DNA of 64,000 nt from the NCBI GenBank assembly GCA_903822975.1, contig CAIJRD010000005.1:1-64000 (forward strand). The letters are read 5' to 3'. Shown piece after piece: positions 1 to 64,000 of the stretch. Under the pieces are notes generated by a model. It saw only the letters and a list, made by a program, of their open reading frames with translations, was not told the DNA's origin and did no database searches. The stretch comes from an uncultured Sinobacteraceae bacterium (GTDB taxonomy: Bacteria > Pseudomonadota > Gammaproteobacteria > Nevskiales > Nevskiaceae). Each line of letters opens with the position of its first letter. The first letter of the stretch is position 1. The position numbers and the translations under genes were made by a program.

Positions 1-1
1 A

Positions 2-1888
2 ACAACGACGTTTCCCTTGCTGGGGAGTTCGCACGGCGGACACCTTTGGGGTGACTACTGCGAAGGCAAACCCGACAGCGCCGCACTGCCGGCGGATCCG
101 CGCAGCTTGATTCAGCCGGGCGTGAATCAGGGCAAGGCGGTCAACTTCAATACTTACTGGCGCAGCTGCGCGAATCTGAATCCAGCGCCCACCACCTGCG
201 GACAATACCGCCAGCAGGTTCTGGCGGGCGCAACGCTGATGCAGGGACAGGGCATGGTCGGCGCGGCGACCTTTCTCGGTGGCGACACCAGCGATTCCCT
301 ATTCGCCATTCCCAATGATGCCTTCAACAAGGTCTGGCGACGCTGGGGCCTGAATTCACGGCCGGCACAATTCGATCAGCTGGTCGCCGAACGTTACGGC
401 TCCGCCTTGAGTCCCAGCCGCAATCCTTATCCATTGTCGGGCGAGGATCCCAACAGCAGCAACGGCGGCAGTGGCCAATTGCCGCTGATCTTCACACAGG
501 TTCGCAAAGCCGATGGCTCCTGGACCGGCAAGATCGGTATCAAGGGCTGCAACATCTGCCACAGCGGGCAGGTCGGAAGCGCCGCGGACGGAGCGGGACT
601 CGGCGTCCAATATGGCGGTGCCGGCAGCATCGGCGACTTCTCGGTGCTGCTGCGTGATTTCGATGGCGTCGGTTCGCTGCTACCGGCCTTGATCACGAAA
701 TCGCGCGGCACCGGTGCGATCGATCAGTTCCAACTGGGCTATCTGCTGTTCAGCAAGGGCAATCCGGCGCTGTTGGCGAATCCCAAAATTCTTTTCAGCG
801 GCGCGATCGGCACGATCAAGAGTCCGAATTTCTGGAACATGGGACATCGTCCGCAGAAGTTTCACGGCGCGGTGCTGCCGATGGATGCCAATCGGATCGA
901 CATGGCCGAGTACTACCCGTTCCAGGATTTCCTGCAGGGTAAGGATCCGACCGACTGGGTCGATGCACACGATCGCAGCGCCCAGACCTGGGCCGAGTCG
1001 CTGTCGTCGCCGACCTACCCTGGTCCGATCAATACCGCGCTGGCCGAGCAAGGCGCAATCCTGTTCCACAGTAAGGACCTCTGGGCCCCAAATCTGAACA
1101 ACCCGGTACCGAAGCCCGCAGGCGGCAATGGTTCCTGCGCGAGTTGTCACGGCGCCTACTCACCGCGATTCGTTAACGATCCAAGCTATCTCGATTCGCC
1201 GGCGCTGGAAGGTATTGCTGCTGACGATGTACCGATGAACGTGATTGGCAGCGATCCGGTCTACATCAACAGCATGCAGTCGCTGAAAGATCCAGACGGC
1301 GGATACAACCAAGCGAGCGCGAAGAACGACTTTCTCTACTGTGGCATCGGCGCGCTGGGCGATTCGCAAACACCCGGCATGCTGGCGCCGCCGCTGTATG
1401 GCGTATGGGCCGCTGCGCCGTATCTGCACAACGGTTCGGTTCCGACCGTTTGGGAAGTGCTGAAACCGTCGGATCGTCACGACATCTGGCGTCGCGTTTC
1501 GTCGCCGGCACCTGCGGGTCTCGAAAACAAAGTGGTGATGGGCTACGACACCAATCTGCAGCGGGCCTACGATCCGGTGCATCTGGGATGGCGCTACGAC
1601 GTGGTGCAGTGCGGCGACAACGGCACCACGCCGTTCGTCAACTGCAACAAGGATCCAGCGGATGCGCCAGTCAATGTGCAGCAGTGGCTCGGCGATCTCT
1701 ACTCGAAAATCGGTTTGTTATGGCTGATCCCGCTGCCAAACGAACTGCTGCTGTCGCAACAGCAGATCGAAGGGCGCAAGGTCTACAACACGCATCTCTA
1801 TAGCCAGAGCAATCAAGGCCACGAATTCACCGCGGTGCTGACCGATGCCGAGCGCGCGGCGCTCATCGAATATCTGAAGACGTTGTAG
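2..1888 (+). CDS. Di-haem c-type cytochrome, RoxA/MauG-like (5' partial)
   Basis: The frame is open to the first base of the window, so the N-terminus and any signal peptide lie outside; the TTG at 17 is only the first start-like codon inside. Two haem-attachment motifs are visible, CNICH (codon at 548) and CASCH (codon at 1136), about 196 residues apart. Near the C-terminus 'APYLHNGSVPT' resembles the distal motif of di-haem peroxidases. Rubber oxygenase RoxA, from memory, has two CxxCH motifs at a nearly identical spacing, so a periplasmic oxygenase or peroxidase acting on a hydrophobic substrate is an inference worth holding. A plain electron-carrier cytochrome is the alternative. It opens a cluster of acyl-CoA and alcohol dehydrogenase genes, which fits a catabolic role. 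Confidence 0.8.
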   Translation, partial: TTTFPLLGSSHGGHLWGDYCEGKPDSAALPADPRSLIQPGVNQGKAVNFNTYWRSCANLNPAPTTCGQYRQQVLAGATLMQGQGMVGAATFLGGDTSDSLFAIPNDAFNKVWRRWGLNSRPAQFDQLVAERYGSALSPSRNPYPLSGEDPNSSNGGSGQLPLIFTQVRKADGSWTGKIGIKGCNICHSGQVGSAADGAGLGVQYGGAGSIGDFSVLLRDFDGVGSLLPALITKSRGTGAIDQFQLGYLLFSKGNPALLANPKILFSGAIGTIKSPNFWNMGHRPQKFHGAVLPMDANRIDMAEYYPFQDFLQGKDPTDWVDAHDRSAQTWAESLSSPTYPGPINTALAEQGAILFHSKDLWAPNLNNPVPKPAGGNGSCASCHGAYSPRFVNDPSYLDSPALEGIAADDVPMNVIGSDPVYINSMQSLKDPDGGYNQASAKNDFLYCGIGALGDSQTPGMLAPPLYGVWAAAPYLHNGSVPTVWEVLKPSDRHDIWRRVSSPAPAGLENKVVMGYDTNLQRAYDPVHLGWRYDVVQCGDNGTTPFVNCNKDPADAPVNVQQWLGDLYSKIGLLWLIPLPNELLLSQQQIEGRKVYNTHLYSQSNQGHEFTAVLTDAERAALIEYLKTL

Positions 1889-1981
1889 TCGCGCGCACCG
1901 CCGGAGCATCGAATTCTTACGCGGCACAACATCGGTACCGACTTCATCGATGATCTGCGCATAACTGCACATCGGGCGCAG

Positions 1982-2305
1982 GTGAATCGTCGGGAGAACC
2001 TGCCGGTACGTGTCCTTGTGCTGCTGCACTCGCGCGAGGAAGGCTGCCCGACCCTGAGAATGGTGGCGTGCAGCCTGCGCATGTCGTCGCGAACATTGAA
2101 CCGCCGTCTGCAAGCGAGGGGGTTTAGCTTCCGGAATTTGCAGAGCGGTGTGCGTTACGCGCGCACTTTGCAATTGATGTGTCAGCGCGACCTGAGCATC
2201 GACGAGATCGCGGCGCGCCTCGGCTACAGCAACCAGGCCAATTTCACGCGCGTGTTTCGGCGCTGGACTGGCCGCGCGCCGAGCGTGTTTAGGCAGCAAC
2301 TGTAG
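1982..2305 (+). pseudogene. Truncated AraC-family regulator (HTH domain only)
   Basis: The 107-residue product covers only the C-terminal double helix-turn-helix of AraC/XylS regulators: 'VACSLRMSSRTLNRRLQ' is the first HTH, 'IDEIAARLGYSNQANFTRVF' the second, followed by 'RRWTGRAPS'. The roughly 200-residue N-terminal ligand-binding domain of this OruR-like family is missing. It begins at a GTG, lies in the same frame as the cytochrome gene, and the codons between that gene's stop (1886-1888) and the GTG are open and look regulator-like. Most likely a remnant left by a deletion that removed the 5' half. A functional HTH-only protein cannot be excluded. Confidence 0.6.
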
Positions 2306-2395
2306 GCGCAGAGCCCGCTTGATGAGATCGGTGCTCCGTGTCGGGTCTGCCCGTTTAGCCGCCGCGCGAGGTGCGCCCGACGGGGCCACGTCAAG

Positions 2396-2450
2396 TTTGT
2401 CGGCCGCTTTCCGGATTTCACAAGCGGTTGTCCGCGTCGCGCATTCTGCG
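2396..2450 (+). promoter_or_regulatory. Shared operator/promoter element, copy 1
   Basis: This element sits 66 bp before the acyl-CoA dehydrogenase ATG. It aligns without gaps to 9354-9408, in front of the DUF1302 gene, with 40 of 55 positions identical by hand count and 24 of 27 in the core. The core holds the near-palindrome ACAAGCGGTTGT at 2420-2431 followed by CCGC. Such a 12-bp palindrome is typical of TetR-family operators; the regulator is not in the window. No clear -10 hexamer was found. Confidence 0.65.
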
Positions 2451-2516
2451 GCGTAGCAGGTGCCGCGTACGCTGAAAAAAAGCAACAAGCGTTGTTCAAC
2501 GACGAGGAGTGTCTAA

Positions 2517-3659
2517 ATGATTCCGCGCACCCTGTTTGGCCCCGAGCATGAAGCGTTCCGTAAGACGCTGCGTCGTTTCTTCGCAGAAGAAGTGATGCCG
2601 CATCACGAGCGCTGGGAGGAACAGACGCACGTCGACCGCCAGATCTGGCATCGTGCCGGCGAACTCGGCTTTCTTTGCCTGACCATTCCCGAGGCATACG
2701 GCGGCATGGGGGCGGACCGGCTCTACAGTGCGATCCTAATGGAAGAGCAGACCTTCGCTGGGGCTTCGGGCGTTGGCTTTGCAGTGCACTCGGACATCAT
2801 CGCCAATTACATCTGCAACTTCGGCAACGAAGCGCAGAAGCGCCATTGGCTGCCGAAGATGGCGTCGGGTGAAGCCATCGGCGCCGTCGCGATGACCGAG
2901 CCGGGCACCGGTTCCGATCTGCAGGCGATCAAGACACACGCTCGCAAGGATGGCGACGACTACGTTCTCAACGGCTCGAAGATTTTCATTACCAACGGCT
3001 ATCTGAGCGATGTCGTTGTCGTTGCGGTGAAGACCGGCGACAGCGGCGACGGTGCCAAGGACGTGTCGCTGATCCTGGTGGAAGCCGGGACGCCCGGCTT
3101 CACCAAGGCCAGGCCGCTGAAGAAAGTTGGCATGAAGGCACAGGATACCTGCGAGCTGTACTTCGATAACGTCCGCGTGCCGCAATCGAATCTGCTGGGT
3201 GCGAGGGAAGGCATGGGTTTCGTCATGTTGATGAAGGAACTCGCCTGGGAACGGCTGATCATCGCGATTCTGTCGATTGCCGGTGCACAGGCGGCCTTGC
3301 AGTACACCTTGGAGTACACACGCAGCCGCAAGGTATTCGGCAAGCCGGTGGCGGCGTATCAGAACACGCGCTTCAAACTCGCGGAGATGAAAGCGGAAAT
3401 CACGATCGGCCAAGTGTTCGTCGATCGTTGCCTGGAACTCCAGTTGCACGAGAAGCTCGCGCCCGATGCCGCAGCGGCCGCCAAATATTGGACGTCGGAC
3501 CTGCTGTGCAAGGTGGTCGATGAATGCGTGCAGCTGCACGGCGGCTACGGCTACATGCTCGAATACCCGATCGCACGCGCCTACATCGATTCGCGTGCAA
3601 GCCGCATCTACGGCGGGACCAACGAGATCATGAAGGAATTGATCGCGCGGACCCTGTAA
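2517..3659 (+). CDS. Acyl-CoA dehydrogenase
   Basis: A full-length 380-residue FAD-dependent acyl-CoA dehydrogenase, catalysing alpha,beta-desaturation of an acyl-CoA and passing electrons to ETF. Family signatures visible are 'AMTEPGTGSDLQAIKT' (about residues 125-140), the 'RKVFGKPVAAYQ' segment near 275, and the C-terminal 'QLHGGYGYMLEYPIAR...GGTNEIMKE'. The usual catalytic glutamate region of the medium-chain group is represented by 'YGGTNEI'. A GAGGAG Shine-Dalgarno sequence ends 9 bases before the ATG. The substrate is not determinable from sequence. The shared operator upstream and the acyl-CoA ligase downstream place it in a fatty-acid, branched-acid or terpenoid degradation route. 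Confidence 0.93.
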   Translation: MIPRTLFGPEHEAFRKTLRRFFAEEVMPHHERWEEQTHVDRQIWHRAGELGFLCLTIPEAYGGMGADRLYSAILMEEQTFAGASGVGFAVHSDIIANYICNFGNEAQKRHWLPKMASGEAIGAVAMTEPGTGSDLQAIKTHARKDGDDYVLNGSKIFITNGYLSDVVVVAVKTGDSGDGAKDVSLILVEAGTPGFTKARPLKKVGMKAQDTCELYFDNVRVPQSNLLGAREGMGFVMLMKELAWERLIIAILSIAGAQAALQYTLEYTRSRKVFGKPVAAYQNTRFKLAEMKAEITIGQVFVDRCLELQLHEKLAPDAAAAAKYWTSDLLCKVVDECVQLHGGYGYMLEYPIARAYIDSRASRIYGGTNEIMKELIARTL

Positions 3660-4028
3660 TTAATTTAAACATTATCGATGGCGGGCAGGTGCGTCACCAA
3701 TCTTTCGCCGGCTTTATTTCGAAAGTCCATCGCTTTTCGCCAGCGGTCTCGCGCAATCCACCGAACTGATCTTGCAACTGCGCGGCAGTGCGGATCAGTG
3801 ACTCGTCGAAGGTGCGCGCATTGCCTTGCAGCACCACCAGGGACGCGGCGATGGCTGCGTAGCGACGCGGGGCAACCGGTCCTGGGATGGACGATCGCGC
3901 CTGCGATTGCAGGCGGCGTGGAGTGATCGAGCATTGCGCTGCTTCAATGCTGGCAACGCATCTGGAAACCTGCAGTCGGCGTGGGCTGATGACGGTTAAA
4001 GAAGTAGCTTGAGGGGGAGAAGATTGGG
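3660..4028 (+). other. Intergenic stretch without a supported gene
   Basis: About 370 bases between the dehydrogenase and the ligase. It starts with an AT-rich run (TAATTAATTTAAACATTATC). Two minus-strand open frames run through it (3694-4035 and 3665-3934), but neither resembles a family I know, neither has a convincing ribosome site, and one overlaps the ligase start. It may hold the decayed 3' end of a former gene. A GGGGGAGA ribosome site for the next gene lies near 4013-4020. Confidence 0.4.
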
Positions 4029-5708
4029 ATGACATCGGACAATTCCGACTTGCTGAACTGCATGCTGCGCTGGGAGCGCGCTACGCCGGATGTGGTGTAT
4101 CTGACGCAGCCGTATCCTGGCGACGAGGTGATGCACTACAGCTGGCGCCAGGTCGCGGATCAAGCACGACGCATGGCGAGCTATCTGGGCACGCTCGACC
4201 TGCCGCCAGGCAGCAATATCGGTCTGCTTGGCAAGAACAGCGCGCACTGGATCATGGCGGATCTGGCGATCTGGATGGCCGGACACGTCAGCGTGCCGCT
4301 GTATCCGACGCTCAATGCGGACACTGCCCGCTACATCATCGAACACAGCGAACTGAAGGTGCTGTTCCTCGGCAAGATGGATGGCAGCACCGACACCTGG
4401 AACGATCTGCAGCACGGCCTGCCCGACGATCTGCTGATGATCGGACTGCCGTTGTCGCCACGCAGCGAGTTGCCGCAGTGGCTTCATTTAATCGAGCTGC
4501 ATCCGCCGCTGCAGGTTCTGGCGCAACGCGCGCCCGATGCGCTGGCGACGATCGTCTATACCTCGGGCAGTACCGGACGCCCCAAGGGCGTCATGCACAG
4601 TTTCCGCTCCATGACGGCGGGCCTGCACGGCGTGCAGCAGATGTGGTCGGCATCGCCACAGGACCGCATGCTGTCGTATCTGCCGCTGGCACATGTCGCC
4701 GAGCGCGCGGCAGTGGAATGCGCATCGCTGTTCTTCGGTTTCAGAGTTTATTTTTCCGAGCGGCTGGAGACGTTTCAGCAGGATCTGAAGCGTGCGCGGC
4801 CGACGCTGTTCTTTTCAGTGCCGCGCCTGTGGACCAAGTTCTATCTGGCAATCAACAGCAAACTACCGCCGAGCAAGCAGCGGCTACTGTTCGCAATGCC
4901 GGTGCTGTCGAAGCTGGTCAAGAAGAAAATCCTCGGCGAGCTTGGGCTGGATCACGTGCGAGTCGCACTAACCGGTGCAGCACCATTGCCGCCAGACATC
5001 ATCGCCTGGTATCGCAGGCTGGGACTCGAACTGCTGGAGATCTACGGCATGACCGAGAACTTCGGCAACTCACACGCAAGCCGGCCCGGCGCGGTGCGGG
5101 TCGGCTATGTCGGCAGCACGTCGCCGGGGACGCATTGCCGTATTGCCGACAACGGCGAACTGGAAGTGAAGAGTCCCAGCCAAATGCTTGGCTACTATAA
5201 GGCGACGGATAAAACCGCCGAAGAGGTCACCGCAGACGGCTACTTCCGAACCGGAGATCTCGGCGAGATCGACGCGCAAGGCCGCCTGCGAATCTCCGGC
5301 AGGGTCAAGGAATTGTTCAAGACCAGCAAGGGCAAGTACATCGCGCCGGTGCCGATTGAGAACAAGCTCAATCATCCGAAAATTGAAGTGAGCTGCGTCA
5401 CCGGTCCGGGACGGCCGCAACCGTTCGTGCTGCTGATGCCCTCGCTTGACGCACAGCAGGAATTGCGTGAAGGCGTGCTCAGTCGCGATGCCTTGACCGC
5501 GGCATTTGCCGACCTGCTCGAGCAGGTGAACGGCACGTTGGAGGATCACGAGCGGCTCGCATATGCCGTCGTCGTGCGCGATCAGTGGACCATCGAAAAC
5601 GGCTGTCTCACGCCGACCATGAAGATCAAGCGCAACGTCATCGAAGCACGCTATCTGCCAAAGGCCGAGACTTGGGAGAAGTCGCGTTCGAGCGTCGTGT
5701 GGGAATAG
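4029..5708 (+). CDS. Long-chain acyl-CoA ligase (AMP-binding)
   Basis: A 559-residue adenylate-forming enzyme that activates a carboxylic acid with ATP and CoA. Core motifs are in order: the P-loop-like A3 motif 'TIVYTSGSTGRPKGVMHSF' (near residue 175), A5 'EIYGMTE' (near 340), A7/A8 'GYFRTGDLGEIDAQGRLRI' then 'GRVKELFKTSKGKYIAP'. The last matches the long-chain (FACL/ACSBG-like) subgroup, in which 'KELFKTSKGKY' is characteristic. The start is set by a purine-rich ribosome site at 4013-4020. With the preceding acyl-CoA dehydrogenase it supplies the first two steps of a beta-oxidation-type pathway. The acid used cannot be predicted. Confidence 0.92.
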   Translation: MTSDNSDLLNCMLRWERATPDVVYLTQPYPGDEVMHYSWRQVADQARRMASYLGTLDLPPGSNIGLLGKNSAHWIMADLAIWMAGHVSVPLYPTLNADTARYIIEHSELKVLFLGKMDGSTDTWNDLQHGLPDDLLMIGLPLSPRSELPQWLHLIELHPPLQVLAQRAPDALATIVYTSGSTGRPKGVMHSFRSMTAGLHGVQQMWSASPQDRMLSYLPLAHVAERAAVECASLFFGFRVYFSERLETFQQDLKRARPTLFFSVPRLWTKFYLAINSKLPPSKQRLLFAMPVLSKLVKKKILGELGLDHVRVALTGAAPLPPDIIAWYRRLGLELLEIYGMTENFGNSHASRPGAVRVGYVGSTSPGTHCRIADNGELEVKSPSQMLGYYKATDKTAEEVTADGYFRTGDLGEIDAQGRLRISGRVKELFKTSKGKYIAPVPIENKLNHPKIEVSCVTGPGRPQPFVLLMPSLDAQQELREGVLSRDALTAAFADLLEQVNGTLEDHERLAYAVVVRDQWTIENGCLTPTMKIKRNVIEARYLPKAETWEKSRSSVVWE

Positions 5709-5735
5709 GCGTCGCGCCTTGGCGCGTTGACAGGT

Positions 5736-6740
5736 TCACGAACGCGTCAGGCCAGGGGTAACGCCTTTCCAGCGTTTGAACGCGTGGCTAAATGCGGCGG
5801 CATCTGAATAACCGAGGCGCTCTGCAATATCCGCGAGTTTCATGCGTGCGCTGCCGATAAGCTCTTCAGCGAGCGTCATCAGCGCCTCGTCGCGCAATGC
5901 ACGGAAGGTGGTGCCCTCGTCGGACAGCCGGCGGCGCAAGGTGCGCGACGTGATGCAGAGTTCGGCGGCGAGTACTTCCATGTCAGTGGCCTGCGCCGGA
6001 CGCCGCAGGATGATGTCGCGCACGCGCGCGGAAAGCCCAGTACGAGCGCGGCGGCGCTCAACCAGACGCTGACATTCGGCTTCGCACATGCGTGCGGTGA
6101 CCTCGTTCGCCTGCGGCAGCGGTTGCTCAAGCGCATAACGGTCGAGCACGAATAGCGTGTGCCTGGCGCCAAACTCCGGCATCAGTCCGAACAGTTCCTT
6201 GAAGCGATCGGCATAGCCCGGCCGCGGGAAACTGAACGACATGCGCAGCGGCGGTAGCGACCGTGGACCGACCTGACGCTGGATGTGCAAAATGGCGGCA
6301 GCGTCGCGTTCAATCAGATACTGCTGCACCTCGACCGGGAGCTTGCGATAGTCGAGCCGCAGCCGTGCTTCATTGCCGCTTTCTTCGAGAGTGAGTTCAC
6401 CAAACACCGCGCTGAGATCGAGATAGCGCAATGCCAACAGCAAAGCTTCGTGCAAGCTGCTGCTGCTGAACAGGGCATAGCCCCAGATACCGAAATCGGT
6501 CAGGCGATAACGCAGTCCGACTTCGAGCGCCAGACCTTTCACCTGCGGCAAGGCAGCGACGACGTTGCGGATCAGCCGCAATTCCTGTTGCGGCTCGATC
6601 TCGGCTGCAGCGTCGCGGACAGTGGCGGCGTCGATGCCGGTCTGGTGCAGACATGTCGCGATCGAAGCGCCATGTCCTTGCGCCACCTCCAATAGGTGGC
6701 GTGCGCCAGAGATCGCATGGGGAAGATTCCAATCGGGCAT
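5736..6740 (-). CDS. AraC-family transcriptional regulator (OruR-like)
   Basis: The open frame extends to 6989, but the ATG at 6738-6740 (protein 'MPDWNLPHAIS...') gives the usual 334-residue length of this family. Residues 20-200 match the N-terminal arabinose-binding-like domain of the OruR/ArgR-type AraC group; the C-terminus carries two HTH motifs, 'MEVLAAELCITSRTLRRRL' and 'LADIAERLGYSDAAAFSHAF', followed by 'KRWKGVTPG'. It is divergent from the GMC oxidoreductase gene and has two direct ACTGTCC half-sites just upstream, so autoregulation and control of the alcohol dehydrogenase are likely. Its inducer is unknown; a lipid or amino-acid derived ligand would be usual for the family. Confidence 0.9.
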   Translation of the reverse strand: MPDWNLPHAISGARHLLEVAQGHGASIATCLHQTGIDAATVRDAAAEIEPQQELRLIRNVVAALPQVKGLALEVGLRYRLTDFGIWGYALFSSSSLHEALLLALRYLDLSAVFGELTLEESGNEARLRLDYRKLPVEVQQYLIERDAAAILHIQRQVGPRSLPPLRMSFSFPRPGYADRFKELFGLMPEFGARHTLFVLDRYALEQPLPQANEVTARMCEAECQRLVERRRARTGLSARVRDIILRRPAQATDMEVLAAELCITSRTLRRRLSDEGTTFRALRDEALMTLAEELIGSARMKLADIAERLGYSDAAAFSHAFKRWKGVTPGLTRS

Positions 6741-6757
6741 GTTCGAATGAGACCGTG

Positions 6758-6785
6758 ACTGTCCGAAATTATCAATCCACTGTCC
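6758..6785. promoter_or_regulatory. Candidate AraC-type direct-repeat operator
   Basis: Two identical ACTGTCC heptamers at 6758-6764 and 6779-6785 are spaced 21 bp apart, two helical turns, the arrangement expected for an AraC-family dimer. A related CCTGTCA follows at 6789-6795. They lie 18-45 bp upstream of the regulator start and about 245 bp upstream of the divergent GMC gene. The rest of the 289-bp divergent region shows no clear sigma-70 promoter. Confidence 0.4.
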
Positions 6786-7029
6786 TGACCTGTCATCCAG
6801 TCGCCTGGCCAGGCTGCGTAAGCTGGCCACTCCAACGGGCAACCATGATGAACTGCGCGAAAAATTTTCAGTTGGGGCTCCGAGGTGATGATCCACCGGC
6901 AATCGATGGCGCGTCTGCATGCCTGCGCCATATGCGCCTGCCCGCCCAATTTCAGGCAGCAGGAGTGTTCGCAAAAGTAGACGCCGCAATGTTTGAAGCG
7001 GGATCGAAAATCGGATTCTCGACGCACTG

Positions 7030-8700
7030 ATGCGAAGCTTCGACTACCTGATCGTCGGCGCGGGCTCCGCCGGCTGCGTACTCGCCAATCGCCTGAGCGC
7101 CGACGGACGTCATCGCGTCTGCGTGCTGGAAGCCGGGCCGCGCGACTGGAATCCGCTGATTCGCCTGCCTACTGGCCTGATCCTGCTGGTGCGCGGCTGG
7201 TTCTGCAACTGGAAATACTGGAGCGAACCCCAGCGGCATATGCACGGCCGGCGCATGTACCAGCCGCGCGGCAAGACACTCGGTGGCTCCAGTAGCATCA
7301 ACGCGCAGGTCTACATCCGTGGCCATGCCGCCGACTTCGATCACTGGGCGAGTCTCGGTTGCAGCGGCTGGTCATACGAGGAGCTGCTGCCGTATTTTCG
7401 CCAATCGGAAAACTACGAACCGAGCAGCGCGCCGCAGGACCAGCGCTTCCATGGCAAAGGCGGACCGCTGAACATCGCCGAGCGCGGCGTACTGAATCCG
7501 CTAAGTCAGGCCTTTCTCGACGCCGCCGCGCAAGCCGGGCTGCCGCGCAGCAGCGATTTCAATGGTGCACGGCAGACCGGTTTTGGTGTGTTGCATCGTT
7601 ATCATCGCAATGGCGAACGCTGCAGCAATGCCACCGGGTATTTGCGTCCAGCCGAACCGCGCGAGAATCTTCGCATCGTCACCGGCGCGCAGGTGACGCG
7701 CGTGCTGTTCGACGGCAAGCGTGCGGTGGGCGTCGAGTACCAATCTCGGGGGCGCGCCCATCAGTTGCACGCTTCACGCGAAGTGATACTCAGTGGTGGC
7801 GCCTTCAATTCGCCGCAATTGCTGATGCTTTCGGGCGTCGGGCCACGCGAGGAACTGGCGCGGCACGGCATTCCGATGCTGCACGAACTGCCCGGCGTCG
7901 GGCGCAATCTGCAGGACCATCTCGATCTTTACGTCGTCACCAAGGCCAAGAGCCGCGTCGGCTTTTCTTTGCGCCCTGGTGCTTGGCCGCGCATCCTCGC
8001 CGGACTGTTTCTTTATGCCGTCCTGCGGCGCGGCTATCTGACCAGCAATCTGGCCGAGGTCGGCGCTTTCGTGCATTCGCTACCCGAAGAGCCGCTGCCG
8101 GATTTGCAATGGCACTTCGCGCCGACGGTGAACGCGTATCACGGTCTGCGGCTCGCACCGTTGTTCGCGCACTACGGCTACTCGATCACGATCAACGAGA
8201 ACCGGCCGCTGTCGCGCGGGTACGTCGGTTTGCAGAGTGCCGATCCGTTGGCGCCACCGCGGATAGATCCTAACTACGGCGCGGAGTCACGCGACATCGA
8301 ACGCCTGGTGCGTGGTGTGAAGCTGGCGCGCGCGGTGCTGGCACAGCCCGCGTTCAATCCACACCGGGAGGTCGAGCTCGCACCCGGACCCTCGGTGCAG
8401 AGCGATGACCAGTTGCGCGATTGGGTGCGCGGCAATGCTGAATCGCTCTATCACCCGGTCGGTACCTGCAAGATGGGTGTGGATCCGATGGCGGTGGTCG
8501 ATCCCAGTCTGCGTGTACAGGGACTGGACGGCCTGCGCGTGATCGACGCGTCGATCATGCCCACTCTGATCGGCGGCAATACCAATGCAGCGGTGACCGC
8601 GATCGGCGAGAAGGGGGCGACGATGGTGCTGGAAGCCGTGGATGCGGGCGAGCGTGCTACCGGCGCAAGCGCTTCGCGCACTGCAGTCGTCACGGCCTGA
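7030..8700 (+). CDS. GMC-family alcohol/choline dehydrogenase
   Basis: A 556-residue FAD-dependent glucose-methanol-choline oxidoreductase. The N-terminal dinucleotide fold 'YLIVGAGSAGCVLANRL' starts at residue 6, the GMC signature 1 region is 'RGKTLGGSSSINAQVYIRG', and 'SGGAFNSPQLLMLSGVGP' is signature 2. The catalytic pair is present as His in 'LYHPVGTCKMG' and Asn in 'GGNTNAAVTAIGEKGA'. The family oxidises alcohols to aldehydes, as BetA does for choline and AlkJ for alkanols, usually at the membrane. The neighbourhood of acyl-CoA ligase and dehydrogenase favours an AlkJ-like aliphatic or terpenoid alcohol over choline, and no betaine aldehyde dehydrogenase is nearby. Confidence 0.92.
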   Translation: MRSFDYLIVGAGSAGCVLANRLSADGRHRVCVLEAGPRDWNPLIRLPTGLILLVRGWFCNWKYWSEPQRHMHGRRMYQPRGKTLGGSSSINAQVYIRGHAADFDHWASLGCSGWSYEELLPYFRQSENYEPSSAPQDQRFHGKGGPLNIAERGVLNPLSQAFLDAAAQAGLPRSSDFNGARQTGFGVLHRYHRNGERCSNATGYLRPAEPRENLRIVTGAQVTRVLFDGKRAVGVEYQSRGRAHQLHASREVILSGGAFNSPQLLMLSGVGPREELARHGIPMLHELPGVGRNLQDHLDLYVVTKAKSRVGFSLRPGAWPRILAGLFLYAVLRRGYLTSNLAEVGAFVHSLPEEPLPDLQWHFAPTVNAYHGLRLAPLFAHYGYSITINENRPLSRGYVGLQSADPLAPPRIDPNYGAESRDIERLVRGVKLARAVLAQPAFNPHREVELAPGPSVQSDDQLRDWVRGNAESLYHPVGTCKMGVDPMAVVDPSLRVQGLDGLRVIDASIMPTLIGGNTNAAVTAIGEKGATMVLEAVDAGERATGASASRTAVVTA

Positions 8701-8757
8701 GCGGCGCGCGCACAGGCGGACATTGGAATATTCGTCACGCTGGAGGAGATTTGAATC

Positions 8758-9207
8758 GTGGATCTGGAACTCGCCAAGAAGATGCTGGAAAGCGGCATCA
8801 AGTTCGTCGCCAACAGCGGCCTGCGCGTCGTCGATTTGCGGCGCGGTTACGTCAAGTGCTTGATGCCGTTTGCAGGTAACGCCAATCACATTGGCACCAT
8901 GTACGCGGGTGCATTGTTCACGCTGGCGGAGATTCCGGGCGGCGCCCTGTTCCTGTCGAGTTTCGATGCAAGCAAGTTCTATCCAATCGTCAAGGAACTG
9001 GATCTGCGCTTCCTAAAACCTGCGAACGGCGACATCGTCGTCGAAATCGCAATGGACGACATTCATGCCGCATCGCTGGCGACCGAGGCGAGTGCCAAGG
9101 GCAAGGCCGAATTCGTCCTCGAAGGCCTGCTCAAATCCGCTGACGGAACGGTCGTCGCCGAAAGCCGCGGCGTTTATCAGATTCGTGCGATCAAGCGGAC
9201 GACATAA
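8758..9207 (+). CDS. Hotdog-fold thioesterase (PaaI/DUF4442-like)
   Basis: A 149-residue single-domain protein with a GTG start and a strong GGAGGAG ribosome site at 8742-8748. 'NANHIGTMYAGALFTLAEIPGG' (residues 40-62) matches the helix and catalytic segment of PaaI/YiiD-type hotdog thioesterases, where the conserved region normally reads N-H-x-G-T/S-x-x-A/G-G. The C-terminal 'RGVYQIRAIK' completes the last strand. These enzymes hydrolyse acyl-CoA thioesters, often to relieve CoA trapping during catabolism. It follows the GMC gene by 57 bp and is probably co-transcribed. Substrate unknown. Confidence 0.82.
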   Translation: MDLELAKKMLESGIKFVANSGLRVVDLRRGYVKCLMPFAGNANHIGTMYAGALFTLAEIPGGALFLSSFDASKFYPIVKELDLRFLKPANGDIVVEIAMDDIHAASLATEASAKGKAEFVLEGLLKSADGTVVAESRGVYQIRAIKRTT

Positions 9208-9353
9208 TCCGTCCGGAGTTTCATGGGTCGCTAAGTCCAAGAGTCCTGTTGGGTCGATTCGGTGAAGATCTTCATCGTTGAGGCGCTACCGCTATGAAAG
9301 CACGCCGCATGGCGCCGCGGAAACAGCAGCGTGTCCACTCAATTTGCTTGTGG

Positions 9354-9408
9354 TCTGTCGAGTTGCTTCCGAATTTAACAAGCGCTTGTCCGCAATTCGC
9401 ATTCAGCG
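9354..9408 (+). promoter_or_regulatory. Shared operator/promoter element, copy 2
   Basis: This is the better copy of the element also found at 2396-2450. It contains the perfect palindrome ACAAGCGCTTGT at 9378-9389, followed by CCGC as in copy 1, and lies about 130 bp before the DUF1302 start. The two copies diverge outside the 55 bp, so conservation reflects function rather than a recent duplication. The remainder of the 331-bp gap 9208-9538 shows no gene. Confidence 0.68.
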
Positions 9409-9538
9409 AATCGCACCAACGACCTAATCTGCAATCCGTGCTTTGAGTCGGCTTGAAGCCGAGCCGCGCTGCCGCATCGTGCAGCCGGCGCGCACTACAA
9501 GGATTCAAAAAAAATCCGCGTGTTGGAGGGGTCGCAGA

Positions 9539-12109
9539 ATGCAATCCGGGTCGCTGTGCGAAAGCGCTGCGCGCTGGCTGGTGGGCGTCGCGCTGGTCAT
9601 GGCGGTGTCGATGCCGCCGGCACGTGCGTTGGACTTCGAGTTTCAACCGCCGCTGGCAGATGAACCCGTCAAGGCGATTCTCAACACGACCTTCACCGCA
9701 GCTCTCGGTATTCGCATGCAGCGACCCGCCGCCGCGCTGATCGGCAAGGGTGATCTCGATCCAAACGTGTGTGCGCCGCCGTATCAATCCTGCCAGGGTC
9801 TGTTCCGCACGCAGTCGTATGCGGCTGCACATCTGTCGCAGGCGCCCGGTTCCGCTTCGATCAACGGCGATCAGGGTGATCTGAACTATCGCCACAAGTA
9901 CGACATCTTCCAGTCGCCATTGAAGCTGACGTCGGATCTGACACTGACCTACCACGAGTTCGGATTCTTCGGGCGGTTGATGTATTTCTACGACCTCACC
10001 AACAACGAGTTCACCGAGTACCACCCAAACATGATCACGCCGCAGAATGTCGGCGCGGTCGGACGCTTCGGCACGACCTTACCGATAACGCTGCTAAACG
10101 GGCTGGTCGACAAGATCGCCGCGCTGGGCGTCCCCGAGGGACTGTTGAACAAGACCGCGTTGATCGGGCGCTATTACGGACCCGGCGGCGTCGTGCGCGC
10201 ACGCCGCAGCGATCCGATCGTGTTGAAGCAGGCGGGCACCAATCTGCAATTCCTGGACAGCTATTTCTTCGGCAAGCTGCCGCTGTGGGAGGGACACGAC
10301 CTCACCCTCAAGCTTGGCCGACAGCTGGTGAACTGGGGCGAGAGCACGCTGCTGCAGATCAACAGCGTCAATTCGGCGAATCCGATCAATGCGAATAATT
10401 TTTATCGCATTGGCGGGCAGACCGAAGAAGTATTCACGCCGATCAATATGCTCGATCTGTCGTTCAGCCCTTTCAAGAACACCACGCTTGAAGCGTTCTA
10501 CCAGTTCGAATGGCAGGCTAGTGAAGCGCCGGCACCCGGCACCTATTTTTCCGATGTCAACATCGGTAGCAACAACGCCGGTCCGGACAGCCTCAATGCG
10601 ACGTTCGGCGGCAGCGCGCTCGATCCCGGCTGCATCGGCAAGCTGCTCGACAATCCGCTGTCGGGCTTGACGCCGACCTGCGCAACGATCGCGCGACTGC
10701 CGGACCGGGAGCCGCGCACATCCGGTCAGTTTGGCATCAAGCTCGACTACTTCAGCGATACGATCAACAACGGCACCGACTTCTCGCTGTACTACGAGAA
10801 TTATCATTCGCGCCTGCCCTACGTCAGTGTATTTTCGGCGTATCCAAGTTGCCTGCGCAAGGAAGGCAATGCGCGTCATAACGACGCGACCAACCTGTTG
10901 GCGACGTTAATCGACTGTCCGCACATACCGCTTTTGACGATCGGCAATCCGGCGCATGCGCGATCGGATGCGCTGGATCTCGATACGGCCAAATATCTGC
11001 TCGAGTATCCCGAAGACATCCATCTGTTCGGGTTCAGCTTCAACACCACGATTGGCGACTACTCGCTGCAGGGCGAGATCGCCTACCGGCCGAACAAGCC
11101 GATGCAGGTCGATGCGCACGATCTGGCGTTTGCCGCACTCGGACACTCCGGCACTGCCTGCGGACAGCCCGGCGTCGACTGCGCGGGCACCAGCGGCGCG
11201 CTCGGCACGCTCGGTCTCAGTGGTGTCGGCAACGGACCCAATGGCGGCCCGGTGTTCTACGGCAGCAGCGATGCAGTCGATCGCAACGGCCAGGTTGCGC
11301 AGACCGACACTTACGATCTGATCATCGGTCATGCCGCCGGATCGCAACGCTACTTTCCGAACTTCGTGATTCCGTATCGCGGCGGTGTCGTCGGCCAGAA
11401 CACGCCGTGCTATCCGAAGCCCGGCAGCGCTGAAGATGAGCAGTTCGGCTTCGATACCTTCGAGCATCCGTACTATCCGTACAACCGCAGCAGCCCGTGC
11501 TACATCGCCGGCTATCAGCGCATGCAGGATTTGCAGTTCAACCTCGGCGCGACGCGGGTCTATGGCAGTACCGCCAATCCGATCGGCGCGGACCAGATCG
11601 TCATGCTGTACGAATTCGGCGCTGAATATGTTCCGTTTCTGCCGGCCTACGACCGGCTCGTGCTGCAGGGACCGAACTCGGCCTATGGCCCTACCGCAGG
11701 TGCGGATGGTTCCGGTGCGGACGGCTCGCGCATGGGCTGCTCCAACATTCCGGATTGCTCGTACGGTCCGGACGGCATCCGCTTCAATCCGCATCAGCAG
11801 GATCACGCCGGCTATCCGACCGCCCTGTCCTGGGGTTACCGGATCATTGGCCAGATCAAGTACGAGCAGATCGTGCCCGGCTTCACGCTGACGCCGTTCA
11901 TCATCTGGCAGCAGGATGTGGGCGGGATCTCGCCCGGGCCGGCGGGCAACTTCGTCAAGGGACGCAAGCAGGTTAACACCTTGTTCGAACTCCGCTATCA
12001 CCAGCCCTTGTCGCTCGGCCTTGGCTACACCTGGTATTGGGGTGGTGGCAGTTACAACACGCTCTCGGATCGTGACTATGCACAAGTCGTTCTGAAGTAT
12101 CAGTTTTAA
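9539..12109 (+). CDS. DUF1302 family outer-membrane protein
   Basis: The frame opens at 9443, but the ATG at 9539 follows a GGAGGGG ribosome site and begins a clear signal peptide (hydrophobic 'WLVGVALVMAVSMPPARA', cleavage before 'LDFEFQP'), giving 856 residues. The N-terminal 'ILNTTFTAALGIRMQ', the central 'LKLGRQLVNWGEST' and 'NWGESTLLQ...GGQTEEVFTPINMLDLS' are DUF1302 signatures. The C-terminus alternates aromatic residues and ends in 'VVLKYQF', a terminal Phe typical of outer-membrane barrels. Family members co-occur with DUF1329 lipoproteins and RND/MMPL transporters in hydrocarbon- and sterol-using proteobacteria. A role in uptake or surface handling of a hydrophobic substrate is inference. 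Acidic-polar loops with Asn/Gly/Pro and paired Cys are abundant. Confidence 0.85.
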   Translation: MQSGSLCESAARWLVGVALVMAVSMPPARALDFEFQPPLADEPVKAILNTTFTAALGIRMQRPAAALIGKGDLDPNVCAPPYQSCQGLFRTQSYAAAHLSQAPGSASINGDQGDLNYRHKYDIFQSPLKLTSDLTLTYHEFGFFGRLMYFYDLTNNEFTEYHPNMITPQNVGAVGRFGTTLPITLLNGLVDKIAALGVPEGLLNKTALIGRYYGPGGVVRARRSDPIVLKQAGTNLQFLDSYFFGKLPLWEGHDLTLKLGRQLVNWGESTLLQINSVNSANPINANNFYRIGGQTEEVFTPINMLDLSFSPFKNTTLEAFYQFEWQASEAPAPGTYFSDVNIGSNNAGPDSLNATFGGSALDPGCIGKLLDNPLSGLTPTCATIARLPDREPRTSGQFGIKLDYFSDTINNGTDFSLYYENYHSRLPYVSVFSAYPSCLRKEGNARHNDATNLLATLIDCPHIPLLTIGNPAHARSDALDLDTAKYLLEYPEDIHLFGFSFNTTIGDYSLQGEIAYRPNKPMQVDAHDLAFAALGHSGTACGQPGVDCAGTSGALGTLGLSGVGNGPNGGPVFYGSSDAVDRNGQVAQTDTYDLIIGHAAGSQRYFPNFVIPYRGGVVGQNTPCYPKPGSAEDEQFGFDTFEHPYYPYNRSSPCYIAGYQRMQDLQFNLGATRVYGSTANPIGADQIVMLYEFGAEYVPFLPAYDRLVLQGPNSAYGPTAGADGSGADGSRMGCSNIPDCSYGPDGIRFNPHQQDHAGYPTALSWGYRIIGQIKYEQIVPGFTLTPFIIWQQDVGGISPGPAGNFVKGRKQVNTLFELRYHQPLSLGLGYTWYWGGGSYNTLSDRDYAQVVLKYQF

Positions 12110-12579
12110 CCAGGCTGGCAGCGGCGCGCTCGCGCACGCAGTTGCAACACCCCTGCAACCCTGAGCGTACGCGATGCAATGCGGGTCTCTGGAAGCTTCT
12201 AGCGCGCCCGTGTCGGCACGCAAATACTGCTAGTGGGAACTCCGGCCACAGCGTGAATGCTGGCGTCGTTGATCTCGACGCATCCAGCAAGGCCGGCGCG
12301 AGCGCAAGCGGTAAGTTCTGCGGCATCGTTGAGACCGGAACATTATTTCGCTCGCGCCGACGCGTGCGGCGGCGCTCTGGATTGCTCCGGCAGGAAGCCT
12401 CGGGCCATCGACTAAAACGCTCACTGGCCGCGGCGACAGTTCTAAGAGCTATCGCTCAGTGCGCCTAATCATGGTCGCGTCAGCATCGCGGAACAGACGA
12501 ATTCGGCGACGCCGCCTGACGTTTCCGTGTCTTTCCTCGCGCGCGCACAAACTTTTGAAACCGGGGGTTAGGTCAAATA
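12110..12579 (+). other. Intergenic stretch, no supported gene
   Basis: About 470 bases between the convergent DUF1302 and rpoH genes. Short open frames on both strands (for example 12142-12468) have no recognisable domain, no ribosome site and arginine-rich composition typical of GC-rich noncoding DNA. I see nothing in it apart from the terminator at its right edge. Confidence 0.5.
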
Positions 12580-12606
12580 AAAAAGCCCGGCACTGCCGGG
12601 CTTTTA
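12580..12606 (-). terminator. Rho-independent terminator of rpoH
   Basis: An inverted repeat AAAAGCCCGGCA / TGCCGGGCTTTT with a two- to three-base loop lies 25 bp past the rpoH stop. Read on the minus strand it ends in a T-rich run (TTTTTTATTTG). The symmetry of the A and T tracts would also allow termination from the left. Confidence 0.85.
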
Positions 12607-12631
12607 ATTAACGTTCAAAGCTGCTGCGACT

Positions 12632-13516
<885 letters not shown>

Positions 13517-13552
13517 GTTTGGTTCACCTCTGGGTTCACCTTGGAGCGCAGT

Positions 13553-13579
13553 CTAGCACTCGTCCGGTTGGAGTGCTAA
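13553..13579 (-). promoter_or_regulatory. CIRCE operator (HrcA site) over the rpoH promoter
   Basis: The arms read CTAGCACTC (13553-13561) and GAGTGCTAA (13571-13579) around a 9-bp spacer. The CIRCE consensus is TTAGCACTC-N9-GAGTGCTAA, so 17 of 18 arm bases match. On the minus strand a candidate -35 TTAGCA (13579-13574), an 18-bp spacer and an extended -10 TGC-TAGACT (13558-13550) are embedded in it, so HrcA binding would block rpoH transcription. The rpoH start is 37 bp downstream. Confidence 0.85.
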
Positions 13580-13704
13580 ACGCCCCAAAAGTTCTGGCTC
13601 AGCGGGGGTTTCAGCGGCTTTTTTGATCGCAATAAGTTGCCTTGCGCGTCGGCCTGGCCTCACCCCGAACGTGCCCATGCCGGCGCGCCCCCGTGATTCT
13701 TATC

Positions 13705-14673
13705 TCAGGCCGGTTCGATGTGTTTCAAGTGCCTCGAGACGGTCCAGAATGCGCCCAGCCATCCCAGCACCAGTCCGGCGCCGAATACGCCGAGAATCGC
13801 CTGCGGGGCGAGCCCGCGCAGCGAGGTTTCGGCCTCGTAGAGTCCGGCCAGTTCGTGTGCCGGCTGGCTTAGCAGCGCGCCGGCGCCGACCACCATCGCA
13901 CAGGCCAGAACGGCGCCGACCAGGCCGTAGCCGAGGCCGGTGTACAGGAATGGCCGGCGGATGAAGGCGTCGGCGGCGCCGATCAGTTTCATCACTGCGA
14001 TTTCTTCGCGGTGCCGCTCGATATCCAGGCGGATCGTATTGGCGATGACAATCACCACCGCCAGTCCCAGGGCGCTGGCGATCACCAGCACGGCGCGCTG
14101 CACCAGCGTCAGGATCGCGTAGAGCCGCTGCAGCCATTTTTCGTCGAGCTGGGCCTGCTCGACTTCCGGCAGCTTGCCGAGTTCCTTGAACAGGGCGTCG
14201 GTCTGCGCCTGCGGGGCGTGGCGATCGGGGGTGACGACGATCACCGCCGGCAGCGGATTGTCCTTCAGCAAATCCAGCGCTTCGCCGAAACCGGAATGCT
14301 GGCGGAACTCGTCGAGCGCCTGCTCGCGGCTGATGTAGCGCGCGCTGGCGACCCCCGGACGCTTGCCGAGCGAATGGCTCAACTCCTGCGCGCGGTCGGC
14401 GTCGACCGAGTCCTTCAGGAACAGCGAGGCACGCAAAGAGCCCTGCAGGCTGTCGCCCACCACGTCGAGGTTGCGCAGCACGGTGTCGAGCCCCGCTGGC
14501 AGTGCCAGCGTCAGGCCGATCACGAACGCCGTCAGCAGCGTCGCCACCGGCTTGCGCAACAGTTCCGACAGGCTGCTGTTGAGTGCGCGGCTGTGGTCTT
14601 GCAGCGTGCGCGCGAGCCAGCCCGGCGGCGGCGCCACGCGCGCGGCGGACTGCGGCGTCTTAACCGGCGTCAA
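13705..14673 (-). CDS. ftsX: Cell-division ABC transporter-like protein FtsX
   Basis: A 322-residue inner-membrane partner of FtsE that links the divisome to periplasmic amidase activation. One transmembrane helix ('LLTAFVIGLTLALPAGL', about 45-62) precedes a periplasmic loop of about 120 residues containing 'RASLFLKDSVDADRAQEL', then three helices near 195-215, 245-270 and 290-310, the FtsX topology. Its start overlaps the end of ftsE by 14 bp, so translation is coupled. Length and motifs are ordinary for the family. Confidence 0.96.
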   Translation of the reverse strand: MTPVKTPQSAARVAPPPGWLARTLQDHSRALNSSLSELLRKPVATLLTAFVIGLTLALPAGLDTVLRNLDVVGDSLQGSLRASLFLKDSVDADRAQELSHSLGKRPGVASARYISREQALDEFRQHSGFGEALDLLKDNPLPAVIVVTPDRHAPQAQTDALFKELGKLPEVEQAQLDEKWLQRLYAILTLVQRAVLVIASALGLAVVIVIANTIRLDIERHREEIAVMKLIGAADAFIRRPFLYTGLGYGLVGAVLACAMVVGAGALLSQPAHELAGLYEAETSLRGLAPQAILGVFGAGLVLGWLGAFWTVSRHLKHIEPA

Positions 14674-15376
14674 GTTCGCTCTCCGGCGTGTCCGTGGTCG
14701 CGTCCGCGTCTTCGCGGTTCTCGATATGGCCGTGTTCGATGTGTGCGATGCGATACGGCAGGCGCTGGATCAGACCGAGCGCGTGGGTCGCCACCAGCAC
14801 ACTGACGCCGACCTGATTGAACCGCTGAAACAGCTGCATAACGTCGCGCGCCATCTGCGGATCGAGATTGCCGGTGGGCTCATCGGCCAGCAGCAGCTTA
14901 GGTTTAGCGACCACCGCGCGGGCGATGCCGACGCGCTGCTGCTCGCCGCCCGACAGCGTCGGGGGAAGCGCTTTTTCTTTGTCGAGCAGGCCGACGGCGT
15001 CGAGCGCACCGCGCACCCGCCGCCCGATATCGACGCCGCTGTGGCCGCGGATGATCAGCGGCAGTGCGACGTTGTCGAACACGCTGCGTTCGTTCAGCAG
15101 GCTCGGATTCTGGAAGATCATGCCGATCTGCCGGCGAAACGCCGGGATGCGCGCGCGGCGGATCTGCGCGATGTTCTGCCCCAGCACGGCGATCTGACCG
15201 GATTGGGGGCGCGCCAAGAGGCCGATCAGTTTCAGCAACGTGCTCTTGCCGGCGCCGGATGGACCGGTCAGAAACATCATCTCGCCTTCGCCCAGCCGGA
15301 AGCTGACGTCGCGCAGGATTTCCGGTCCTTCGCCGTAGCGCTGACTGACGCGATGGAAAAAGACGATGTCCGCCAT
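14660..15376 (-). CDS. ftsE: Cell-division ATP-binding protein FtsE
   Basis: A 238-residue ABC ATPase. Walker A is 'GPSGAGKST' (about residue 38), the signature is 'LSGGEQQRVGIARA', Walker B is 'LLLADEPTGNLD', and the H-loop is 'LVATHAL'. It drives conformational change in FtsX at the septal ring. The C-terminus is about 15 residues longer than in E. coli and acidic ('DADATTDTPESELDAG'). Unusually, the stop of a small NIPSNAP-like gene lies one base before its start, separating it from ftsY. Confidence 0.97.
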   Translation of the reverse strand: MADIVFFHRVSQRYGEGPEILRDVSFRLGEGEMMFLTGPSGAGKSTLLKLIGLLARPQSGQIAVLGQNIAQIRRARIPAFRRQIGMIFQNPSLLNERSVFDNVALPLIIRGHSGVDIGRRVRGALDAVGLLDKEKALPPTLSGGEQQRVGIARAVVAKPKLLLADEPTGNLDPQMARDVMQLFQRFNQVGVSVLVATHALGLIQRLPYRIAHIEHGHIENREDADATTDTPESELDAG

Positions 15377-15377
15377 T

Positions 15378-15707
15378 TCAGCCTTTGGTCCAGCTCGGAT
15401 CGACGTCGGTCAGCAACTCGACTGACAGCAGACGCTGCGGCGCATCGGCTTTTTCTTCGAACAGCGCGAGCCATTCGGCGTTGTTGTTCTCGAACGCATT
15501 GCGCTCGCCGAACTCGGCCATATCGTTGTACTCGATCATCAGCACAAACTGCGTGACCGGACCCGGCACCGTGATTCGCATGAGGCGCACCGATTTCGGC
15601 ATCACCGGGCTTACGAATTGCGGCAGCGCCGCGGCACGCAGCTTGGCAAAGAAGTCTTGATTGCGCCCGGGGCGCACCTCGTACAGATATTTCGCGATGA
15701 CGCCCAT
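15378..15707 (-). CDS. NIPSNAP-like small protein
   Basis: A 109-residue protein resembling NIPSNAP/antibiotic-biosynthesis-monooxygenase type dimeric alpha-beta barrels: 'YLYEVRPGRNQDFFAKLRA' gives the first strand and helix, 'QFVLMIEYNDMAEFGERNAF' the second half. There are no membrane segments. It is packed between ftsY (18 bp upstream) and ftsE (one base between its stop and the ftsE start), so it is an integral member of the transcript. Some barrels of this fold bind haem or small ligands, but no catalytic residue can be assigned. Function unknown. Confidence 0.75.
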   Translation of the reverse strand: MGVIAKYLYEVRPGRNQDFFAKLRAAALPQFVSPVMPKSVRLMRITVPGPVTQFVLMIEYNDMAEFGERNAFENNNAEWLALFEEKADAPQRLLSVELLTDVDPSWTKG

Positions 15708-15725
15708 GGTTTCCTCCCTGAATTC

Positions 15726-16736
15726 TCAGTCGCTACCGACCAGCGCATCGACATAGCTTGCCGCATCGAAGGGCTCGAGGTCATCGATGCCCTCACCGAG
15801 CCCGACGAAACGCACCGGCAGTGCCATGCGCCGAGCGATCGCCAGCAGTACGCCGCCCTTGGCGGTGCCATCGAGTTTGGTCAGCGTCAGGCCGGTCAGG
15901 CCGATCGCTTCGTGAAACTGTAGCGCCTGATTCAGCGCGTTCTGGCCGGTGGTGGCGTCGACCACCATCATCACTTCATGCGGCGCAAACGGGTCGTGCT
16001 TCTGTACCACGCGACGGATCTTGCGCAGCTCATCCATCAGATGGCTTTGCGTGTGCAGGCGCCCGGCGGTATCGGCGATCAGCACGTCGGCCCCGCGTGA
16101 TTTCGCCGCAGTCACCGCGTCGTAGATCACCGACGCCGAGTCCGCGCCGGCACCCTGCGAGATCAATGGCACGCCAGCGCGCGTCGCCCAGGTTTCGAGT
16201 TGTTCGACCGCCGCAGCGCGGAACGTATCGCCCGCGGCGATCATCACGTTCTTGCCGTCTCGCTTGAAACGCGCGGCCAGCTTGCCGATCGTGGTGGTCT
16301 TGCCGACACCGTTCACGCCCGCCACGAACATCACATACGGCTTGATGAACGGCGGAATCACCAGCGGTTTCGCCACCGGAGTCAGCAACTCCAGCAGCGC
16401 CTTGCGCAGCGCGGCGCGCAGCTGCGCTTCGGTCTTGATGCGGCCGGCGCGCAGATCGTTGCCGAGGCGCTCGGTCAGCCAGTTGGTGGCGTCGACGCCG
16501 GCGTCGGCCAGCAGCAAACGTTCCTCGAGCTGGTCGATCGCGTCCTCGCGCAACTTGTCGGCGCTGAACAGCCGACCGAGATCGTACGTCAGCCAGGAGT
16601 CGCCCTTGTTCAGCCGCGAGCGCAGCTTGCCGACCAGCGAGCCGGCCTTGGAGTCGGCATTTGAACCGGCGTTTGAACCGGCGTTTGAACCGGCGTTGGA
16701 GCCGGCGTTGGAGCCGCTGTTCGCAGATTCGCTCAT
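15726..16736 (-). CDS. ftsY: Signal recognition particle receptor FtsY
   Basis: A 336-residue SRP GTPase that docks ribosome-SRP complexes at the membrane. The NG domain is intact: G1 '[15 protein letters not shown]' (about 140-155), '[12 protein letters not shown]', G3 'DTAGRLHTQ', G4 '[10 protein letters not shown]'. The usual acidic A domain is nearly absent. Instead residues 8-27 are five tandem Gly-Ser-Asn-Ala units encoded by a 12-bp DNA repeat. The gene overlaps the end of hemL by 4 bp (ATGA), showing translational coupling. Confidence 0.96.
16651..16722. repeat. 12-bp tandem repeat inside ftsY
   Basis: Six 12-bp units, variants of GAACCGGCGTTT on the plus strand, lie end to end. Two central units are identical and the outer ones differ by one to four bases. 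On the coding strand they give the GSNA repeats of FtsY. The length of three codons keeps the frame when units are gained or lost. Confidence 0.85.
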
Positions 16737-18052
16737 GCGCGCGCGGCGTCCTCGAAGGCTTCGGCTGCGGCAGCGATCGTCTGCGCGATTTCGCGCTCGC
16801 CGTGGGCCGCGGAGACGAAGCCAGCCTCGTAGGCCGAGGGCGCCAGGTAGACGCCGCGATCCAGCATCGCGTGGAAGAAGTGATTGAACGCGGGAATATT
16901 GCAGCCGGTGACTTCTGCGTAGCTACCAATTGTGGAGCGCGGCGTGAAGAACAGGCCGAACATGCTGCCGACCTGCGCGGTCGTGAACGGCACGCCGGCG
17001 CTTGCCGCTGACGCCCGCAGGCCTTCGAGCATGCGGCGCGTCGAGATCTCGAGCCGCTCGTAGATTGTGATGTCGGCGAGTGCCTGCAGGATCGCCAGCC
17101 CGGCGGCCATCGCCAGCGGATTGCCCGACAGCGTGCCGGCCTGATACACCGGCCCGACGGGCGCCAGCTTCTGCATGATGTCGCGCCGACCGCCGAACGC
17201 GCCGACCGGCAAGCCGCCACCGATGATTTTGCCCAGCGTGACGAGATCGGCGGTGACGCCGTACAGGCCGGACGCGCCGCGTGGATGCACGCGGAAGCCG
17301 GTCATCACTTCGTCGAAAATCAGAATCGAGCCGCTGTCGTCGCAGAGTTTGCGCAGGCCTTCGAGGAAGCCCGGCGCCGGCGGAATGCAGTTCATGTTGC
17401 CGGCAACCGGCTCGACGATGACGGCGGCGATCTTGCCCGGATTGGCGGCGAACAGCGCATGCACCGACGCCAGATCGTTGTAGGTCGCGGTCAGCGTCAA
17501 CTTGGCGAATTCGGCCGGCACGCCGGGTGAGGTCGGCACGCCAAAGGTCAGGGCGCCCGAGCCGGCCTTCACCAGCAGCGCGTCGCCATGGCCGTGATAG
17601 CAGCCCTCGAATTTGAGGATGTAATCGCGCCCGGTAAACCCGCGCGCAAGGCGCAAGGCCGACATCGTCGCCTCGGTGCCGGAATTGCACAGGCGCACTT
17701 GTTCCAGCCCCGGCACGCGCGCGCACAACAGCTCGGCCATTTCGATCTCGGCCTCGGTCGGTGCGCCGTAACTGACGCCGATCTGCGCCTGCCGCAGGAT
17801 CGCGTCACGGACCGCCGGGTACTGGTGCCCCAGAATCATCGGCCCCCAAGAACCGACGTAGTCGATGTAGCGGCGTCCGTTGGCATCCTGCAGGTAGGCG
17901 CCGTCGGCGCTGGCGATGAAACGCGGCGTTCCGCCAACGCTCTTGAATGCGCGTACCGGCGAGTTGACGCCGCCCGGAATCGACGTCTGCGCGCGCGCGA
18001 ACAACTGCTCGGAGCGGCTCGCGGTCGGCGCTGGGACAGTGGGGCGGGGCAT
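16733..18052 (-). CDS. hemL: Glutamate-1-semialdehyde 2,1-aminomutase
   Basis: A 439-residue PLP enzyme converting glutamate-1-semialdehyde to 5-aminolevulinate in C5-pathway tetrapyrrole synthesis. Family motifs are '[18 protein letters not shown]' at the N-terminus, '[18 protein letters not shown]', '[12 protein letters not shown]' and the PLP-lysine segment '[17 protein letters not shown]'. I prefer the ATG at 18052; the frame extends to a TTG at 18076. ftsY follows with a 4-bp overlap. Three near-identical short segments built on GGGTGACTA/GGGTGACTG (18093-18128) lie between it and thiE. Confidence 0.96.
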
Positions 18053-18125
18053 ACGAACGGATTCTCGTGGCTGCAAGTGGCGGCGCGAAACGGGTGACTA
18101 GAAACGGGTGACTGGAAGCGGGTGA

Positions 18126-18785
18126 CTATTCGAAACAGCGTGCGTAATCACGCGCGGCGGATTCGATCGCGGCCGGCTGCAATGCGCCGAACACGCCCTC
18201 GACCGCGGCGATCAGATCGGCGCCATGCGCGATCAGTCTCGGCGCGGTCATCGGCGTAATTCCGCCTATGGCGCAGATCGGTATCGGCGCGGCTTCGAAT
18301 CGGGCGCGGGCGTGGTCCAGCAATTCTAGCGCGGCCTGCGGCGCATCGGGCTTGGTGGTCGACGGAAAAAAGCGTCCGAACGCCACGTAGTCGGCGCCGC
18401 CGGCTGCCGCCGCCTCGGCGCGCGCCAGACTCGGCCCGCAGCTGGCGCCGAGCAAGACGCCGCCGCCGAGTCGCGCGCGCGCAAGTGCCAGCGGCGGGTC
18501 CGCCGCGCCCAGGTGCACGCCGTCGGCACCGATCGCGGCGGCCAACTCGACGTCGTCGTTGATGATCAGCCGGGCGCCCTGTGATCGGCATAGACGCAGG
18601 AGCGCCTCCGCGCGCCGCTGACGCAGCGCCGAGTCGGCCTGCTTGTCGCGGTACTGGATCAGCCTGGCACCGCCACGCAGGGCCGCTGACACGCCATCCA
18701 GCAGCCCCGTACCCGGCAATGCGCAGAGCGCGGCTGACGTGATCGCATAAAGGCCGCGCAGCGACGATTCGGCCGCGTTCACCAC
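18126..18785 (-). CDS. thiE: Thiamine-phosphate synthase
   Basis: The enzyme joins HMP-pyrophosphate and thiazole phosphate to thiamine phosphate. The core is clear: 'GLYAITS', 'LRGGARLIQYRDK', 'LIINDDVELAAAIGADGVHLG', 'DYVAFGRFFPSTTKPDA', 'PICAIGGIT' and a C-terminal 'GADLIAAVEGVF'. A GTG at 18783-18785 gives 219 residues, the family norm. The frame stays open to 19115, adding about 110 residues of Asn/Gly/Arg/Thr-rich sequence ('NGGHNGGRSGG') that overlaps thiD; this is probably noncoding or a poorly conserved extension. thiD lies upstream on the same strand, so the pair likely forms a thiamine operon. Confidence 0.92.
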   Translation of the reverse strand: MVNAAESSLRGLYAITSAALCALPGTGLLDGVSAALRGGARLIQYRDKQADSALRQRRAEALLRLCRSQGARLIINDDVELAAAIGADGVHLGAADPPLALARARLGGGVLLGASCGPSLARAEAAAAGGADYVAFGRFFPSTTKPDAPQAALELLDHARARFEAAPIPICAIGGITPMTAPRLIAHGADLIAAVEGVFGALQPAAIESAARDYARCFE

Positions 18786-19062
18786 GGCAAGCTCAATGGT
18801 CGGATCGGCCGTTGGATTGCCGATCGCGGGAGCCGTCGGGTTGGCGATTTGATCGGTGTCTTGACCGCCGCTGCGACCACCGTTGTGGCCGCCGTTGCGG
18901 CCATCGCTGCGAGCGCTGTTCTGACTGGCGGTTTGTTCCGGGTTTTGCGCCCGGTCACGCGCCGGCCCGGGCGCCTGCCACTGGCCATGCGGGGCGCACC
19001 CGGCACTCGCGCAGTGCCACCCTTCGGGGCATGGGAGCCGGCGTGTAGTCGTCGTTGGGCGT

Positions 19063-19926
19063 TCATGGTCCACTCGACGCGGCGACGCGCGCCACAGGGT
19101 CATCTGGCCGCTCAACTGCCCCGGTGATGCTGGCCCGGCGCAGCGGGATCAGTCGACCACGGCCGATCGCAAAGGCGCCGGCAAGCGCCTGCTGGGTCCA
19201 GGCCTGGGCGGATTCCAGCGCCGCACCCACGTCATCGCCATACGCCAGCCGGCAGGCGATGGCTGCCGCCAGCGTGCAGCCCGAACCGTGGAACGGACCG
19301 GCCAGGCGTGGCCAACGAAACCGCTGCGGCGCCGCGCCGGCGGTGTACCAGCGGTTGATCACCTCAGCATCCGGTTCGTCGCCACCGGTGATCAGCACGT
19401 GGGCGACACCGTCGTCGAGCAGGCGGCGCGCGCAGGCGTCGAGCGTGCGCGCCTCCGGTACCAGGCGGCGCGCTTCAGCGGCGTTGGGCGTCAGCACCGT
19501 GATCCAGGGAAACAGGCTGCGGCGCAGCAGGGGCACGAAGCCGGCCGTGTCGAAATCCGCACCGCCACCGGCACGTAGGACCGGGTCGCACACGGCCGGC
19601 AGGGCCAGCGGCCGCAGCGCGGCGGCGATTACCGGCAGTTGTGCGGCTGTGCCGAGCAGCCCGAACTTCAAGGCCTGCGGCTGCGCATCGGCCAGCAGGC
19701 AATCGAGCTGCGCGGCGAGCAGCGCGGCATCGACCGCCTGCACGCTGCGCACGTTGCGGCTGTCCTGCACGGTCAGTGCGGTGATCAGCCCGTACGCGTG
19801 GCCACCGAGGGCGGCGACGGTTTCGATGTCCGCCTGCAAGCCAGCCCCGCCTGAAGGGTCGAGGCCGGACAGGCAAATCAGCTTGGGAGGCGGCGTCGGG
19901 GGCGCCGCCGGAAGGGACGACGTCAT
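19063..19926 (-). CDS. thiD: Hydroxymethylpyrimidine/phosphomethylpyrimidine kinase
   Basis: A 287-residue ribokinase-fold enzyme phosphorylating HMP and HMP-phosphate for thiamine synthesis. 'LSGLDPSGGAGLQADIE' is the substrate-binding start, 'DPVLRAGGG' and 'LTPNAAEA' are family motifs, and 'GPFHGSGCTLAAAIAC' holds the anion-hole and catalytic aspartate-equivalent segment (here H-G-S-G-C-T). The ATG at 19926 is chosen over an upstream frame-start at 20004 because the family begins close to the 'KLICLSGLDPSGGAG' strand. A 453-bp gap precedes it. No TPP riboswitch signature was found. Confidence 0.95.
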   Translation of the reverse strand: MTSSLPAAPPTPPPKLICLSGLDPSGGAGLQADIETVAALGGHAYGLITALTVQDSRNVRSVQAVDAALLAAQLDCLLADAQPQALKFGLLGTAAQLPVIAAALRPLALPAVCDPVLRAGGGADFDTAGFVPLLRRSLFPWITVLTPNAAEARRLVPEARTLDACARRLLDDGVAHVLITGGDEPDAEVINRWYTAGAAPQRFRWPRLAGPFHGSGCTLAAAIACRLAYGDDVGAALESAQAWTQQALAGAFAIGRGRLIPLRRASITGAVERPDDPVARVAASSGP

Positions 19927-20036
19927 GGCGGCGAGTTTAACGCGCCGAAAGTGTGCATCGTTCCTTGACGGCTGCGGTCGCTTATGCACATCGCGGTGCA
20001 GCAAACCGCCGCAGCCCGCATTCTTGCGTGATGTTT

Positions 20037-20065
20037 CTGTAAGAATGCTGTAAGAAAGTCGTAAG
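20037..20065 (+). promoter_or_regulatory. Three 11-bp-spaced direct repeats (PhoB-box-like)
   Basis: CTGTAAG (20037-20043), CTGTAAG (20048-20054) and TCGTAAG (20059-20065) are heptamers separated by 4 bp, the geometry of OmpR/PhoB-family operators (PhoB consensus CTGTCAT-N4-CTGTCAT). They lie in an AT-rich island within the 19927-20379 gap, upstream of thiD. TATATGATTTTATG follows immediately, which could be a plus-strand -10 region. No gene is recognised downstream on the plus strand. Confidence 0.4.
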
Positions 20066-20172
20066 TATATGATTTTATGTAAACATATGGCCTGGTTACA
20101 AATTGCGCGAAATGCGCAAAAGCCCCGTCATTGCGATTACTTTTGCCGCTTGAGCCTCGCTTTTGCACAGGA

Positions 20173-20181
20173 TTATCCACA
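20173..20181 (+). promoter_or_regulatory. Single consensus DnaA box
   Basis: TTATCCACA matches the DnaA consensus exactly. It stands alone in the AT-rich gap upstream of thiD, with no cluster of further boxes and no replication genes nearby, so it is not evidence for an origin. It could be chance or a DnaA-responsive site. Confidence 0.35.
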
Positions 20182-20275
20182 GGGTTTGTGAGTGATTCGT
20201 GCTTCCGCCATAAATCCAGTCAGTTAGAGCCACAACTTAAGGTCAATCCTCGAATAGCAGGTCTCGACGATTTGC

Positions 20276-20320
20276 GAACCGGCGCGCCGATTTTGGACGC
20301 GAATGGGCGCGCGCCGGTTC
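20276..20320. repeat. Perfect 12-bp inverted repeat
   Basis: GAACCGGCGCGC (20276-20287) and GCGCGCCGGTTC (20309-20320) flank a 21-base loop, 60 bp past the stop of the TRIC-like gene on the minus strand. There is no T tract, so it may be a weak terminator, a transcript-end hairpin or an operator. Confidence 0.55.
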
Positions 20321-20379
20321 CCAATTTGGCCCAGAATGGGTGGCCGTCGACCGCCCGCCGCCTCAGGGCCGCGCACTGT

Positions 20380-21021
20380 CTAATCGGGCTTCGACGGCTC
20401 CTCCGGTAGACGGAACACCGGCAGCGTCAGGTTCCAGGCAATCGCGGCGAAGCGCACCCCGGCGATTGCGCCCATGCCGAGCAGGGTGGTCAGCAGGCGT
20501 GGCGCGCCGAGCGCACCGACCAGCACATAGACCACGCCACCGGCCACCACGGCCCCGGCGTAGATGCTGCCGCGCCGCAGGATCATCGGGATGTCGTTAC
20601 ACAGCACATCGCGCAACACGCCGCCGCTGCAGCCGGTAATGGCCGCCATCATCACGACGATGACGCCGGAGTGCTGGGTGGTCTCGGCAACCTGGGCGCC
20701 GGCAATCGAAAAGAACGCCAGCCCCAGGGCGTCGGCAATCTGCAGCAGCTTCAGCGGCGGCCGCCGGTAGCGAACGTAGGGCACCGTCAGCAGCGCGGCG
20801 GCGATGATGACCAGCAAATAGGCCGGCTCGGCAATCCAGAACACCGGATGCCGGTCGAGCAGCAGGTCGCGCAAGGTGCCGCCGCCCGTCGCGGTGACCA
20901 GCGCGATGACGACCACGCCGACCAGGTCGAGGCTCTTGCGGCCGGCCGTCAGCGCACCGCTGACGGCGAATACGGCAACACCGGCGTAGTCGAGGATCTG
21001 CAACAGCAGCGCGGCGTGCAT
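20380..21021 (-). CDS. TRIC-type cation channel family protein (YicG/UPF0126)
   Basis: A 213-residue hydrophobic protein with seven predicted transmembrane helices, built as two homologous repeats plus one helix. 'GTLRDLLLDRHPVFWI' in the first repeat and 'GVLRDVLCNDIPMIL' in the second match the paired GG-x-x-RD motif of the UPF0126/TRIC family. Bacterial members form trimeric monovalent-cation channels; several E. coli relatives (YicG, YadS) are uncharacterised or implicated in small-molecule transport. It appears monocistronic, with no clear ribosome site beyond weak purines before the ATG at 21021. Confidence 0.92.
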   Translation of the reverse strand: MHAALLLQILDYAGVAVFAVSGALTAGRKSLDLVGVVVIALVTATGGGTLRDLLLDRHPVFWIAEPAYLLVIIAAALLTVPYVRYRRPPLKLLQIADALGLAFFSIAGAQVAETTQHSGVIVVMMAAITGCSGGVLRDVLCNDIPMILRRGSIYAGAVVAGGVVYVLVGALGAPRLLTTLLGMGAIAGVRFAAIAWNLTLPVFRLPEEPSKPD

Positions 21022-21152
21022 TCAGCCGGCGTGCCGATGGTGAGTCACGCAAGGACGCAAGCCCGCGTTGGCGCGCACGGGCATGTTGCGCGATGCCAGC
21101 CGCGCGGATTCGGCAGTGTCGCAACGTCTCCCGGCGGCATCGACGCAGGCCA

Positions 21153-22493
21153 TCAATGCGCCACGGCGATCGGCTGGCCGTCGCGGCGATAGACCACGCC
21201 GCCTTTCATGACGAATTGCACGTGCTCGAGCACGTGGATGTCGCTCAGCGGATCGCCGCCGACCGCGATCAGGTCGGCGTAGTGATCGGCGGCGACGCTG
21301 CCGACCTTATCGCTGCGGCCGAGCAGGTCGGCGGCATTCACCGTTGCCGTGCGGATCGCCTGCATGGGCGTCAGGCCCCAGTCGGTCTCCTTGGCGAACT
21401 GGCGTGCGTTGTCGCCGTGCGGATAGACGCCGGCGTCAGTGCCAAACGCGAGCTTGACGCCACTGCGCGTAGCCGCCTGGAAACGCTGGCGCTGTAGCAG
21501 ACCGACCTTGCGCTCCTTCTGGATGGTGGTCGCCGGATAACCCAGGCGCGCGTATTCCGCGAGGATGTAGTCGTCGTTGTAGATGTCCATCACCAGATAG
21601 GTGCCGCGCTGCTTGGCCATTGCCAGGCCTTCGTCGTCGATCAGGCTCGCGTGTTCGACTGAATCGACACCCGCGCGGATCGCCATCTTGATCGCCTCGG
21701 TGCCATGCGCGTGCGCGGCAACCTTGCGGCCCCAGCGATGCGCTTCGTCGACGATGGCGTCCATCTCGGCCTGCGAATACTGCGGTGCGCCGACCGATTC
21801 CTCCTCGCTGAGCACGCCGGCGCTGGCCATGAACTTGATGACGTCGGCGCCGTATTTGATGTTGAAACGCACCTGCTTGCGCACCGCATCGACGCCGTCG
21901 GCGATCGCCGTCATCTGGTGAAACGCCAGATAGGGCGAGAAGTTGGTGGTGTCGTCGGCGTGACCGCCGGTTGCGCCCAGCGGCATCGTGGCGGCGACGA
22001 TGCGCGGTCCATCAACTTCGCCGCGGTCAATCGCGTTGCGCAAGGCAACGTCGATGAATTCCGGCGAGCCGAGATTGCGTACTGTGGTGAAGCCGGCCTG
22101 CAAGGTTCGTTCGGCGAACACGTGCGCGCCGACCGCCTGGTCGATCGGGCTGCGACGAAACAACTGCGTGTAGTAATCGCCGGGATTCGAAGTGATGTGG
22201 ACGTGGCAGTCGATCAGGCCGGGCAGCAGCGTGGCCTCGCCGAGGTCGATCACTTGCGCGCCCGCGGGAATTGGCAGATCACTGCCGACCGCGCTGATCT
22301 TGTCGCCTTCGATCAGCACCACGGCATGCTCGATCGGGTGCTCGTGCAGGCCGTCGATCAGATGCGCCGCACGCACCGCAATCGTCGCGGGTGCTGCGTT
22401 GCGCGCATCGTCCGCGTACGCCGGATTCAACAGTGCGGCGGTCAGCAACAGCATCGCCGCAACCGAAAATCCGCTTGGCATCGGCAGCGTCAT
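21153..22493 (-). CDS. Secreted amidohydrolase (imidazolonepropionase-like/prolidase family)
   Basis: The frame opens at 22553; I choose the ATG at 22493, which begins a signal peptide ('FSVAAMLLLTAALLNPAYA', cleavage before 'DDARN') and gives 446 residues. Metal-site motifs of the amidohydrolase superfamily are complete: 'DCHVHI', a Lys in 'VIKFMASAGV', 'HAHGTEAI', 'EHASLIDD' and 'FGTDAGV'. Secreted proteins of this subgroup (Sgx9260-like, Xaa-Arg/Lys or Xaa-Pro dipeptidases) cleave dipeptides in the periplasm. Substrate specificity cannot be read from the sequence. It lies 97 bp after the metF stop and may belong to that transcript. Confidence 0.9.
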   Translation of the reverse strand: MTLPMPSGFSVAAMLLLTAALLNPAYADDARNAAPATIAVRAAHLIDGLHEHPIEHAVVLIEGDKISAVGSDLPIPAGAQVIDLGEATLLPGLIDCHVHITSNPGDYYTQLFRRSPIDQAVGAHVFAERTLQAGFTTVRNLGSPEFIDVALRNAIDRGEVDGPRIVAATMPLGATGGHADDTTNFSPYLAFHQMTAIADGVDAVRKQVRFNIKYGADVIKFMASAGVLSEEESVGAPQYSQAEMDAIVDEAHRWGRKVAAHAHGTEAIKMAIRAGVDSVEHASLIDDEGLAMAKQRGTYLVMDIYNDDYILAEYARLGYPATTIQKERKVGLLQRQRFQAATRSGVKLAFGTDAGVYPHGDNARQFAKETDWGLTPMQAIRTATVNAADLLGRSDKVGSVAADHYADLIAVGGDPLSDIHVLEHVQFVMKGGVVYRRDGQPIAVAH

Positions 22494-22590
22494 CCCTGTC
22501 TTGCGATCGAACACCAGACTTCTCCTTAGTCGGTCCGCAGGCGCACGACGCACCGGCGTTCGGCAGGCTAGCGACGCCTGCGCGCGCGCG

Positions 22591-23472
22591 TCAAACCGTA
22601 GCCGCGAGCGGCATCGGCAGCGCCAGGTTCTTCCATAGGCGCAAGGTGGGTTCGACCTGGTTCAGCGTGTAGAAGTGCAGGCCGGGCGCCCCGGACTTCA
22701 GCAGCGTTTCGCACAGGCGCGTCACCACTTCCAGGCCGAAGTCCTGCAGCGCGGCCTTGTCGTGTTGCAGCTGCTCCAGCCGTAGCCGAATCCAGCGAGG
22801 AATGTCGGCGCCACAGGCGGCGGAGAACCGGGTCAGTTGGGCGTAGTTGACGATCGGCATGATGCCGGGAATCAGCGGCAGCTTCAGTTGCGCGCGCTCG
22901 CAGCGTTCGACGAAATCGAAATACGCGTCGGGGGTGAAGAAATACTGCGTGATCGCGGCGTCGGCACCGGCCTCGACTTTGCGCTTGAAGTTGTCGAAAT
23001 CGATCTGCGGGCTTTGCGCCTGCGGATGCATTTCCGGATAGGCCGCAACCTCGAGGTGAAAAGCATCGCCCTCGGTCTCGCGGATGAATTGCACCAGTTC
23101 GCTGGCGTAATGCAGCTCGCCGGGGGCTTCGGCGCCATGTGCCGTGGCGGGCAGATCGCCGCGCAAGGCGACGATGCGCCGCACGCCGGCCGACTTGTAG
23201 CGCTTCAACAGCTCGGCAATCTTCGCGCGCGTCGAGCCGACACAGGTCAGATGCGGTGCGGCTTCGACGCCGGTGTGCTCGACCACGCGCACCACGGTTT
23301 CGTAGGTGCCGTCCTGCTCGGTGCCGCCGGCGCCGTAGGTCACCGAAAAATACTTCGGTTGCAGACGCGCCAGTTGTGCAACCAGCTGCGGCAGCTTTGC
23401 AGCGCCTTCAGGCGTGCGCGGCGGAAACAGTTCGAACGAGAACTGCAGGGGAAATTGTCGTTGGCTCTTCAT
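22591..23472 (-). CDS. metF: 5,10-methylenetetrahydrofolate reductase
   Basis: A 293-residue FAD-linked TIM-barrel enzyme making 5-methyl-THF for methionine synthesis. 'FSFELFPPRTPEG' carries the catalytic Glu, 'FSVTYGAGGT', 'PHLTCVGSTRA', 'RIVALRGDLP' and 'AITQYFFTPDAYFDF' are family motifs. The ATG at 23472 is only 17 bases past the T tract of a strong hairpin terminator that follows ahcY, leaving no room for a separate sigma-70 promoter within the gap, so its expression probably depends on readthrough or an internal promoter. Confidence 0.97.
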   Translation of the reverse strand: MKSQRQFPLQFSFELFPPRTPEGAAKLPQLVAQLARLQPKYFSVTYGAGGTEQDGTYETVVRVVEHTGVEAAPHLTCVGSTRAKIAELLKRYKSAGVRRIVALRGDLPATAHGAEAPGELHYASELVQFIRETEGDAFHLEVAAYPEMHPQAQSPQIDFDNFKRKVEAGADAAITQYFFTPDAYFDFVERCERAQLKLPLIPGIMPIVNYAQLTRFSAACGADIPRWIRLRLEQLQHDKAALQDFGLEVVTRLCETLLKSGAPGLHFYTLNQVEPTLRLWKNLALPMPLAATV

Positions 23473-23489
23473 GCTGAATTCCGATGCGC

Positions 23490-23515
23490 AAAAAAAGGGG
23501 CGGTTGCCCGCCCCT
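23490..23515 (-). terminator. Hairpin terminator/attenuator between ahcY and metF
   Basis: On the minus strand AGGGGCGG-GCAA-CCGCCCCT is followed by seven T residues (23496-23490). The stem is eight GC-rich pairs with a tetraloop. It lies 41 bp past the ahcY stop and 17 bp before the metF ATG. Confidence 0.85.
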
Positions 23516-23556
23516 CGATCAGCTGATGTGCGGCGGATGTACTCGCCGACACGTGC

Positions 23557-25005
<1,449 letters not shown>

Positions 25006-25040
25006 CGGGTGCTCCTGGAGTAGTTGCGAATCTGTACGGT

Positions 25041-26267
25041 TCAAATCTTTTTGGCGTCGGCCTTCAGTGCATCCGCGCGGTCGGTTTTTTCCCAGGAAAA
25101 CGCGGTGAACTTTTCGCCGTTCGCCAGGGTGACGTCGTAAGGCTTGCGGCCGAAATGGCCGTAGGACGCGGTGGCCTGATACATCGGGTGAATCAGGTCG
25201 AGCATCTGGATGATGCCGTAGGGGCGCAGGTCGAAATGCTTGCGCACCAGCTTTTCCAGCCTGCCGTCGTCGATCACGCCGGTGCCGAAGGTGGTGACGA
25301 AGATCGACGTCGGCTCGGCCACGCCGATGGCGTAGCTGACCTGCACTTCGCACTTCTTCGCCAGGCCGGCGGCGACGATGTTCTTGGCGACGTAGCGCGC
25401 CGCATAGGCCGCACTGCGATCGACTTTCGACGGATCCTTGCCGGAGAACGCACCGCCACCATGGCGTGCCCAACCGCCATAGGAATCGACAATGATCTTG
25501 CGGCCGGTCAGACCGCAATCGCCGACCGGTCCGCCGATGACGAAGTTGCCGGTCGGATTGATATGGAACTTGGTCGACTTGGTAATCCACTTCGCCGGAA
25601 TCACCGGCTTGATGATCTCTTCCATCACGCCTTCGCGCAGCGTCTTCAGCTTGACGTCGGGCGAGTGCTGGGTCGACAGCACCACCGCGTCGACGCCGAC
25701 GGCAACGCCGTCGACATAGCGCAAGGTGACCTGCGATTTCGCATCCGGCCGCAGCCAGGGCAGCTTGGAATTCTTCGCCTTGCGCACCTTCGCCTGCTGC
25801 TCGACCAGACGGTGCGAGTAATAGATCGGCGCCGGCATCAGCTCCTTGGTTTCGTCGCAGGCGTAGCCGAACATCAGGCCCTGGTCGCCCGCGCCCTGTT
25901 CTTCCGGCTTCTTGCGATCCACGCCCTGGTTGATGTCGGGCGACTGCTTGCCGATGACATTCAGAATGCCGCAGGTGGCGCCGTCGAAACCGACGTCGGA
26001 CGAGTTGTAGCCAATGTCGATGATGACCTTGCGCACCAGCGCTTCGAGATCGACCCAGGCGGTCGTGGTGATTTCGCCGGCAACGATGGCAACGCCGGTT
26101 TTCACCAGCGTTTCGCAGGCCACGCGCGCGCGCTTGTCCTGCACCAGGATCGCGTCGAGCACGGCATCGGAAATCTGGTCGGCGACCTTATCCGGATGAC
26201 CTTCGGACACGGACTCGGAGGTGAAGAGATATTCGGATGCGGACGACACGGACTTGGATGTGCTCAC
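25041..26267 (-). CDS. metK: S-adenosylmethionine synthetase
   Basis: A 408-residue enzyme forming SAM from methionine and ATP. '[21 protein letters not shown]' opens the protein, '[16 protein letters not shown]' is PS-signature 1, and '[19 protein letters not shown]' is signature 2 with the P-loop-like segment. The GTG start at 26267 has AGAGGT upstream. It is first of metK-ahcY-(hairpin)-metF, which together make SAM, recycle SAH and supply methyl-THF. No SAM or SAH riboswitch, and no MetJ-type AGACGTCT repeats, were found in its leader; two copies of CTATCCG sit there side by side. Confidence 0.97.
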
Positions 26268-26459
26268 TTCGATCGGACCTCTGTTGTTATCTGTGTATAC
26301 GGATAGGCGGATAGTTTAGATGAATCGGAACACCGCTGCATGCCGAGTCCTACCCGGCGCGCGGCGTGCCCGCCCTACAATGAACCCGAGGCGATGACAG
26401 CCCGATGTACCCGCCGCGCCAACGCGGCCTGCACGGAATCAACCGGAAGCAAACCGACC

Positions 26460-27020
26460 ATGGCGCTCACCCCGTCGAACATGCTCGCGCTGGGCACGCT
26501 GGCGCCCGAATTCGAGCTGCCGGATACGGTCTCGGGAAAAACCGTCGGTTTGCGCGACACCGCGCCGGCCAGCGCCACGCTGATCCTGTTCATCTGTAAC
26601 CACTGTCCCTACGTCAAGCACGTTCAGGCCGAATTGGTCCGCCTCGGTCAGGATTACCCGCCGCGCGGCGTGCGCGTGCTCGCGATCAGCAGCAACGACG
26701 TGCACGCCTATCCGGCCGATGCCCCCGAACTGATGCGGCGCGAGGCGCTCCGCGCCGGCTATACGTTTCCCTATCTGTACGACGAAAGCCAGGCGGTCGC
26801 GCGGGCCTACCAGGCCGCCTGCACGCCGGATTTCTTCGTATTCGATCGCGACTTGAAGTTGGCGTATCGCGGCCAACTCGACGACGCCCGGCCCGGCAAT
26901 GGAAAACCGGTCACCGGACGCGATCTGCGCGCTGCCCTCGACGCCGTACTCACCGGCCGCCCGGTTGCCCCCGAGCAACACCCCAGCATCGGCTGCGGAA
27001 TCAAATGGGCGAAACCTTAG
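26460..27020 (+). CDS. Thioredoxin-fold peroxiredoxin-like protein
   Basis: An AhpC/TSA-type thioredoxin-fold protein of 186 residues. The ATG at 26460 has GGAAG upstream and starts just before the family core ('LGTLAPEFELPDTVSGKTV'); the frame opens earlier at 26340. The active site 'CNHCPYVKHVQAEL' (CNHC) is the hallmark of a cytosolic family with a Cys-Asn-His-Cys motif, and the C-terminal 'PSIGCGIKW' carries the third conserved Cys. Probable thiol oxidoreductase or peroxidase; no physiological partner is known. The last codons and stop lie inside the left arm of a 36-bp palindrome. Confidence 0.87.
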   Translation: MALTPSNMLALGTLAPEFELPDTVSGKTVGLRDTAPASATLILFICNHCPYVKHVQAELVRLGQDYPPRGVRVLAISSNDVHAYPADAPELMRREALRAGYTFPYLYDESQAVARAYQAACTPDFFVFDRDLKLAYRGQLDDARPGNGKPVTGRDLRAALDAVLTGRPVAPEQHPSIGCGIKWAKP

Positions 27021-27262
27021 CGAGCATGCTCGCTAAGGTTTCGCGACCGGCCAGGGATGGCCGGGCCGGGGGTTGGAGGATTCGCCGAAGTCTCGCCAGG
27101 GATGGCGGTACCGGTTCAAACCGGAGTGCTCGTTACGGTTTTGCGACCGGCCAGGGATGGCCGGGCCGGGGGTTGGAGGATTCGCCGAAGTCTCGCCAGG
27201 GATGGCGACTCCGATTCAAACTGAAGCGCTCGCTAAGGTTTCGCGACCGGCCAGGGATGGCC
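27009..27262. repeat. Intergenic 100-bp tandem repeat with hairpins and a 36-bp palindrome
   Basis: The unit beginning GCTCGCTAAGG recurs at 27028, 27128 and 27228, exactly 100 bp apart, with two full copies and a partial third. Each full unit encodes two hairpins with a GGGA (GNRA-type) loop, GGCCA-GGGA-TGGCC and CGCCA-GGGA-TGGCG. The array is preceded by a perfect 36-bp palindrome (27009-27044) that includes the stop codon of the thioredoxin-fold gene. It sits between convergent genes, so it resembles a REP/BIME-type element and could terminate both transcripts. Confidence 0.85.
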
Positions 27263-27278
27263 GAACCCGGGGTCGGAA

Positions 27279-28190
<912 letters not shown>

Positions 28191-28225
28191 TCAAAGTGCG
28201 TTCGAAGACAGATTCGAAAACACAA

Positions 28226-28681
28226 TCAGTGGCGCCCGGTGTGACCGAAGCCGCCGGCGCCGCGCTCGCTGGCGTGGAACTCGGAAACCAGATCGAACTC
28301 GGCGCGCACCACCGGCACGAACACCAGCTGCGCAATGCGCTCGCCGGGCTCGATGACGAACTCCGTATGACCGCGATTCCAGCAACTGACCATCAACTCG
28401 CCCTGGTAATCGGAATCGATCAGGCCGACCAGATTGCCGAGCACGATGCCGTGCTTATGGCCGAGTCCGGAGCGCGGCAGGATCACCGCGGCCAGCCCCG
28501 GATCGGCGATATGGATCGCAAGGCCAGTGCGGATCAGGCTGGTTGCGCCGGGCGCGAGCTTCAAGGCTTCGTCGAGCACGGCACGCAGGTCGAGCCCGGC
28601 CGAGCCTTCCGTCGCGTAGCTCGGCAAAGGCAGTTCGCGGCCGATGCGGGGGTCGAGAATCTTCAGCTGGATCTTGCTCAT
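28226..28681 (-). CDS. dut: Deoxyuridine 5'-triphosphate nucleotidohydrolase
   Basis: A 151-residue dUTPase that removes dUTP and supplies dUMP. All five motifs are seen: 'GSAGLDLRA', '[11 protein letters not shown]', '[11 protein letters not shown]' (catalytic Asp), 'GERIAQLVF' and the C-terminal P-loop-like '[13 protein letters not shown]'. The ATG at 28681 overlaps the coaBC stop as ATGA; the frame extends further upstream only inside coaBC. The dut-coaBC pairing is common in gammaproteobacteria. Confidence 0.97.
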
Positions 28682-29961
28682 TTCTTCTTCTTGGCGAGTG
28701 CTGCGGGTGCTGCGGCGCGACGGGGAAAATGTTCGGCGATCAACGCGGCGAGTTCGCGCGCCAAGCTCAACTTGTCGCTGCTGGCGAAACTTTTTTCGCC
28801 ACCATTCCAATAGACGTTCAGCGCATTGTCATCGCGATCGAACGCGCGCCCGTTGCCGACCCAGTTGGCGGCGATCAGGTCGAGCCGCTTGCGCGCGAGT
28901 TTGGCGGCGGCATGTTGGGCGAGCTGCTCGGTTTCGGCGGCGAAGCCGACGATGAACAAGGCCGGATCGCGTTGGCGCGCTTCCGCAATGATGTCGACCG
29001 TACGGCTCAGTTCGAGCGTCAGCGTGTCGGTCTTCTTCTTGATCTTTTGCGCCGCGCTGTTCGCGGGGCGGTAGTCGGCCACTGCGGCCGCGCCGACCAG
29101 CAGCTGTGCGCCTGTGCAGGCGGCGAGTGTGGCGTCGAGCATCTGCGCGGCGGTCTCAACCTCAACACGCGCGACACCCGACGGCGCGAGCAGATGAGTC
29201 GGGCCCGACACCAGCGTGACCTGCGCACCGAGTTCGCTGAGCGCTTGCGCGACCGCGTAGCCCTGCTTGCCGGATGAGCGATTGCTGACGAAGCGCACCG
29301 GGTCGACTGGTTCGCGCGTCGGTCCGGCGGTGACGACGGCGCGCACGCCGGCGAGTGCACCAGCCCGCTTGGCGGGTGCGGCCACGGTTGCCAGCGACTG
29401 CAGCACGTCGTCGGCGATCGACTGCGGTTCCGACATGCGCCCATCGCCGACTTCGCCGCAGGCCTGGGCGCCGCTGCCGGGGCCGAGCACGGTGACGCCG
29501 CGGCTGCGCAGTGTCGCTACGTTCGCCTGGGTGGCGGCATTCGCCCACATCAGGCGGTTCATCGCAGGTGCGATGAAAATCGGTCGGTCCGTGGCCAGGC
29601 ACAGCGTCGACAGCAGATCGTCGGCGAAACCCTGCGCCAGCTTGGCGATGAAGTTGGCCGAGGCCGGCGCGATCACGATCGCCTGCGGCCAGCGTGCGAG
29701 TTCGATGTGACCCATCGCGGCTTCCGCATGCTCGTCCCACAGCGAGCTGCGCACGCTGCGGCCAGTCAAGGCCTGGAAAGTCTGCGCGGTGATGAAGCGC
29801 TGCGCGCTTTCGGTCATCACCACCTGCACCTGCGCGCCGGCCTTTACCCACAGGCGCGACAGCTCGGCGGCCTTGTACGCAGCGATACCGCCGGTGATGC
29901 CGAGCAGGATGCGCGGTGCTGCAAGCGCGTGGTTGTCGCCGCTGGTAGGGGCAGTGGTCAT
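28678..29961 (-). CDS. coaBC: Bifunctional phosphopantothenoylcysteine decarboxylase/synthase
   Basis: A 427-residue CoA-synthesis enzyme. The N-terminal CoaC flavoprotein half shows '[15 protein letters not shown]', '[20 protein letters not shown]' and 'PAMNRLMW', the C-terminal CoaB half '[27 protein letters not shown]' and '[13 protein letters not shown]'. The conserved catalytic Cys region '[10 protein letters not shown]' is present. The C-terminus is a lysine-rich tail. It is the first gene of the coaBC-dut-argB group and overlaps dut by 4 bp. Confidence 0.97.
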
Positions 29962-30123
29962 CCGCCAATTCTAGCCTGCGGCCTCGGCCTTGGGCCCAGA
30001 ATCTGGGGTTGCAGCGGGGGTCAGCGCGGCGCGCGGACACATTGGGCGACATTCACAGGCGTGCCGCCGGTTTGGTGCTAGCTTAATTGGGTCGGGTATC
30101 GGCTTACACGGAGACGAAAGAAC

Positions 30124-30711
30124 ATGGTCGGATTGATCGTATTGGTGTTGCTGGTGGTTGCGGTGTTCTATCTGGTCGGCACCTACAACGGGCTGGTGAC
30201 CTCACGCAACGGCTACAAAAACGCGTTCTCGCAGATCGACGTGCAGCTGCAGCGCCGCTACGACCTGATTCCGAATCTGGTCGAAACCGCGAAGGGCTAC
30301 ATGAAGCACGAGCGTGAAACGCTCGAAGCGGTGATCGCCGCGCGCAACAGCGCGGCCAGCGGCCTGAAATCGGCCGCTGCGAATCCGGGCGATGCGCAGG
30401 CGATGCAGCAGCTGGCCGGCGCCGACAATGCGCTGACGCAAAGCCTCGGCCGTCTGTTCGCCTTGTCCGAGGCGTATCCGGATCTGAAGGCCAACCAGAA
30501 CATGATGCAGCTGTCGGAGGAGCTCAGCTCCACCGAAAATCGCGTGGCCTTCGCGCGTCAGGCCTACAACGACGCGGTGATGAGCTACAACAACAAGCGC
30601 GAAGTGTTTCCGTCGAGCCTGGTCGCCAACAGCTTCAACTTCGCAGCTGCTCAGTCGCTCGAAATCGAGAAACCCGAGCAGCGCGCGGCCCCCAAGGTCT
30701 CGTTCACCTAA
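30124..30711 (+). CDS. LemA family protein
   Basis: A 195-residue protein with one N-terminal transmembrane helix ('LIVLVLLVVAVFYLVG', residues 4-20) followed by a helical LemA domain: 'YNGLVTSRNGYKNAFSQIDV', 'RRYDLIPNLVETAKGYMKHE' and 'ENRVAFARQAYNDAVMSYN'. LemA proteins have the N-terminus outside and a cytoplasmic coiled domain; their function is unclear. A GGAGACGAAAG ribosome site precedes the ATG. The M48 protease gene follows by 45 bp, a frequent pairing. Confidence 0.93.
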   Translation: MVGLIVLVLLVVAVFYLVGTYNGLVTSRNGYKNAFSQIDVQLQRRYDLIPNLVETAKGYMKHERETLEAVIAARNSAASGLKSAAANPGDAQAMQQLAGADNALTQSLGRLFALSEAYPDLKANQNMMQLSEELSSTENRVAFARQAYNDAVMSYNNKREVFPSSLVANSFNFAAAQSLEIEKPEQRAAPKVSFT

Positions 30712-30756
30712 GCGTCGCGGCCGGTATCGCGGTCGATCAGGCGACTTAGCCTGGCG

Positions 30757-32793
30757 ATGGATTTCTTCGAGCAGCAGGCGCGCGCACGCGCGCAATCGCG
30801 GCGGATGCTGTGGCTGTTTGCCCTGGCGGTGCTCGCGATCGTCGGCGCGATCGACGGCGTCGTGCTGTTTGCGCTGCGCGCCGGCACCGATCCGCGCAGC
30901 CTGCCGCCACCGGCCCTGCCCATCGTCGCCGCGACTTCGTTGATGGTGCTCGCAGTGATCGGACTTGCGAGCTTCTATCGGATGCTGTCGCTGTCGTCCG
31001 GTGGATCGGCGGTGGCGCGTTCCCTGGGTGCGAATCTGGTTGCGCCCGACACTGCCAATCCGCAGCAACGACGGCTGCGGAATGTGGTGGAAGAAATCGC
31101 GATCGCCTCCGGTGTGCCGGTGCCACAGATCTTCGTGCTGGAACAGGAGTCCGGCATCAACGCCTTCGCCGCCGGACATAGCCCCGCCGACGCGGCGATT
31201 ACGGTGACGCGCGGCGCGCTGGACAAGCTGACGCGCGACGAACTGCAGGGCGTCATCGCGCACGAATTTTCGCATCTGCTCAATGGCGACATGCGGCTCA
31301 ACATCCGCCTGATGGGCCTGCTGTTCGGCATCCTGTTGCTGGCGGTGATCGCGCGCCAGATTCTGTATTTCAGTCCGCGCAGCGATTCGCGTCGCGATGG
31401 CGGCGGCATTGTGCTGATCGCGTTCGCGGTGATGGCGTTCGGTTATATCGGCGTGTTCTTCGGGCGCCTGATCAAGGCCAGCGTATCGCGCAGCCGCGAA
31501 TTTCTGGCCGACGCCTCGGCGGTGCAGTTCACTCGGCAGACCGCCGGGCTTGCCGGCGCGCTTAAAAAGGCCGCCGGTATCGAGGCCGGCACGCGCCTGC
31601 AGAACGTCCACGGCGAAGAAGTCGCACACATGCTGTTCGGCGACGGCATTGGCCTTTCCGGGCTGTATGCAACCCATCCGCCTTTGGTCGAACGCATCCG
31701 GCGGCTCGATCCTCAATTCGATCCGGCGACCTTGCCCGCGCAGGCACAAGACTGGAACGATCCGAACTACCGCGCCGAAGAAGACGCGCGACCGCCGGCC
31801 GCTGCTTCAGCCGATTCGGCACTGCTCGGCTTTGCTGGTAACACCACGGTCGCAGCACCGGGCGCCGCGGATTCGCGTTTTGGCGGATTCGCCGAAGCAA
31901 GACCCGGTTCGACCGCCGGCGTCGATCCCGAATCGGTTGGCATTGCGGCTACTGCAGGGCCACAGGCCGGCGTGCTGGTTCCGGCCGTTGTCAGCGCGCA
32001 GGTCGGTCGTCCTGGCGAGGACGATTACCGAGGTGCGATGGCGCTGCATCGTGCACTTCCAGGCGACTGGCTCGCCGCGGCACGCGACGATCAGTCTGCG
32101 GTGGACGTCGTGCTTGCCCTGCTGCTGGATGCCGATCCGCGCGTCCGCGGCCCGCAATTGCAGCTCGTTGCAACGCAGTACGGCGCGCAGCGGCTGGTCG
32201 CGATCGAGGCCTTGTTTGCCAGCCGCGCCTCGCTGCCGCCAGAGCAGCGACTGCCGCTGGCTGCGCTGACGCTGCCGTCACTGCGGCGCCGAACCCGCAA
32301 TGAATTGACGCGCCTGATGAATTGCCTGTGGGCCTTGGTGATGGCCGATGGTCGCGTCGAAGTTTTCGAGTGGTGCCTCGCGCGGCTGGTGCGTGATCAG
32401 ATCGCCGCAGTGCTGGCACCGGTGTTCGCGGCGGCAGCCGGTCAGCGCGAACTTCGCGACGCGCGCGACGCGGTGCTGAGCCTGCTGGCCGTGCTCGCAG
32501 CACACGGCAATCCCGATCCTTCGGCGGCACAAGCGGCGTTCGATGCCGGCGCGGCAGCGATTTACCCGGCCGGTCCACGGCCGCCTTTCGTGCCACCGCA
32601 GCCGTGGACCAGCGTGATGGACCAGGCGCTGGATCAGCTCGATCAGTTGGTTCCAACGGCCAAGCGCGCGCTGATTGAAGCGCTGGTGATCCTGCTGTCG
32701 GCCGACGGGCGTGTCACGGTGATCGAAGCCGAACTTCTGCGCGTGGTTTGTGGCGCATTGCACTGTCCGTTGCCGCCGTTGCTGCAAAGCTAG
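30757..32793 (+). CDS. M48 zinc metalloprotease with C-terminal TerB-like region
   Basis: A 678-residue membrane peptidase. Two N-terminal helices (about 18-40 and 55-75) precede the catalytic domain with the zinc motif HEFSH at residues 169-173 and the third ligand Glu248 in '[13 protein letters not shown]'; two more helices lie at about 185-200 and 212-232. The HtpX/Oma1-like core ends near residue 340. Beyond a Pro/Ala-rich linker, residues about 430-678 are helical with '[15 protein letters not shown]' and '[19 protein letters not shown]', resembling TerB-type modules. It pairs with lemA upstream. Probably membrane protein quality control; the role of the tail is unknown. Confidence 0.9.
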
Positions 32794-32819
32794 CGCTTTA
32801 TCCCACCCGGGTAGAGCTG

Positions 32820-33494
32820 ATGGCGATCACCGATTGGCCCGAAGGCGAGCGACCGCGCGAGAAACTGCTGGCGCGCGGACCCGAAGCTTTGTCCGATGCC
32901 GAGCTGCTGGCGATCTTTTTGCGCACCGGCATCGCTGGTAAAACAGCCGTGGATCTGGCCCGCGATTTACTGGTCCGCTTCGGCGGCCTGCGGGCGCTGC
33001 TGCGTGCGCAGCAGGCCGCGTTCTGTGAAGCCAAAGGTCTCGGACAGGCCAAATTCGCCCAGTTGCAAGCCGTACTGGAGATGGCGCGGCGCAATTTTGC
33101 GCAGGAATTGCCGCAGCGCGACGTGCTGAGCGACCCCACCGCGACGCGACGCTATCTGAGTGCGCGTCTGCGCGATCTCGATCATGAGGCGTTCGCCGCA
33201 ATATTCCTCGACAACCAGCACCGCGTGATCGCCTTCGAAGTCCTGGCGCGCGGCACGCTCGACGCCGCCAGCGTCTATCCGCGCGAAGTGGTCAAGCGCG
33301 CGCTGGCGATCGGCGCGGCCGCATTGATCTTCGCGCACAACCACCCGAGCGGCTGCGCCGAACCTTCGGCTGCCGATCGAGCGCTGACCGAGCGGCTCAA
33401 GCAGGCGCTCGCCCTGGTCGACATCCGCGTGCTCGATCACCTGGTGATTGGCGAAGGCGCACCGGCGAGCTTTGCCGAGCGCGGCTGGCTCTGA
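32820..33494 (+). CDS. radC: RadC-like JAB-domain protein
   Basis: A 224-residue protein starting at the ATG at 32820, 26 bp past the protease stop; the frame opens within that gene. Residues 5-95 form the UPF0758 N-terminal HhH region ('[16 protein letters not shown]'), and the C-terminal MPN/JAMM core has '[23 protein letters not shown]' split as H-x-H...D zinc ligands. The name RadC is historical; DNA-repair function is doubtful and biochemical activity is not established. It precedes rpmB in many gammaproteobacteria, as here. Confidence 0.93.
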
Positions 33495-33675
33495 ACGAGG
33501 TCTTCGGCGAAGCTTGCGAGCTGCAGCGATTTCGATCGCTGAGATCTCGTCGGGTCGCAACGAACAAAGTGCTTGATGTCGCACCTCGACGGCGGCGGAC
33601 GCACTCGCCAACGTGACTGGCGCTCGACTGCACAGTGCGAACTGCGCTCGGCGCCGCGCTTGGCAGTCAGGGCGG

Positions 33676-33704
33676 TTGCCTTCCGCGACGCTGGCCGCTA
33701 AACT
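33676..33704 (+). promoter_or_regulatory. Candidate sigma-70 promoter of rpmBG
   Basis: TTGCCT at 33676-33681 and TAAACT at 33699-33704 are separated by exactly 17 bp. Transcription would begin near 33711, about 50 bases before rpmB. The remaining gap after radC also holds a seven-pair hairpin with a TTCG loop (33524-33541) without a T tract. Confidence 0.5.
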
Positions 33705-33760
33705 TCGCGCCCTCTCGCGGTTCACTCCGCGTACAACTGCCGTGTTCAATAGGTTTCACC

Positions 33761-33997
33761 ATGTCCAGAGTCTGCCAAGTAACCGGCAAAAAGCCGATCG
33801 TGGGTAATACGGTTTCGCACGCGAACAACAAGCGTCGTCGCCGTTTCTTGCCGAACCTGCATACCCATCGCTTCTGGCTGGAGACCGAGCAGCGCTTCAT
33901 CAGCCTGCGCGTGTCCGCCAACGGCATGCGTGTGATCGACAAGAAGGGCCTCGAAACGGTCCTCGCCGAAATCCGCGCCCGCGGCGAAAAGGTCTAA
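33761..33997 (+). CDS. rpmB: 50S ribosomal protein L28
   Basis: A 78-residue basic protein, '[20 protein letters not shown]' at its N-terminus, the exact start expected for proteobacterial L28, followed by '[18 protein letters not shown]'. It lacks paired zinc-binding cysteines (a single Cys5). The frame extends upstream to 33635 but the family start is unambiguous. rpmG follows after 9 bases. Confidence 0.98.
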
Positions 33998-34006
33998 GGA
34001 GCAGCC

Positions 34007-34174
34007 ATGGCCAAGAAAGAACGCGACAAAATCAAGCTGGTGTCGACCGCCGACACGGGCTATTTCTACACGACGACCAAGAACAAAAAGAACACGCCCG
34101 ACAAACTGGAATTCAAGAAGTACGATCCGGTTGCACGCAAGCACGTGTTGTTCAAGGAAGCAAAGATCAAGTAG
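34007..34174 (+). CDS. rpmG: 50S ribosomal protein L33
   Basis: A 55-residue basic protein from the ATG at 34007 to the TAG at 34172-34174. It begins '[20 protein letters not shown]' and continues '[20 protein letters not shown]', the standard L33 sequence. The zinc-binding Cys pairs of the C+ form are absent, so this is the zinc-independent type. An AAGGAG ribosome site overlaps the end of rpmB, and a strong terminator follows 20 bp past its stop. Confidence 0.97.
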
Positions 34175-34194
34175 GCCGCAAGGCCGCGCCAAGG

Positions 34195-34221
34195 ATGCCG
34201 CCGCTTTCGGCGGCATTTTTG
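34195..34221 (+). terminator. Rho-independent terminator of rpmBG
   Basis: ATGCCGCCG-CTTT-CGGCGGCAT is a nine-pair stem with a tetraloop followed by TTTTTGTTT. It ends the L28-L33 transcript. Confidence 0.9.
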
Positions 34222-34399
34222 TTTGTGCGGCGTGCTGCGCGCGTTCGCGCCGACGTCATCCAGATGATTTATTTTAGGTGTCGGTGGAGCAACCGCGGCG
34301 CGCAGCGTCGGTCGCTCCGAGCGGTTCATGTTGTCGGCCACGCAATCCAACCACTTCTTCCAGCCGTTTCTTCCAGGCACTAAACCCGGATCGGGTCCG

Positions 34400-35029
34400 A
34401 TGGAGCCAGCGATCAATTCTTCTGCCGTTCAAACCGCGCGTGCCGACGAACTGGTTGCCGCCGGCCGCCGTTTCGACGCGCGCGGCTGGGTGCCGGCAAC
34501 CGGTGGAAATTTTTCGGCACGCCTGGGCGCGGACCGCATGCTGATTACCGTTTCCGGTGTGCATAAAGGCGAGCTCGGCCGTGAGCATTTTCTGGTCGCC
34601 GACCTGAACGGCCAGCCCTTGGAGCCGGGTCGTAAATCGTCCTACGAGACCGGATTGCACGCGCAGCTCTACCGGTTTGATCCGTCCATCGGCGCCGTGC
34701 TGCATGTGCACTCGGTTGCGAATACCGTGTTGTCGCGCGGGGTGTCCTGCGTAAAGTTACAAGGCTACGAGCTGTTGAAGATTCTGCCGGGGATTTCCGA
34801 GCCGGCAGACGTTGTCGAAGTGCCGGTGTTCGGCAACGATCAGGACATCGCCCGCTTGAGTCGCGAGGTGGATGCCCACATGCATCAGCGGGTGCCGCCG
34901 GCGGCATACTTGATTGCCGGCCACGGGCTGTACGCCTGGGGTGCCGACGTCGCACAGGCGCGTCACCGCGTCGAGGCACTGGAATTTATGTTTGAGTGCG
35001 AGTTGTGGAATCAGAGGAGACCAGCATGA
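34400..35029 (+). CDS. mtnB: Methylthioribulose-1-phosphate dehydratase
   Basis: A 209-residue class II aldolase-fold zinc enzyme of methionine salvage, dehydrating methylthioribulose-1-phosphate. 'ELVAAGRRFDARGWVPATGGNFS' is the family opening, 'HVHSVANTVLSR' and 'YLIAGHGLYAWG' carry zinc ligands. The ATG at 34400 is preferred over the frame start at 34328 on family length. Its TGA overlaps the mtnD ATG (ATGA), so translation is coupled. No mtnA or mtnK is in the window. Confidence 0.95.
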   Translation: MEPAINSSAVQTARADELVAAGRRFDARGWVPATGGNFSARLGADRMLITVSGVHKGELGREHFLVADLNGQPLEPGRKSSYETGLHAQLYRFDPSIGAVLHVHSVANTVLSRGVSCVKLQGYELLKILPGISEPADVVEVPVFGNDQDIARLSREVDAHMHQRVPPAAYLIAGHGLYAWGADVAQARHRVEALEFMFECELWNQRRPA

Positions 35030-35586
35030 GCGAACTTCGCGTCTATCAGGAGTCGGGCAATCTGCTCGCGGCGCATAGCGATTTCGAATCCATCCGCCGC
35101 GAGTTGGCGGACGTGGGTGTGGACTTTCAGCGCTGGGAGGCCAGTTGCGTACTCGATGCGCAGGCCACCCAGGACGAGGTGATCGAAGCCTACCGTGGCT
35201 CGGTCAACCAGTTGATGAATGAATACGGCTTCAAGTCGGTCGATGTCATCAGCATGTATCCGGAACATCCGCAGCAGCAGACGCTGCGCGCCAAGTTTCT
35301 CAGCGAGCATGTACACGACGAGTTCGAAGTGCGCTTCTTCGTCGAAGGCGAAGGCCTGTTCTACATTCATGCGCAGGGCAAGGTTTACGGCGCCCTGTGC
35401 ACGCGCGGTGACCTGATCTCGGTGCCGGCCGGTTACACCCACTGGTTCGATATGGGGCCGTCGCCGCGCTTCAAGGCGATCCGCCTGTTCATCACGCCGG
35501 ATGGCTGGGTCGCCAAGTTCACCGGCGACCCCATCGCCGAGCGGTTCCCGCGCCTGGAAGCACCGCACTACCTGCAAGCCGCCTGA
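35026..35586 (+). CDS. mtnD: Acireductone dioxygenase
   Basis: A 186-residue cupin oxidising acireductone to the keto-acid precursor of methionine (Fe form) or off-pathway products (Ni form). The metal motif H-x-H-x-x-x-x-x-E is seen in 'EHVHDEFEVRFFVEGEG', with the third His in 'VPAGYTHWFDMG'. The AGAGGAGA ribosome site lies in the end of mtnB. It is followed by a strong terminator, and mtnC lies 3.3 kb further on after an inserted minus-strand operon. Confidence 0.96.
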   Translation: MSELRVYQESGNLLAAHSDFESIRRELADVGVDFQRWEASCVLDAQATQDEVIEAYRGSVNQLMNEYGFKSVDVISMYPEHPQQQTLRAKFLSEHVHDEFEVRFFVEGEGLFYIHAQGKVYGALCTRGDLISVPAGYTHWFDMGPSPRFKAIRLFITPDGWVAKFTGDPIAERFPRLEAPHYLQAA

Positions 35587-35611
35587 GTTCAGCAAGCGCC
35601 CGGCAGCATCG

Positions 35612-35643
35612 ACGGCCGCCCTCGAAGGCGGCCGTTTTCGTTT
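35612..35643 (+). terminator. Rho-independent terminator of mtnBD
   Basis: ACGGCCGCC-CTCGAA-GGCGGCCGT gives a nine-pair stem, followed by TTTTCGTTT. It lies 25 bp past the mtnD stop. Confidence 0.9.
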
Positions 35644-35661
35644 GATCTAGCTCGATAAGCT

Positions 35662-35760
35662 TGACGCGGCTGACGCGGCTGACGCGGCTGACGCGGCTGA
35701 CGCGGCTGATGCGGCTGATGCGGCTGAAGCGCGTGACGCGCGTGACGCGCGTGACGCGCG
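35662..35760. repeat. 9-bp tandem repeat, eleven units
   Basis: Eleven consecutive 9-bp units: five TGACGCGGC, two TGATGCGGC, one TGAAGCGCG and three TGACGCGCG. The array fills the space between the mtnD terminator and the convergent gtrA stop. The unit is a multiple of three, but in the sense frames it only extends noncoding ORFs. No recognised protein is encoded. Confidence 0.9.
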
Positions 35761-35796
35761 CACGGCGGTTGGCGCTCGACTCGAAACGCGCGGGTG

Positions 35797-36201
35797 CTAG
35801 CCGCGCGGCCCTGCGAACGCCCAGTATTTGCTGAACACGAATACCAGCACCGGCGTGACCAGAAAGATGCCGTACAGCACCGCCAGCGGAGGCTTGTGCA
35901 GGTGCTCGACCACCAGCCAGGTGATGAACTGATTGCTGGCGAAGCCGAGCAGCGCGGTCGCCAGAAATTTCGGCAGGGCGCGCTCGGGTTCCTGCTCGGC
36001 GAAGGTCCAGTAGCGATGGCCCAGGAACGAGATCACGAAGGCCACCACGAACGCCGCCGGATTCGCGGTGAGTGGTGGAATCGCCGTGCGACTGACCGCG
36101 TAGCCGTAGATCGCGGCGTGGGTCGCTGTGGCCAGCAGACCGATGATGCCGAAACGCAGCAACTGCGGAAGCAGCTGCTTCAGGCGCTGCAATGGACTCA
36201 T
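35797..36201 (-). CDS. GtrA family membrane protein
   Basis: A 134-residue protein with four transmembrane helices ('LRFGIIGLLATATHAAIYG', 'PAAFVVAFVISFLGHRYWTF', and two C-terminal). The 'FLGHRYWTFA' and 'FSKYWAFAG' motifs are diagnostic of GtrA, which is thought to flip polyprenyl-linked sugars made by GtrB. It overlaps the preceding glycosyltransferase by 4 bp, so the three-gene set is translationally coupled. Confidence 0.92.
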   Translation of the reverse strand: MSPLQRLKQLLPQLLRFGIIGLLATATHAAIYGYAVSRTAIPPLTANPAAFVVAFVISFLGHRYWTFAEQEPERALPKFLATALLGFASNQFITWLVVEHLHKPPLAVLYGIFLVTPVLVFVFSKYWAFAGPRG

Positions 36202-37256
36202 TCCGCTGCCGGCTCGACCGACGTCGGCGCGTGCGCCGCGGCTTCATGCGTGCGGCGCACGACGAACAGCGGCCGTTGCTTGGATTCCAGGAAGATCCGT
36301 CCGACATAAGCCCCCAGCACACCGATGCTGAACAGGTTGATGCCGCCCAGAAAGATCACCGCGACGATGATCGATGCATAGCCCGGCACGTCCGAGCCGA
36401 ACACGATCGTGCGCAGGATGATGAAGCTGCCGTAGATGAAGGCGAGGCCGGAGATCACCGTGCCGACATACATCCACAGTCGTAACGGAAACAGGCTGAA
36501 CGAGGTGATGCCGTCGGTCGCCAGATGCAGCAGGCGGCGCAGGTTGAATGCGCTCTTGCCGGCGGTGCGTGCCGGACGATGGTGCTTGATCAGGTAGTGG
36601 CGGAAGCCGATCCAGGCGAACAGTCCCTTGTTGAAGCGCGTGCGTTCCGGCAACGACAAGAAGGCGTCGATGACGATGCGGTCGAGCAGCCGGAAGTCGC
36701 CCGCATGCGGCACGAAGCGCATTTCCGAAACCGCGTTCAAAAGCCGGTAGAAGCCGCGCGACAGCTGCCGCCGCAGGTATGGATCGGTGGTGCGCTCGGC
36801 ATGCACCGCGACCACGGTTTCGTAACCTTCGTGCCAGCGCGCGAGCATCTCGACAATCAACTCGGGCGGGTCCTGCAGATCGGCATCGAGCGTGATCGCA
36901 CAATCGCCGAGGCAATGCTGCAGGCCCGCGGTGAGTGCCGCCTCTTTGCCGAAGTTGCGCGACAAATCGACCACGCGCAATTGCGGAATCTGCGGCTGTA
37001 GCGCCAGCAGGCGCGCCAGCGTGTCGTCGGTGCTGCCATCGTTGACGACGACGATTTCGAAACTCGGCGCCGCATTGCGGATGATCGGCAGCAAGGTCTC
37101 GAACAGGTGATCGAGACCGTCGCGCTCGTTGTGCATCGGAATCACCAGACTCACCTGCGGCGGTTGCGCCGGCAGCGCGGTCGGCGCCCGCGTCCGCGTC
37201 GAGATCTGCGTCAGTGTGTCGCCCGTCTGCTTGTCGAGCTTGAGGTCGGTGATCAT
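36198..37256 (-). CDS. GtrB/DPM1-like polyprenyl-phosphate glycosyltransferase
   Basis: A 352-residue GT2 enzyme. 'VSLVIPMHNERDGLDHLFETL' starts the GT-A fold, 'VVVNDGSTDDT' and 'DADLQDPPELI' are the nucleotide and DxD metal motifs, and 'ERTRFNKGLFAWIGF' is the GtrB signature. Two C-terminal helices (about 265-290 and 300-325) anchor it in the membrane. It probably loads a hexose onto polyprenyl phosphate for transfer by the neighbouring GT-C enzyme. It overlaps both neighbours by 4 bp. Confidence 0.93.
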   Translation of the reverse strand: MITDLKLDKQTGDTLTQISTRTRAPTALPAQPPQVSLVIPMHNERDGLDHLFETLLPIIRNAAPSFEIVVVNDGSTDDTLARLLALQPQIPQLRVVDLSRNFGKEAALTAGLQHCLGDCAITLDADLQDPPELIVEMLARWHEGYETVVAVHAERTTDPYLRRQLSRGFYRLLNAVSEMRFVPHAGDFRLLDRIVIDAFLSLPERTRFNKGLFAWIGFRHYLIKHHRPARTAGKSAFNLRRLLHLATDGITSFSLFPLRLWMYVGTVISGLAFIYGSFIILRTIVFGSDVPGYASIIVAVIFLGGINLFSIGVLGAYVGRIFLESKQRPLFVVRRTHEAAAHAPTSVEPAAE

Positions 37257-38734
37257 CGGCTCTGCTGCGGCATCGGTTCGGTGGAATCCGAAGAGTAAGC
37301 CCTGGCCGCGGAATTCGCTGACTCCGCAGACTCCGCTGCCGAAATAGTCGTGCGCGCAACGCCGCGTTCACCCTGCCAGCGTTTGCGGATTGCCCGCGCG
37401 AGGTCGACGTAGGTGCTGGCGGCGAGAATCATCAGCAAGCTGTCGAACGGAACGCGATAGCGCACTTCGCCCTCGGCAATAAACGCGAGTGCCATCAGAC
37501 CCAGCACCGGCGCCAGCAACAGCCATTCACGCAGGCTGTCGCGGGTCAGATCCATGGTCGGCCGCCAGCGCAGCACGATGCGCGCCGCAGCCGGCAGCAA
37601 TACGAGCCACCAGAACACGCGCTGGAACCAGGCGCCGGCGTCGTGTCGTAGCAGCGTTGCCTGCGGCCACAGCGTCGTCCCATCGAACAGGTCGAGCGCG
37701 TTGCTGAAACTCTGCAGCAGCGCATCCCAGGGATGCTCGGCGATATAGGCTCGAACCAGCTTCAGATTCGCGGCCGAATCGTAGGCGCCGAATTGCAGGT
37801 CGACACTGTCGGTGTAGCCATGCAGCGGTGCGGTGGGGCTGCCGAAATGGAAAAAGTAATTCCGCGCCGGGTCGTGCCAATTGAACATGAACTTGTGGCC
37901 GTAATGACCCTGCAGAATATTCATCGGACCATTGGTTGCGGCCAGGCAGAAATGACCTTCCGCCAGCTCGGTGCAACGCAGGCTCATCGGCACCAACAGC
38001 AGGGCCACACCGGCTACCACCGCTGCGCTCACCGGCACAAGAAAAGGCTTGCGGTGTTTGACTGCGTAGGCGGCGTAGATCAACCCCAGCACCGCGAGCG
38101 GGCCGAAGATCGTCGTCTTGAACGCCGCCGCAACACCGGCTGAAAGCCCGGCGGCCGTCGCCCAGGCCAGTGCGGTCTGCCGCGTGGTCGCATCGATCGC
38201 GCAGATGAACAGGCGCAGTGTCAGCAGCATCAGAAACGTAAATGGATTCTCCGCCAGGAACAGCGCGGCGTAGTGGAACAGCGGCAGGTACAGTGCGAGC
38301 AGCGCCAGTGTGACGACCGCGACCGTATTGCCGTACAGCCGACGCGCGAGCGACCAGCTCAAGCCCATCACGCCGAGCGACAGCAGCCATTGCGCGATGC
38401 TGCTCAGATTCCAAGCCGGATCGAGATTGAACAGCAGCCCGAAAAAGATCGACGCGCCGGGCGGATAGATCGTGTCCGCGATGGTCTTGGTCGAGCCGTC
38501 GAAGAAGTGGCGGCCGCGCTCGGCGTAGCCCCACATGTCGCTGAACATGAAGTGCGTCGCCGGATGCACCACTTCGATGTACAGCAGTCGCGCCAATCCG
38601 CCGACGATCCAACTGGTCCAGACGACGCGCAACTGTAGCGGCGTGAGCGACGTGTTCTCGGACATGGACGATGGGTGCGGTGCGGCTGGAAGTTGCGCAG
38701 TGTGCGGATGCGCGCCCGGTTTATTCAAGTCCAT
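37253..38734 (-). CDS. Polytopic GT-C type glycosyltransferase (ArnT/GT39-like)
   Basis: A 493-residue membrane protein with about ten to twelve helices. The first loop has 'FSDMWGYAERGRHFFDG', where an acidic residue after the first helix is the usual catalytic site in GT-C folds, and 'TIYPPGASIFFGLL' follows. Soluble periplasmic region about residues 270-350. ATG at 38734 is used; an internal ATG at 38665 is an alternative since neither has a strong ribosome site. With GtrA and GtrB it forms a lipid- or surface-glycan modification module; acceptor unknown. Confidence 0.82.
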   Translation of the reverse strand: MDLNKPGAHPHTAQLPAAPHPSSMSENTSLTPLQLRVVWTSWIVGGLARLLYIEVVHPATHFMFSDMWGYAERGRHFFDGSTKTIADTIYPPGASIFFGLLFNLDPAWNLSSIAQWLLSLGVMGLSWSLARRLYGNTVAVVTLALLALYLPLFHYAALFLAENPFTFLMLLTLRLFICAIDATTRQTALAWATAAGLSAGVAAAFKTTIFGPLAVLGLIYAAYAVKHRKPFLVPVSAAVVAGVALLLVPMSLRCTELAEGHFCLAATNGPMNILQGHYGHKFMFNWHDPARNYFFHFGSPTAPLHGYTDSVDLQFGAYDSAANLKLVRAYIAEHPWDALLQSFSNALDLFDGTTLWPQATLLRHDAGAWFQRVFWWLVLLPAAARIVLRWRPTMDLTRDSLREWLLLAPVLGLMALAFIAEGEVRYRVPFDSLLMILAASTYVDLARAIRKRWQGERGVARTTISAAESAESANSAARAYSSDSTEPMPQQSR

Positions 38735-38924
38735 CCGACCGCGCGCGGCACCTTTGAGTCGGCGCGACTGCGGCAGTCACAGGTCGCGGCTAGAATCCGC
38801 GCATGAACAAACAGTCAACGAGTTCGAACCCGGCCCGCATCGGCAGACCGACCGCCGCGCCGCCGCGCCCTGCCATTCGCCGCGCAGGCAGCGCCGGAGA
38901 TTTGCAGCGCGCAGGCCTGCGCCC

Positions 38925-39605
38925 GTGAGCACGATCAAGGCGATTGTCACCGACATCGAGGGCACCACCTCGTCGATCGACTTCGTTCATCGATCGCTGT
39001 TCCCCTATGCGAAGGCGCATCTGCGCAAGTTCCTGCGCGCGCACGCACGCGATCACGAAGTGCAGGACGTGCTGCAGGAACTCGCACAGCTCGAAGGCCG
39101 TCCGCTGACGCTGGAGCAGTCGGCCGACGTGCTGGAAAAATGGATCGCCGAAGATCGCAAAGCGACACCGCTGAAGACGCTGCAAGGCTTGATCTGGGCG
39201 CAGGGCTATGCCGCTGGCGAACTCAAGGGCCACGTCTATCCCGATACGCCGGAGTATTTACGGCGCTGGCATCAGCAGGGCTTGAAGCTGTACGTGTATT
39301 CGTCCGGCTCGGTCGCTGCGCAGAAACTGATCTTCGGACACAGCGATGCCGGTGACTTGACCCCATTGTTCTCCGGCTATTTCGATACGCACGTCGGCGG
39401 CAAACGCGAAGCGGGCTCGTATCGCGCGATCCTGCAGGTGCTGGGATTGCCGGGTGCGTCGGTGCTGTTCTTGTCGGACATCGGCGAGGAACTGGATGCT
39501 GCGCGCGAAGCCGGCATCCTCACCTGCCAACTGCTGCGCGAGGCCAGCGCGAAGCCGGCGGCGACGCATCCGCAGGCGAGGGATTTCAGCGAGGTTGCGG
39601 TCTAG
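38925..39605 (+). CDS. mtnC: Enolase-phosphatase of methionine salvage
   Basis: A 226-residue HAD phosphatase that enolises and dephosphorylates the diketo intermediate to acireductone. 'AIVTDIEGTTSSIDFV' replaces the usual DxD nucleophile motif in the MtnC-specific form D-I-E-G-T-T, 'VYSSGSVAAQKLIFGHS' is motif II, 'GGKREAGSYRAI' motif III, and 'LFLSDIGEELDAAREAG' motif IV. The GTG at 38925 is chosen because the family begins right at the first beta strand; the frame is open far upstream. It is divergent from the glycosyltransferase operon. Confidence 0.94.
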   Translation: MSTIKAIVTDIEGTTSSIDFVHRSLFPYAKAHLRKFLRAHARDHEVQDVLQELAQLEGRPLTLEQSADVLEKWIAEDRKATPLKTLQGLIWAQGYAAGELKGHVYPDTPEYLRRWHQQGLKLYVYSSGSVAAQKLIFGHSDAGDLTPLFSGYFDTHVGGKREAGSYRAILQVLGLPGASVLFLSDIGEELDAAREAGILTCQLLREASAKPAATHPQARDFSEVAV

Positions 39606-39860
39606 GTTCGACCCGGCCTGCGTCGCCGCCGCGGGTTCCGGCGCGGCATCCCGTCGTGTTGTCTGTCGTTGCCCTGGCTGCCCTCGTTGCGCGCCAGTGC
39701 AATCGACGCCGCTGCGGCTGACAGTCCTGAGGACAGCAGGCGCGCGGCAATTTGCGTGGCGTCAAGGCGCTGCCGGCGCGCTGCGCGTCAGGTCGGCAAG
39801 GCGGTTGCGCAATAGAGGCGATCGCGAACCTCGGACGCAGCGAGTGGTCGCTTAGGGGTC

Positions 39861-41198
39861 ATGAATCCGATTCCATCGCCAGCGCAGCGCCTGCTGCATC
39901 ACGGGTCCGCGCCCGCGACGCAAGCAATGGCAGACGCTGAAATCGCCGCGTCGGCTGCCGTCGCGGCCGACCCGTCGAACCGGCCGTTCGCGTCGAATCC
40001 TTCGGCGGCGACGCCGGTGCCAGCTCCGGAACACAGCGTGCGCGCAGCAAGCTCGGCCTCCGCGCGTATCGACGGTCTCGACGGTCTGCGCGCGATCTCC
40101 ATCGTCATCGTGCTGATCGGCCATAGCGGTCGCGTGGCCGGTCATCCGCAATGGCTGAATTCGCTGCGCACGGTCGGTGTAATCGGCGTGGAACTGTTCT
40201 TCGCAATCTCGGGATTCATCATCACCTACCTGATGGTGCGTGAGCGCGAACGCAAGGGCCGCGTCAGCCTGCGGCACTTTTGGGCGCGGCGCGCCTTGCG
40301 CATCCTGCCGCCGCTGGCGGCGATGATGGCGGGCTTCGCGCTGGCCGCAGCACTCGGTGTGTTCGCTTGGTCATGGCCTTCGTTCTGGGGCGCTGCGAGT
40401 TTCACGCGCAACCTCGCCATTCCAGGCTGGCTGCCGGGCGCCGACTGGTTCTTCGGGCACACCTGGAGCCTGTCGATGGAGGAGCAGTTCTATGCGGTGT
40501 GGCCGCTGCTGTTCGTCGCGTTTTATGCGCGCCGCGATCTGGCGCTGGGCCTGCTGCTGACGATCGCCGCCGCACCGCTGGTGGCGCTGATCTGCGAATT
40601 CCATTGGGCGCCGGTGCGCAATCTGCTGCCGTACCTGCCGTATCTCGCCGCGGGTTGCCTGCTGGCGCTGTTGGTGCAGCGCGAACGCGGCCAGAGCAAT
40701 ACGGACAGCAAGGGGGATGCATCTTCGCGCGCCGGCGACACTGAAGCCGAACGCGCTGCAGCAGTTCGAAGCAGCCGAACCCTGCTGCAGCGAATCGATT
40801 CGCTACCGTACCGTGTGCCGCTGATCCTCGTGCTAGCCGGCTGCGCCTGCGTGGTCGCCTGGCTGCGTAACGAACACCGCACGCCGTGGTTGTGGGTGCC
40901 GCTGGATGCGCTGCTGATGCCGGCAACGATCTTCCTCGTGCTTGCGGAAACCGTGCGTCACCACGGTCGTTGGACGCAGCTTCTGTCGTCGGGGCCGTTG
41001 CGGCTGCTCGGCCTGTGGTCTTACAGCCTTTACCTGTGGCAGCAGCTGTTCTTCGGACCGGAGGATGTCTACTCGCATCCCTGGCTGTGGAGCACCTGGC
41101 CGTTCAATCTGGTCGCGGCGCTGACTTGCGGTGCGCTCAGTTACGCGCTGATCGAGCGCGGTAGCATGCGGCTGAAGGCAAGGCTGGGACTCGGCTAG
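39861..41198 (+). CDS. OafA/YrhL-type membrane acyltransferase
   Basis: A 445-residue acyltransferase 3 family protein with about ten helices. 'RIDGLDGLRAISIVIVLIGHSG' (residues 69-90) holds the catalytic His motif, 'GVIGVELFFAISGFIITYLM' and 'RRALRILPP' are family hallmarks, and 'HTWSLSMEEQFYAVWPL' is the conserved second motif. A 65-residue Ala/Pro/Ser-rich N-terminus precedes the first helix. Such enzymes acetylate or acylate surface polysaccharides or peptidoglycan. A GGGGTC purine stretch is the only ribosome-site candidate. The adjacent glycosyltransferases suggest surface-glycan modification. Confidence 0.9.
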   Translation: MNPIPSPAQRLLHHGSAPATQAMADAEIAASAAVAADPSNRPFASNPSAATPVPAPEHSVRAASSASARIDGLDGLRAISIVIVLIGHSGRVAGHPQWLNSLRTVGVIGVELFFAISGFIITYLMVRERERKGRVSLRHFWARRALRILPPLAAMMAGFALAAALGVFAWSWPSFWGAASFTRNLAIPGWLPGADWFFGHTWSLSMEEQFYAVWPLLFVAFYARRDLALGLLLTIAAAPLVALICEFHWAPVRNLLPYLPYLAAGCLLALLVQRERGQSNTDSKGDASSRAGDTEAERAAAVRSSRTLLQRIDSLPYRVPLILVLAGCACVVAWLRNEHRTPWLWVPLDALLMPATIFLVLAETVRHHGRWTQLLSSGPLRLLGLWSYSLYLWQQLFFGPEDVYSHPWLWSTWPFNLVAALTCGALSYALIERGSMRLKARLGLG

Positions 41199-41501
41199 CA
41201 GTTCGCGGCATCCGCGCGAAACCTCGCGAAACCTCGCGACGCGAGGGTCACCTTGGCGCTCTCGCGGCAGCGCCTTCGCGCTGATCGAACGCGCGCAATG
41301 CCGACGACGCTGAGCGTGATGATGAGCGCGACGCTGAGCGATGCGAATCCGCGCGGCATCGGACCGGTCGCATCGCGTGCTCGCCCCACATCGTTGCACG
41401 CGTGTTCGAAAGCAAGACGCCAATGCGCCTGCGCGACGAGCGTCTGGGCGCATGCTCACGTGCCGTTGTTGTGCGACGTACGACGTGCAGCGCGCGATCC
41501 G
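41199..41501 (-). other. Intergenic stretch with a doubtful small membrane ORF
   Basis: A minus-strand frame (41195-41389, 64 residues) contains one hydrophobic run, 'FASLSVALIITLSVVGIARV', that could be a transmembrane helix, followed by an arginine-rich tail. There is no clear ribosome site and it would overlap the acyltransferase end. A GCGAAACCTC direct repeat lies near 41217. Not enough to call a gene. Confidence 0.25.
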
Positions 41502-42053
41502 CTAGCGCGCGTTCAGGTCGCGCGGCGGCTGCCAGCACCAGTGCCACGGCTCGTACAGATAGCCTTCTGCGTTGCCGCGCGGATACGACAGCCAAAAGCC
41601 GAAGCGGGCAGCGTGCTCGCTGAGCCAGGCGAATGCGGTGGTGTTCTCGAAATCCTCTTCCAGCGGTGCGGTGTCGCGCGCGCCGATGTCGATCGCACGG
41701 CCGCTGTGATGTTCGCTGCAGCCGGGCGGCGCATTGACGGTCAGGATCTCGTCGATGCTGCGACCCTTGGCCAGCTTGCCGCGGATCAGCTGCGTCTGGA
41801 ACTCGTAGCTGCGGAACGCCGACAGCAACAAGAGTTCGATGCCGTCGGCCGCTGCGGCCTCGCGCATCGCCATCCATGCGCGCGCGGCGCGCGGCGCGAG
41901 AAACTTGTCGCGACCGTCGGGGCCGAGACCGGCGAACACCAGGCTGCGTGCCTCGGCATAGATTGGCAGGCGCCGTTGCGCGACGACGTCGGTCGTCACG
42001 CCCCATTCGGCCAGCGTGCTGCGGATGCGTGCGCGGGTGGCGACGGCGCTCAT
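41502..42053 (-). CDS. VanY-type D-alanyl-D-alanine carboxypeptidase (M15B)
   Basis: A 183-residue zinc peptidase without signal peptide or lipobox in the predicted protein. 'LLLSAFRSYEFQTQLI' and 'CSEHHSGRAIDIG' (zinc His and Asp) with 'YEPWHWCW' (catalytic Glu and zinc His) match peptidase family M15B, which trims D-Ala-D-Ala from peptidoglycan stems. A secreted location would be expected, yet the N-terminus ('MSAVATRARIRSTLAEWG') is not hydrophobic; it may act on cytoplasmic recycling peptides or start elsewhere. cysQ follows upstream with a 12-bp gap. Confidence 0.85.
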   Translation of the reverse strand: MSAVATRARIRSTLAEWGVTTDVVAQRRLPIYAEARSLVFAGLGPDGRDKFLAPRAARAWMAMREAAAADGIELLLLSAFRSYEFQTQLIRGKLAKGRSIDEILTVNAPPGCSEHHSGRAIDIGARDTAPLEEDFENTTAFAWLSEHAARFGFWLSYPRGNAEGYLYEPWHWCWQPPRDLNAR

Positions 42054-42065
42054 CTCAGGCTGATC

Positions 42066-42878
42066 TCAGGCGGCTGCTGCGAGCTTGTCGCGCCAGCCGT
42101 ACGCGGCATCGCCAATCACAACGAAGCCCGGATTCAGCAGCGAGTCCTTGCCGTTGTAACGCAGCGGCGCCCAGTCCGGCAGCGTCAGCACGGTGGCGCC
42201 TGCGACTTCGGCAACGCACTGACCGGCACCGGTATCCCACTCGGAGGTTGGGCCGGTGCGCGGATAGAAATCGGCGGAGCCTTCCGCGACCAGACAGAAC
42301 TTCAGCGAACTGCCACAGCTGGCGGTCGCGTGCGCCGGCGCGTGCGCGAGGAAGGCGTCGAGTGCGGCATCGCGGTGCGACTTGCTCACCACCAAACACG
42401 GCTGCGCAGGTGTGGCGCGCGTGTGGATCGCCTGACGTGCGCCATCGCGCTCGCTGAACGCGCCAACACCCCGCGCGGCCAGGTAGGTCACGCCGAGTGC
42501 GGGCGCGTAGACCACACCGAGTACCGGCACACCGTGATCGATCAATGCGATGTTGACGGTGAATTCGCCATTGCGTTTGATGAATTCCTTGGTGCCGTCG
42601 AGCGGGTCGACCAGCCAGTACCGCGTCCAGCCGGCGCGCGTGGCGAACGGCAACTGCGCGCCTTCCTCCGACAGCAGCGGCAGCAGCGGATCGAGCGCGG
42701 CGAGTCCCTCGGCGATGATGCGGTGCGCGGCGAGATCCGCCTGCGTCAGCGGTGAGTGGTCGGCCTTTTCGGTGACGGTGATGTCCGAAGCGTAGACCTG
42801 CATGATCGCGGCACCGGCATCGAGCGCGATCCGGCGCGTGTGCTCCAGCAGATTCGCGAGCGGCAGTGCGGTGGTCAT
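42066..42878 (-). CDS. cysQ: 3'(2'),5'-bisphosphate nucleotidase
   Basis: A 270-residue inositol-monophosphatase-fold enzyme hydrolysing PAP, a by-product of sulfate assimilation. 'DHSPLTQADLAAHRII', 'LLSEEGAQL', 'WLVDPLDGTKEFIKRNGEFTVNIALI' (metal site and CysQ-specific 'GEFTVNIALI') and 'SEWDTGAGQCVAEVAGA' are visible. The ATG at 42878 fits the family; the open frame beyond overlaps the divergent phosphatase. Only 45 bp separate it from that gene's ATG. Confidence 0.95.
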   Translation of the reverse strand: MTTALPLANLLEHTRRIALDAGAAIMQVYASDITVTEKADHSPLTQADLAAHRIIAEGLAALDPLLPLLSEEGAQLPFATRAGWTRYWLVDPLDGTKEFIKRNGEFTVNIALIDHGVPVLGVVYAPALGVTYLAARGVGAFSERDGARQAIHTRATPAQPCLVVSKSHRDAALDAFLAHAPAHATASCGSSLKFCLVAEGSADFYPRTGPTSEWDTGAGQCVAEVAGATVLTLPDWAPLRYNGKDSLLNPGFVVIGDAAYGWRDKLAAAA

Positions 42879-42911
42879 CGGTGGCGATTCAGGCGGTCGT
42901 GTGCGAGTCGT

Positions 42912-42923
42912 TATGATAGCGGC
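42912..42923 (+). promoter_or_regulatory. -10 box next to the ATG (possible leaderless start)
   Basis: TATGAT at 42912-42917 lies six bases before the ATG at 42924. A start site seven bases downstream of the -10 would coincide with the A of the ATG, giving a leaderless transcript. There is no Shine-Dalgarno sequence. The -35 (TTCAGG, 42888-42893) is weak. Confidence 0.4.
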
Positions 42924-43622
42924 ATGACCGCCGTGACCGCCGCACCGCCGAGTTCCGATCCCGCCATCATCGATTGGCGCGGCATCGATCACGTGCTGCT
43001 CGACATGGACGGCACGATTCTCGATCTGGCGTTCGACAATTACTTCTGGAGCGAGCTGGTGCCGCAGCGCTACGCTGTGCTGCACGGACTGAGCGTCGAA
43101 GTGGCGATCGAGCAGCTCGCGCCGCAGTTCGAGGGTGCACGCGGCCGGCTCGACTGGTATTGCCTGGATTACTGGAGCCGTCTGACCGGGCTCGACATCG
43201 CCGCGCTCAAGCGCGAGATCCGCCATCGCATCGCGCCGTTGCCGGGATCGGCCGAGTTCATGCGCGCGGTGCGCGATAGCGGTCGCCAACTGTGGATGGT
43301 GACCAACGCGCATCGCCACAGCTGGGAATTGAAGATGGAGCAGACTGGTTTCGCGCCGCACTTCCATCGCATTCTGTCGTCGCACGACTTCGGCGCGCCG
43401 AAGGAAGACCCGCGCTTCTGGCCGGCCTTGCGCGCGCAGCATCTGTTCGAGCCCTCGCGTGCGATCTTTGTCGACGACAGCCTGCCGGTATTGCGCGAGG
43501 CGCTGAATCACGGCTTTGCGCACGTGGTCGCCATTCGTCATCCGGACACGCAATCGCCCAAGCGCGCGATGGACGGGTTCAGCGCAGTGGATCGGCTGCA
43601 GGAACTGCTGCCGATCGCATGA
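42924..43622 (+). CDS. yrfG: HAD-family nucleotidase (YrfG-like)
   Basis: A 232-residue haloacid-dehalogenase-fold phosphatase. 'HVLLDMDGTILDLAFDNYFW' contains the D-M-D-G-T nucleophile motif, 'QLWMVTNAH' motif II, 'HDFGAPKEDPRFW' the conserved Lys and 'AIFVDDSLPVL' motif IV. The run 'LDLAFDNYFWSELVPQRYA' is typical of YrfG, described as a GMP/IMP nucleotidase. The start lacks a ribosome site and follows a -10 hexamer by six bases. It is divergent from cysQ. Confidence 0.9.
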   Translation: MTAVTAAPPSSDPAIIDWRGIDHVLLDMDGTILDLAFDNYFWSELVPQRYAVLHGLSVEVAIEQLAPQFEGARGRLDWYCLDYWSRLTGLDIAALKREIRHRIAPLPGSAEFMRAVRDSGRQLWMVTNAHRHSWELKMEQTGFAPHFHRILSSHDFGAPKEDPRFWPALRAQHLFEPSRAIFVDDSLPVLREALNHGFAHVVAIRHPDTQSPKRAMDGFSAVDRLQELLPIA

Positions 43623-43783
43623 ACGGCGCGTAATCGGTCAACGATGCGCAGGGAACGCGCGATCGCGGCGACTCAGAGCGTGCGCTCACCCGCGTGGCAG
43701 CCACGATCAGAGCGATCGTCCTGGTTCAGAGATTCACTGCCGTCGTCTTTCCGATCGTCTTTCCGATCGTCTTTCAGAGATTG

Positions 43784-46549
43784 ATGAAGACCGCGTCCGC
43801 CGACAGCGTGCTGCGCGCGATCGAGCCGCTGATCTTCGGCCGTCTGCGGCGTCTGACCATTTTCCTGCTGGTCGCCGCCAGCCTGCTGCTACTGCTGCAG
43901 GCCACACGGATCCATTCCGACGCGGGCTTCGAGAAATCGATTCCGCTCGATCATCCCTACATGCAGGTGTACCGCCAGTACCGCGACGAACTCGCCGGCG
44001 CCAACACGCTGCTGATCGCGCTGGAATCCAGCAGTGGCGATATCTACAACGATGCCTTCTTGAGCGAACTGCGCGCAGCGACCGACGCGGTTTTGTTCAC
44101 GCCCGGCATCGATCGTACGCACGTGTATTCGCTGGTGACGCCGAATGTGCGCTACGCCGAAGTGGTCAACGGCGGGCTCGAATCCGGCGACGTGATGCCG
44201 CGCGACTATGCGCCCACCGCCGAAATGTACGCGCGTGTCCGTGGCAACGTCGCCAAGGCGTCGTTGCGCGGGCGGCTGGTCAGTATCGACGAGCGCAGCG
44301 CGATGATTTCCGCCGAGGTGCTGGAGCGCGATCCGGCGACCGGTCGGGCGATCGATCTCGCCGCCGTTGCCGATGCGATCGAAGACGGTGTGCGCGGTCG
44401 CTTCACGCAGCCGCTGCGCTTTCGCTATCGCTTGAAGACCGCGTTCGCGCCGTACGCCGCCGGCGATGTGGTCGGCGAGACCTTTCGCGATCCACGCCGC
44501 TGGCTGTGGCTGCACAAAGTTGCGGTGACGCGCGTCAACGATGCCGGCGAGCTCGAAAGCTTCCGCATCCCCGGCCACCTGCTGGAGGTGGAATCGGCAC
44601 TGAATCCACAGGCGCGGCCCGAGGTCGCGGTGCGCATCATCGGCTACAGCAAGCTGGTCGGCGATGTCAGTGCCGCCGCCGGACAAGTGCTGCTGTTCTT
44701 CGTACTCACCGTGGTCGGCACCATGCTCGCGCTGCGCTGGTATCTCGGCAGTCTGCGGCTGGCGCTGTTGCCCTTGCTGTGTTCGCTGCTCGCGGTGATC
44801 TGGGAATTCGGTCTGCTGGTGACGGTGGGCTACGGCGCCGATCCGTTCGCGATCATGGTGCCTTTCCTGGTACTCGCGGTCAGCACCAGTCACGGCATCC
44901 AGTACGTCAACACCTGGGCTGATCGTGTGCTCGCCGGCGCCGATGCGTTCGAGGCTTCGCGCGGTACATTCCGGCAGTTGTTCATTCCGGGCAGCATCGC
45001 ACTGGTCACCAACGTCGCCGGCTTTCTGACGATCTGCCTGGTGCCGATCGGCAGTATTCGCGAGATGGCGGTGAATGCCTGCCTCGGCATGTTCGCCGTG
45101 ATCATCACCAACAAGCTGATGATGCCGATCTGGCTGTCACGACTGCGGCTCGCACAGGTCGATACATTCCGCCAACAGCGCGCGGCCAAACTCGCGGCGG
45201 GTGAGTGGCTGTGGCAACGGCTGGCGATTGTCACCGACCGGCGCGCGGCGATCGCGTTGCTGGTGGGAGCTGCCGTGGTGCTGTGTATCTCCGGCTGGTA
45301 TCAGCAGCGGCGCGTGATTGGCGATACCGAGGCGGGCGTGCCGGAACTGCGGCCGGATTCGGTCTACAACCGCGACGCGCGCGCGATCGGTGCGCACTTC
45401 GCCATCGGCATCGATCAACTCGTATTCATCGCCGAAACCGATGCCGACGCCTGCGTGCAGTACGAAGCGATGGAACAGGTCGAGCAATTCCGCTGGCATC
45501 TGGAGAATGTCGACGGCGTGCAGGCCACACGCGCGCTGACCAGCGCGGTACGGCAGTCGTACGCGACCTTGATGGAGGGCAGCCCGAAGTTCAACGTGCT
45601 GCCGCGCAATCGCGATGTTCTCGTGGTCGCGTCCGGCGGCATTCCGGTGTCGTCCGGTCTGCTCGACAAGGATTGCCGCGTGATGCCGGTGATCGCCTAC
45701 ACGCGCGACCATCGTGCGACCACGATCGCTGCCATCGTCGGCGCCGCGCAGACCTTGAATCGCGCCAACGCGGCAGATTTCTACAGCCGGCATGCGGAAG
45801 TGGATGCCGCGTACTGCGATGCCAAGACCGAGGCGCGTCGCGAAGCCGGCCGTCGCGACGAGGCCTTGAAGCAGTATCGCGCCGAGCTGCGCGCGGCCGG
45901 CCTGAATGATGTGGATGACAGCAAAGACAGGCATCTGCAGGCACTGATCAACGCAGCTGACGCGGCCGACGCGCGCTTCCGGGCACAGACGCGCGTGTGC
46001 CCGGTGAACTTTGCCAGTGCCGCCGGCAACGTCGGCGTGATGGCGGCGACCAACGAAGTGGTCAAGGCCAAGGAGCTGCCGATCCTGTTCTGGGTTTACG
46101 CGGTGATCGCGCTGCTGGTGCTGCTGTCGTACCGCTCGCTGACCGGCCTGCTGACGATCGGCATTCCGCTGTTGATGGTCAGCGTGTTTGCGAATGCCTT
46201 GATGGCGGCACTGGGCATCGGTCTCAAGGTGGCGACGCTGCCGGTGGTCTCGCTGGCGGTCGGCATCGGTGTCGACTACGGCATCTACGTTTACGACTTG
46301 CTGCAGCACCAGGTCGGGCAGGGTGCTTCGCTGCGCGAGGCTTATGTCGAAACGCTGCGACGCACCGGCAAGGCGGTGATCTTCACCGGCGTATGCCTGA
46401 CCGGCAGTATCGCAACCTGGCTGTTTTCCGATCTGCAGTTCCAGCGCGACATGGGTGCGCTGCTGCTGTTCATGTTCGCTGCCAACATGCTTGGCGCGGT
46501 GCTGCTGGCACCGGCGCTGTTTCGGCTGTTGCAGCGCAGTCGCGCTTGA
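43784..46549 (+). CDS. RND/MMPL superfamily transporter (HAE3-like)
   Basis: A 921-residue export protein with twelve predicted helices in two repeats, each with a large periplasmic loop (about 50-310 and 480-760). TM4 has 'FLVLAVSTSHGIQYVNTWAD' and TM10 'LAVGIGVDYGIYVYDLLQHQ', with Asp in the second half but Ser-His in the first. The ATG at 43784 has AGAGA upstream; the frame opens at 43694 over three 12-bp repeats of GATCGTCTTTCC. The family occurs with DUF1302 and DUF1329 proteins in lipid- and sterol-using proteobacteria. Here the DUF1302 gene is 34 kb away and DUF1329 is not in the window. Confidence 0.9.
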   Translation: MKTASADSVLRAIEPLIFGRLRRLTIFLLVAASLLLLLQATRIHSDAGFEKSIPLDHPYMQVYRQYRDELAGANTLLIALESSSGDIYNDAFLSELRAATDAVLFTPGIDRTHVYSLVTPNVRYAEVVNGGLESGDVMPRDYAPTAEMYARVRGNVAKASLRGRLVSIDERSAMISAEVLERDPATGRAIDLAAVADAIEDGVRGRFTQPLRFRYRLKTAFAPYAAGDVVGETFRDPRRWLWLHKVAVTRVNDAGELESFRIPGHLLEVESALNPQARPEVAVRIIGYSKLVGDVSAAAGQVLLFFVLTVVGTMLALRWYLGSLRLALLPLLCSLLAVIWEFGLLVTVGYGADPFAIMVPFLVLAVSTSHGIQYVNTWADRVLAGADAFEASRGTFRQLFIPGSIALVTNVAGFLTICLVPIGSIREMAVNACLGMFAVIITNKLMMPIWLSRLRLAQVDTFRQQRAAKLAAGEWLWQRLAIVTDRRAAIALLVGAAVVLCISGWYQQRRVIGDTEAGVPELRPDSVYNRDARAIGAHFAIGIDQLVFIAETDADACVQYEAMEQVEQFRWHLENVDGVQATRALTSAVRQSYATLMEGSPKFNVLPRNRDVLVVASGGIPVSSGLLDKDCRVMPVIAYTRDHRATTIAAIVGAAQTLNRANAADFYSRHAEVDAAYCDAKTEARREAGRRDEALKQYRAELRAAGLNDVDDSKDRHLQALINAADAADARFRAQTRVCPVNFASAAGNVGVMAATNEVVKAKELPILFWVYAVIALLVLLSYRSLTGLLTIGIPLLMVSVFANALMAALGIGLKVATLPVVSLAVGIGVDYGIYVYDLLQHQVGQGASLREAYVETLRRTGKAVIFTGVCLTGSIATWLFSDLQFQRDMGALLLFMFAANMLGAVLLAPALFRLLQRSRA

Positions 46550-46613
46550 AGGTCGAAGGCTTCAAGCGCCGCGCGGATGTGGCGTCCGCGCAACTGATCG
46601 CCGATTCGGACTT

Positions 46614-47972
46614 TTAGCGACGCGGACGCGTCGAGTTGCTGCGCGGCGGCGGGCGGCCGCGGCCACCGCCGGGTCTGCCGCCGCCAGGACGGCCACTGCG
46701 CTCGCGGCGCGGCAGCTTGGTCGGCACGTAATCGGGCGGCATCAGATCCATCGCATCGGCGCGAGTCGGAATGCGCATGCCGATCAGCTTCTCGATGTCC
46801 GGCAAGGAATACACCCAGGTTTCGCAGCACAGCGAAATCGCATCGCCGGAGGCGCCGGCGCGCGCGGTGCGGCCGATGCGATGCACGTAGTCCTGCGCGT
46901 CCTGCGGCAGGTCGTAGTTGATCACGTGGGTGACGCCGGTGATGTGCAGGCCGCGCGCTGCAACGTCGGTCGCCACCATGATCGGCAGTTCGCCCGACTT
47001 GAACTGTTCGAGCAACTTCTCGCGCTTGTTCTGCGGCACGTCGCCCGACAGCGTCGCCGACTTGAAGCCATTGGCATTGAGCGCGAGTTCGACTTCCTCG
47101 GCGCCGCGCTTGGTATTGAGGAAGATCATCGTTCGCGACGGCGCGTGGTGGCGCAGCAGGCCCACCAGCAGCGGCAGCTTATCGTCATTGCCGACGTGGA
47201 TCAGCGACTGCTGGACGCGCTCGGCGGTGACCTGCTCGGGTTCGATCTCAATCCGTGTCGGATTGTTCATGTGCTCGTAGGCAAGCTCCAGCACGCGGTG
47301 CGACAGCGTCGCCGAGAACAGCATGTTGAGACGCGCGCTCGGATGCGGCATGCGCCGCATCAGGTAGCGGATGTCGGCGATGAAGCCGAGATCGAACATG
47401 CGGTCGGCCTCGTCGAGCACCAGCACTTCGACGTTCTTCAGCGCATACACGCCCTGCTTGAAGTAGTCGATCAGGCGGCCGGGTGTGCCGATCAGGATGT
47501 CGACGCCGGCCGTCAGCGCGTTGCGCTGGCTGTCGTAGCCGGTGCCGCCGTACACCACCGTCATCTTCAGGCCGGTGGTGCCGCCGATCGCCATTGCGTC
47601 GTTGTAGATCTGTAGCGCGAGCTCGCGGGTCGGCGCCAGCATGAAGGCGCGCGGCTGACCTTCGTCACCGGCACGCGGTTGCGTCAGCAGGTGGTGCATG
47701 GTCGCCAGCAGGAACGCGGCGGTCTTGCCGGTGCCGGTCTGTGCCTGGCCGGCGACATCCTGGCCATTGAGCGCCAACGGCAGCGTTGCCGCCTGGATCG
47801 GGGTGCAGTGACCGAAGCCGAGGCGTTGCAGGCCGTCCTGTAGCGCCGGATGCAGCGGCAGCTGGTCGAACGATAGGTCGCTGAGATGCTTCGGCGTGGC
47901 GGCAACCGCGCCTGTGTCGATGCCATCTACTGCGCTGGTGCTGGGAGTGGCTTCGTCGGCGGGAGCTTGCAT
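46614..47972 (-). CDS. rhlB: ATP-dependent RNA helicase RhlB
   Basis: A 452-residue DEAD-box helicase. Q motif 'PTPIQ'-like 'GHCTPIQAATLPLAL', Walker A 'AQTGTGKTAAF', 'PTRELALQI', 'GTPGRLID', 'DEADRMFDLGF', 'SATLSHRV', 'ATDVAARGLHI' and 'HRIGRTARAG' are all present. Position divergent to trxA-rho is the RhlB location of gammaproteobacteria, where it belongs to the degradosome. The C-terminal 40 residues are an Arg/Gly/Pro-rich RNA-binding tail. Confidence 0.95.
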   Translation of the reverse strand: MQAPADEATPSTSAVDGIDTGAVAATPKHLSDLSFDQLPLHPALQDGLQRLGFGHCTPIQAATLPLALNGQDVAGQAQTGTGKTAAFLLATMHHLLTQPRAGDEGQPRAFMLAPTRELALQIYNDAMAIGGTTGLKMTVVYGGTGYDSQRNALTAGVDILIGTPGRLIDYFKQGVYALKNVEVLVLDEADRMFDLGFIADIRYLMRRMPHPSARLNMLFSATLSHRVLELAYEHMNNPTRIEIEPEQVTAERVQQSLIHVGNDDKLPLLVGLLRHHAPSRTMIFLNTKRGAEEVELALNANGFKSATLSGDVPQNKREKLLEQFKSGELPIMVATDVAARGLHITGVTHVINYDLPQDAQDYVHRIGRTARAGASGDAISLCCETWVYSLPDIEKLIGMRIPTRADAMDLMPPDYVPTKLPRRERSGRPGGGRPGGGRGRPPPRSNSTRPRR

Positions 47973-48196
47973 TAGACTTGCAATTATTGGGGAGTTAGAT
48001 TCAAATAAGACTCATCACATCGGCGGCCGCAGAGCGTTTCTAAGCTTCATCACTGCGCGCGAGACTCGCCGAGTCGCGGAAAATCTTCCAGCATCTTAAT
48101 TCAGATCGTCCAGGAACGCGTATTGATTCGCGCGCTTCCGCCCCCACTCCCGTAACTCCCGAGCGCAGCTGTGCGCTCCAAACCGGAGCTTCAAAA

Positions 48197-48526
48197 ATGA
48201 GCGAGCACATTTCCGCGGTCACCGACGACTCCTTCGAGAAGGACGTCCTGCAGAGCAAAGAGCCTGTATTGGTGGACTTCTGGGCGGAATGGTGCGGCCC
48301 ATGCCGCATGATCGCGCCGATCCTGGAACAGGTCGCGGCCGACAATGTCGGCAAGCTGAAGGTCGTCAAACTCAATGTTGACGAGAATCCGGCGACCCCG
48401 CCGAAATTCTCGATTCGCGGTATCCCCACGATGATCCTGTTCAAGGACGGCAAGGCTGCGGCGACCCAGGTCGGCGCGGTCCACAAGGCCCAGTTGACCG
48501 CGTTCGTCCAACCACATCTCGCCTAA
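48197..48526 (+). CDS. trxA: Thioredoxin
   Basis: A 109-residue thioredoxin with the active site WCGPC ('DFWAEWCGPCRMIAP', residues 28-42) and the cis-Pro in 'IRGIPTMILFKDG'. GGAG lies 10 bases before the ATG. It is the first gene of trxA-rho, the order found in E. coli and xanthomonads. Between rhlB and trxA the 224-bp gap shows no obvious operator. Confidence 0.98.
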   Translation: MSEHISAVTDDSFEKDVLQSKEPVLVDFWAEWCGPCRMIAPILEQVAADNVGKLKVVKLNVDENPATPPKFSIRGIPTMILFKDGKAAATQVGAVHKAQLTAFVQPHLA

Positions 48527-48531
48527 ATTAA

Positions 48532-50082
48532 ATGAAACATCGTCGCCGCCCCCATTTCCGAAACGGCCAGAACAACGGCGGTAACGGCAACAACGGAAAC
48601 AATGCCAATAACGGCAACAACAACCGTGGCAATGGCAATGTCAACGGCAATGTAGGCGGCGGCAACAGCGGTCTGCCGGTCGACATGACCGAGGAGATGG
48701 AGGAGCTGGCCGAAGCTGAAATGGCTGCTGCTTACCTCGCCAACGGTGCCGGCGGCGAAATGGTCGAAGGCGAGGACGGCGGCGTTGCGGTTGAAGCACG
48801 CTCGTCGTCACCGCCGAAAATTCTCAATATCGCGGAACTCAAGCGCAAGACCGCGGCGGAGCTGCTGGAAACCGCCGAGTCGCTGGGGCTCGAGAACATC
48901 GCCCGCGCGAAGAAGCAGGACGTCGTTTTCCAGCTGCTGAAAGCCGCGGCCCGCCGCGGCGACCACATCGTCTGCGAAGGCGTGCTGGAAATCATGTCGG
49001 ACGGCTACGGTTTCCTGCGCGGCCCCGATTCAAGCTACCTCGCGGGTCCGGACGACGTTTACATCTCGCCGAGCCAGATCCGCCGCTTCGCGCTGCGTAC
49101 GGGTGATACCGTCGCCGGGCGCGTGCGCTCGCCGAAGGACAACGAACGCTACTTCGCACTGCTGAAAGTCGACTCGATCAACTACGAGCCGCCTGAGGTC
49201 AGCAAGAAGAAGGTCAACTTCGAGAACCTGACGCCGCTGTTCGCCGACGAACGCTTCATCATGGAGCGCGGCAACGGCACCACCGAAGACATCACCGCAC
49301 GCGTGGTCGATCTGGTCGCGCCGTTCGGCAAGGGCCAGCGCGGTCTGATTGTCAGCCCGCCGAAAGCCGGCAAAACGATCCTGATGCAGAACATCGCGCA
49401 GTCGATCGCGGCGAACTACCCGGATGTCTACCTGATCATCCTGCTGGTCGACGAGCGTCCCGAAGAAGTCACCGACATGCAGCGCACCGTGCGCGCCGAA
49501 GTCATCTCGTCGACCTTCGACGAACCGGCCACGCGCCATGTGCAGGTCGCCGAAATGGTGATCGAAAAGGCCAAGCGCCTGGTTGAACACAAGCGCGATG
49601 TCGTCATCCTGCTCGATTCGATCACGCGTCTGGCGCGCGCCTACAACACGGTCGCGCCGTCGTCCGGCAAGGTACTGACCGGTGGTGTCGACGCCAACGC
49701 GCTGCAGAAGCCGAAACGCTTCTTCGGTGCCGCGCGCAACATTGAGGAAGGCGGCTCGCTGACAATCATCGCAACCGCGCTGGTCGACACCGGCTCGAAG
49801 ATGGACGAAGTGATTTACGAAGAGTTCAAGGGCACCGGCAACATGGAACTGCATCTCGAGCGCCGAATTGCCGAGAAGCGCGTGTTCCCGGCGATCAACA
49901 TCAACCGCTCGGGTACGCGTAAGGAAGAGCTGATGATGGAGCCGGCGGATCTGCAGAAAGTCTGGATCCTGCGCAAGGTGTTGCACGATATGGACGAGTT
50001 GGGCGCGATGGAAATGCTGCTCGATCGCATGAAGAAGACCAAGACCAATTCGGACTTCTTCGATTCGATGAAGCGCAACTAA
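48532..50082 (+). CDS. rho: Transcription termination factor Rho with Asn/Gly-rich N-terminus
   Basis: A 516-residue hexameric RNA-dependent helicase terminating transcription. The conserved part begins near residue 97 ('[20 protein letters not shown]'), corresponding to residue 1 of E. coli Rho, and contains the RNA-binding '[15 protein letters not shown]', Walker A '[12 protein letters not shown]' (about 275-286), Walker B '[13 protein letters not shown]' and the C-terminal '[15 protein letters not shown]'. The first 96 residues are an extension: basic residues 2-10, then residues 11-47 with 18 Asn and 13 Gly, then an acidic stretch 52-85. The ATG lies 6 bases after the trxA stop without a clear ribosome site; an internal ATG at 48685 is an alternative start. 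Confidence 0.95.
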
Positions 50083-50116
50083 GCGCCCAACGCGAATCGC
50101 TGCAGGCGGTACCAAC

Positions 50117-50149
50117 AAAGGCCGGAAGTTCGCTTCCGGCCTTTTCGTT
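50117..50149 (+). terminator. Rho-independent terminator after rho
   Basis: AAAGGCCGGAAG-TTCG-CTTCCGGCCTTTT is a stem of eleven to twelve pairs with a UUCG loop, followed by CGTTT. It ends trxA-rho. Confidence 0.92.
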
Positions 50150-50219
50150 TGTCGTGCATGTTGTTGTGCACCTTGTAGTGCACGTCGCACACCCGTCGCA
50201 CGGTGTGTCGCAACGGAAC

Positions 50220-50246
50220 TTGAACGGTGGTGTGCTCGCCTATACT
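50220..50246 (+). promoter_or_regulatory. Candidate sigma-70 promoter
   Basis: TTGAAC (50220-50225) and TATACT (50241-50246) are 15 bp apart; the -10 is strong, the spacing short. Transcription would begin near 50253, which rules out the upstream start codons of the downstream frame and supports the GTG at 50271. Confidence 0.5.
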
Positions 50247-50270
50247 CGGGCCAACCTCAATGAACGGACC

Positions 50271-52223
50271 GTGCCCTTGACGCCCGATACGCCAGCTACG
50301 CCCAATTCGCCTACGACCCCGCGCCGCTTCGACGATTGCGAAGCCTGTGTCGATGCGATTCTGCAAAAGCTCGGCAAGCGCATCGTGCTCGGTACGCCGC
50401 TCGGCATCGGCAAGCCGAACGCGCTGCTGAACGCGCTGTACCGGCGCGCCAAGGCGGATCCGACGATCTCGCTCGACATCATCACCGCGCTGTCGCTGAA
50501 TCCGCCGCTCGGCAAGAGCGAACTGGAAGAGCGCGTGCTGAAGCCGATCCGCGCGCGGGTGTGGCCGAACTATCCGCGGCTCGAATTCCTCGACGATGTC
50601 GAGGCGCGGCGCGTGCCTACAAACATCCGCGTGATCGAGTTCTACGTCCGATCCGGTGCGATCCTGCACAACACCACCGCGCAGCAGAACTACATCAGCA
50701 GCAATTACACGCACGTCGCTCGCGACATGCTGTCGCGCGGCGTCAACCTGCTGATGCAGGCGGTCAGTGCGCGCGACGACAATGGCGAACAGCGATTGAG
50801 CCTGTCCTGCAATCCGGATGTGACGCTGCAACTCGCACCGATGATGCGGCAGCTTGCATACCCGTGGCTCGCCGTTGCGCAGGTCAACCGCCAGCTGCCG
50901 TGGATGGGCAACAGTGCCGCGATCGACGCCGACCAGTTCGATTTCATCGTCGATAGTCCGGCGCTCGATCACCTGCCGTTCGCGGTGCCGCATAACCCGG
51001 TGGCCACCGCCGACTGGGCGATCGGCCTGCACGCCAGCGCGCTGGTGCGCGACGGCGGTACGCTGCAGGTCGGCATCGGCGCGCTTGGCGACGCGGTGTG
51101 CCACAGCCTGCGGCTGCGTGAGCGCGACAACCAAACCTATCGCGAGATGCTCGACGCGCTCGGTGTCGGCGCGCACAGCGACACGATCGGCGGGCGTGAT
51201 CGTTTCGCCATCGGTCTGTACGTCGCCAGCGAGTTGCTGTCGAACCCGCTGTTCGCGCTGTTCGAGGACGGCATTGTGCGGCGCCGCGTCTACGAGGATA
51301 TCGAAGCGCAACGGCGCGTCGATGGCGTTGCGCATGCTGATGAGCCGGGCGGTTGCTCGGTACATGGTGCGTTCTTCATCGGACCCGGCGACTTCTATGC
51401 GCGACTGCATGCGCTACCGGAAACGCAGCGCGCGCTGATCGACATGACCAGCGTTGCCGAAGTCAATCGCATCTATACCCATTACGAACTCGAACGGCTG
51501 CAGCGGCGGCATGCGCGATTCATCAACATCTGCATGAAAGCGACCCTGCTCGGCGCGGCGATTTCCGATCAGCTCGAAGACGGGCAGGTCGTCTCCGGTG
51601 TTGGCGGTCAGCACGACTTCGTCGCCATGGCGCATCAACTGCCCGAAGGCCGTTCGGTGCTGGCATTTCGGGCGACGCGCGGCAGTGGCAAGGCGCTCGC
51701 ATCGAACATCGTCTGGGAATTTCCGCACGCGACCATCGCGCGCCACGAGCGCGACATCTTCGTCACCGAATACGGTATCGCCGATCTGCGCGGGCGCACC
51801 GACCGCGAATGCTGCGAAGCGATGCTGGCGATCGCCGACAGCCGCTGTCAGCCCGCACTGCTCGCAGCGGCACAGAAGGCGGGCAAGCTGCCGGCGGACT
51901 ATCAGATTCCGCCGCAGCATCGAAACAATCTGCCGAGCAAGCTGGCCGCTGCGCTGCAGTTACACCAAGCGAACGGCGCGCTGCCGAAACTGCCGTTTGG
52001 TTCCGATCTGAATGCGGCGGAACTGGCGCTGGCCGATCGCCTCGGCAAGCTCAAATCGGCCACGACCACGCTGGCCGGCAAGCTGCGCCTGCTGCGCGCC
52101 TTCGCAGCGCCGGCATCGGCAAGCGAAGCCGCTGCGGCGCTGACGCATATGCAACTGGATCGTCCCGCCAATCTGCATCAACGGTTGCTGGCGCGGCTGG
52201 TACGCGCGGCGTACCGGCTCTAG
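50271..52223 (+). CDS. Acetyl-CoA hydrolase/transferase family protein
   Basis: The frame opens at 50154, but the promoter-like TATACT at 50241 and the position of the conserved core favour the GTG at 50271 (650 residues). 'LGTPLGIGKPNALLNALYRRAK' starts the CoA-transferase fold, 'GTLQVGIGALGDAVCHSL' is the glycine-rich motif, and 'VSGVGGQHDFVAMAHQL' with 'TEYGIADLRGRTDRE' belongs to the C-terminal AcetylCoA_hyd_C domain. It is longer than E. coli-type enzymes by an insertion of about 100 residues in the middle. It could hydrolyse an acyl-CoA or swap CoA with a short acid. Confidence 0.88.
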   Translation: MPLTPDTPATPNSPTTPRRFDDCEACVDAILQKLGKRIVLGTPLGIGKPNALLNALYRRAKADPTISLDIITALSLNPPLGKSELEERVLKPIRARVWPNYPRLEFLDDVEARRVPTNIRVIEFYVRSGAILHNTTAQQNYISSNYTHVARDMLSRGVNLLMQAVSARDDNGEQRLSLSCNPDVTLQLAPMMRQLAYPWLAVAQVNRQLPWMGNSAAIDADQFDFIVDSPALDHLPFAVPHNPVATADWAIGLHASALVRDGGTLQVGIGALGDAVCHSLRLRERDNQTYREMLDALGVGAHSDTIGGRDRFAIGLYVASELLSNPLFALFEDGIVRRRVYEDIEAQRRVDGVAHADEPGGCSVHGAFFIGPGDFYARLHALPETQRALIDMTSVAEVNRIYTHYELERLQRRHARFINICMKATLLGAAISDQLEDGQVVSGVGGQHDFVAMAHQLPEGRSVLAFRATRGSGKALASNIVWEFPHATIARHERDIFVTEYGIADLRGRTDRECCEAMLAIADSRCQPALLAAAQKAGKLPADYQIPPQHRNNLPSKLAAALQLHQANGALPKLPFGSDLNAAELALADRLGKLKSATTTLAGKLRLLRAFAAPASASEAAAALTHMQLDRPANLHQRLLARLVRAAYRL

Positions 52224-52318
52224 AACGCGGCCACGCGAGCTGTTGAAAGCAGCGCTGCGTGCCTCGACTTCGCAGCTGCTGCTGCGGGCGTAACGCGCTC
52301 GATTCCAGCGCGCTCGTC

Positions 52319-53161
52319 TTAGCGATCGCTATTGCAGAACTGCTGCTCGCAAGGGATGCCGTTGTGGTCGCCGTCCATCTTCACGCGCGGGCAGTGCGCC
52401 AGGAAATATTCGGCTTCCGCGCAGGAGGTCATTTGCGAACAGGTGGTGCGGCCGTCGCAGCGAAACGCGGTGGCGCTCGACGCGCGCGCGTTCTTGTCCG
52501 CGCGTGAGGTGATCGAGGTGCTCGACGAGGGTGACGCCAACAGCGCGCTATCGGTCGGCGGCGGTGACTGTTCCGAGCGTTTCGCCGGCGCCAGCGGACT
52601 CTGCGGCAGTGCTTGATTCTGCGGCTGCGGCGCGATGCAGCGCGGCTCCTGCGTAAACTGGCGCTGACGATCGACGCTGCCGAGCTTGGCCAGATCGGGT
52701 TGGCCCAGCAGCAACGGTGCGGTGTAGTCGTCGCGCTCGATCAGGCGCACCTCGGTGCTGAAGGCCTGCACACCCAGACACAGGTCGATCGCCACGCGTG
52801 GCTGGTGTTCGTACCCGCCGTCGCGTTGACGCACTTTGAAATCTTTCAGCACCGGCCGTTCGAGGACGATGTGATTGCCCTGCAGCACGCTGCCGTTATC
52901 GACGGTGAAGCGCACCCACATGTCGCCGTTGCGCTGGAAGTACTTGATGTCCTCGGCGTTCAACACCGAGTACTCGGCGCTCGGATCGAGCGCACCGATC
53001 ACTTCGATCGGCGTCGGACCCACCACGCGAACATGTTCCTGGCGACCATAACTCGGGCGTTGCGGCGCATCGGCCGCCATCGCCATATGCAGGCCGCAGA
53101 CGCCGAACAGCGCGACGGCTGCGAGCTTGAACTTGCGCGCCATCCTTGGCCGGTGGTTCAC
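52319..53161 (-). CDS. Exported retropepsin-like protein with C-terminal Excalibur domain
   Basis: A 280-residue protein starting at a GTG that overlaps the purD stop (GTGA), with GAGGAA nine bases upstream; ATG at 53143 is an alternative. A signal peptide ('KLAAVALFGVCGLHMAMA', cleavage before 'ADAPQ') is clear. Residues about 50-165 match the RimK-C/retropepsin-like 'ATP-dependent zinc protease' fold ('IKYFQRNGDMWVRFTV', 'LERPVLKDFKVR', 'LLLGQPDLAKLG'), but the D-T-G-A active site reads D-P-S-A. A Pro/Ser linker leads to an Excalibur calcium-binding domain with 'MDGDHNGIPCEQQFC'. It may be a catalytically dead envelope protein. Confidence 0.75.
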   Translation of the reverse strand: MNHRPRMARKFKLAAVALFGVCGLHMAMAADAPQRPSYGRQEHVRVVGPTPIEVIGALDPSAEYSVLNAEDIKYFQRNGDMWVRFTVDNGSVLQGNHIVLERPVLKDFKVRQRDGGYEHQPRVAIDLCLGVQAFSTEVRLIERDDYTAPLLLGQPDLAKLGSVDRQRQFTQEPRCIAPQPQNQALPQSPLAPAKRSEQSPPPTDSALLASPSSSTSITSRADKNARASSATAFRCDGRTTCSQMTSCAEAEYFLAHCPRVKMDGDHNGIPCEQQFCNSDR

Positions 53162-54465
53162 GCCGCGGGTTCCTCGCGCGCAATCGCGCGATAGCCGATA
53201 TCTCGGCGCAGTTGCAGGCCGCTCCAGCTGATCTTCGACACCGCGGCATACGCGGCCGCCTGCGCGCTGCGGGTGTCCGCACCGAGCCCGCAGACGCAGA
53301 GCACGCGTCCACCGCTGGTGATCACCGCATCGTCACGCAGTGCCGTGCCGGCATGGAACACCTTCGCACGCGTACCGAAATCCGCATCGAGCCCATCGAT
53401 CGCGTCGCCCCTGCGCACTTCGCCCGGATAGCCCGCTGCGGCCAGCACCACGCCGAGTGCGACCTCCGGCTTCCAGCGTGGCGCGGACGCGTTCGGATCG
53501 CCGTCGACCGCCGCTTCGAGCAGCGCCAGCAGATCGGAGTCCAGGCGCATCAAGATCGGTTGCGTTTCCGGATCGCCAAGACGCGCGTTGAACTCCAGCA
53601 CTTTCGGCGTGCCGGCGCGGTCCAGCATCAGGCCGGCGTACAAGAAGCCGGTGAACGGGCGCCCCTCGTCGACCATGCCTTGCAGCGTCGGTTCGATCAC
53701 TTCGCGACGCACGCGCGCATCAATTTCAGGCGTGACCACCGGTGCTGGCGAATAGGCACCCATGCCGCCGGTGTTGGGGCCGCGATCGCCGTCGAAGATG
53801 CGCTTATGGTCTTGCGCGGTGGCGAGTGCGACATAGTTGAGTCCGCTGGCAACCACGATATAGCTGGCTTCCTCGCCATCGAGGAAATCTTCGATGACGA
53901 CGCGCGCACCGGCCGCGCCGAGCGAGCCGCCACCAAGCATGTCGCGCACGGCGGCGTTGGCTTCGTCGACAGTGGTCGCAACCACCACGCCCTTGCCGGC
54001 GGCGAGACCGTCGGCCTTGACCACGATCGGCGCACCGCGCCGCGCGATGTCGGCCAGTGCCGGGGCGATCTCGGTGAATACGCCGTACTGTGCGGTCGGA
54101 ATCTTGTGGCGCGCGAGGAAGTCCTTGCTGAAGGCTTTGCTCGACTCAAGCTGTGCGGCGGCCTGGGTCGGTCCGAAAATGCGCAGACCCGCGCCGCGGA
54201 ACGCATCGACCACACCCACGGCGAGGGCTGCTTCCGGACCGACCACGGTGAAGCCCACACCTTCGGCCTGCGCCATCGCCAGCAGTGCCGGCACGTCCTC
54301 GACGGCAATCGCAACATTGCGGCACTTCGGCTCGCGCGCGGTGCCGGCATTGCCGGGCGCGACCAGCACTTCGGTGACACCCGCCGAGGCCGCCAGCTTC
54401 CAGGCGAGCGCGTGCTCGCGGCCACCGCTGCCGATTACCAAAATTTTTCGCTGCGCTTGCGTCAT
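53158..54465 (-). CDS. purD: Phosphoribosylamine-glycine ligase
   Basis: A 435-residue ATP-grasp enzyme making glycinamide ribonucleotide in purine synthesis. 'ILVIGSGGREHALAWKL' opens the protein, 'PIVVKADGLAAGKGVVVA' is the ATP-binding loop, 'RGPNTGGMGAYSP' and 'LEFNARLGDPETQP' are signatures. It lacks purH next to it. Its stop overlaps the start of the retropepsin/Excalibur gene, an unusual pairing. Confidence 0.97.
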   Translation of the reverse strand: MTQAQRKILVIGSGGREHALAWKLAASAGVTEVLVAPGNAGTAREPKCRNVAIAVEDVPALLAMAQAEGVGFTVVGPEAALAVGVVDAFRGAGLRIFGPTQAAAQLESSKAFSKDFLARHKIPTAQYGVFTEIAPALADIARRGAPIVVKADGLAAGKGVVVATTVDEANAAVRDMLGGGSLGAAGARVVIEDFLDGEEASYIVVASGLNYVALATAQDHKRIFDGDRGPNTGGMGAYSPAPVVTPEIDARVRREVIEPTLQGMVDEGRPFTGFLYAGLMLDRAGTPKVLEFNARLGDPETQPILMRLDSDLLALLEAAVDGDPNASAPRWKPEVALGVVLAAAGYPGEVRRGDAIDGLDADFGTRAKVFHAGTALRDDAVITSGGRVLCVCGLGADTRSAQAAAYAAVSKISWSGLQLRRDIGYRAIAREEPAA

Positions 54466-54486
54466 GTCGTTCGTTGTTGGAGTTTG

Positions 54487-54867
54487 CTAAACCGGCATCG
54501 ATTCGCGGCGCGAATACGCCATCAGTCCGCGCACGACGCGGTAGATCCACCAGATCGCCAGCACCGCGAGGCCGAGCAGGCCGATGCCGGCCCAGACCAG
54601 CGCGCCACACAAGATGCTCCACAGCAGCGCCCACCAGAAGCTGCGGATCAGCCACAGGTGATGACTGCGGATGAAGGCGCTGCGCGTTTCGTTGACACGC
54701 AGATGGCTGATGATCACCGCGATGATCGCGGTGATGCCGTTGACCAGTGCGACCGCGTGCAGCACGTAGACGACGGTCAGTACCTGGCGCTCGTTGTCCG
54801 TGCCGAAATCGTCGGGCGGAATGCCGGGAACGATCTCTGGCGAGGCAGGTGGAATCGGTGTGTTCAT
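54487..54867 (-). CDS. DUF4870-like membrane protein
   Basis: A 126-residue protein starting at the ATG at 54867. After a Pro-rich N-terminus come three hydrophobic helices: 'VVYVLHAVALVNGITAIIAVII', 'FWWALLWSILCGALVWAGIGLL' and 'GLAVLAIWWIYRVV'. 'IRSHHLWLIRSFWWALLW' fits DUF4870 (compare the S-H-x-R-W pattern). Such small proteins are of unknown function. It lies 21 bp upstream of purD on the same strand and may be co-transcribed. Confidence 0.75.
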   Translation of the reverse strand: MNTPIPPASPEIVPGIPPDDFGTDNERQVLTVVYVLHAVALVNGITAIIAVIISHLRVNETRSAFIRSHHLWLIRSFWWALLWSILCGALVWAGIGLLGLAVLAIWWIYRVVRGLMAYSRRESMPV

Positions 54868-54951
54868 TGCGGCGGCCCTCGGCTGGTGACTGCGACGACG
54901 AAACAAGCGACGTCTGCTGCGAGTCCTGCGAAAAGCTATTCGATGCTACTC

Positions 54952-54985
54952 AAAAAGGAGCGCCGCTGCTTGATGGCGGCGCTCC
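54952..54985 (-). terminator. Rho-independent terminator of pfp-ppa
   Basis: On the minus strand GGAGCGCCGC-(9-base loop)-GCGGCGCTCC is followed by TTTTT. It lies 9 bp past the ppa stop. Confidence 0.88.
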
Positions 54986-54994
54986 AGGCTGCGT

Positions 54995-55525
54995 TTACGG
55001 CTTGTAAGCCTTCATGCCGTCTTCGATTTCCTTGCGCGCGGCGGCGGCATCGCGCCAGCCCGACAGCTTCACCCACTTGCCCTTCTCGAGCAGCTTGTAG
55101 GAGCTGTAGAAATGTTCGATTTCGTTCTTCACACGCGCCGGCACGTCGGCCAGATCGCGCAGATTGTCGTAGGCGCCATTCGAAACCTTGTCGACCGGCA
55201 CCGCCAGCAGCTTGGCGTCGGTGCCCTTCTCGTCTTCGGTATCCAGCACGGCCACCGCACGGCACTTGATCACCGAACCGGCAACCACCGGATGCGGCGT
55301 GATCACCAGCACGTCGACCGGATCGCCGTCGCCGGAGAGCGTCTTCGGCACATAGCCGTAGTTCGCCGGGTAGCTCATCGCCACATTCATGAAGCGGTCG
55401 ACCATCAGCAGGCCGGATTCTTTGTCCACTTCGTACTTTACTGGCGGGCCGTAGGCCGGAATTTCGATAACGACGTAGAACTCGTTGGGGGCCTTGTCGC
55501 CAGGGCCGAGGGTTTCAAAACCCAT
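54995..55525 (-). CDS. ppa: Inorganic pyrophosphatase
   Basis: A 176-residue family I soluble pyrophosphatase. The signature D-G-D-P-V-D-V lies in 'LSGDGDPVDVLVITP', with 'YEVDKESGLLMVDRF' and 'ANYGYVPKTL' before it and 'KGKWVKLSGWRDAAAA' at the end. AAGAGGT precedes the ATG at 55525; the frame opens earlier at 55705 within pfp. It follows pfp by 44 bp on the same strand, so the two PPi-using enzymes are co-transcribed. Confidence 0.97.
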   Translation of the reverse strand: MGFETLGPGDKAPNEFYVVIEIPAYGPPVKYEVDKESGLLMVDRFMNVAMSYPANYGYVPKTLSGDGDPVDVLVITPHPVVAGSVIKCRAVAVLDTEDEKGTDAKLLAVPVDKVSNGAYDNLRDLADVPARVKNEIEHFYSSYKLLEKGKWVKLSGWRDAAAARKEIEDGMKAYKP

Positions 55526-55569
55526 CTGCGTGAACCTCTTGGTCTGAGTGGTTGGGGAACGGGATTGGT

Positions 55570-56835
55570 TTACTTCGCGAGTACGAATTCGCGGCCGGTT
55601 TTTTTCGCGACCGGCGTGTTCTTCAGCTGCACGTAAACCGGCAGGCCGTTGAAGTAGGGCGGATAGTCCTCGCCCATGATCAGCGGCGCCAGGTAACGGC
55701 GGCATTTGTCGGTGATATGGAAGCCGTCCTCGCTGATGAAGTCGCGCGGCATTTTCTTTTCGACATTGGCAACCTGGTCCAGGCGCGCTTCGGCGATGTT
55801 CCAGGTGTACGGGTTGTCGCCGGTGCGGATGATCGCCGGCATCACGCCGGATTTGCCGGCGATCGCCATTTCAACCGCCGCCTTGCCCACCGCGTAGGCC
55901 TGGTCGAGATCGGTCTTGCTGGCGATGTGGCGCGCGGCACGCTGCAGATAGTCGGCCACCGCCCAGTGATACTTGTACTTCAGCTTGTCCTTCACCAGTT
56001 GCGCCAGCAGCGGCGCGAGGCCGCCGAGCTGCGCATGGCCAAAGGCGTCCTTGCTGCCGGCTTCGCTCATGAATTCGCCGGCTTCGTTCTGCAGGCCTTC
56101 GCTGGCGACCACGGTGCAGTAGCCGTATTTCTTCACGCAGTCGTCGACGCGCGCGAGGAACGCAGCCTCGTCGAACTTCACTTCCGGGAACAGGATGATG
56201 TGCGGCGAGGCGCCTTCCTTGTCGGCGGCGAGTCCGCCCGCGGCGGCGATCCAGCCGGCGTGGCGGCCCATCACTTCCATGATGAAGACCTTGGTCGAGG
56301 TCTTCGCCATGCTGGCGACGTCGTAGCCGGCTTCGCGGATTGAGACGGCGACGTACTTGGCAACCGAGCCGAAGCCCGGGCAGCAATCGGTGATCGGCAG
56401 ATCGTTGTCGACCGTCTTCGGAACGTGGATCGCCTGGATCGGGTAGCCCATCTTCTCGCCGAGCTGCGAGATCTTCAGGCAGGTGTCGGCCGAATCGCCG
56501 CCGCCGTTGTAGAAGAAGTAGCCGATGTCGTGCGCCTTGAACACTTCGATCAGGCGCTCGTACTCAGCCTGGTTCTTGTCGAATCCCTTCAGCTTGTAGC
56601 GGCAGGAGCCGAACGCGCCCGACGGCGTGTGCTTGAGACCGGCGATGTCCTCGGCCGATTCGAGGCTGGTGTCGATCAGGTCCTCGGTCAGCGCGCCGAT
56701 GATGCCGTTGCGGCCGGCGTAGACGGTGCCAATCTGCTCCGGGTAGCGCCGGGCGGTTTCGATCACGCCGGCGGCGGAGGCATTGATGACGGCGGTGACA
56801 CCGCCAGACTGGGCATAGAAGGCGTTACGCGGCAT
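55570..56835 (-). CDS. pfp: Pyrophosphate-dependent 6-phosphofructokinase
   Basis: A 421-residue PfkA-fold enzyme phosphorylating fructose-6-phosphate reversibly with PPi. 'FYAQSGGVTAVINASAAGV' starts the protein; 'YNGGGDSADT' has Asp in the G-G-D position that selects PPi over ATP; 'PKTVDNDLPITDCCPGFGS' has the Lys-Thr-x-Asp-Asn-Asp motif and 'MEVMGRHAGWIAAAGG' binds sugar phosphate. The ATG at 56833-56835 is used because the family starts there. A -10-like TATACT lies at 56906-56901 on the minus strand. Confidence 0.95.
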   Translation of the reverse strand: MPRNAFYAQSGGVTAVINASAAGVIETARRYPEQIGTVYAGRNGIIGALTEDLIDTSLESAEDIAGLKHTPSGAFGSCRYKLKGFDKNQAEYERLIEVFKAHDIGYFFYNGGGDSADTCLKISQLGEKMGYPIQAIHVPKTVDNDLPITDCCPGFGSVAKYVAVSIREAGYDVASMAKTSTKVFIMEVMGRHAGWIAAAGGLAADKEGASPHIILFPEVKFDEAAFLARVDDCVKKYGYCTVVASEGLQNEAGEFMSEAGSKDAFGHAQLGGLAPLLAQLVKDKLKYKYHWAVADYLQRAARHIASKTDLDQAYAVGKAAVEMAIAGKSGVMPAIIRTGDNPYTWNIAEARLDQVANVEKKMPRDFISEDGFHITDKCRRYLAPLIMGEDYPPYFNGLPVYVQLKNTPVAKKTGREFVLAK

Positions 56836-57269
56836 GCAAAACCCCAATAGGACAGAACGGCTGGCCACCGCCAGCGCGGAAATTAACGACGAATACGCAG
56901 AGTATAACCGGCGTAAGGGCTGTTTCCGTCGCTCCTTGGTGCGCTGCCGCGTTGACGGCGCGCGCGGCGAACGGGTACCGTTGTGACCATAGCTGCGGGC
57001 TCTGCGAGCCGCTTGGCGTCGGCAACGACGGTCAACGGAGAGTTGAGCGAGGGCGTGGCGCAGATCCGGCGGCCTCAAGGCCGGGGTCAGCGCCGATTTC
57101 GGGGGACGAAAACAAGCGGGCGCCCCGGCGAGTTCTGCGCCGGGTTCGAAGGCCCGGATCAGAATCGATCGGACTTTCCTGCGGCGCGGTTCGCGTGCAG
57201 TCGCAAACTTGCCGCGGCGTGTTCCCGCGGTGTTTCAATGGACATCACTGTCGAGCGTCGGCTGAAAAT
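56836..57269. other. Divergent intergenic region of pfp and adk
   Basis: This 434-bp gap holds no supported gene; short frames (56952, 56983) are arginine-rich and only extend adk. On the minus strand TATACT (56906-56901) is a likely -10 for pfp-ppa. For adk no clear promoter was seen, and only GAAAAT precedes its ATG. Confidence 0.5.
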
Positions 57270-57833
57270 ATGAGAATTGTTCTGCTGGGTGCGCCCGGCT
57301 CCGGTAAAGGCACCCAGGGCGAAAAGCTGGTCGCGAAGCTCGGCATCCCGAAGATTTCGACGGGCGACGCGCTGCGCGCGGCGGTTGCCGCCGGCACCGA
57401 ACTCGGTCTGTTGGCGAAGGCGGCGATGAATGCCGGCAAGCTGGTCGCCAATGAAATTGTCATCGGCATCGTCGAGGAACGCCTCGAACAGGCCGATGCC
57501 AAGCCGGGCTTCATCCTCGACGGCTTCCCGCGCAACACCGAACAGGCAAAGGTCCTCGACGCGATGCTGCTGCGTCACGGCCAGCCGGCGATCGACAAGG
57601 CGGTGCATCTGCAAGTCGAGGACGAAGAAATCATCCGACGCCTGCACCTGCGCGCAATCAAAGAAGGCCGTCACGACGACAAAGAGGACGTCATCCGCCA
57701 CCGGATCGAGGTCTACAACGCCGAGACCCATCCGCTGCTGGCGTACTACGAAGCACAGCACAAGCTGGTGACGGTGCAGGGCGTTGGCTCGCTGGATGAA
57801 ATCTTCGAGCGGATTCTCGGCGCCATCGGCTGA
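57270..57833 (+). CDS. adk: Adenylate kinase (short form)
   Basis: A 187-residue kinase interconverting ATP, AMP and ADP. P-loop 'LLGAPGSGKGTQGEKL', the AMP-binding 'PKISTGDALRAAV' and 'DGFPRNTEQAKVLDAM', and the reduced LID 'HLRAIKEGRHDDKEDVIRHR' are seen; the zinc-finger-like LID of long forms is absent, as in xanthomonads. The ATG at 57270 is the expected start; no good Shine-Dalgarno sequence precedes it. Position is divergent from pfp. Confidence 0.97.
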   Translation: MRIVLLGAPGSGKGTQGEKLVAKLGIPKISTGDALRAAVAAGTELGLLAKAAMNAGKLVANEIVIGIVEERLEQADAKPGFILDGFPRNTEQAKVLDAMLLRHGQPAIDKAVHLQVEDEEIIRRLHLRAIKEGRHDDKEDVIRHRIEVYNAETHPLLAYYEAQHKLVTVQGVGSLDEIFERILGAIG

Positions 57834-58158
57834 GTGTTGGGCGCTGGCGCCCGCCGCCGCGCCGCGAACTTAGGCCGCTTGCGTTCGAGCCCTAGCGCAG
57901 CGCCAACCATAGAACCGCTGCGCCAACGGCGCGGCGCCAACCATAGAAGCGCAGCCCTAACCGCACAGGTCAACCAGTGCAGCGCCTGTATCGGCGCAGC
58001 GCGAGAACTCAATCGCAGCGCAAGAACTCAATCGCAGCGCGAGAACTCAGGCGCAGCGCGAGAACTCAGGCGCAGCGCAAGAACTCAGGCGCAGCGCAAG
58101 AACTCAATCGCAGCGCGAACTCAGGCGCAGCGAGAAGAATCGAAGCGCAGCGCCAGTA
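57834..58158. repeat. 19-bp tandem repeat array between convergent adk and rnd
   Basis: In this 325-bp gap the hexamer GAACTC recurs at 58005, 58024, 58043, 58062, 58081, 58100 (period 19) and 58117 (period 17). The unit is a variant of GCGCAGCGCGAGAACTCAR. Six copies are full length and the seventh is shortened, ending near 58130. To the left a related GCGCCAACCATAGAA is present twice (about 57900 and 57929). The period is not a multiple of three, so it is not a protein repeat, and there are no spacers, so it is not CRISPR. Confidence 0.85.
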
Positions 58159-59265
58159 TCAGCGCAGTGCCAATAATTTCTCGCCGATTGTTTCGCGACG
58201 CCAGCCGCTCATCAGCGGCACCGCGGCTTCCGCGCCATGGCGCACGATCGCCTCGGCATCGGCACGCGGACCAAGCAGCGATACCGACACACCAAGCGCG
58301 TCGGCGGCGGCGCGCAAGGCGTCCTGTACGCGCTTGAACGCGGCTTTCTGCGGTTCGTCGAACGGCAGCGCGTCGTCGATCGCGATCGGCGCCGACAGGT
58401 CGGTGTTGGCGACCAGTTCGAGCAATTGACGGCCATGTCGCTCGAGCGTTTTGGCCTGCAACACATTCAGGCCGTCGAGCTGTGCGATCGACGTCGGCGC
58501 GCGCTCGGCAATGCGGTAGATCGCGTCGTCTTCCAGAATCCATTTGCGCGGACGGTCGCGCTGCTGCGCGGTCTGTTCGCGCCAGGCGGCCAGCGTCGCG
58601 GCAATCGGACGTGCAGCCGGTGCGAGACGCGTAAAGCCCTTGAGACGACGCCAGGCCTGTTCGGGCAGCGTCTGATAACGGGCCGGATTGGTCGCACGCG
58701 CGCAATCCTCGCGCAACCATGCCAAGCGACCGCGACGTTCGAGTTCTTCCAGCAACAAGGGGTACAACTCGGCCAGATAGCGCACGTCGTCGACCGCATA
58801 GCTCAGTTCGGCGACGGACAGCGGACGCCGTGACCAGTCGGTCCGCGTCAGGCTTTTGTCGAGCTTGATGCCCAGGCGCTTTTCCACCAGCGCGGCGTAT
58901 CCGAGCTGATCGCCGTCGCCGAGCAATGCGGCGGCGGTCTGCGTATCGAACAGCGGCCGCGGACAATCGCCGGTGAGCTGCACGAAGATTTCCAGATCCT
59001 GCGAGGCCGAGTGAAATACCTTGTCGGCCGTACTGCCGGCGAGAGTGTCAAACAGCGGTTGCAACTGCGGTGGCGTCAGCGCCAGCGTATCGATGCAGGC
59101 CGCGTGCACGCCGTCGCTGGCCTGGATCAGACACAACTTCGGGAAGTAGGTCGTCTCGCGCACGAACTCGGTATCGAGTGCGACCCAGGGTGCTTTCGAC
59201 CAGGCGTCGAGCGCCTCGGCGAGTGCCGCGGGCTGCACGATCAGGTTTACGGCTTCGGTGTTCAG
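58159..59265 (-). CDS. rnd: Ribonuclease D, probable CTG start
   Basis: A 3'-5' exoribonuclease of tRNA maturation. DEDDy motifs: 'WVALDTEFVRETTYFPKLCLIQ', 'VFHSASQDLEIF' and 'ELSYAVDDVRYLAELYPLL', followed by an HRDC domain ('ARPIAATLAAWREQTAQQRDRPRKWILEDD'-type region near 210-290). The first ATG/GTG is the GTG at 59238 (359 residues). Nine upstream codons ('LNTEAVNLI') align with the start of the E. coli protein, and a GAGGA site (59279-59275) lies nine bases before the CTG at 59265, so I give the longer 368-residue form. Confidence 0.92.
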   Translation of the reverse strand: MNTEAVNLIVQPAALAEALDAWSKAPWVALDTEFVRETTYFPKLCLIQASDGVHAACIDTLALTPPQLQPLFDTLAGSTADKVFHSASQDLEIFVQLTGDCPRPLFDTQTAAALLGDGDQLGYAALVEKRLGIKLDKSLTRTDWSRRPLSVAELSYAVDDVRYLAELYPLLLEELERRGRLAWLREDCARATNPARYQTLPEQAWRRLKGFTRLAPAARPIAATLAAWREQTAQQRDRPRKWILEDDAIYRIAERAPTSIAQLDGLNVLQAKTLERHGRQLLELVANTDLSAPIAIDDALPFDEPQKAAFKRVQDALRAAADALGVSVSLLGPRADAEAIVRHGAEAAVPLMSGWRRETIGEKLLALR

Positions 59266-59803
59266 GTGTGGGATTCCTCGACAACAGTGCTCGGGTCCGC
59301 TCGGCCAATCGGTTCAGCACAAACCTTGGCGGCGAAAGATGATGAGTCGGCGAAACGGCCGCAAGCGGGCGAACGGGATGCCGAATGGCGTCACGACCGG
59401 CGCCCGACTCGTGCGTTCGCAGCGTCGCGACCATCGACAGTGGAGCGGATGGTATAAGCCGGCGATGCGCACTGTCGATTATTGAGGCCGCGCGATGCCT
59501 ACGAAAGATCGCGCGCGGCAAGGCCCGGTGACGTCGGTCGGGCTCGACTCCGAAGCTGAAATCCGCGTTGCGCAGCCGATCGAGGAACGCTGCGACACAA
59601 CAACGTGGTCGATGGCGATTGACGCCGCAAAGATTGCGACTCAACTGGGCGCTCGAAAACGCAAGCTGACTCAGGCCGAAACCGGGCGCAGTTCCGCCAT
59701 CACTGCGCACCGGACTTGCCGGCGCCTGCCATCCGCAGGTGACTTGCACTCGGCGCGATTCCCGGAAGCCCTAGAATAGTGGCCTGCCCCATCGATATCG
59801 CCC
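59266..59803. other. Intergenic region with an inverted repeat around a -10 box
   Basis: No supported gene. A plus-strand frame (59495-59779, 94 residues) has no recognisable domain and unusual composition. ATCGACAGTG (59432-59441) and CACTGTCGAT (59469-59478) are a perfect 10-bp inverted repeat; the 27-bp loop contains TATAAG at 59452-59457. This looks like an operator or hairpin upstream of the membrane-protein and mpl genes, about 325 bp before the first of them. Confidence 0.45.
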
Positions 59804-60394
59804 ATGTTCAATCACGCATTCCTGATCTCGCTGCGCCTGCTGATCTTCCGCGCGGGGCCGCAGGATTTCCCATTCGATACGGGCAAGACACTGAGTCGCG
59901 CTTGCATCGCGTTCGCGATCGTCGCCTATGCCTTGTTCTGGCTGGTGGTGTCGCCGCCGGGCGCTGCGCTGGCAATCGCGGTAGTGACGGTGATCGCGAT
60001 GGCGCTGGTGACGCGTGGCACGCTGGCCCTGCGCAAGGTACCGGAGCGATTCCAGCAAACCTTCAACGCGCTGCTGGCGATCAACGGACTACTGACCTTG
60101 GCGATGATCCCGCCGTTCGCGAAAGTTGCGCCGCCGCTGATCGAACTGTTCAGCCAGTTGCAGGCGCATCCGGAACTCGCCGATCAGCCGGATAAGTGGC
60201 CGCAACTGTCGGGCGGTGCATCGGCGGTGCTCAACGTGCTCGGGTTCTGGCAGCTTGCGGTGACCTCGCGCATCTACGCACAGGCCAGCAATGGCAACGT
60301 CTTCGGCGGCGTGCTGCTGGCCCTGCTGGCGATGCTGGCGATCAGCCTGCTGCTGCTATTCCTGAGCCCGGTCATCGGCCTGTTGCTGGTTTAG
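59804..60394 (+). CDS. Membrane protein of unknown function upstream of mpl
   Basis: A 196-residue protein with a cytoplasmic N-terminus ('MFNHAFLISLRLLIFRAGPQDFPF') and four to five helices: 'FAIVAYALFWLVVSPPG', 'ALAIAVVTVIAMALV', 'LLAINGLLTLAMIPP', 'VLNVLGFWQLAVTSRIYA' and 'LLALLAMLAISLLLLFLSPVIGLLLV'. It resembles YIP1-type multi-helix proteins in outline only. It lies 28 bp before mpl and is probably co-transcribed. Function unknown. Confidence 0.8.
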   Translation: MFNHAFLISLRLLIFRAGPQDFPFDTGKTLSRACIAFAIVAYALFWLVVSPPGAALAIAVVTVIAMALVTRGTLALRKVPERFQQTFNALLAINGLLTLAMIPPFAKVAPPLIELFSQLQAHPELADQPDKWPQLSGGASAVLNVLGFWQLAVTSRIYAQASNGNVFGGVLLALLAMLAISLLLLFLSPVIGLLLV

Positions 60395-60422
60395 TCGCCT
60401 AGACCCGAGGCCCGTTTCGCGC

Positions 60423-61811
60423 ATGCACCTGCACATACTCGGCATCTGCGGCACCTTCATGGCCGGCATCGCTGCGCTCGCGCGCGAGGCGGGTCATCGC
60501 GTCACCGGTTCGGACGCCAATGCCTGGCCGCCGATGTCGACCCAGCTCGAAGCGCTCGGGATCGAGGTGCTGCCGGGTTATCAAGCCGAGCACTTGCAGC
60601 GCTTCGGCGCATCGGGTCCGGACATCGTCGTGGTCGGCAACGTCGTCACGCGCGGCAACGCCGCGATCGAATACGTGCTGAACCAGGGCCTGCCGTATGT
60701 CTCCGGTCCGGAATGGCTCGCGGCTCATGTGCTGCAAGGGCGGCATGTGCTCGCGGTGGCCGGCACGCATGGCAAGACCACGACGACCAGCATGCTCGCG
60801 TGGTTGCTGGATCAAGCCGGGCTCGAACCCGGCTTTCTGGTTGGCGGTGTGCCGAGCAACTTCGGCGTGTCGGCCCGGCTCGGCCGCGGCAAGTATTTCG
60901 TGATCGAAGCCGATGAATACGACACCGCGTTCTTCGACAAGCGCAGCAAGTTCGTGCATTACCGGCCGCGCACCGCAATTCTGAACAACCTCGAGTACGA
61001 CCACGCGGATATCTTTCCGGACCTCGCCGCGATCGAGCGTCAGTTTCACCATCTGATCCGCACCGTGCCGGGACAAGGACGCTTGATCGTCAACGGCGAC
61101 GACGCCAACCTCGCGCGCGTGCTCGCACAGGGTTGCTGGAGCGAGGTCGAACGCTTCGCTGCGGCGAGTGATTCGGACGCAGCGCAAGCCGAGTGGCGCG
61201 CGCTGGCGCAGGGCGATGGCTTCGAACTGCAGCTGCGCGGCGAGCGCCAGGGTCACGCGCCGATGACGATGCCGGGTGCGCACAACCGTGCCAATGCACT
61301 GGCCGCCATTGCGGCCGCGGCCCATGTCGGTGTGCCGCTTGCCTCGGCACTCGCCGCCTTGGGCACATTCCGCGGCGTCAAACGTCGGCTTGAATGGCGC
61401 GGTACGTGTCGCGACGTTGCCGTCTACGACGATTTCGCGCATCACCCCACGGCAGTCGCCGCAACGCTCGCCGCGCTGCGCGAGCGGGAAGGCGCTGCGC
61501 AACAGGGCCGGATTTTCGCGGTGCTGGAGCCGCGCTCCAACACGATGCGGCTCGGCGGGCATGCCGAAACGCTGGCGACCAGTCTCGCCGCGGCCGAGCA
61601 GGTGTTCATCTACGCGCGTCCGGATTTGAAATGGAACGCGGCCGAAGCACTCGGCGCGCTGGGCGAGCGGCTCCACGTGCACGCCGATCTGGCCGTCCTG
61701 GTGGCCGACGTTGCCGCGCGTGCGCAGGCCGGCGACCGGGTGCTGGTGATGAGCAATGGCGATTTCGCCGGCGTACACGAAAAACTGCTGACCGCGCTGG
61801 CGCCGGCTTGA
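60423..61811 (+). CDS. mpl: UDP-MurNAc tripeptide ligase Mpl
   Basis: A 462-residue Mur-ligase that attaches recycled L-Ala-D-Glu-mDAP to UDP-MurNAc. 'HILGICGTFMAGIAALAREAG' is the N-terminal nucleotide fold, 'VAGTHGKTTTTSMLAWLL' the ATP P-loop, 'IEADEYDTAFFDKRSKFVHY' the Mur signature, 'HNRANALAAIAAA' and 'DDFAHHPTAVAATL' C-terminal motifs. It is a cytoplasmic peptidoglycan-recycling enzyme. pmbA follows after 79 bp. Confidence 0.96.
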   Translation: MHLHILGICGTFMAGIAALAREAGHRVTGSDANAWPPMSTQLEALGIEVLPGYQAEHLQRFGASGPDIVVVGNVVTRGNAAIEYVLNQGLPYVSGPEWLAAHVLQGRHVLAVAGTHGKTTTTSMLAWLLDQAGLEPGFLVGGVPSNFGVSARLGRGKYFVIEADEYDTAFFDKRSKFVHYRPRTAILNNLEYDHADIFPDLAAIERQFHHLIRTVPGQGRLIVNGDDANLARVLAQGCWSEVERFAAASDSDAAQAEWRALAQGDGFELQLRGERQGHAPMTMPGAHNRANALAAIAAAAHVGVPLASALAALGTFRGVKRRLEWRGTCRDVAVYDDFAHHPTAVAATLAALREREGAAQQGRIFAVLEPRSNTMRLGGHAETLATSLAAAEQVFIYARPDLKWNAAEALGALGERLHVHADLAVLVADVAARAQAGDRVLVMSNGDFAGVHEKLLTALAPA

Positions 61812-61890
61812 AAGTCGGTCGCGGCGACGCCAACCCTATTGCAGCCCCCGCAGCGCGTATCCTGCTGCCTCTCCATTCCAGCGACTGCTC

Positions 61891-63240
61891 ATGACTGTTT
61901 CCGCGCCCGTTCAAACCCTGCCCTCCGTCGCCGAACTGCAGCCCTGGGTGCAGCGCGTGCTCGACGGCGCACGCAAGCTTGGCGCGAGCGCGGCCGAGGC
62001 CTCGGTGGGTGTCAGCCGCGGATTGAGCACCAGTGTGCGCATGGGCGAAGTCGAATCGGTGCAGTTCCAGCGCGACCGCGAACTGTCGATTTCCGTGCTG
62101 TTCGGTCAGCGTACCGGCTCGGCCAGCACCGGCGATCTCAGCGACGCGGGACTGCAGCGCGCCGTGGAAGCCGCCTGCGCGATCGCGCGCGCCAGCGGCG
62201 AAGACCCCTGTGTCGGCTTGGCCGATGCCGCGCTGATGGCGACCAACTTTCCCGATCTCGATCTGTGCCATCCCTGGGACCTGAGCGCCGAGGCGGCGAT
62301 CGAGTTGGCGAAAGAGTGCGAGGCGGCGGCGTTTGCCGCGGATCCGCGGGTGACGCAGTCGGAAGGCGCATCGGTCGATACGCGCCACGCCATCAGCCTG
62401 TACGCCAATACGCACGGTTTCTTCGGCGCCCGCGAGGCCACCGACAACAGTCTTAGCTGTGTCGCCATCGCCGGCAGCGGCGAGGCCATGCAGAACGGGC
62501 ACTGGTATTCGAGCGGTCGCGCATCGAGCGATCTCGAGTCCGCCAGTTCGGTCGGCCGTCGCGCCGGTGAACGGGCTGCCGCGCGCCTGGGTGCGCAGGG
62601 CCTCAGCACGCGGACCACGCCGGTGTTGTTTCCGGCGGAAGTCGCGCGTGGACTGTTCGGCCATTACCTCGGCGCGATCTCCGGCGGCGCACTGTATCGG
62701 CGCGCTTCCTTCCTGCTCGATCGCTTGGGCGAACAGATCTTTCCGGAACGGATCAACGCCTGGCAGCGCCCGTTCCTGCCGCGCGCAGCCGGCAGCAGCG
62801 CGTTCGATTCGGAAGGCGTTGCAACGGTCGAGCGCGCGATGATCGAAAAAGGCGTGCTCAAGAGTTACGTGCTGGGCAGCTACAGCGCGCGCAAGCTGGG
62901 CACTGCCACCACCGGCAACGCCGGCGGCGTCTACAACCTGCTGGTGGATGCAACCTTCGATGGCGATCTGGCCGCACTGACGCGCGAGATGGGTGAGGGC
63001 CTGATCGTCACCGATCTGATGGGCCAGGGCGTCAACACCGTCACCGGCGACTATTCGCGTGGCGCCTCCGGTTTCTGGGTCGAGAACGGCGTAATCGCCT
63101 ATCCGGTGCAGAACCTGACGATCGCCGGCAACCTCGGCGAGATGTTCCGCTCGATCAGTGCGGTTGCCAACGATATCGACCGTCGCGGCGGCGTACGCTG
63201 CGGATCGGTGTTGATCGATCACATGACGGTTGCCGGCTGA
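61891..63240 (+). CDS. pmbA: Metalloprotease PmbA/TldE
   Basis: A 449-residue TldE-type protein, partner of TldD in cleavage of modified peptides such as microcin precursors and CcdA. 'GDYSRGASGFWVENGVIAYPVQ' and 'ITDLMGQGVN'-like 'TDLMGQGVNTVTGDYSRGA', 'TTGNAGGVYNLLV' and 'IAGNLGEMF' are family motifs. PmbA lacks the zinc HExxxH of TldD, as here. tldD is not in the window. A weak ribosome site precedes the ATG; the mpl-pmbA order is frequent. Confidence 0.94.
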   Translation: MTVSAPVQTLPSVAELQPWVQRVLDGARKLGASAAEASVGVSRGLSTSVRMGEVESVQFQRDRELSISVLFGQRTGSASTGDLSDAGLQRAVEAACAIARASGEDPCVGLADAALMATNFPDLDLCHPWDLSAEAAIELAKECEAAAFAADPRVTQSEGASVDTRHAISLYANTHGFFGAREATDNSLSCVAIAGSGEAMQNGHWYSSGRASSDLESASSVGRRAGERAAARLGAQGLSTRTTPVLFPAEVARGLFGHYLGAISGGALYRRASFLLDRLGEQIFPERINAWQRPFLPRAAGSSAFDSEGVATVERAMIEKGVLKSYVLGSYSARKLGTATTGNAGGVYNLLVDATFDGDLAALTREMGEGLIVTDLMGQGVNTVTGDYSRGASGFWVENGVIAYPVQNLTIAGNLGEMFRSISAVANDIDRRGGVRCGSVLIDHMTVAG

Positions 63241-63421
63241 ACCAAACCGTAGCGGCGCGTCGCGGGGGAACTTGAGCGCGTCTGGCGCTCAATTGATGCC
63301 GGTCAACGGATTTGGGCGCCGGGACGAGCGGTGTTCGCAGAAGCTGTCGGTTCGTGCACGAACGGTCGGGGACCGCCGAAGCGTGTGAACTGCAAGCGCG
63401 GCAATGCGTCGGGAGGGGCTC

Positions 63422-64000
63422 ATGCTGGATTCCATTACCGGGTTTCTGACCGACTCGAAATTTCTGCCGCACGGCTACTGCCTGTCGTGGGATCCCTTGC
63501 TGCTGTGGTCGCTGGTCGGCAGCCACATTGCGATCGGTCTGTCTTACTACTCGATTCCTGTGGCGTTGCTGCTGTTCATCCGCCGGCAGCCCAATCTGAA
63601 GTTCAACTGGGTGTTCGCGCTGTTCGGCCTGTTTATCTTTGCCTGCGGCACCACCCACTTCATCAGCATTCTCAACGTCTGGTTTCCGGTCTACCGCCTC
63701 GACGCTGCAGTCATGGTGCTCACCGCCGCCGTATCGGCCGTGACCGCGCTGGCGCTGTGGCCACTGGTGCCGCAAGCCACGGCGTTCCTGAACGGACGCC
63801 AGCAAGCCCAGGAAAACCTCAAGTCGGCCAATCAACATCTCGGTGAATCGCTCGCGCTACTCGAACAGCAGCGCCTACAAGTGGAGCAGAGCGAGCGGCG
63901 CTTCCGGCTGACGCTCGAAACTGCGCCGATCGGTTGCGCAATCGTCGGGCTGGATGGTCGCTGGATCACGGTCAATCAGGCTCTGTGCACGATGTTCGGC
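63422..64000 (+). CDS. Sensor protein with ETR1-like copper/ethylene-binding domain and PAS (3' partial)
   Basis: 193 codons are inside the window; the gene continues past the edge. GGGAGGGG lies just before the ATG at 63422. Residues 26-53, 64-88 and 96-118 are three helices of the ethylene-receptor type: 'IAIGLSYYSIPVALLLFIRR' aligns with TM1 of Arabidopsis ETR1, and 'FIFACGTTHFISILNVW' has Cys75 and His79 at the i/i+4 spacing of the ETR1 copper ligands Cys65 and His69. The residue matching ETR1 Asp25 is His35. A coiled coil (about 125-160) leads to a PAS domain ('RFRLTLETAPIGCAIVGLDG'). The output (kinase, cyclase or other) is not visible. Not an ordinary MASE domain. Confidence 0.85.
   Translation, partial: MLDSITGFLTDSKFLPHGYCLSWDPLLLWSLVGSHIAIGLSYYSIPVALLLFIRRQPNLKFNWVFALFGLFIFACGTTHFISILNVWFPVYRLDAAVMVLTAAVSAVTALALWPLVPQATAFLNGRQQAQENLKSANQHLGESLALLEQQRLQVEQSERRFRLTLETAPIGCAIVGLDGRWITVNQALCTMFG

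Follow-up and report, generated by a model that had tools for sequence, protein, structure and literature searches.

The 64-kb stretch of DNA analyzed here (the window) carries on its minus strand rpoH at 12632–13516, encoding the sigma-32 heat-shock sigma factor (294 aa, GTG start at 13516), with a likely ribosome binding site, GAGGTG, at 13525–13530 on the same strand. The product matched the NCBIfam RpoH equivalog (405 bits; cut-off, 323), and FtsX, FtsE, and FtsY likewise scored above the cut-offs of their NCBIfam models. The upstream neighbor on the rpoH strand is ftsX (13705–14673, assigned with NCBIfam). The gap between these two genes contains, at 13553–13579, a CIRCE element, the predicted operator of HrcA, with 9-bp arms and a 9-bp spacer; both genes lie on the minus strand, and ftsX is no divergent target of the element. 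CIRCE reads CTAGCACTC-GTCCGGTTG-GAGTGCTAA on the plus strand and TTAGCACTC-CAACCGGAC-GAGTGCTAG on the rpoH strand, and the rpoH start codon is 36 bp beyond its end.

We scored CIRCE against the consensus inverted repeat TTAGCACTC-N9-GAGTGCTAA. The element matched 17 of the 18 arm positions, with the single mismatch in an outer arm base, and was the only match in the window at ≤3 mismatches, where 0.02 were expected. Shuffling the window produced a match in 2 of 100 shuffles. The original prediction of a CIRCE at this position was therefore upheld.

HrcA, RpoE, and a second operator at groESL

The original prediction depended on a repressor gene elsewhere in the genome. The window's genome encodes one hrcA (324 bits; cut-off, 197), so the absence of a repressor is no objection. 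Downstream of hrcA are what we take from their translations to be grpE and dnaK. At ≤3 mismatches the 4.46 Mb genome contained two CIRCEs, the one at rpoH (1 mismatch) and one upstream of groES-groEL (2 mismatches), and this genome-wide scan found none at hrcA-grpE-dnaK. With the assembly at 93.8% completeness over 20 contigs, a further CIRCE could be missing. Two RpoE proteins scored over the NCBIfam equivalog cut-off (G000:C2:11659 and G000:C2:474903; L271 and L272).

The sequence upstream of hrcA showed no excess over shuffles of a sigma-32 promoter, which would close the loop onto rpoH, and in this genome alone the sigma-32-like box at groESL was also no more frequent than in shuffles. Across the family, a CTTG[AT] box, presumably sigma-32-like, preceded CIRCE in 27/27 groESL loci. 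The left arm of the family groESL CIRCEs, on the groESL strand, was TTAGCAGCC in 25 loci and TTGGCAGCC in the other two (L003 1501–1527, L279–L298), and the right arm was GAGTGCTAA in 26/27.

Distribution of CIRCE upstream of rpoH

We compared rpoH upstream regions in several genome sets. The family set comprised 58 genomes, and among the 56 with an rpoH match we read the sequence upstream of 55 main loci and of 8 second copies; the counts leave out the two genomes lacking such a match, as well as G054, in which rpoH is in two fragments. The named set comprised 80 rpoH loci among the matches listed, with CIRCE sought within 400 bp upstream. The class set contained 104 genomes of at least 90% completeness, one per family code, of which 94 had rpoH and 75 had hrcA. 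Its counts omit the 10 genomes in which rpoH had no match (hrcA was present in 7), and the second rpoH of G167 (L225), which lacks CIRCE in a genome with hrcA, is outside the count of 68 hrcA-bearing genomes given below. There is overlap between these sets: the family and class sets both include the window's genome, and the upstream sequences of L005 and L006 in the named set are those of G026, from the window's genus, and G057, from its family. L005 and L006 (the latter a Nevskiaceae MAG) were also the nearest named loci by RpoH among the matches listed, and we take the window's organism to be a gammaproteobacterium close to them.

Within the family, CIRCE (≤4 mismatches) was found at the same place in 53/55 main rpoH loci and in 1/8 second copies. 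Both main-locus misses (L135 and L139) belong to one genus, in which the third sampled genome (L137) has a full site. The seven second copies without CIRCE were L170–L176, and the exception, L169, is close to a main copy.

Beyond the family, CIRCE followed hrcA. It occurred upstream of 39/80 rpoH loci in the named set among the matches listed, with hrcA in 14/40 and 27/40 genomes among those matches. By hand count, again among the matches listed, CIRCE at rpoH was present in 37/41 loci with hrcA versus 2/39 without, and the two exceptions with CIRCE but no hrcA found among the matches listed (L012 and L063) were both MAGs. For the 94 genomes of the class set, CIRCE (≤4 mismatches) preceded rpoH in 63/68 with hrcA versus 3/26 without (Fisher p 4e-14, not corrected for kinship). 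The phylum sample contained 13 loci from the same class (L299–L311), 4 of them from genomes also in the class set, and CIRCE was present in 3/3 with hrcA and 0/10 without. The element thus recurred in relatives mainly where hrcA occurs. Among class-sample genomes with hrcA, CIRCE at rpoH is the usual state, not the oddity of one genome.

Parsimony on the RpoH tree of the class set gave 16 changes in hrcA and 17 in CIRCE. Kinship-corrected tests yielded, on average, 2.8 agreeing, 0.0 disagreeing, and 0.2 indifferent pairs of 3 supported in the class set, and 2.6, 0.1, and 1.4 of 4 in the named set. The median p was 0.25 in both, and these tests lacked power because only 3–4 independent pairs fell on well-supported branches. 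Outside the class, CIRCE (≤5 mismatches) was absent from all of the 15 best-matching rpoH loci, 10 with hrcA, in a sample of 44 genomes with an rpoH match, and the wiring is therefore not general to hrcA-bearing proteobacteria.

Some individual loci deserve mention. L007 (Xanthomonas pisi) and L013, a MAG from the same RpoH clade, had a degenerate palindrome and GAACT[TA]-N16-TC in the same register as in the window; both were scored as misses, and the threshold therefore accounts for part of the misses. L249 (G145) contained two tandem CIRCE-like elements immediately 5′ of rpoH. In L042 (Pseudoalteromonas luteoviolacea H33-S), rpoH had a perfect CIRCE and the HrcA was divergent (46.6 bits, E 1.2e-11), and the remaining sampled genomes of its RpoH clade had no hrcA match among the matches listed. 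G204 (L245), with no hrcA detected, kept the left arm and a sigma-E-like pattern while its right arm had diverged; G202 (L189) had a 3-mismatch CIRCE, and G139 (L220) had a sigma-E-like pattern and no CIRCE. These three genomes possibly lost the operator once hrcA was gone; alternatively, an hrcA may have escaped detection because the genome is incomplete.

Promoter motifs interleaved with the operator

The consensus for sigma-E promoters is GAACTT, a 16-bp spacer, and TCnnA. The sequence GAACTT-N16-TCCAA at 13568–13594 on the minus strand has what we take to be the form of such a promoter, with its -35 at 13589–13594 and its -10 at 13568–13572, inside CIRCE. On the rpoH strand, the TC of the -10 are the last bases of the CIRCE left arm and CAA the first bases of the spacer. 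When rpoH loci were aligned on CIRCE, GGAACTT recurred just upstream. GAAC occupied the sigma-E register, give or take one base, in 44/66 class and 49/54 family CIRCE-bearing rpoH loci, and in 20/39 of the named ones among the matches listed, which leaves 19/39 named CIRCE loci among those matches without it. The offsets were narrow: GAAC began at -14, -15, or -16 from CIRCE in 2, 36, and 6 class loci (n = 66), in 0, 41, and 8 family loci (n = 54), and in 0, 16, and 4 named loci among the matches listed (n = 39), with a background in class loci of 0.0064 per position. None of the 27 groESL CIRCEs, a control from one family, had GAAC in register. The third spacer base, which is the last base of the -10, was A in 49/66 class and 44/54 family loci and in 21/39 named loci among the matches listed, compared with 1/27 at groESL, while C or T as the first spacer base was not discriminating (51/66 class, 25/27 groESL).

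The sigma-E site is not itself tied to hrcA, but at loci with CIRCE the operator and the sigma-E site often keep a fixed register. A sigma-E-like pattern ≤250 bp upstream was found in 45/68 class genomes with hrcA (0.68 in shuffles) and 5/26 without (0.20 in shuffles), and among the matches listed in the named set in 23/41 with hrcA (0.38 in shuffles) and 26/39 without (0.35 in shuffles). The sigma-E part of the arrangement is not universal, because 23/68 class genomes with hrcA lack the pattern, as do 18/41 named loci with hrcA among the matches listed. From its form and register, we regard the putative sigma-E type promoter as the better-supported promoter under the operator, and one that the original prediction missed.

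That prediction had instead placed a minus-strand -35 and an extended -10 of housekeeping type inside CIRCE. Such hexamers can be written from the CIRCE arms as TTAGCA-N18-TAGACT, with TG before the -10, at 13550–13579 on the minus strand, and the T that ends the would-be -10, the third base past the right arm, is conserved: it was present in 61/66 class and 49/54 family rpoH CIRCEs and in 38/39 named rpoH CIRCEs among the matches listed, and in 0/27 at groESL. The motif is weak here, as each hexamer matches 4/6 consensus positions, and a consensus scan of 13480–13760 for sigma-70 promoters with at least 9/12 hexamer matches and 16–18 bp spacing returned none. A housekeeping promoter formed from the CIRCE arms is thus likely in many relatives and possible in this genome. 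The groESL CIRCEs share their repressor and operator consensus with the rpoH CIRCE in this genome and family, but they differ in having the CTTG[AT] box, in lacking the GAAC register, and in lacking the T after the right arm (27/27).

HrcA could in principle repress rpoH only through this sigma-70 promoter, with GAACTT playing no role in this organism. The conserved T at rpoH and its absence from groESL would fit such an arrangement, as would the 23/68 hrcA-bearing class genomes without a sigma-E pattern. We consider it unlikely for the window's genome, where the hexamers fail the scan and an intact GAACTT-N16-TCCAA is present, in a register held in 49/54 family loci.

A predicted feed-forward loop at rpoH

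HrcA very likely controls rpoH in this organism, judging from the presence of hrcA and its co-occurrence with CIRCE. The original prediction went on to place two heat-shock circuits in series, and here the operator at groESL changes the picture, making the predicted arrangement a feed-forward loop instead of a series alone. HrcA probably gates transcription of rpoH from both the sigma-E and the housekeeping promoter, and it would repress groESL as well. The CIRCE site, the interleaved motifs and their register, hrcA, rpoE, the groESL site, and the co-occurrence of operator and repressor were all read directly from sequence, and from them we infer HrcA binding, repression, promoter use, and the logic of the gate.

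In B. subtilis, HrcA loses activity when misfolded protein occupies GroEL, and GroEL supports HrcA folding. At normal temperature, HrcA bound to CIRCE would cover the sigma-E -10 and both of the weaker housekeeping hexamers, and rpoH transcription would be low. Once GroEL was taken up by misfolded protein, HrcA would become inactive, the operator would clear, and rpoH would be transcribed, most strongly if envelope stress had also freed sigma-E. Release of HrcA would act on groESL twice, directly and via sigma-32, and GroEL would then restore HrcA, closing the loop.

A hairpin role has been proposed for some transcribed CIRCEs, a palindrome with perfect arms can fold, and enterobacterial rpoH is controlled by mRNA structure. 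It is nevertheless highly improbable that the main role of CIRCE here is that of a hairpin or thermometer within the leader of the rpoH mRNA instead of a DNA operator over the promoter. A start 6–8 bases after TCCAA would put the beginning of the transcript in the CIRCE spacer, so the element would function at the DNA level and not as a hairpin in the mRNA; a transcript from either motif would start inside or after CIRCE and would not contain the left arm. The rpoH leader, taken as 271 nt from the predicted start, had a folding z of -0.35, with 75/200 shuffles folding as well, although total folding energy need not reveal a thermometer. Chance was rejected as the origin of the element, and a chance or relic palindrome ignored by HrcA, with groESL as the sole working target, is most improbable. 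The CIRCE-like sites in 3/26 class genomes without detected hrcA and the position of the lone mismatch in an outer arm base would fit it; the 0.02 matches expected in the window and conservation at the same place in 53/55 main family loci and in 63/68 class genomes with hrcA speak against it.

With HrcA as a DNA-bound gate over the predicted rpoH promoter, the closest precedent is Geobacter sulfurreducens, for which a CIRCE at -51 of rpoH and HrcA control were predicted (Rodionov et al. 2004, PMC545781), so the link between HrcA and rpoH is not new as a prediction. As in the window's genome, that organism has a CIRCE at groESL too, and its rpoH element is printed with no lower-case deviations (PMC545781). 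It differs in being a deltaproteobacterium and in also having CIRCE before hrcA-grpE-dnaK-dnaJ, and the accessible part of the paper mentions no overlap with a sigma-E promoter (PMC545781). In the literature that we searched, we found no description of an rpoH locus in which CIRCE and a sigma-E promoter interleave, and this apparent interleaving is the notable part of the locus. The composite layout is undescribed within the searchable literature only, and rpoH sites in gamma- and betaproteobacteria may already be in print. A study by Permina and Gelfand, which from its title deals with these regulons in both groups, may already name rpoH among the targets of HrcA.

The textbook rpoH circuit comes from enterobacteria, and the E. 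coli rpoH promoter P3 is a sigma-E promoter with the form GAACTT-N16-TCnnA. The window resembles E. coli in having a sigma-E form upstream of rpoH, as do the enterobacterial loci L058 and L070, but among the matches listed in the named set the enterobacterial loci differ in having no hrcA match in their genomes and no CIRCE upstream of rpoH. We tentatively suggest that the rpoH promoter of those gamma- and betaproteobacteria that have retained hrcA may by descent be a composite gate, in which the sigma-E -10 has bases in common with the HrcA operator and full sigma-32 synthesis requires both sigma-E, freed by envelope stress, and HrcA release through cytoplasmic misfolding, and that the enterobacterial promoter may be the remnant left after hrcA loss, with mRNA thermometry replacing the cytoplasmic input.

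If HrcA acts directly at the rpoH promoter, on top of a sigma-E site, in most hrcA-bearing families of this large class, the enterobacterial circuit of the textbooks would be one branch of a wider design. The combination of envelope and cytoplasmic stress at one promoter, if true, would be testable with simple reporters, and the comparative set includes genomes that have the complete gate, others whose operator has possibly decayed, and others that have no gate.
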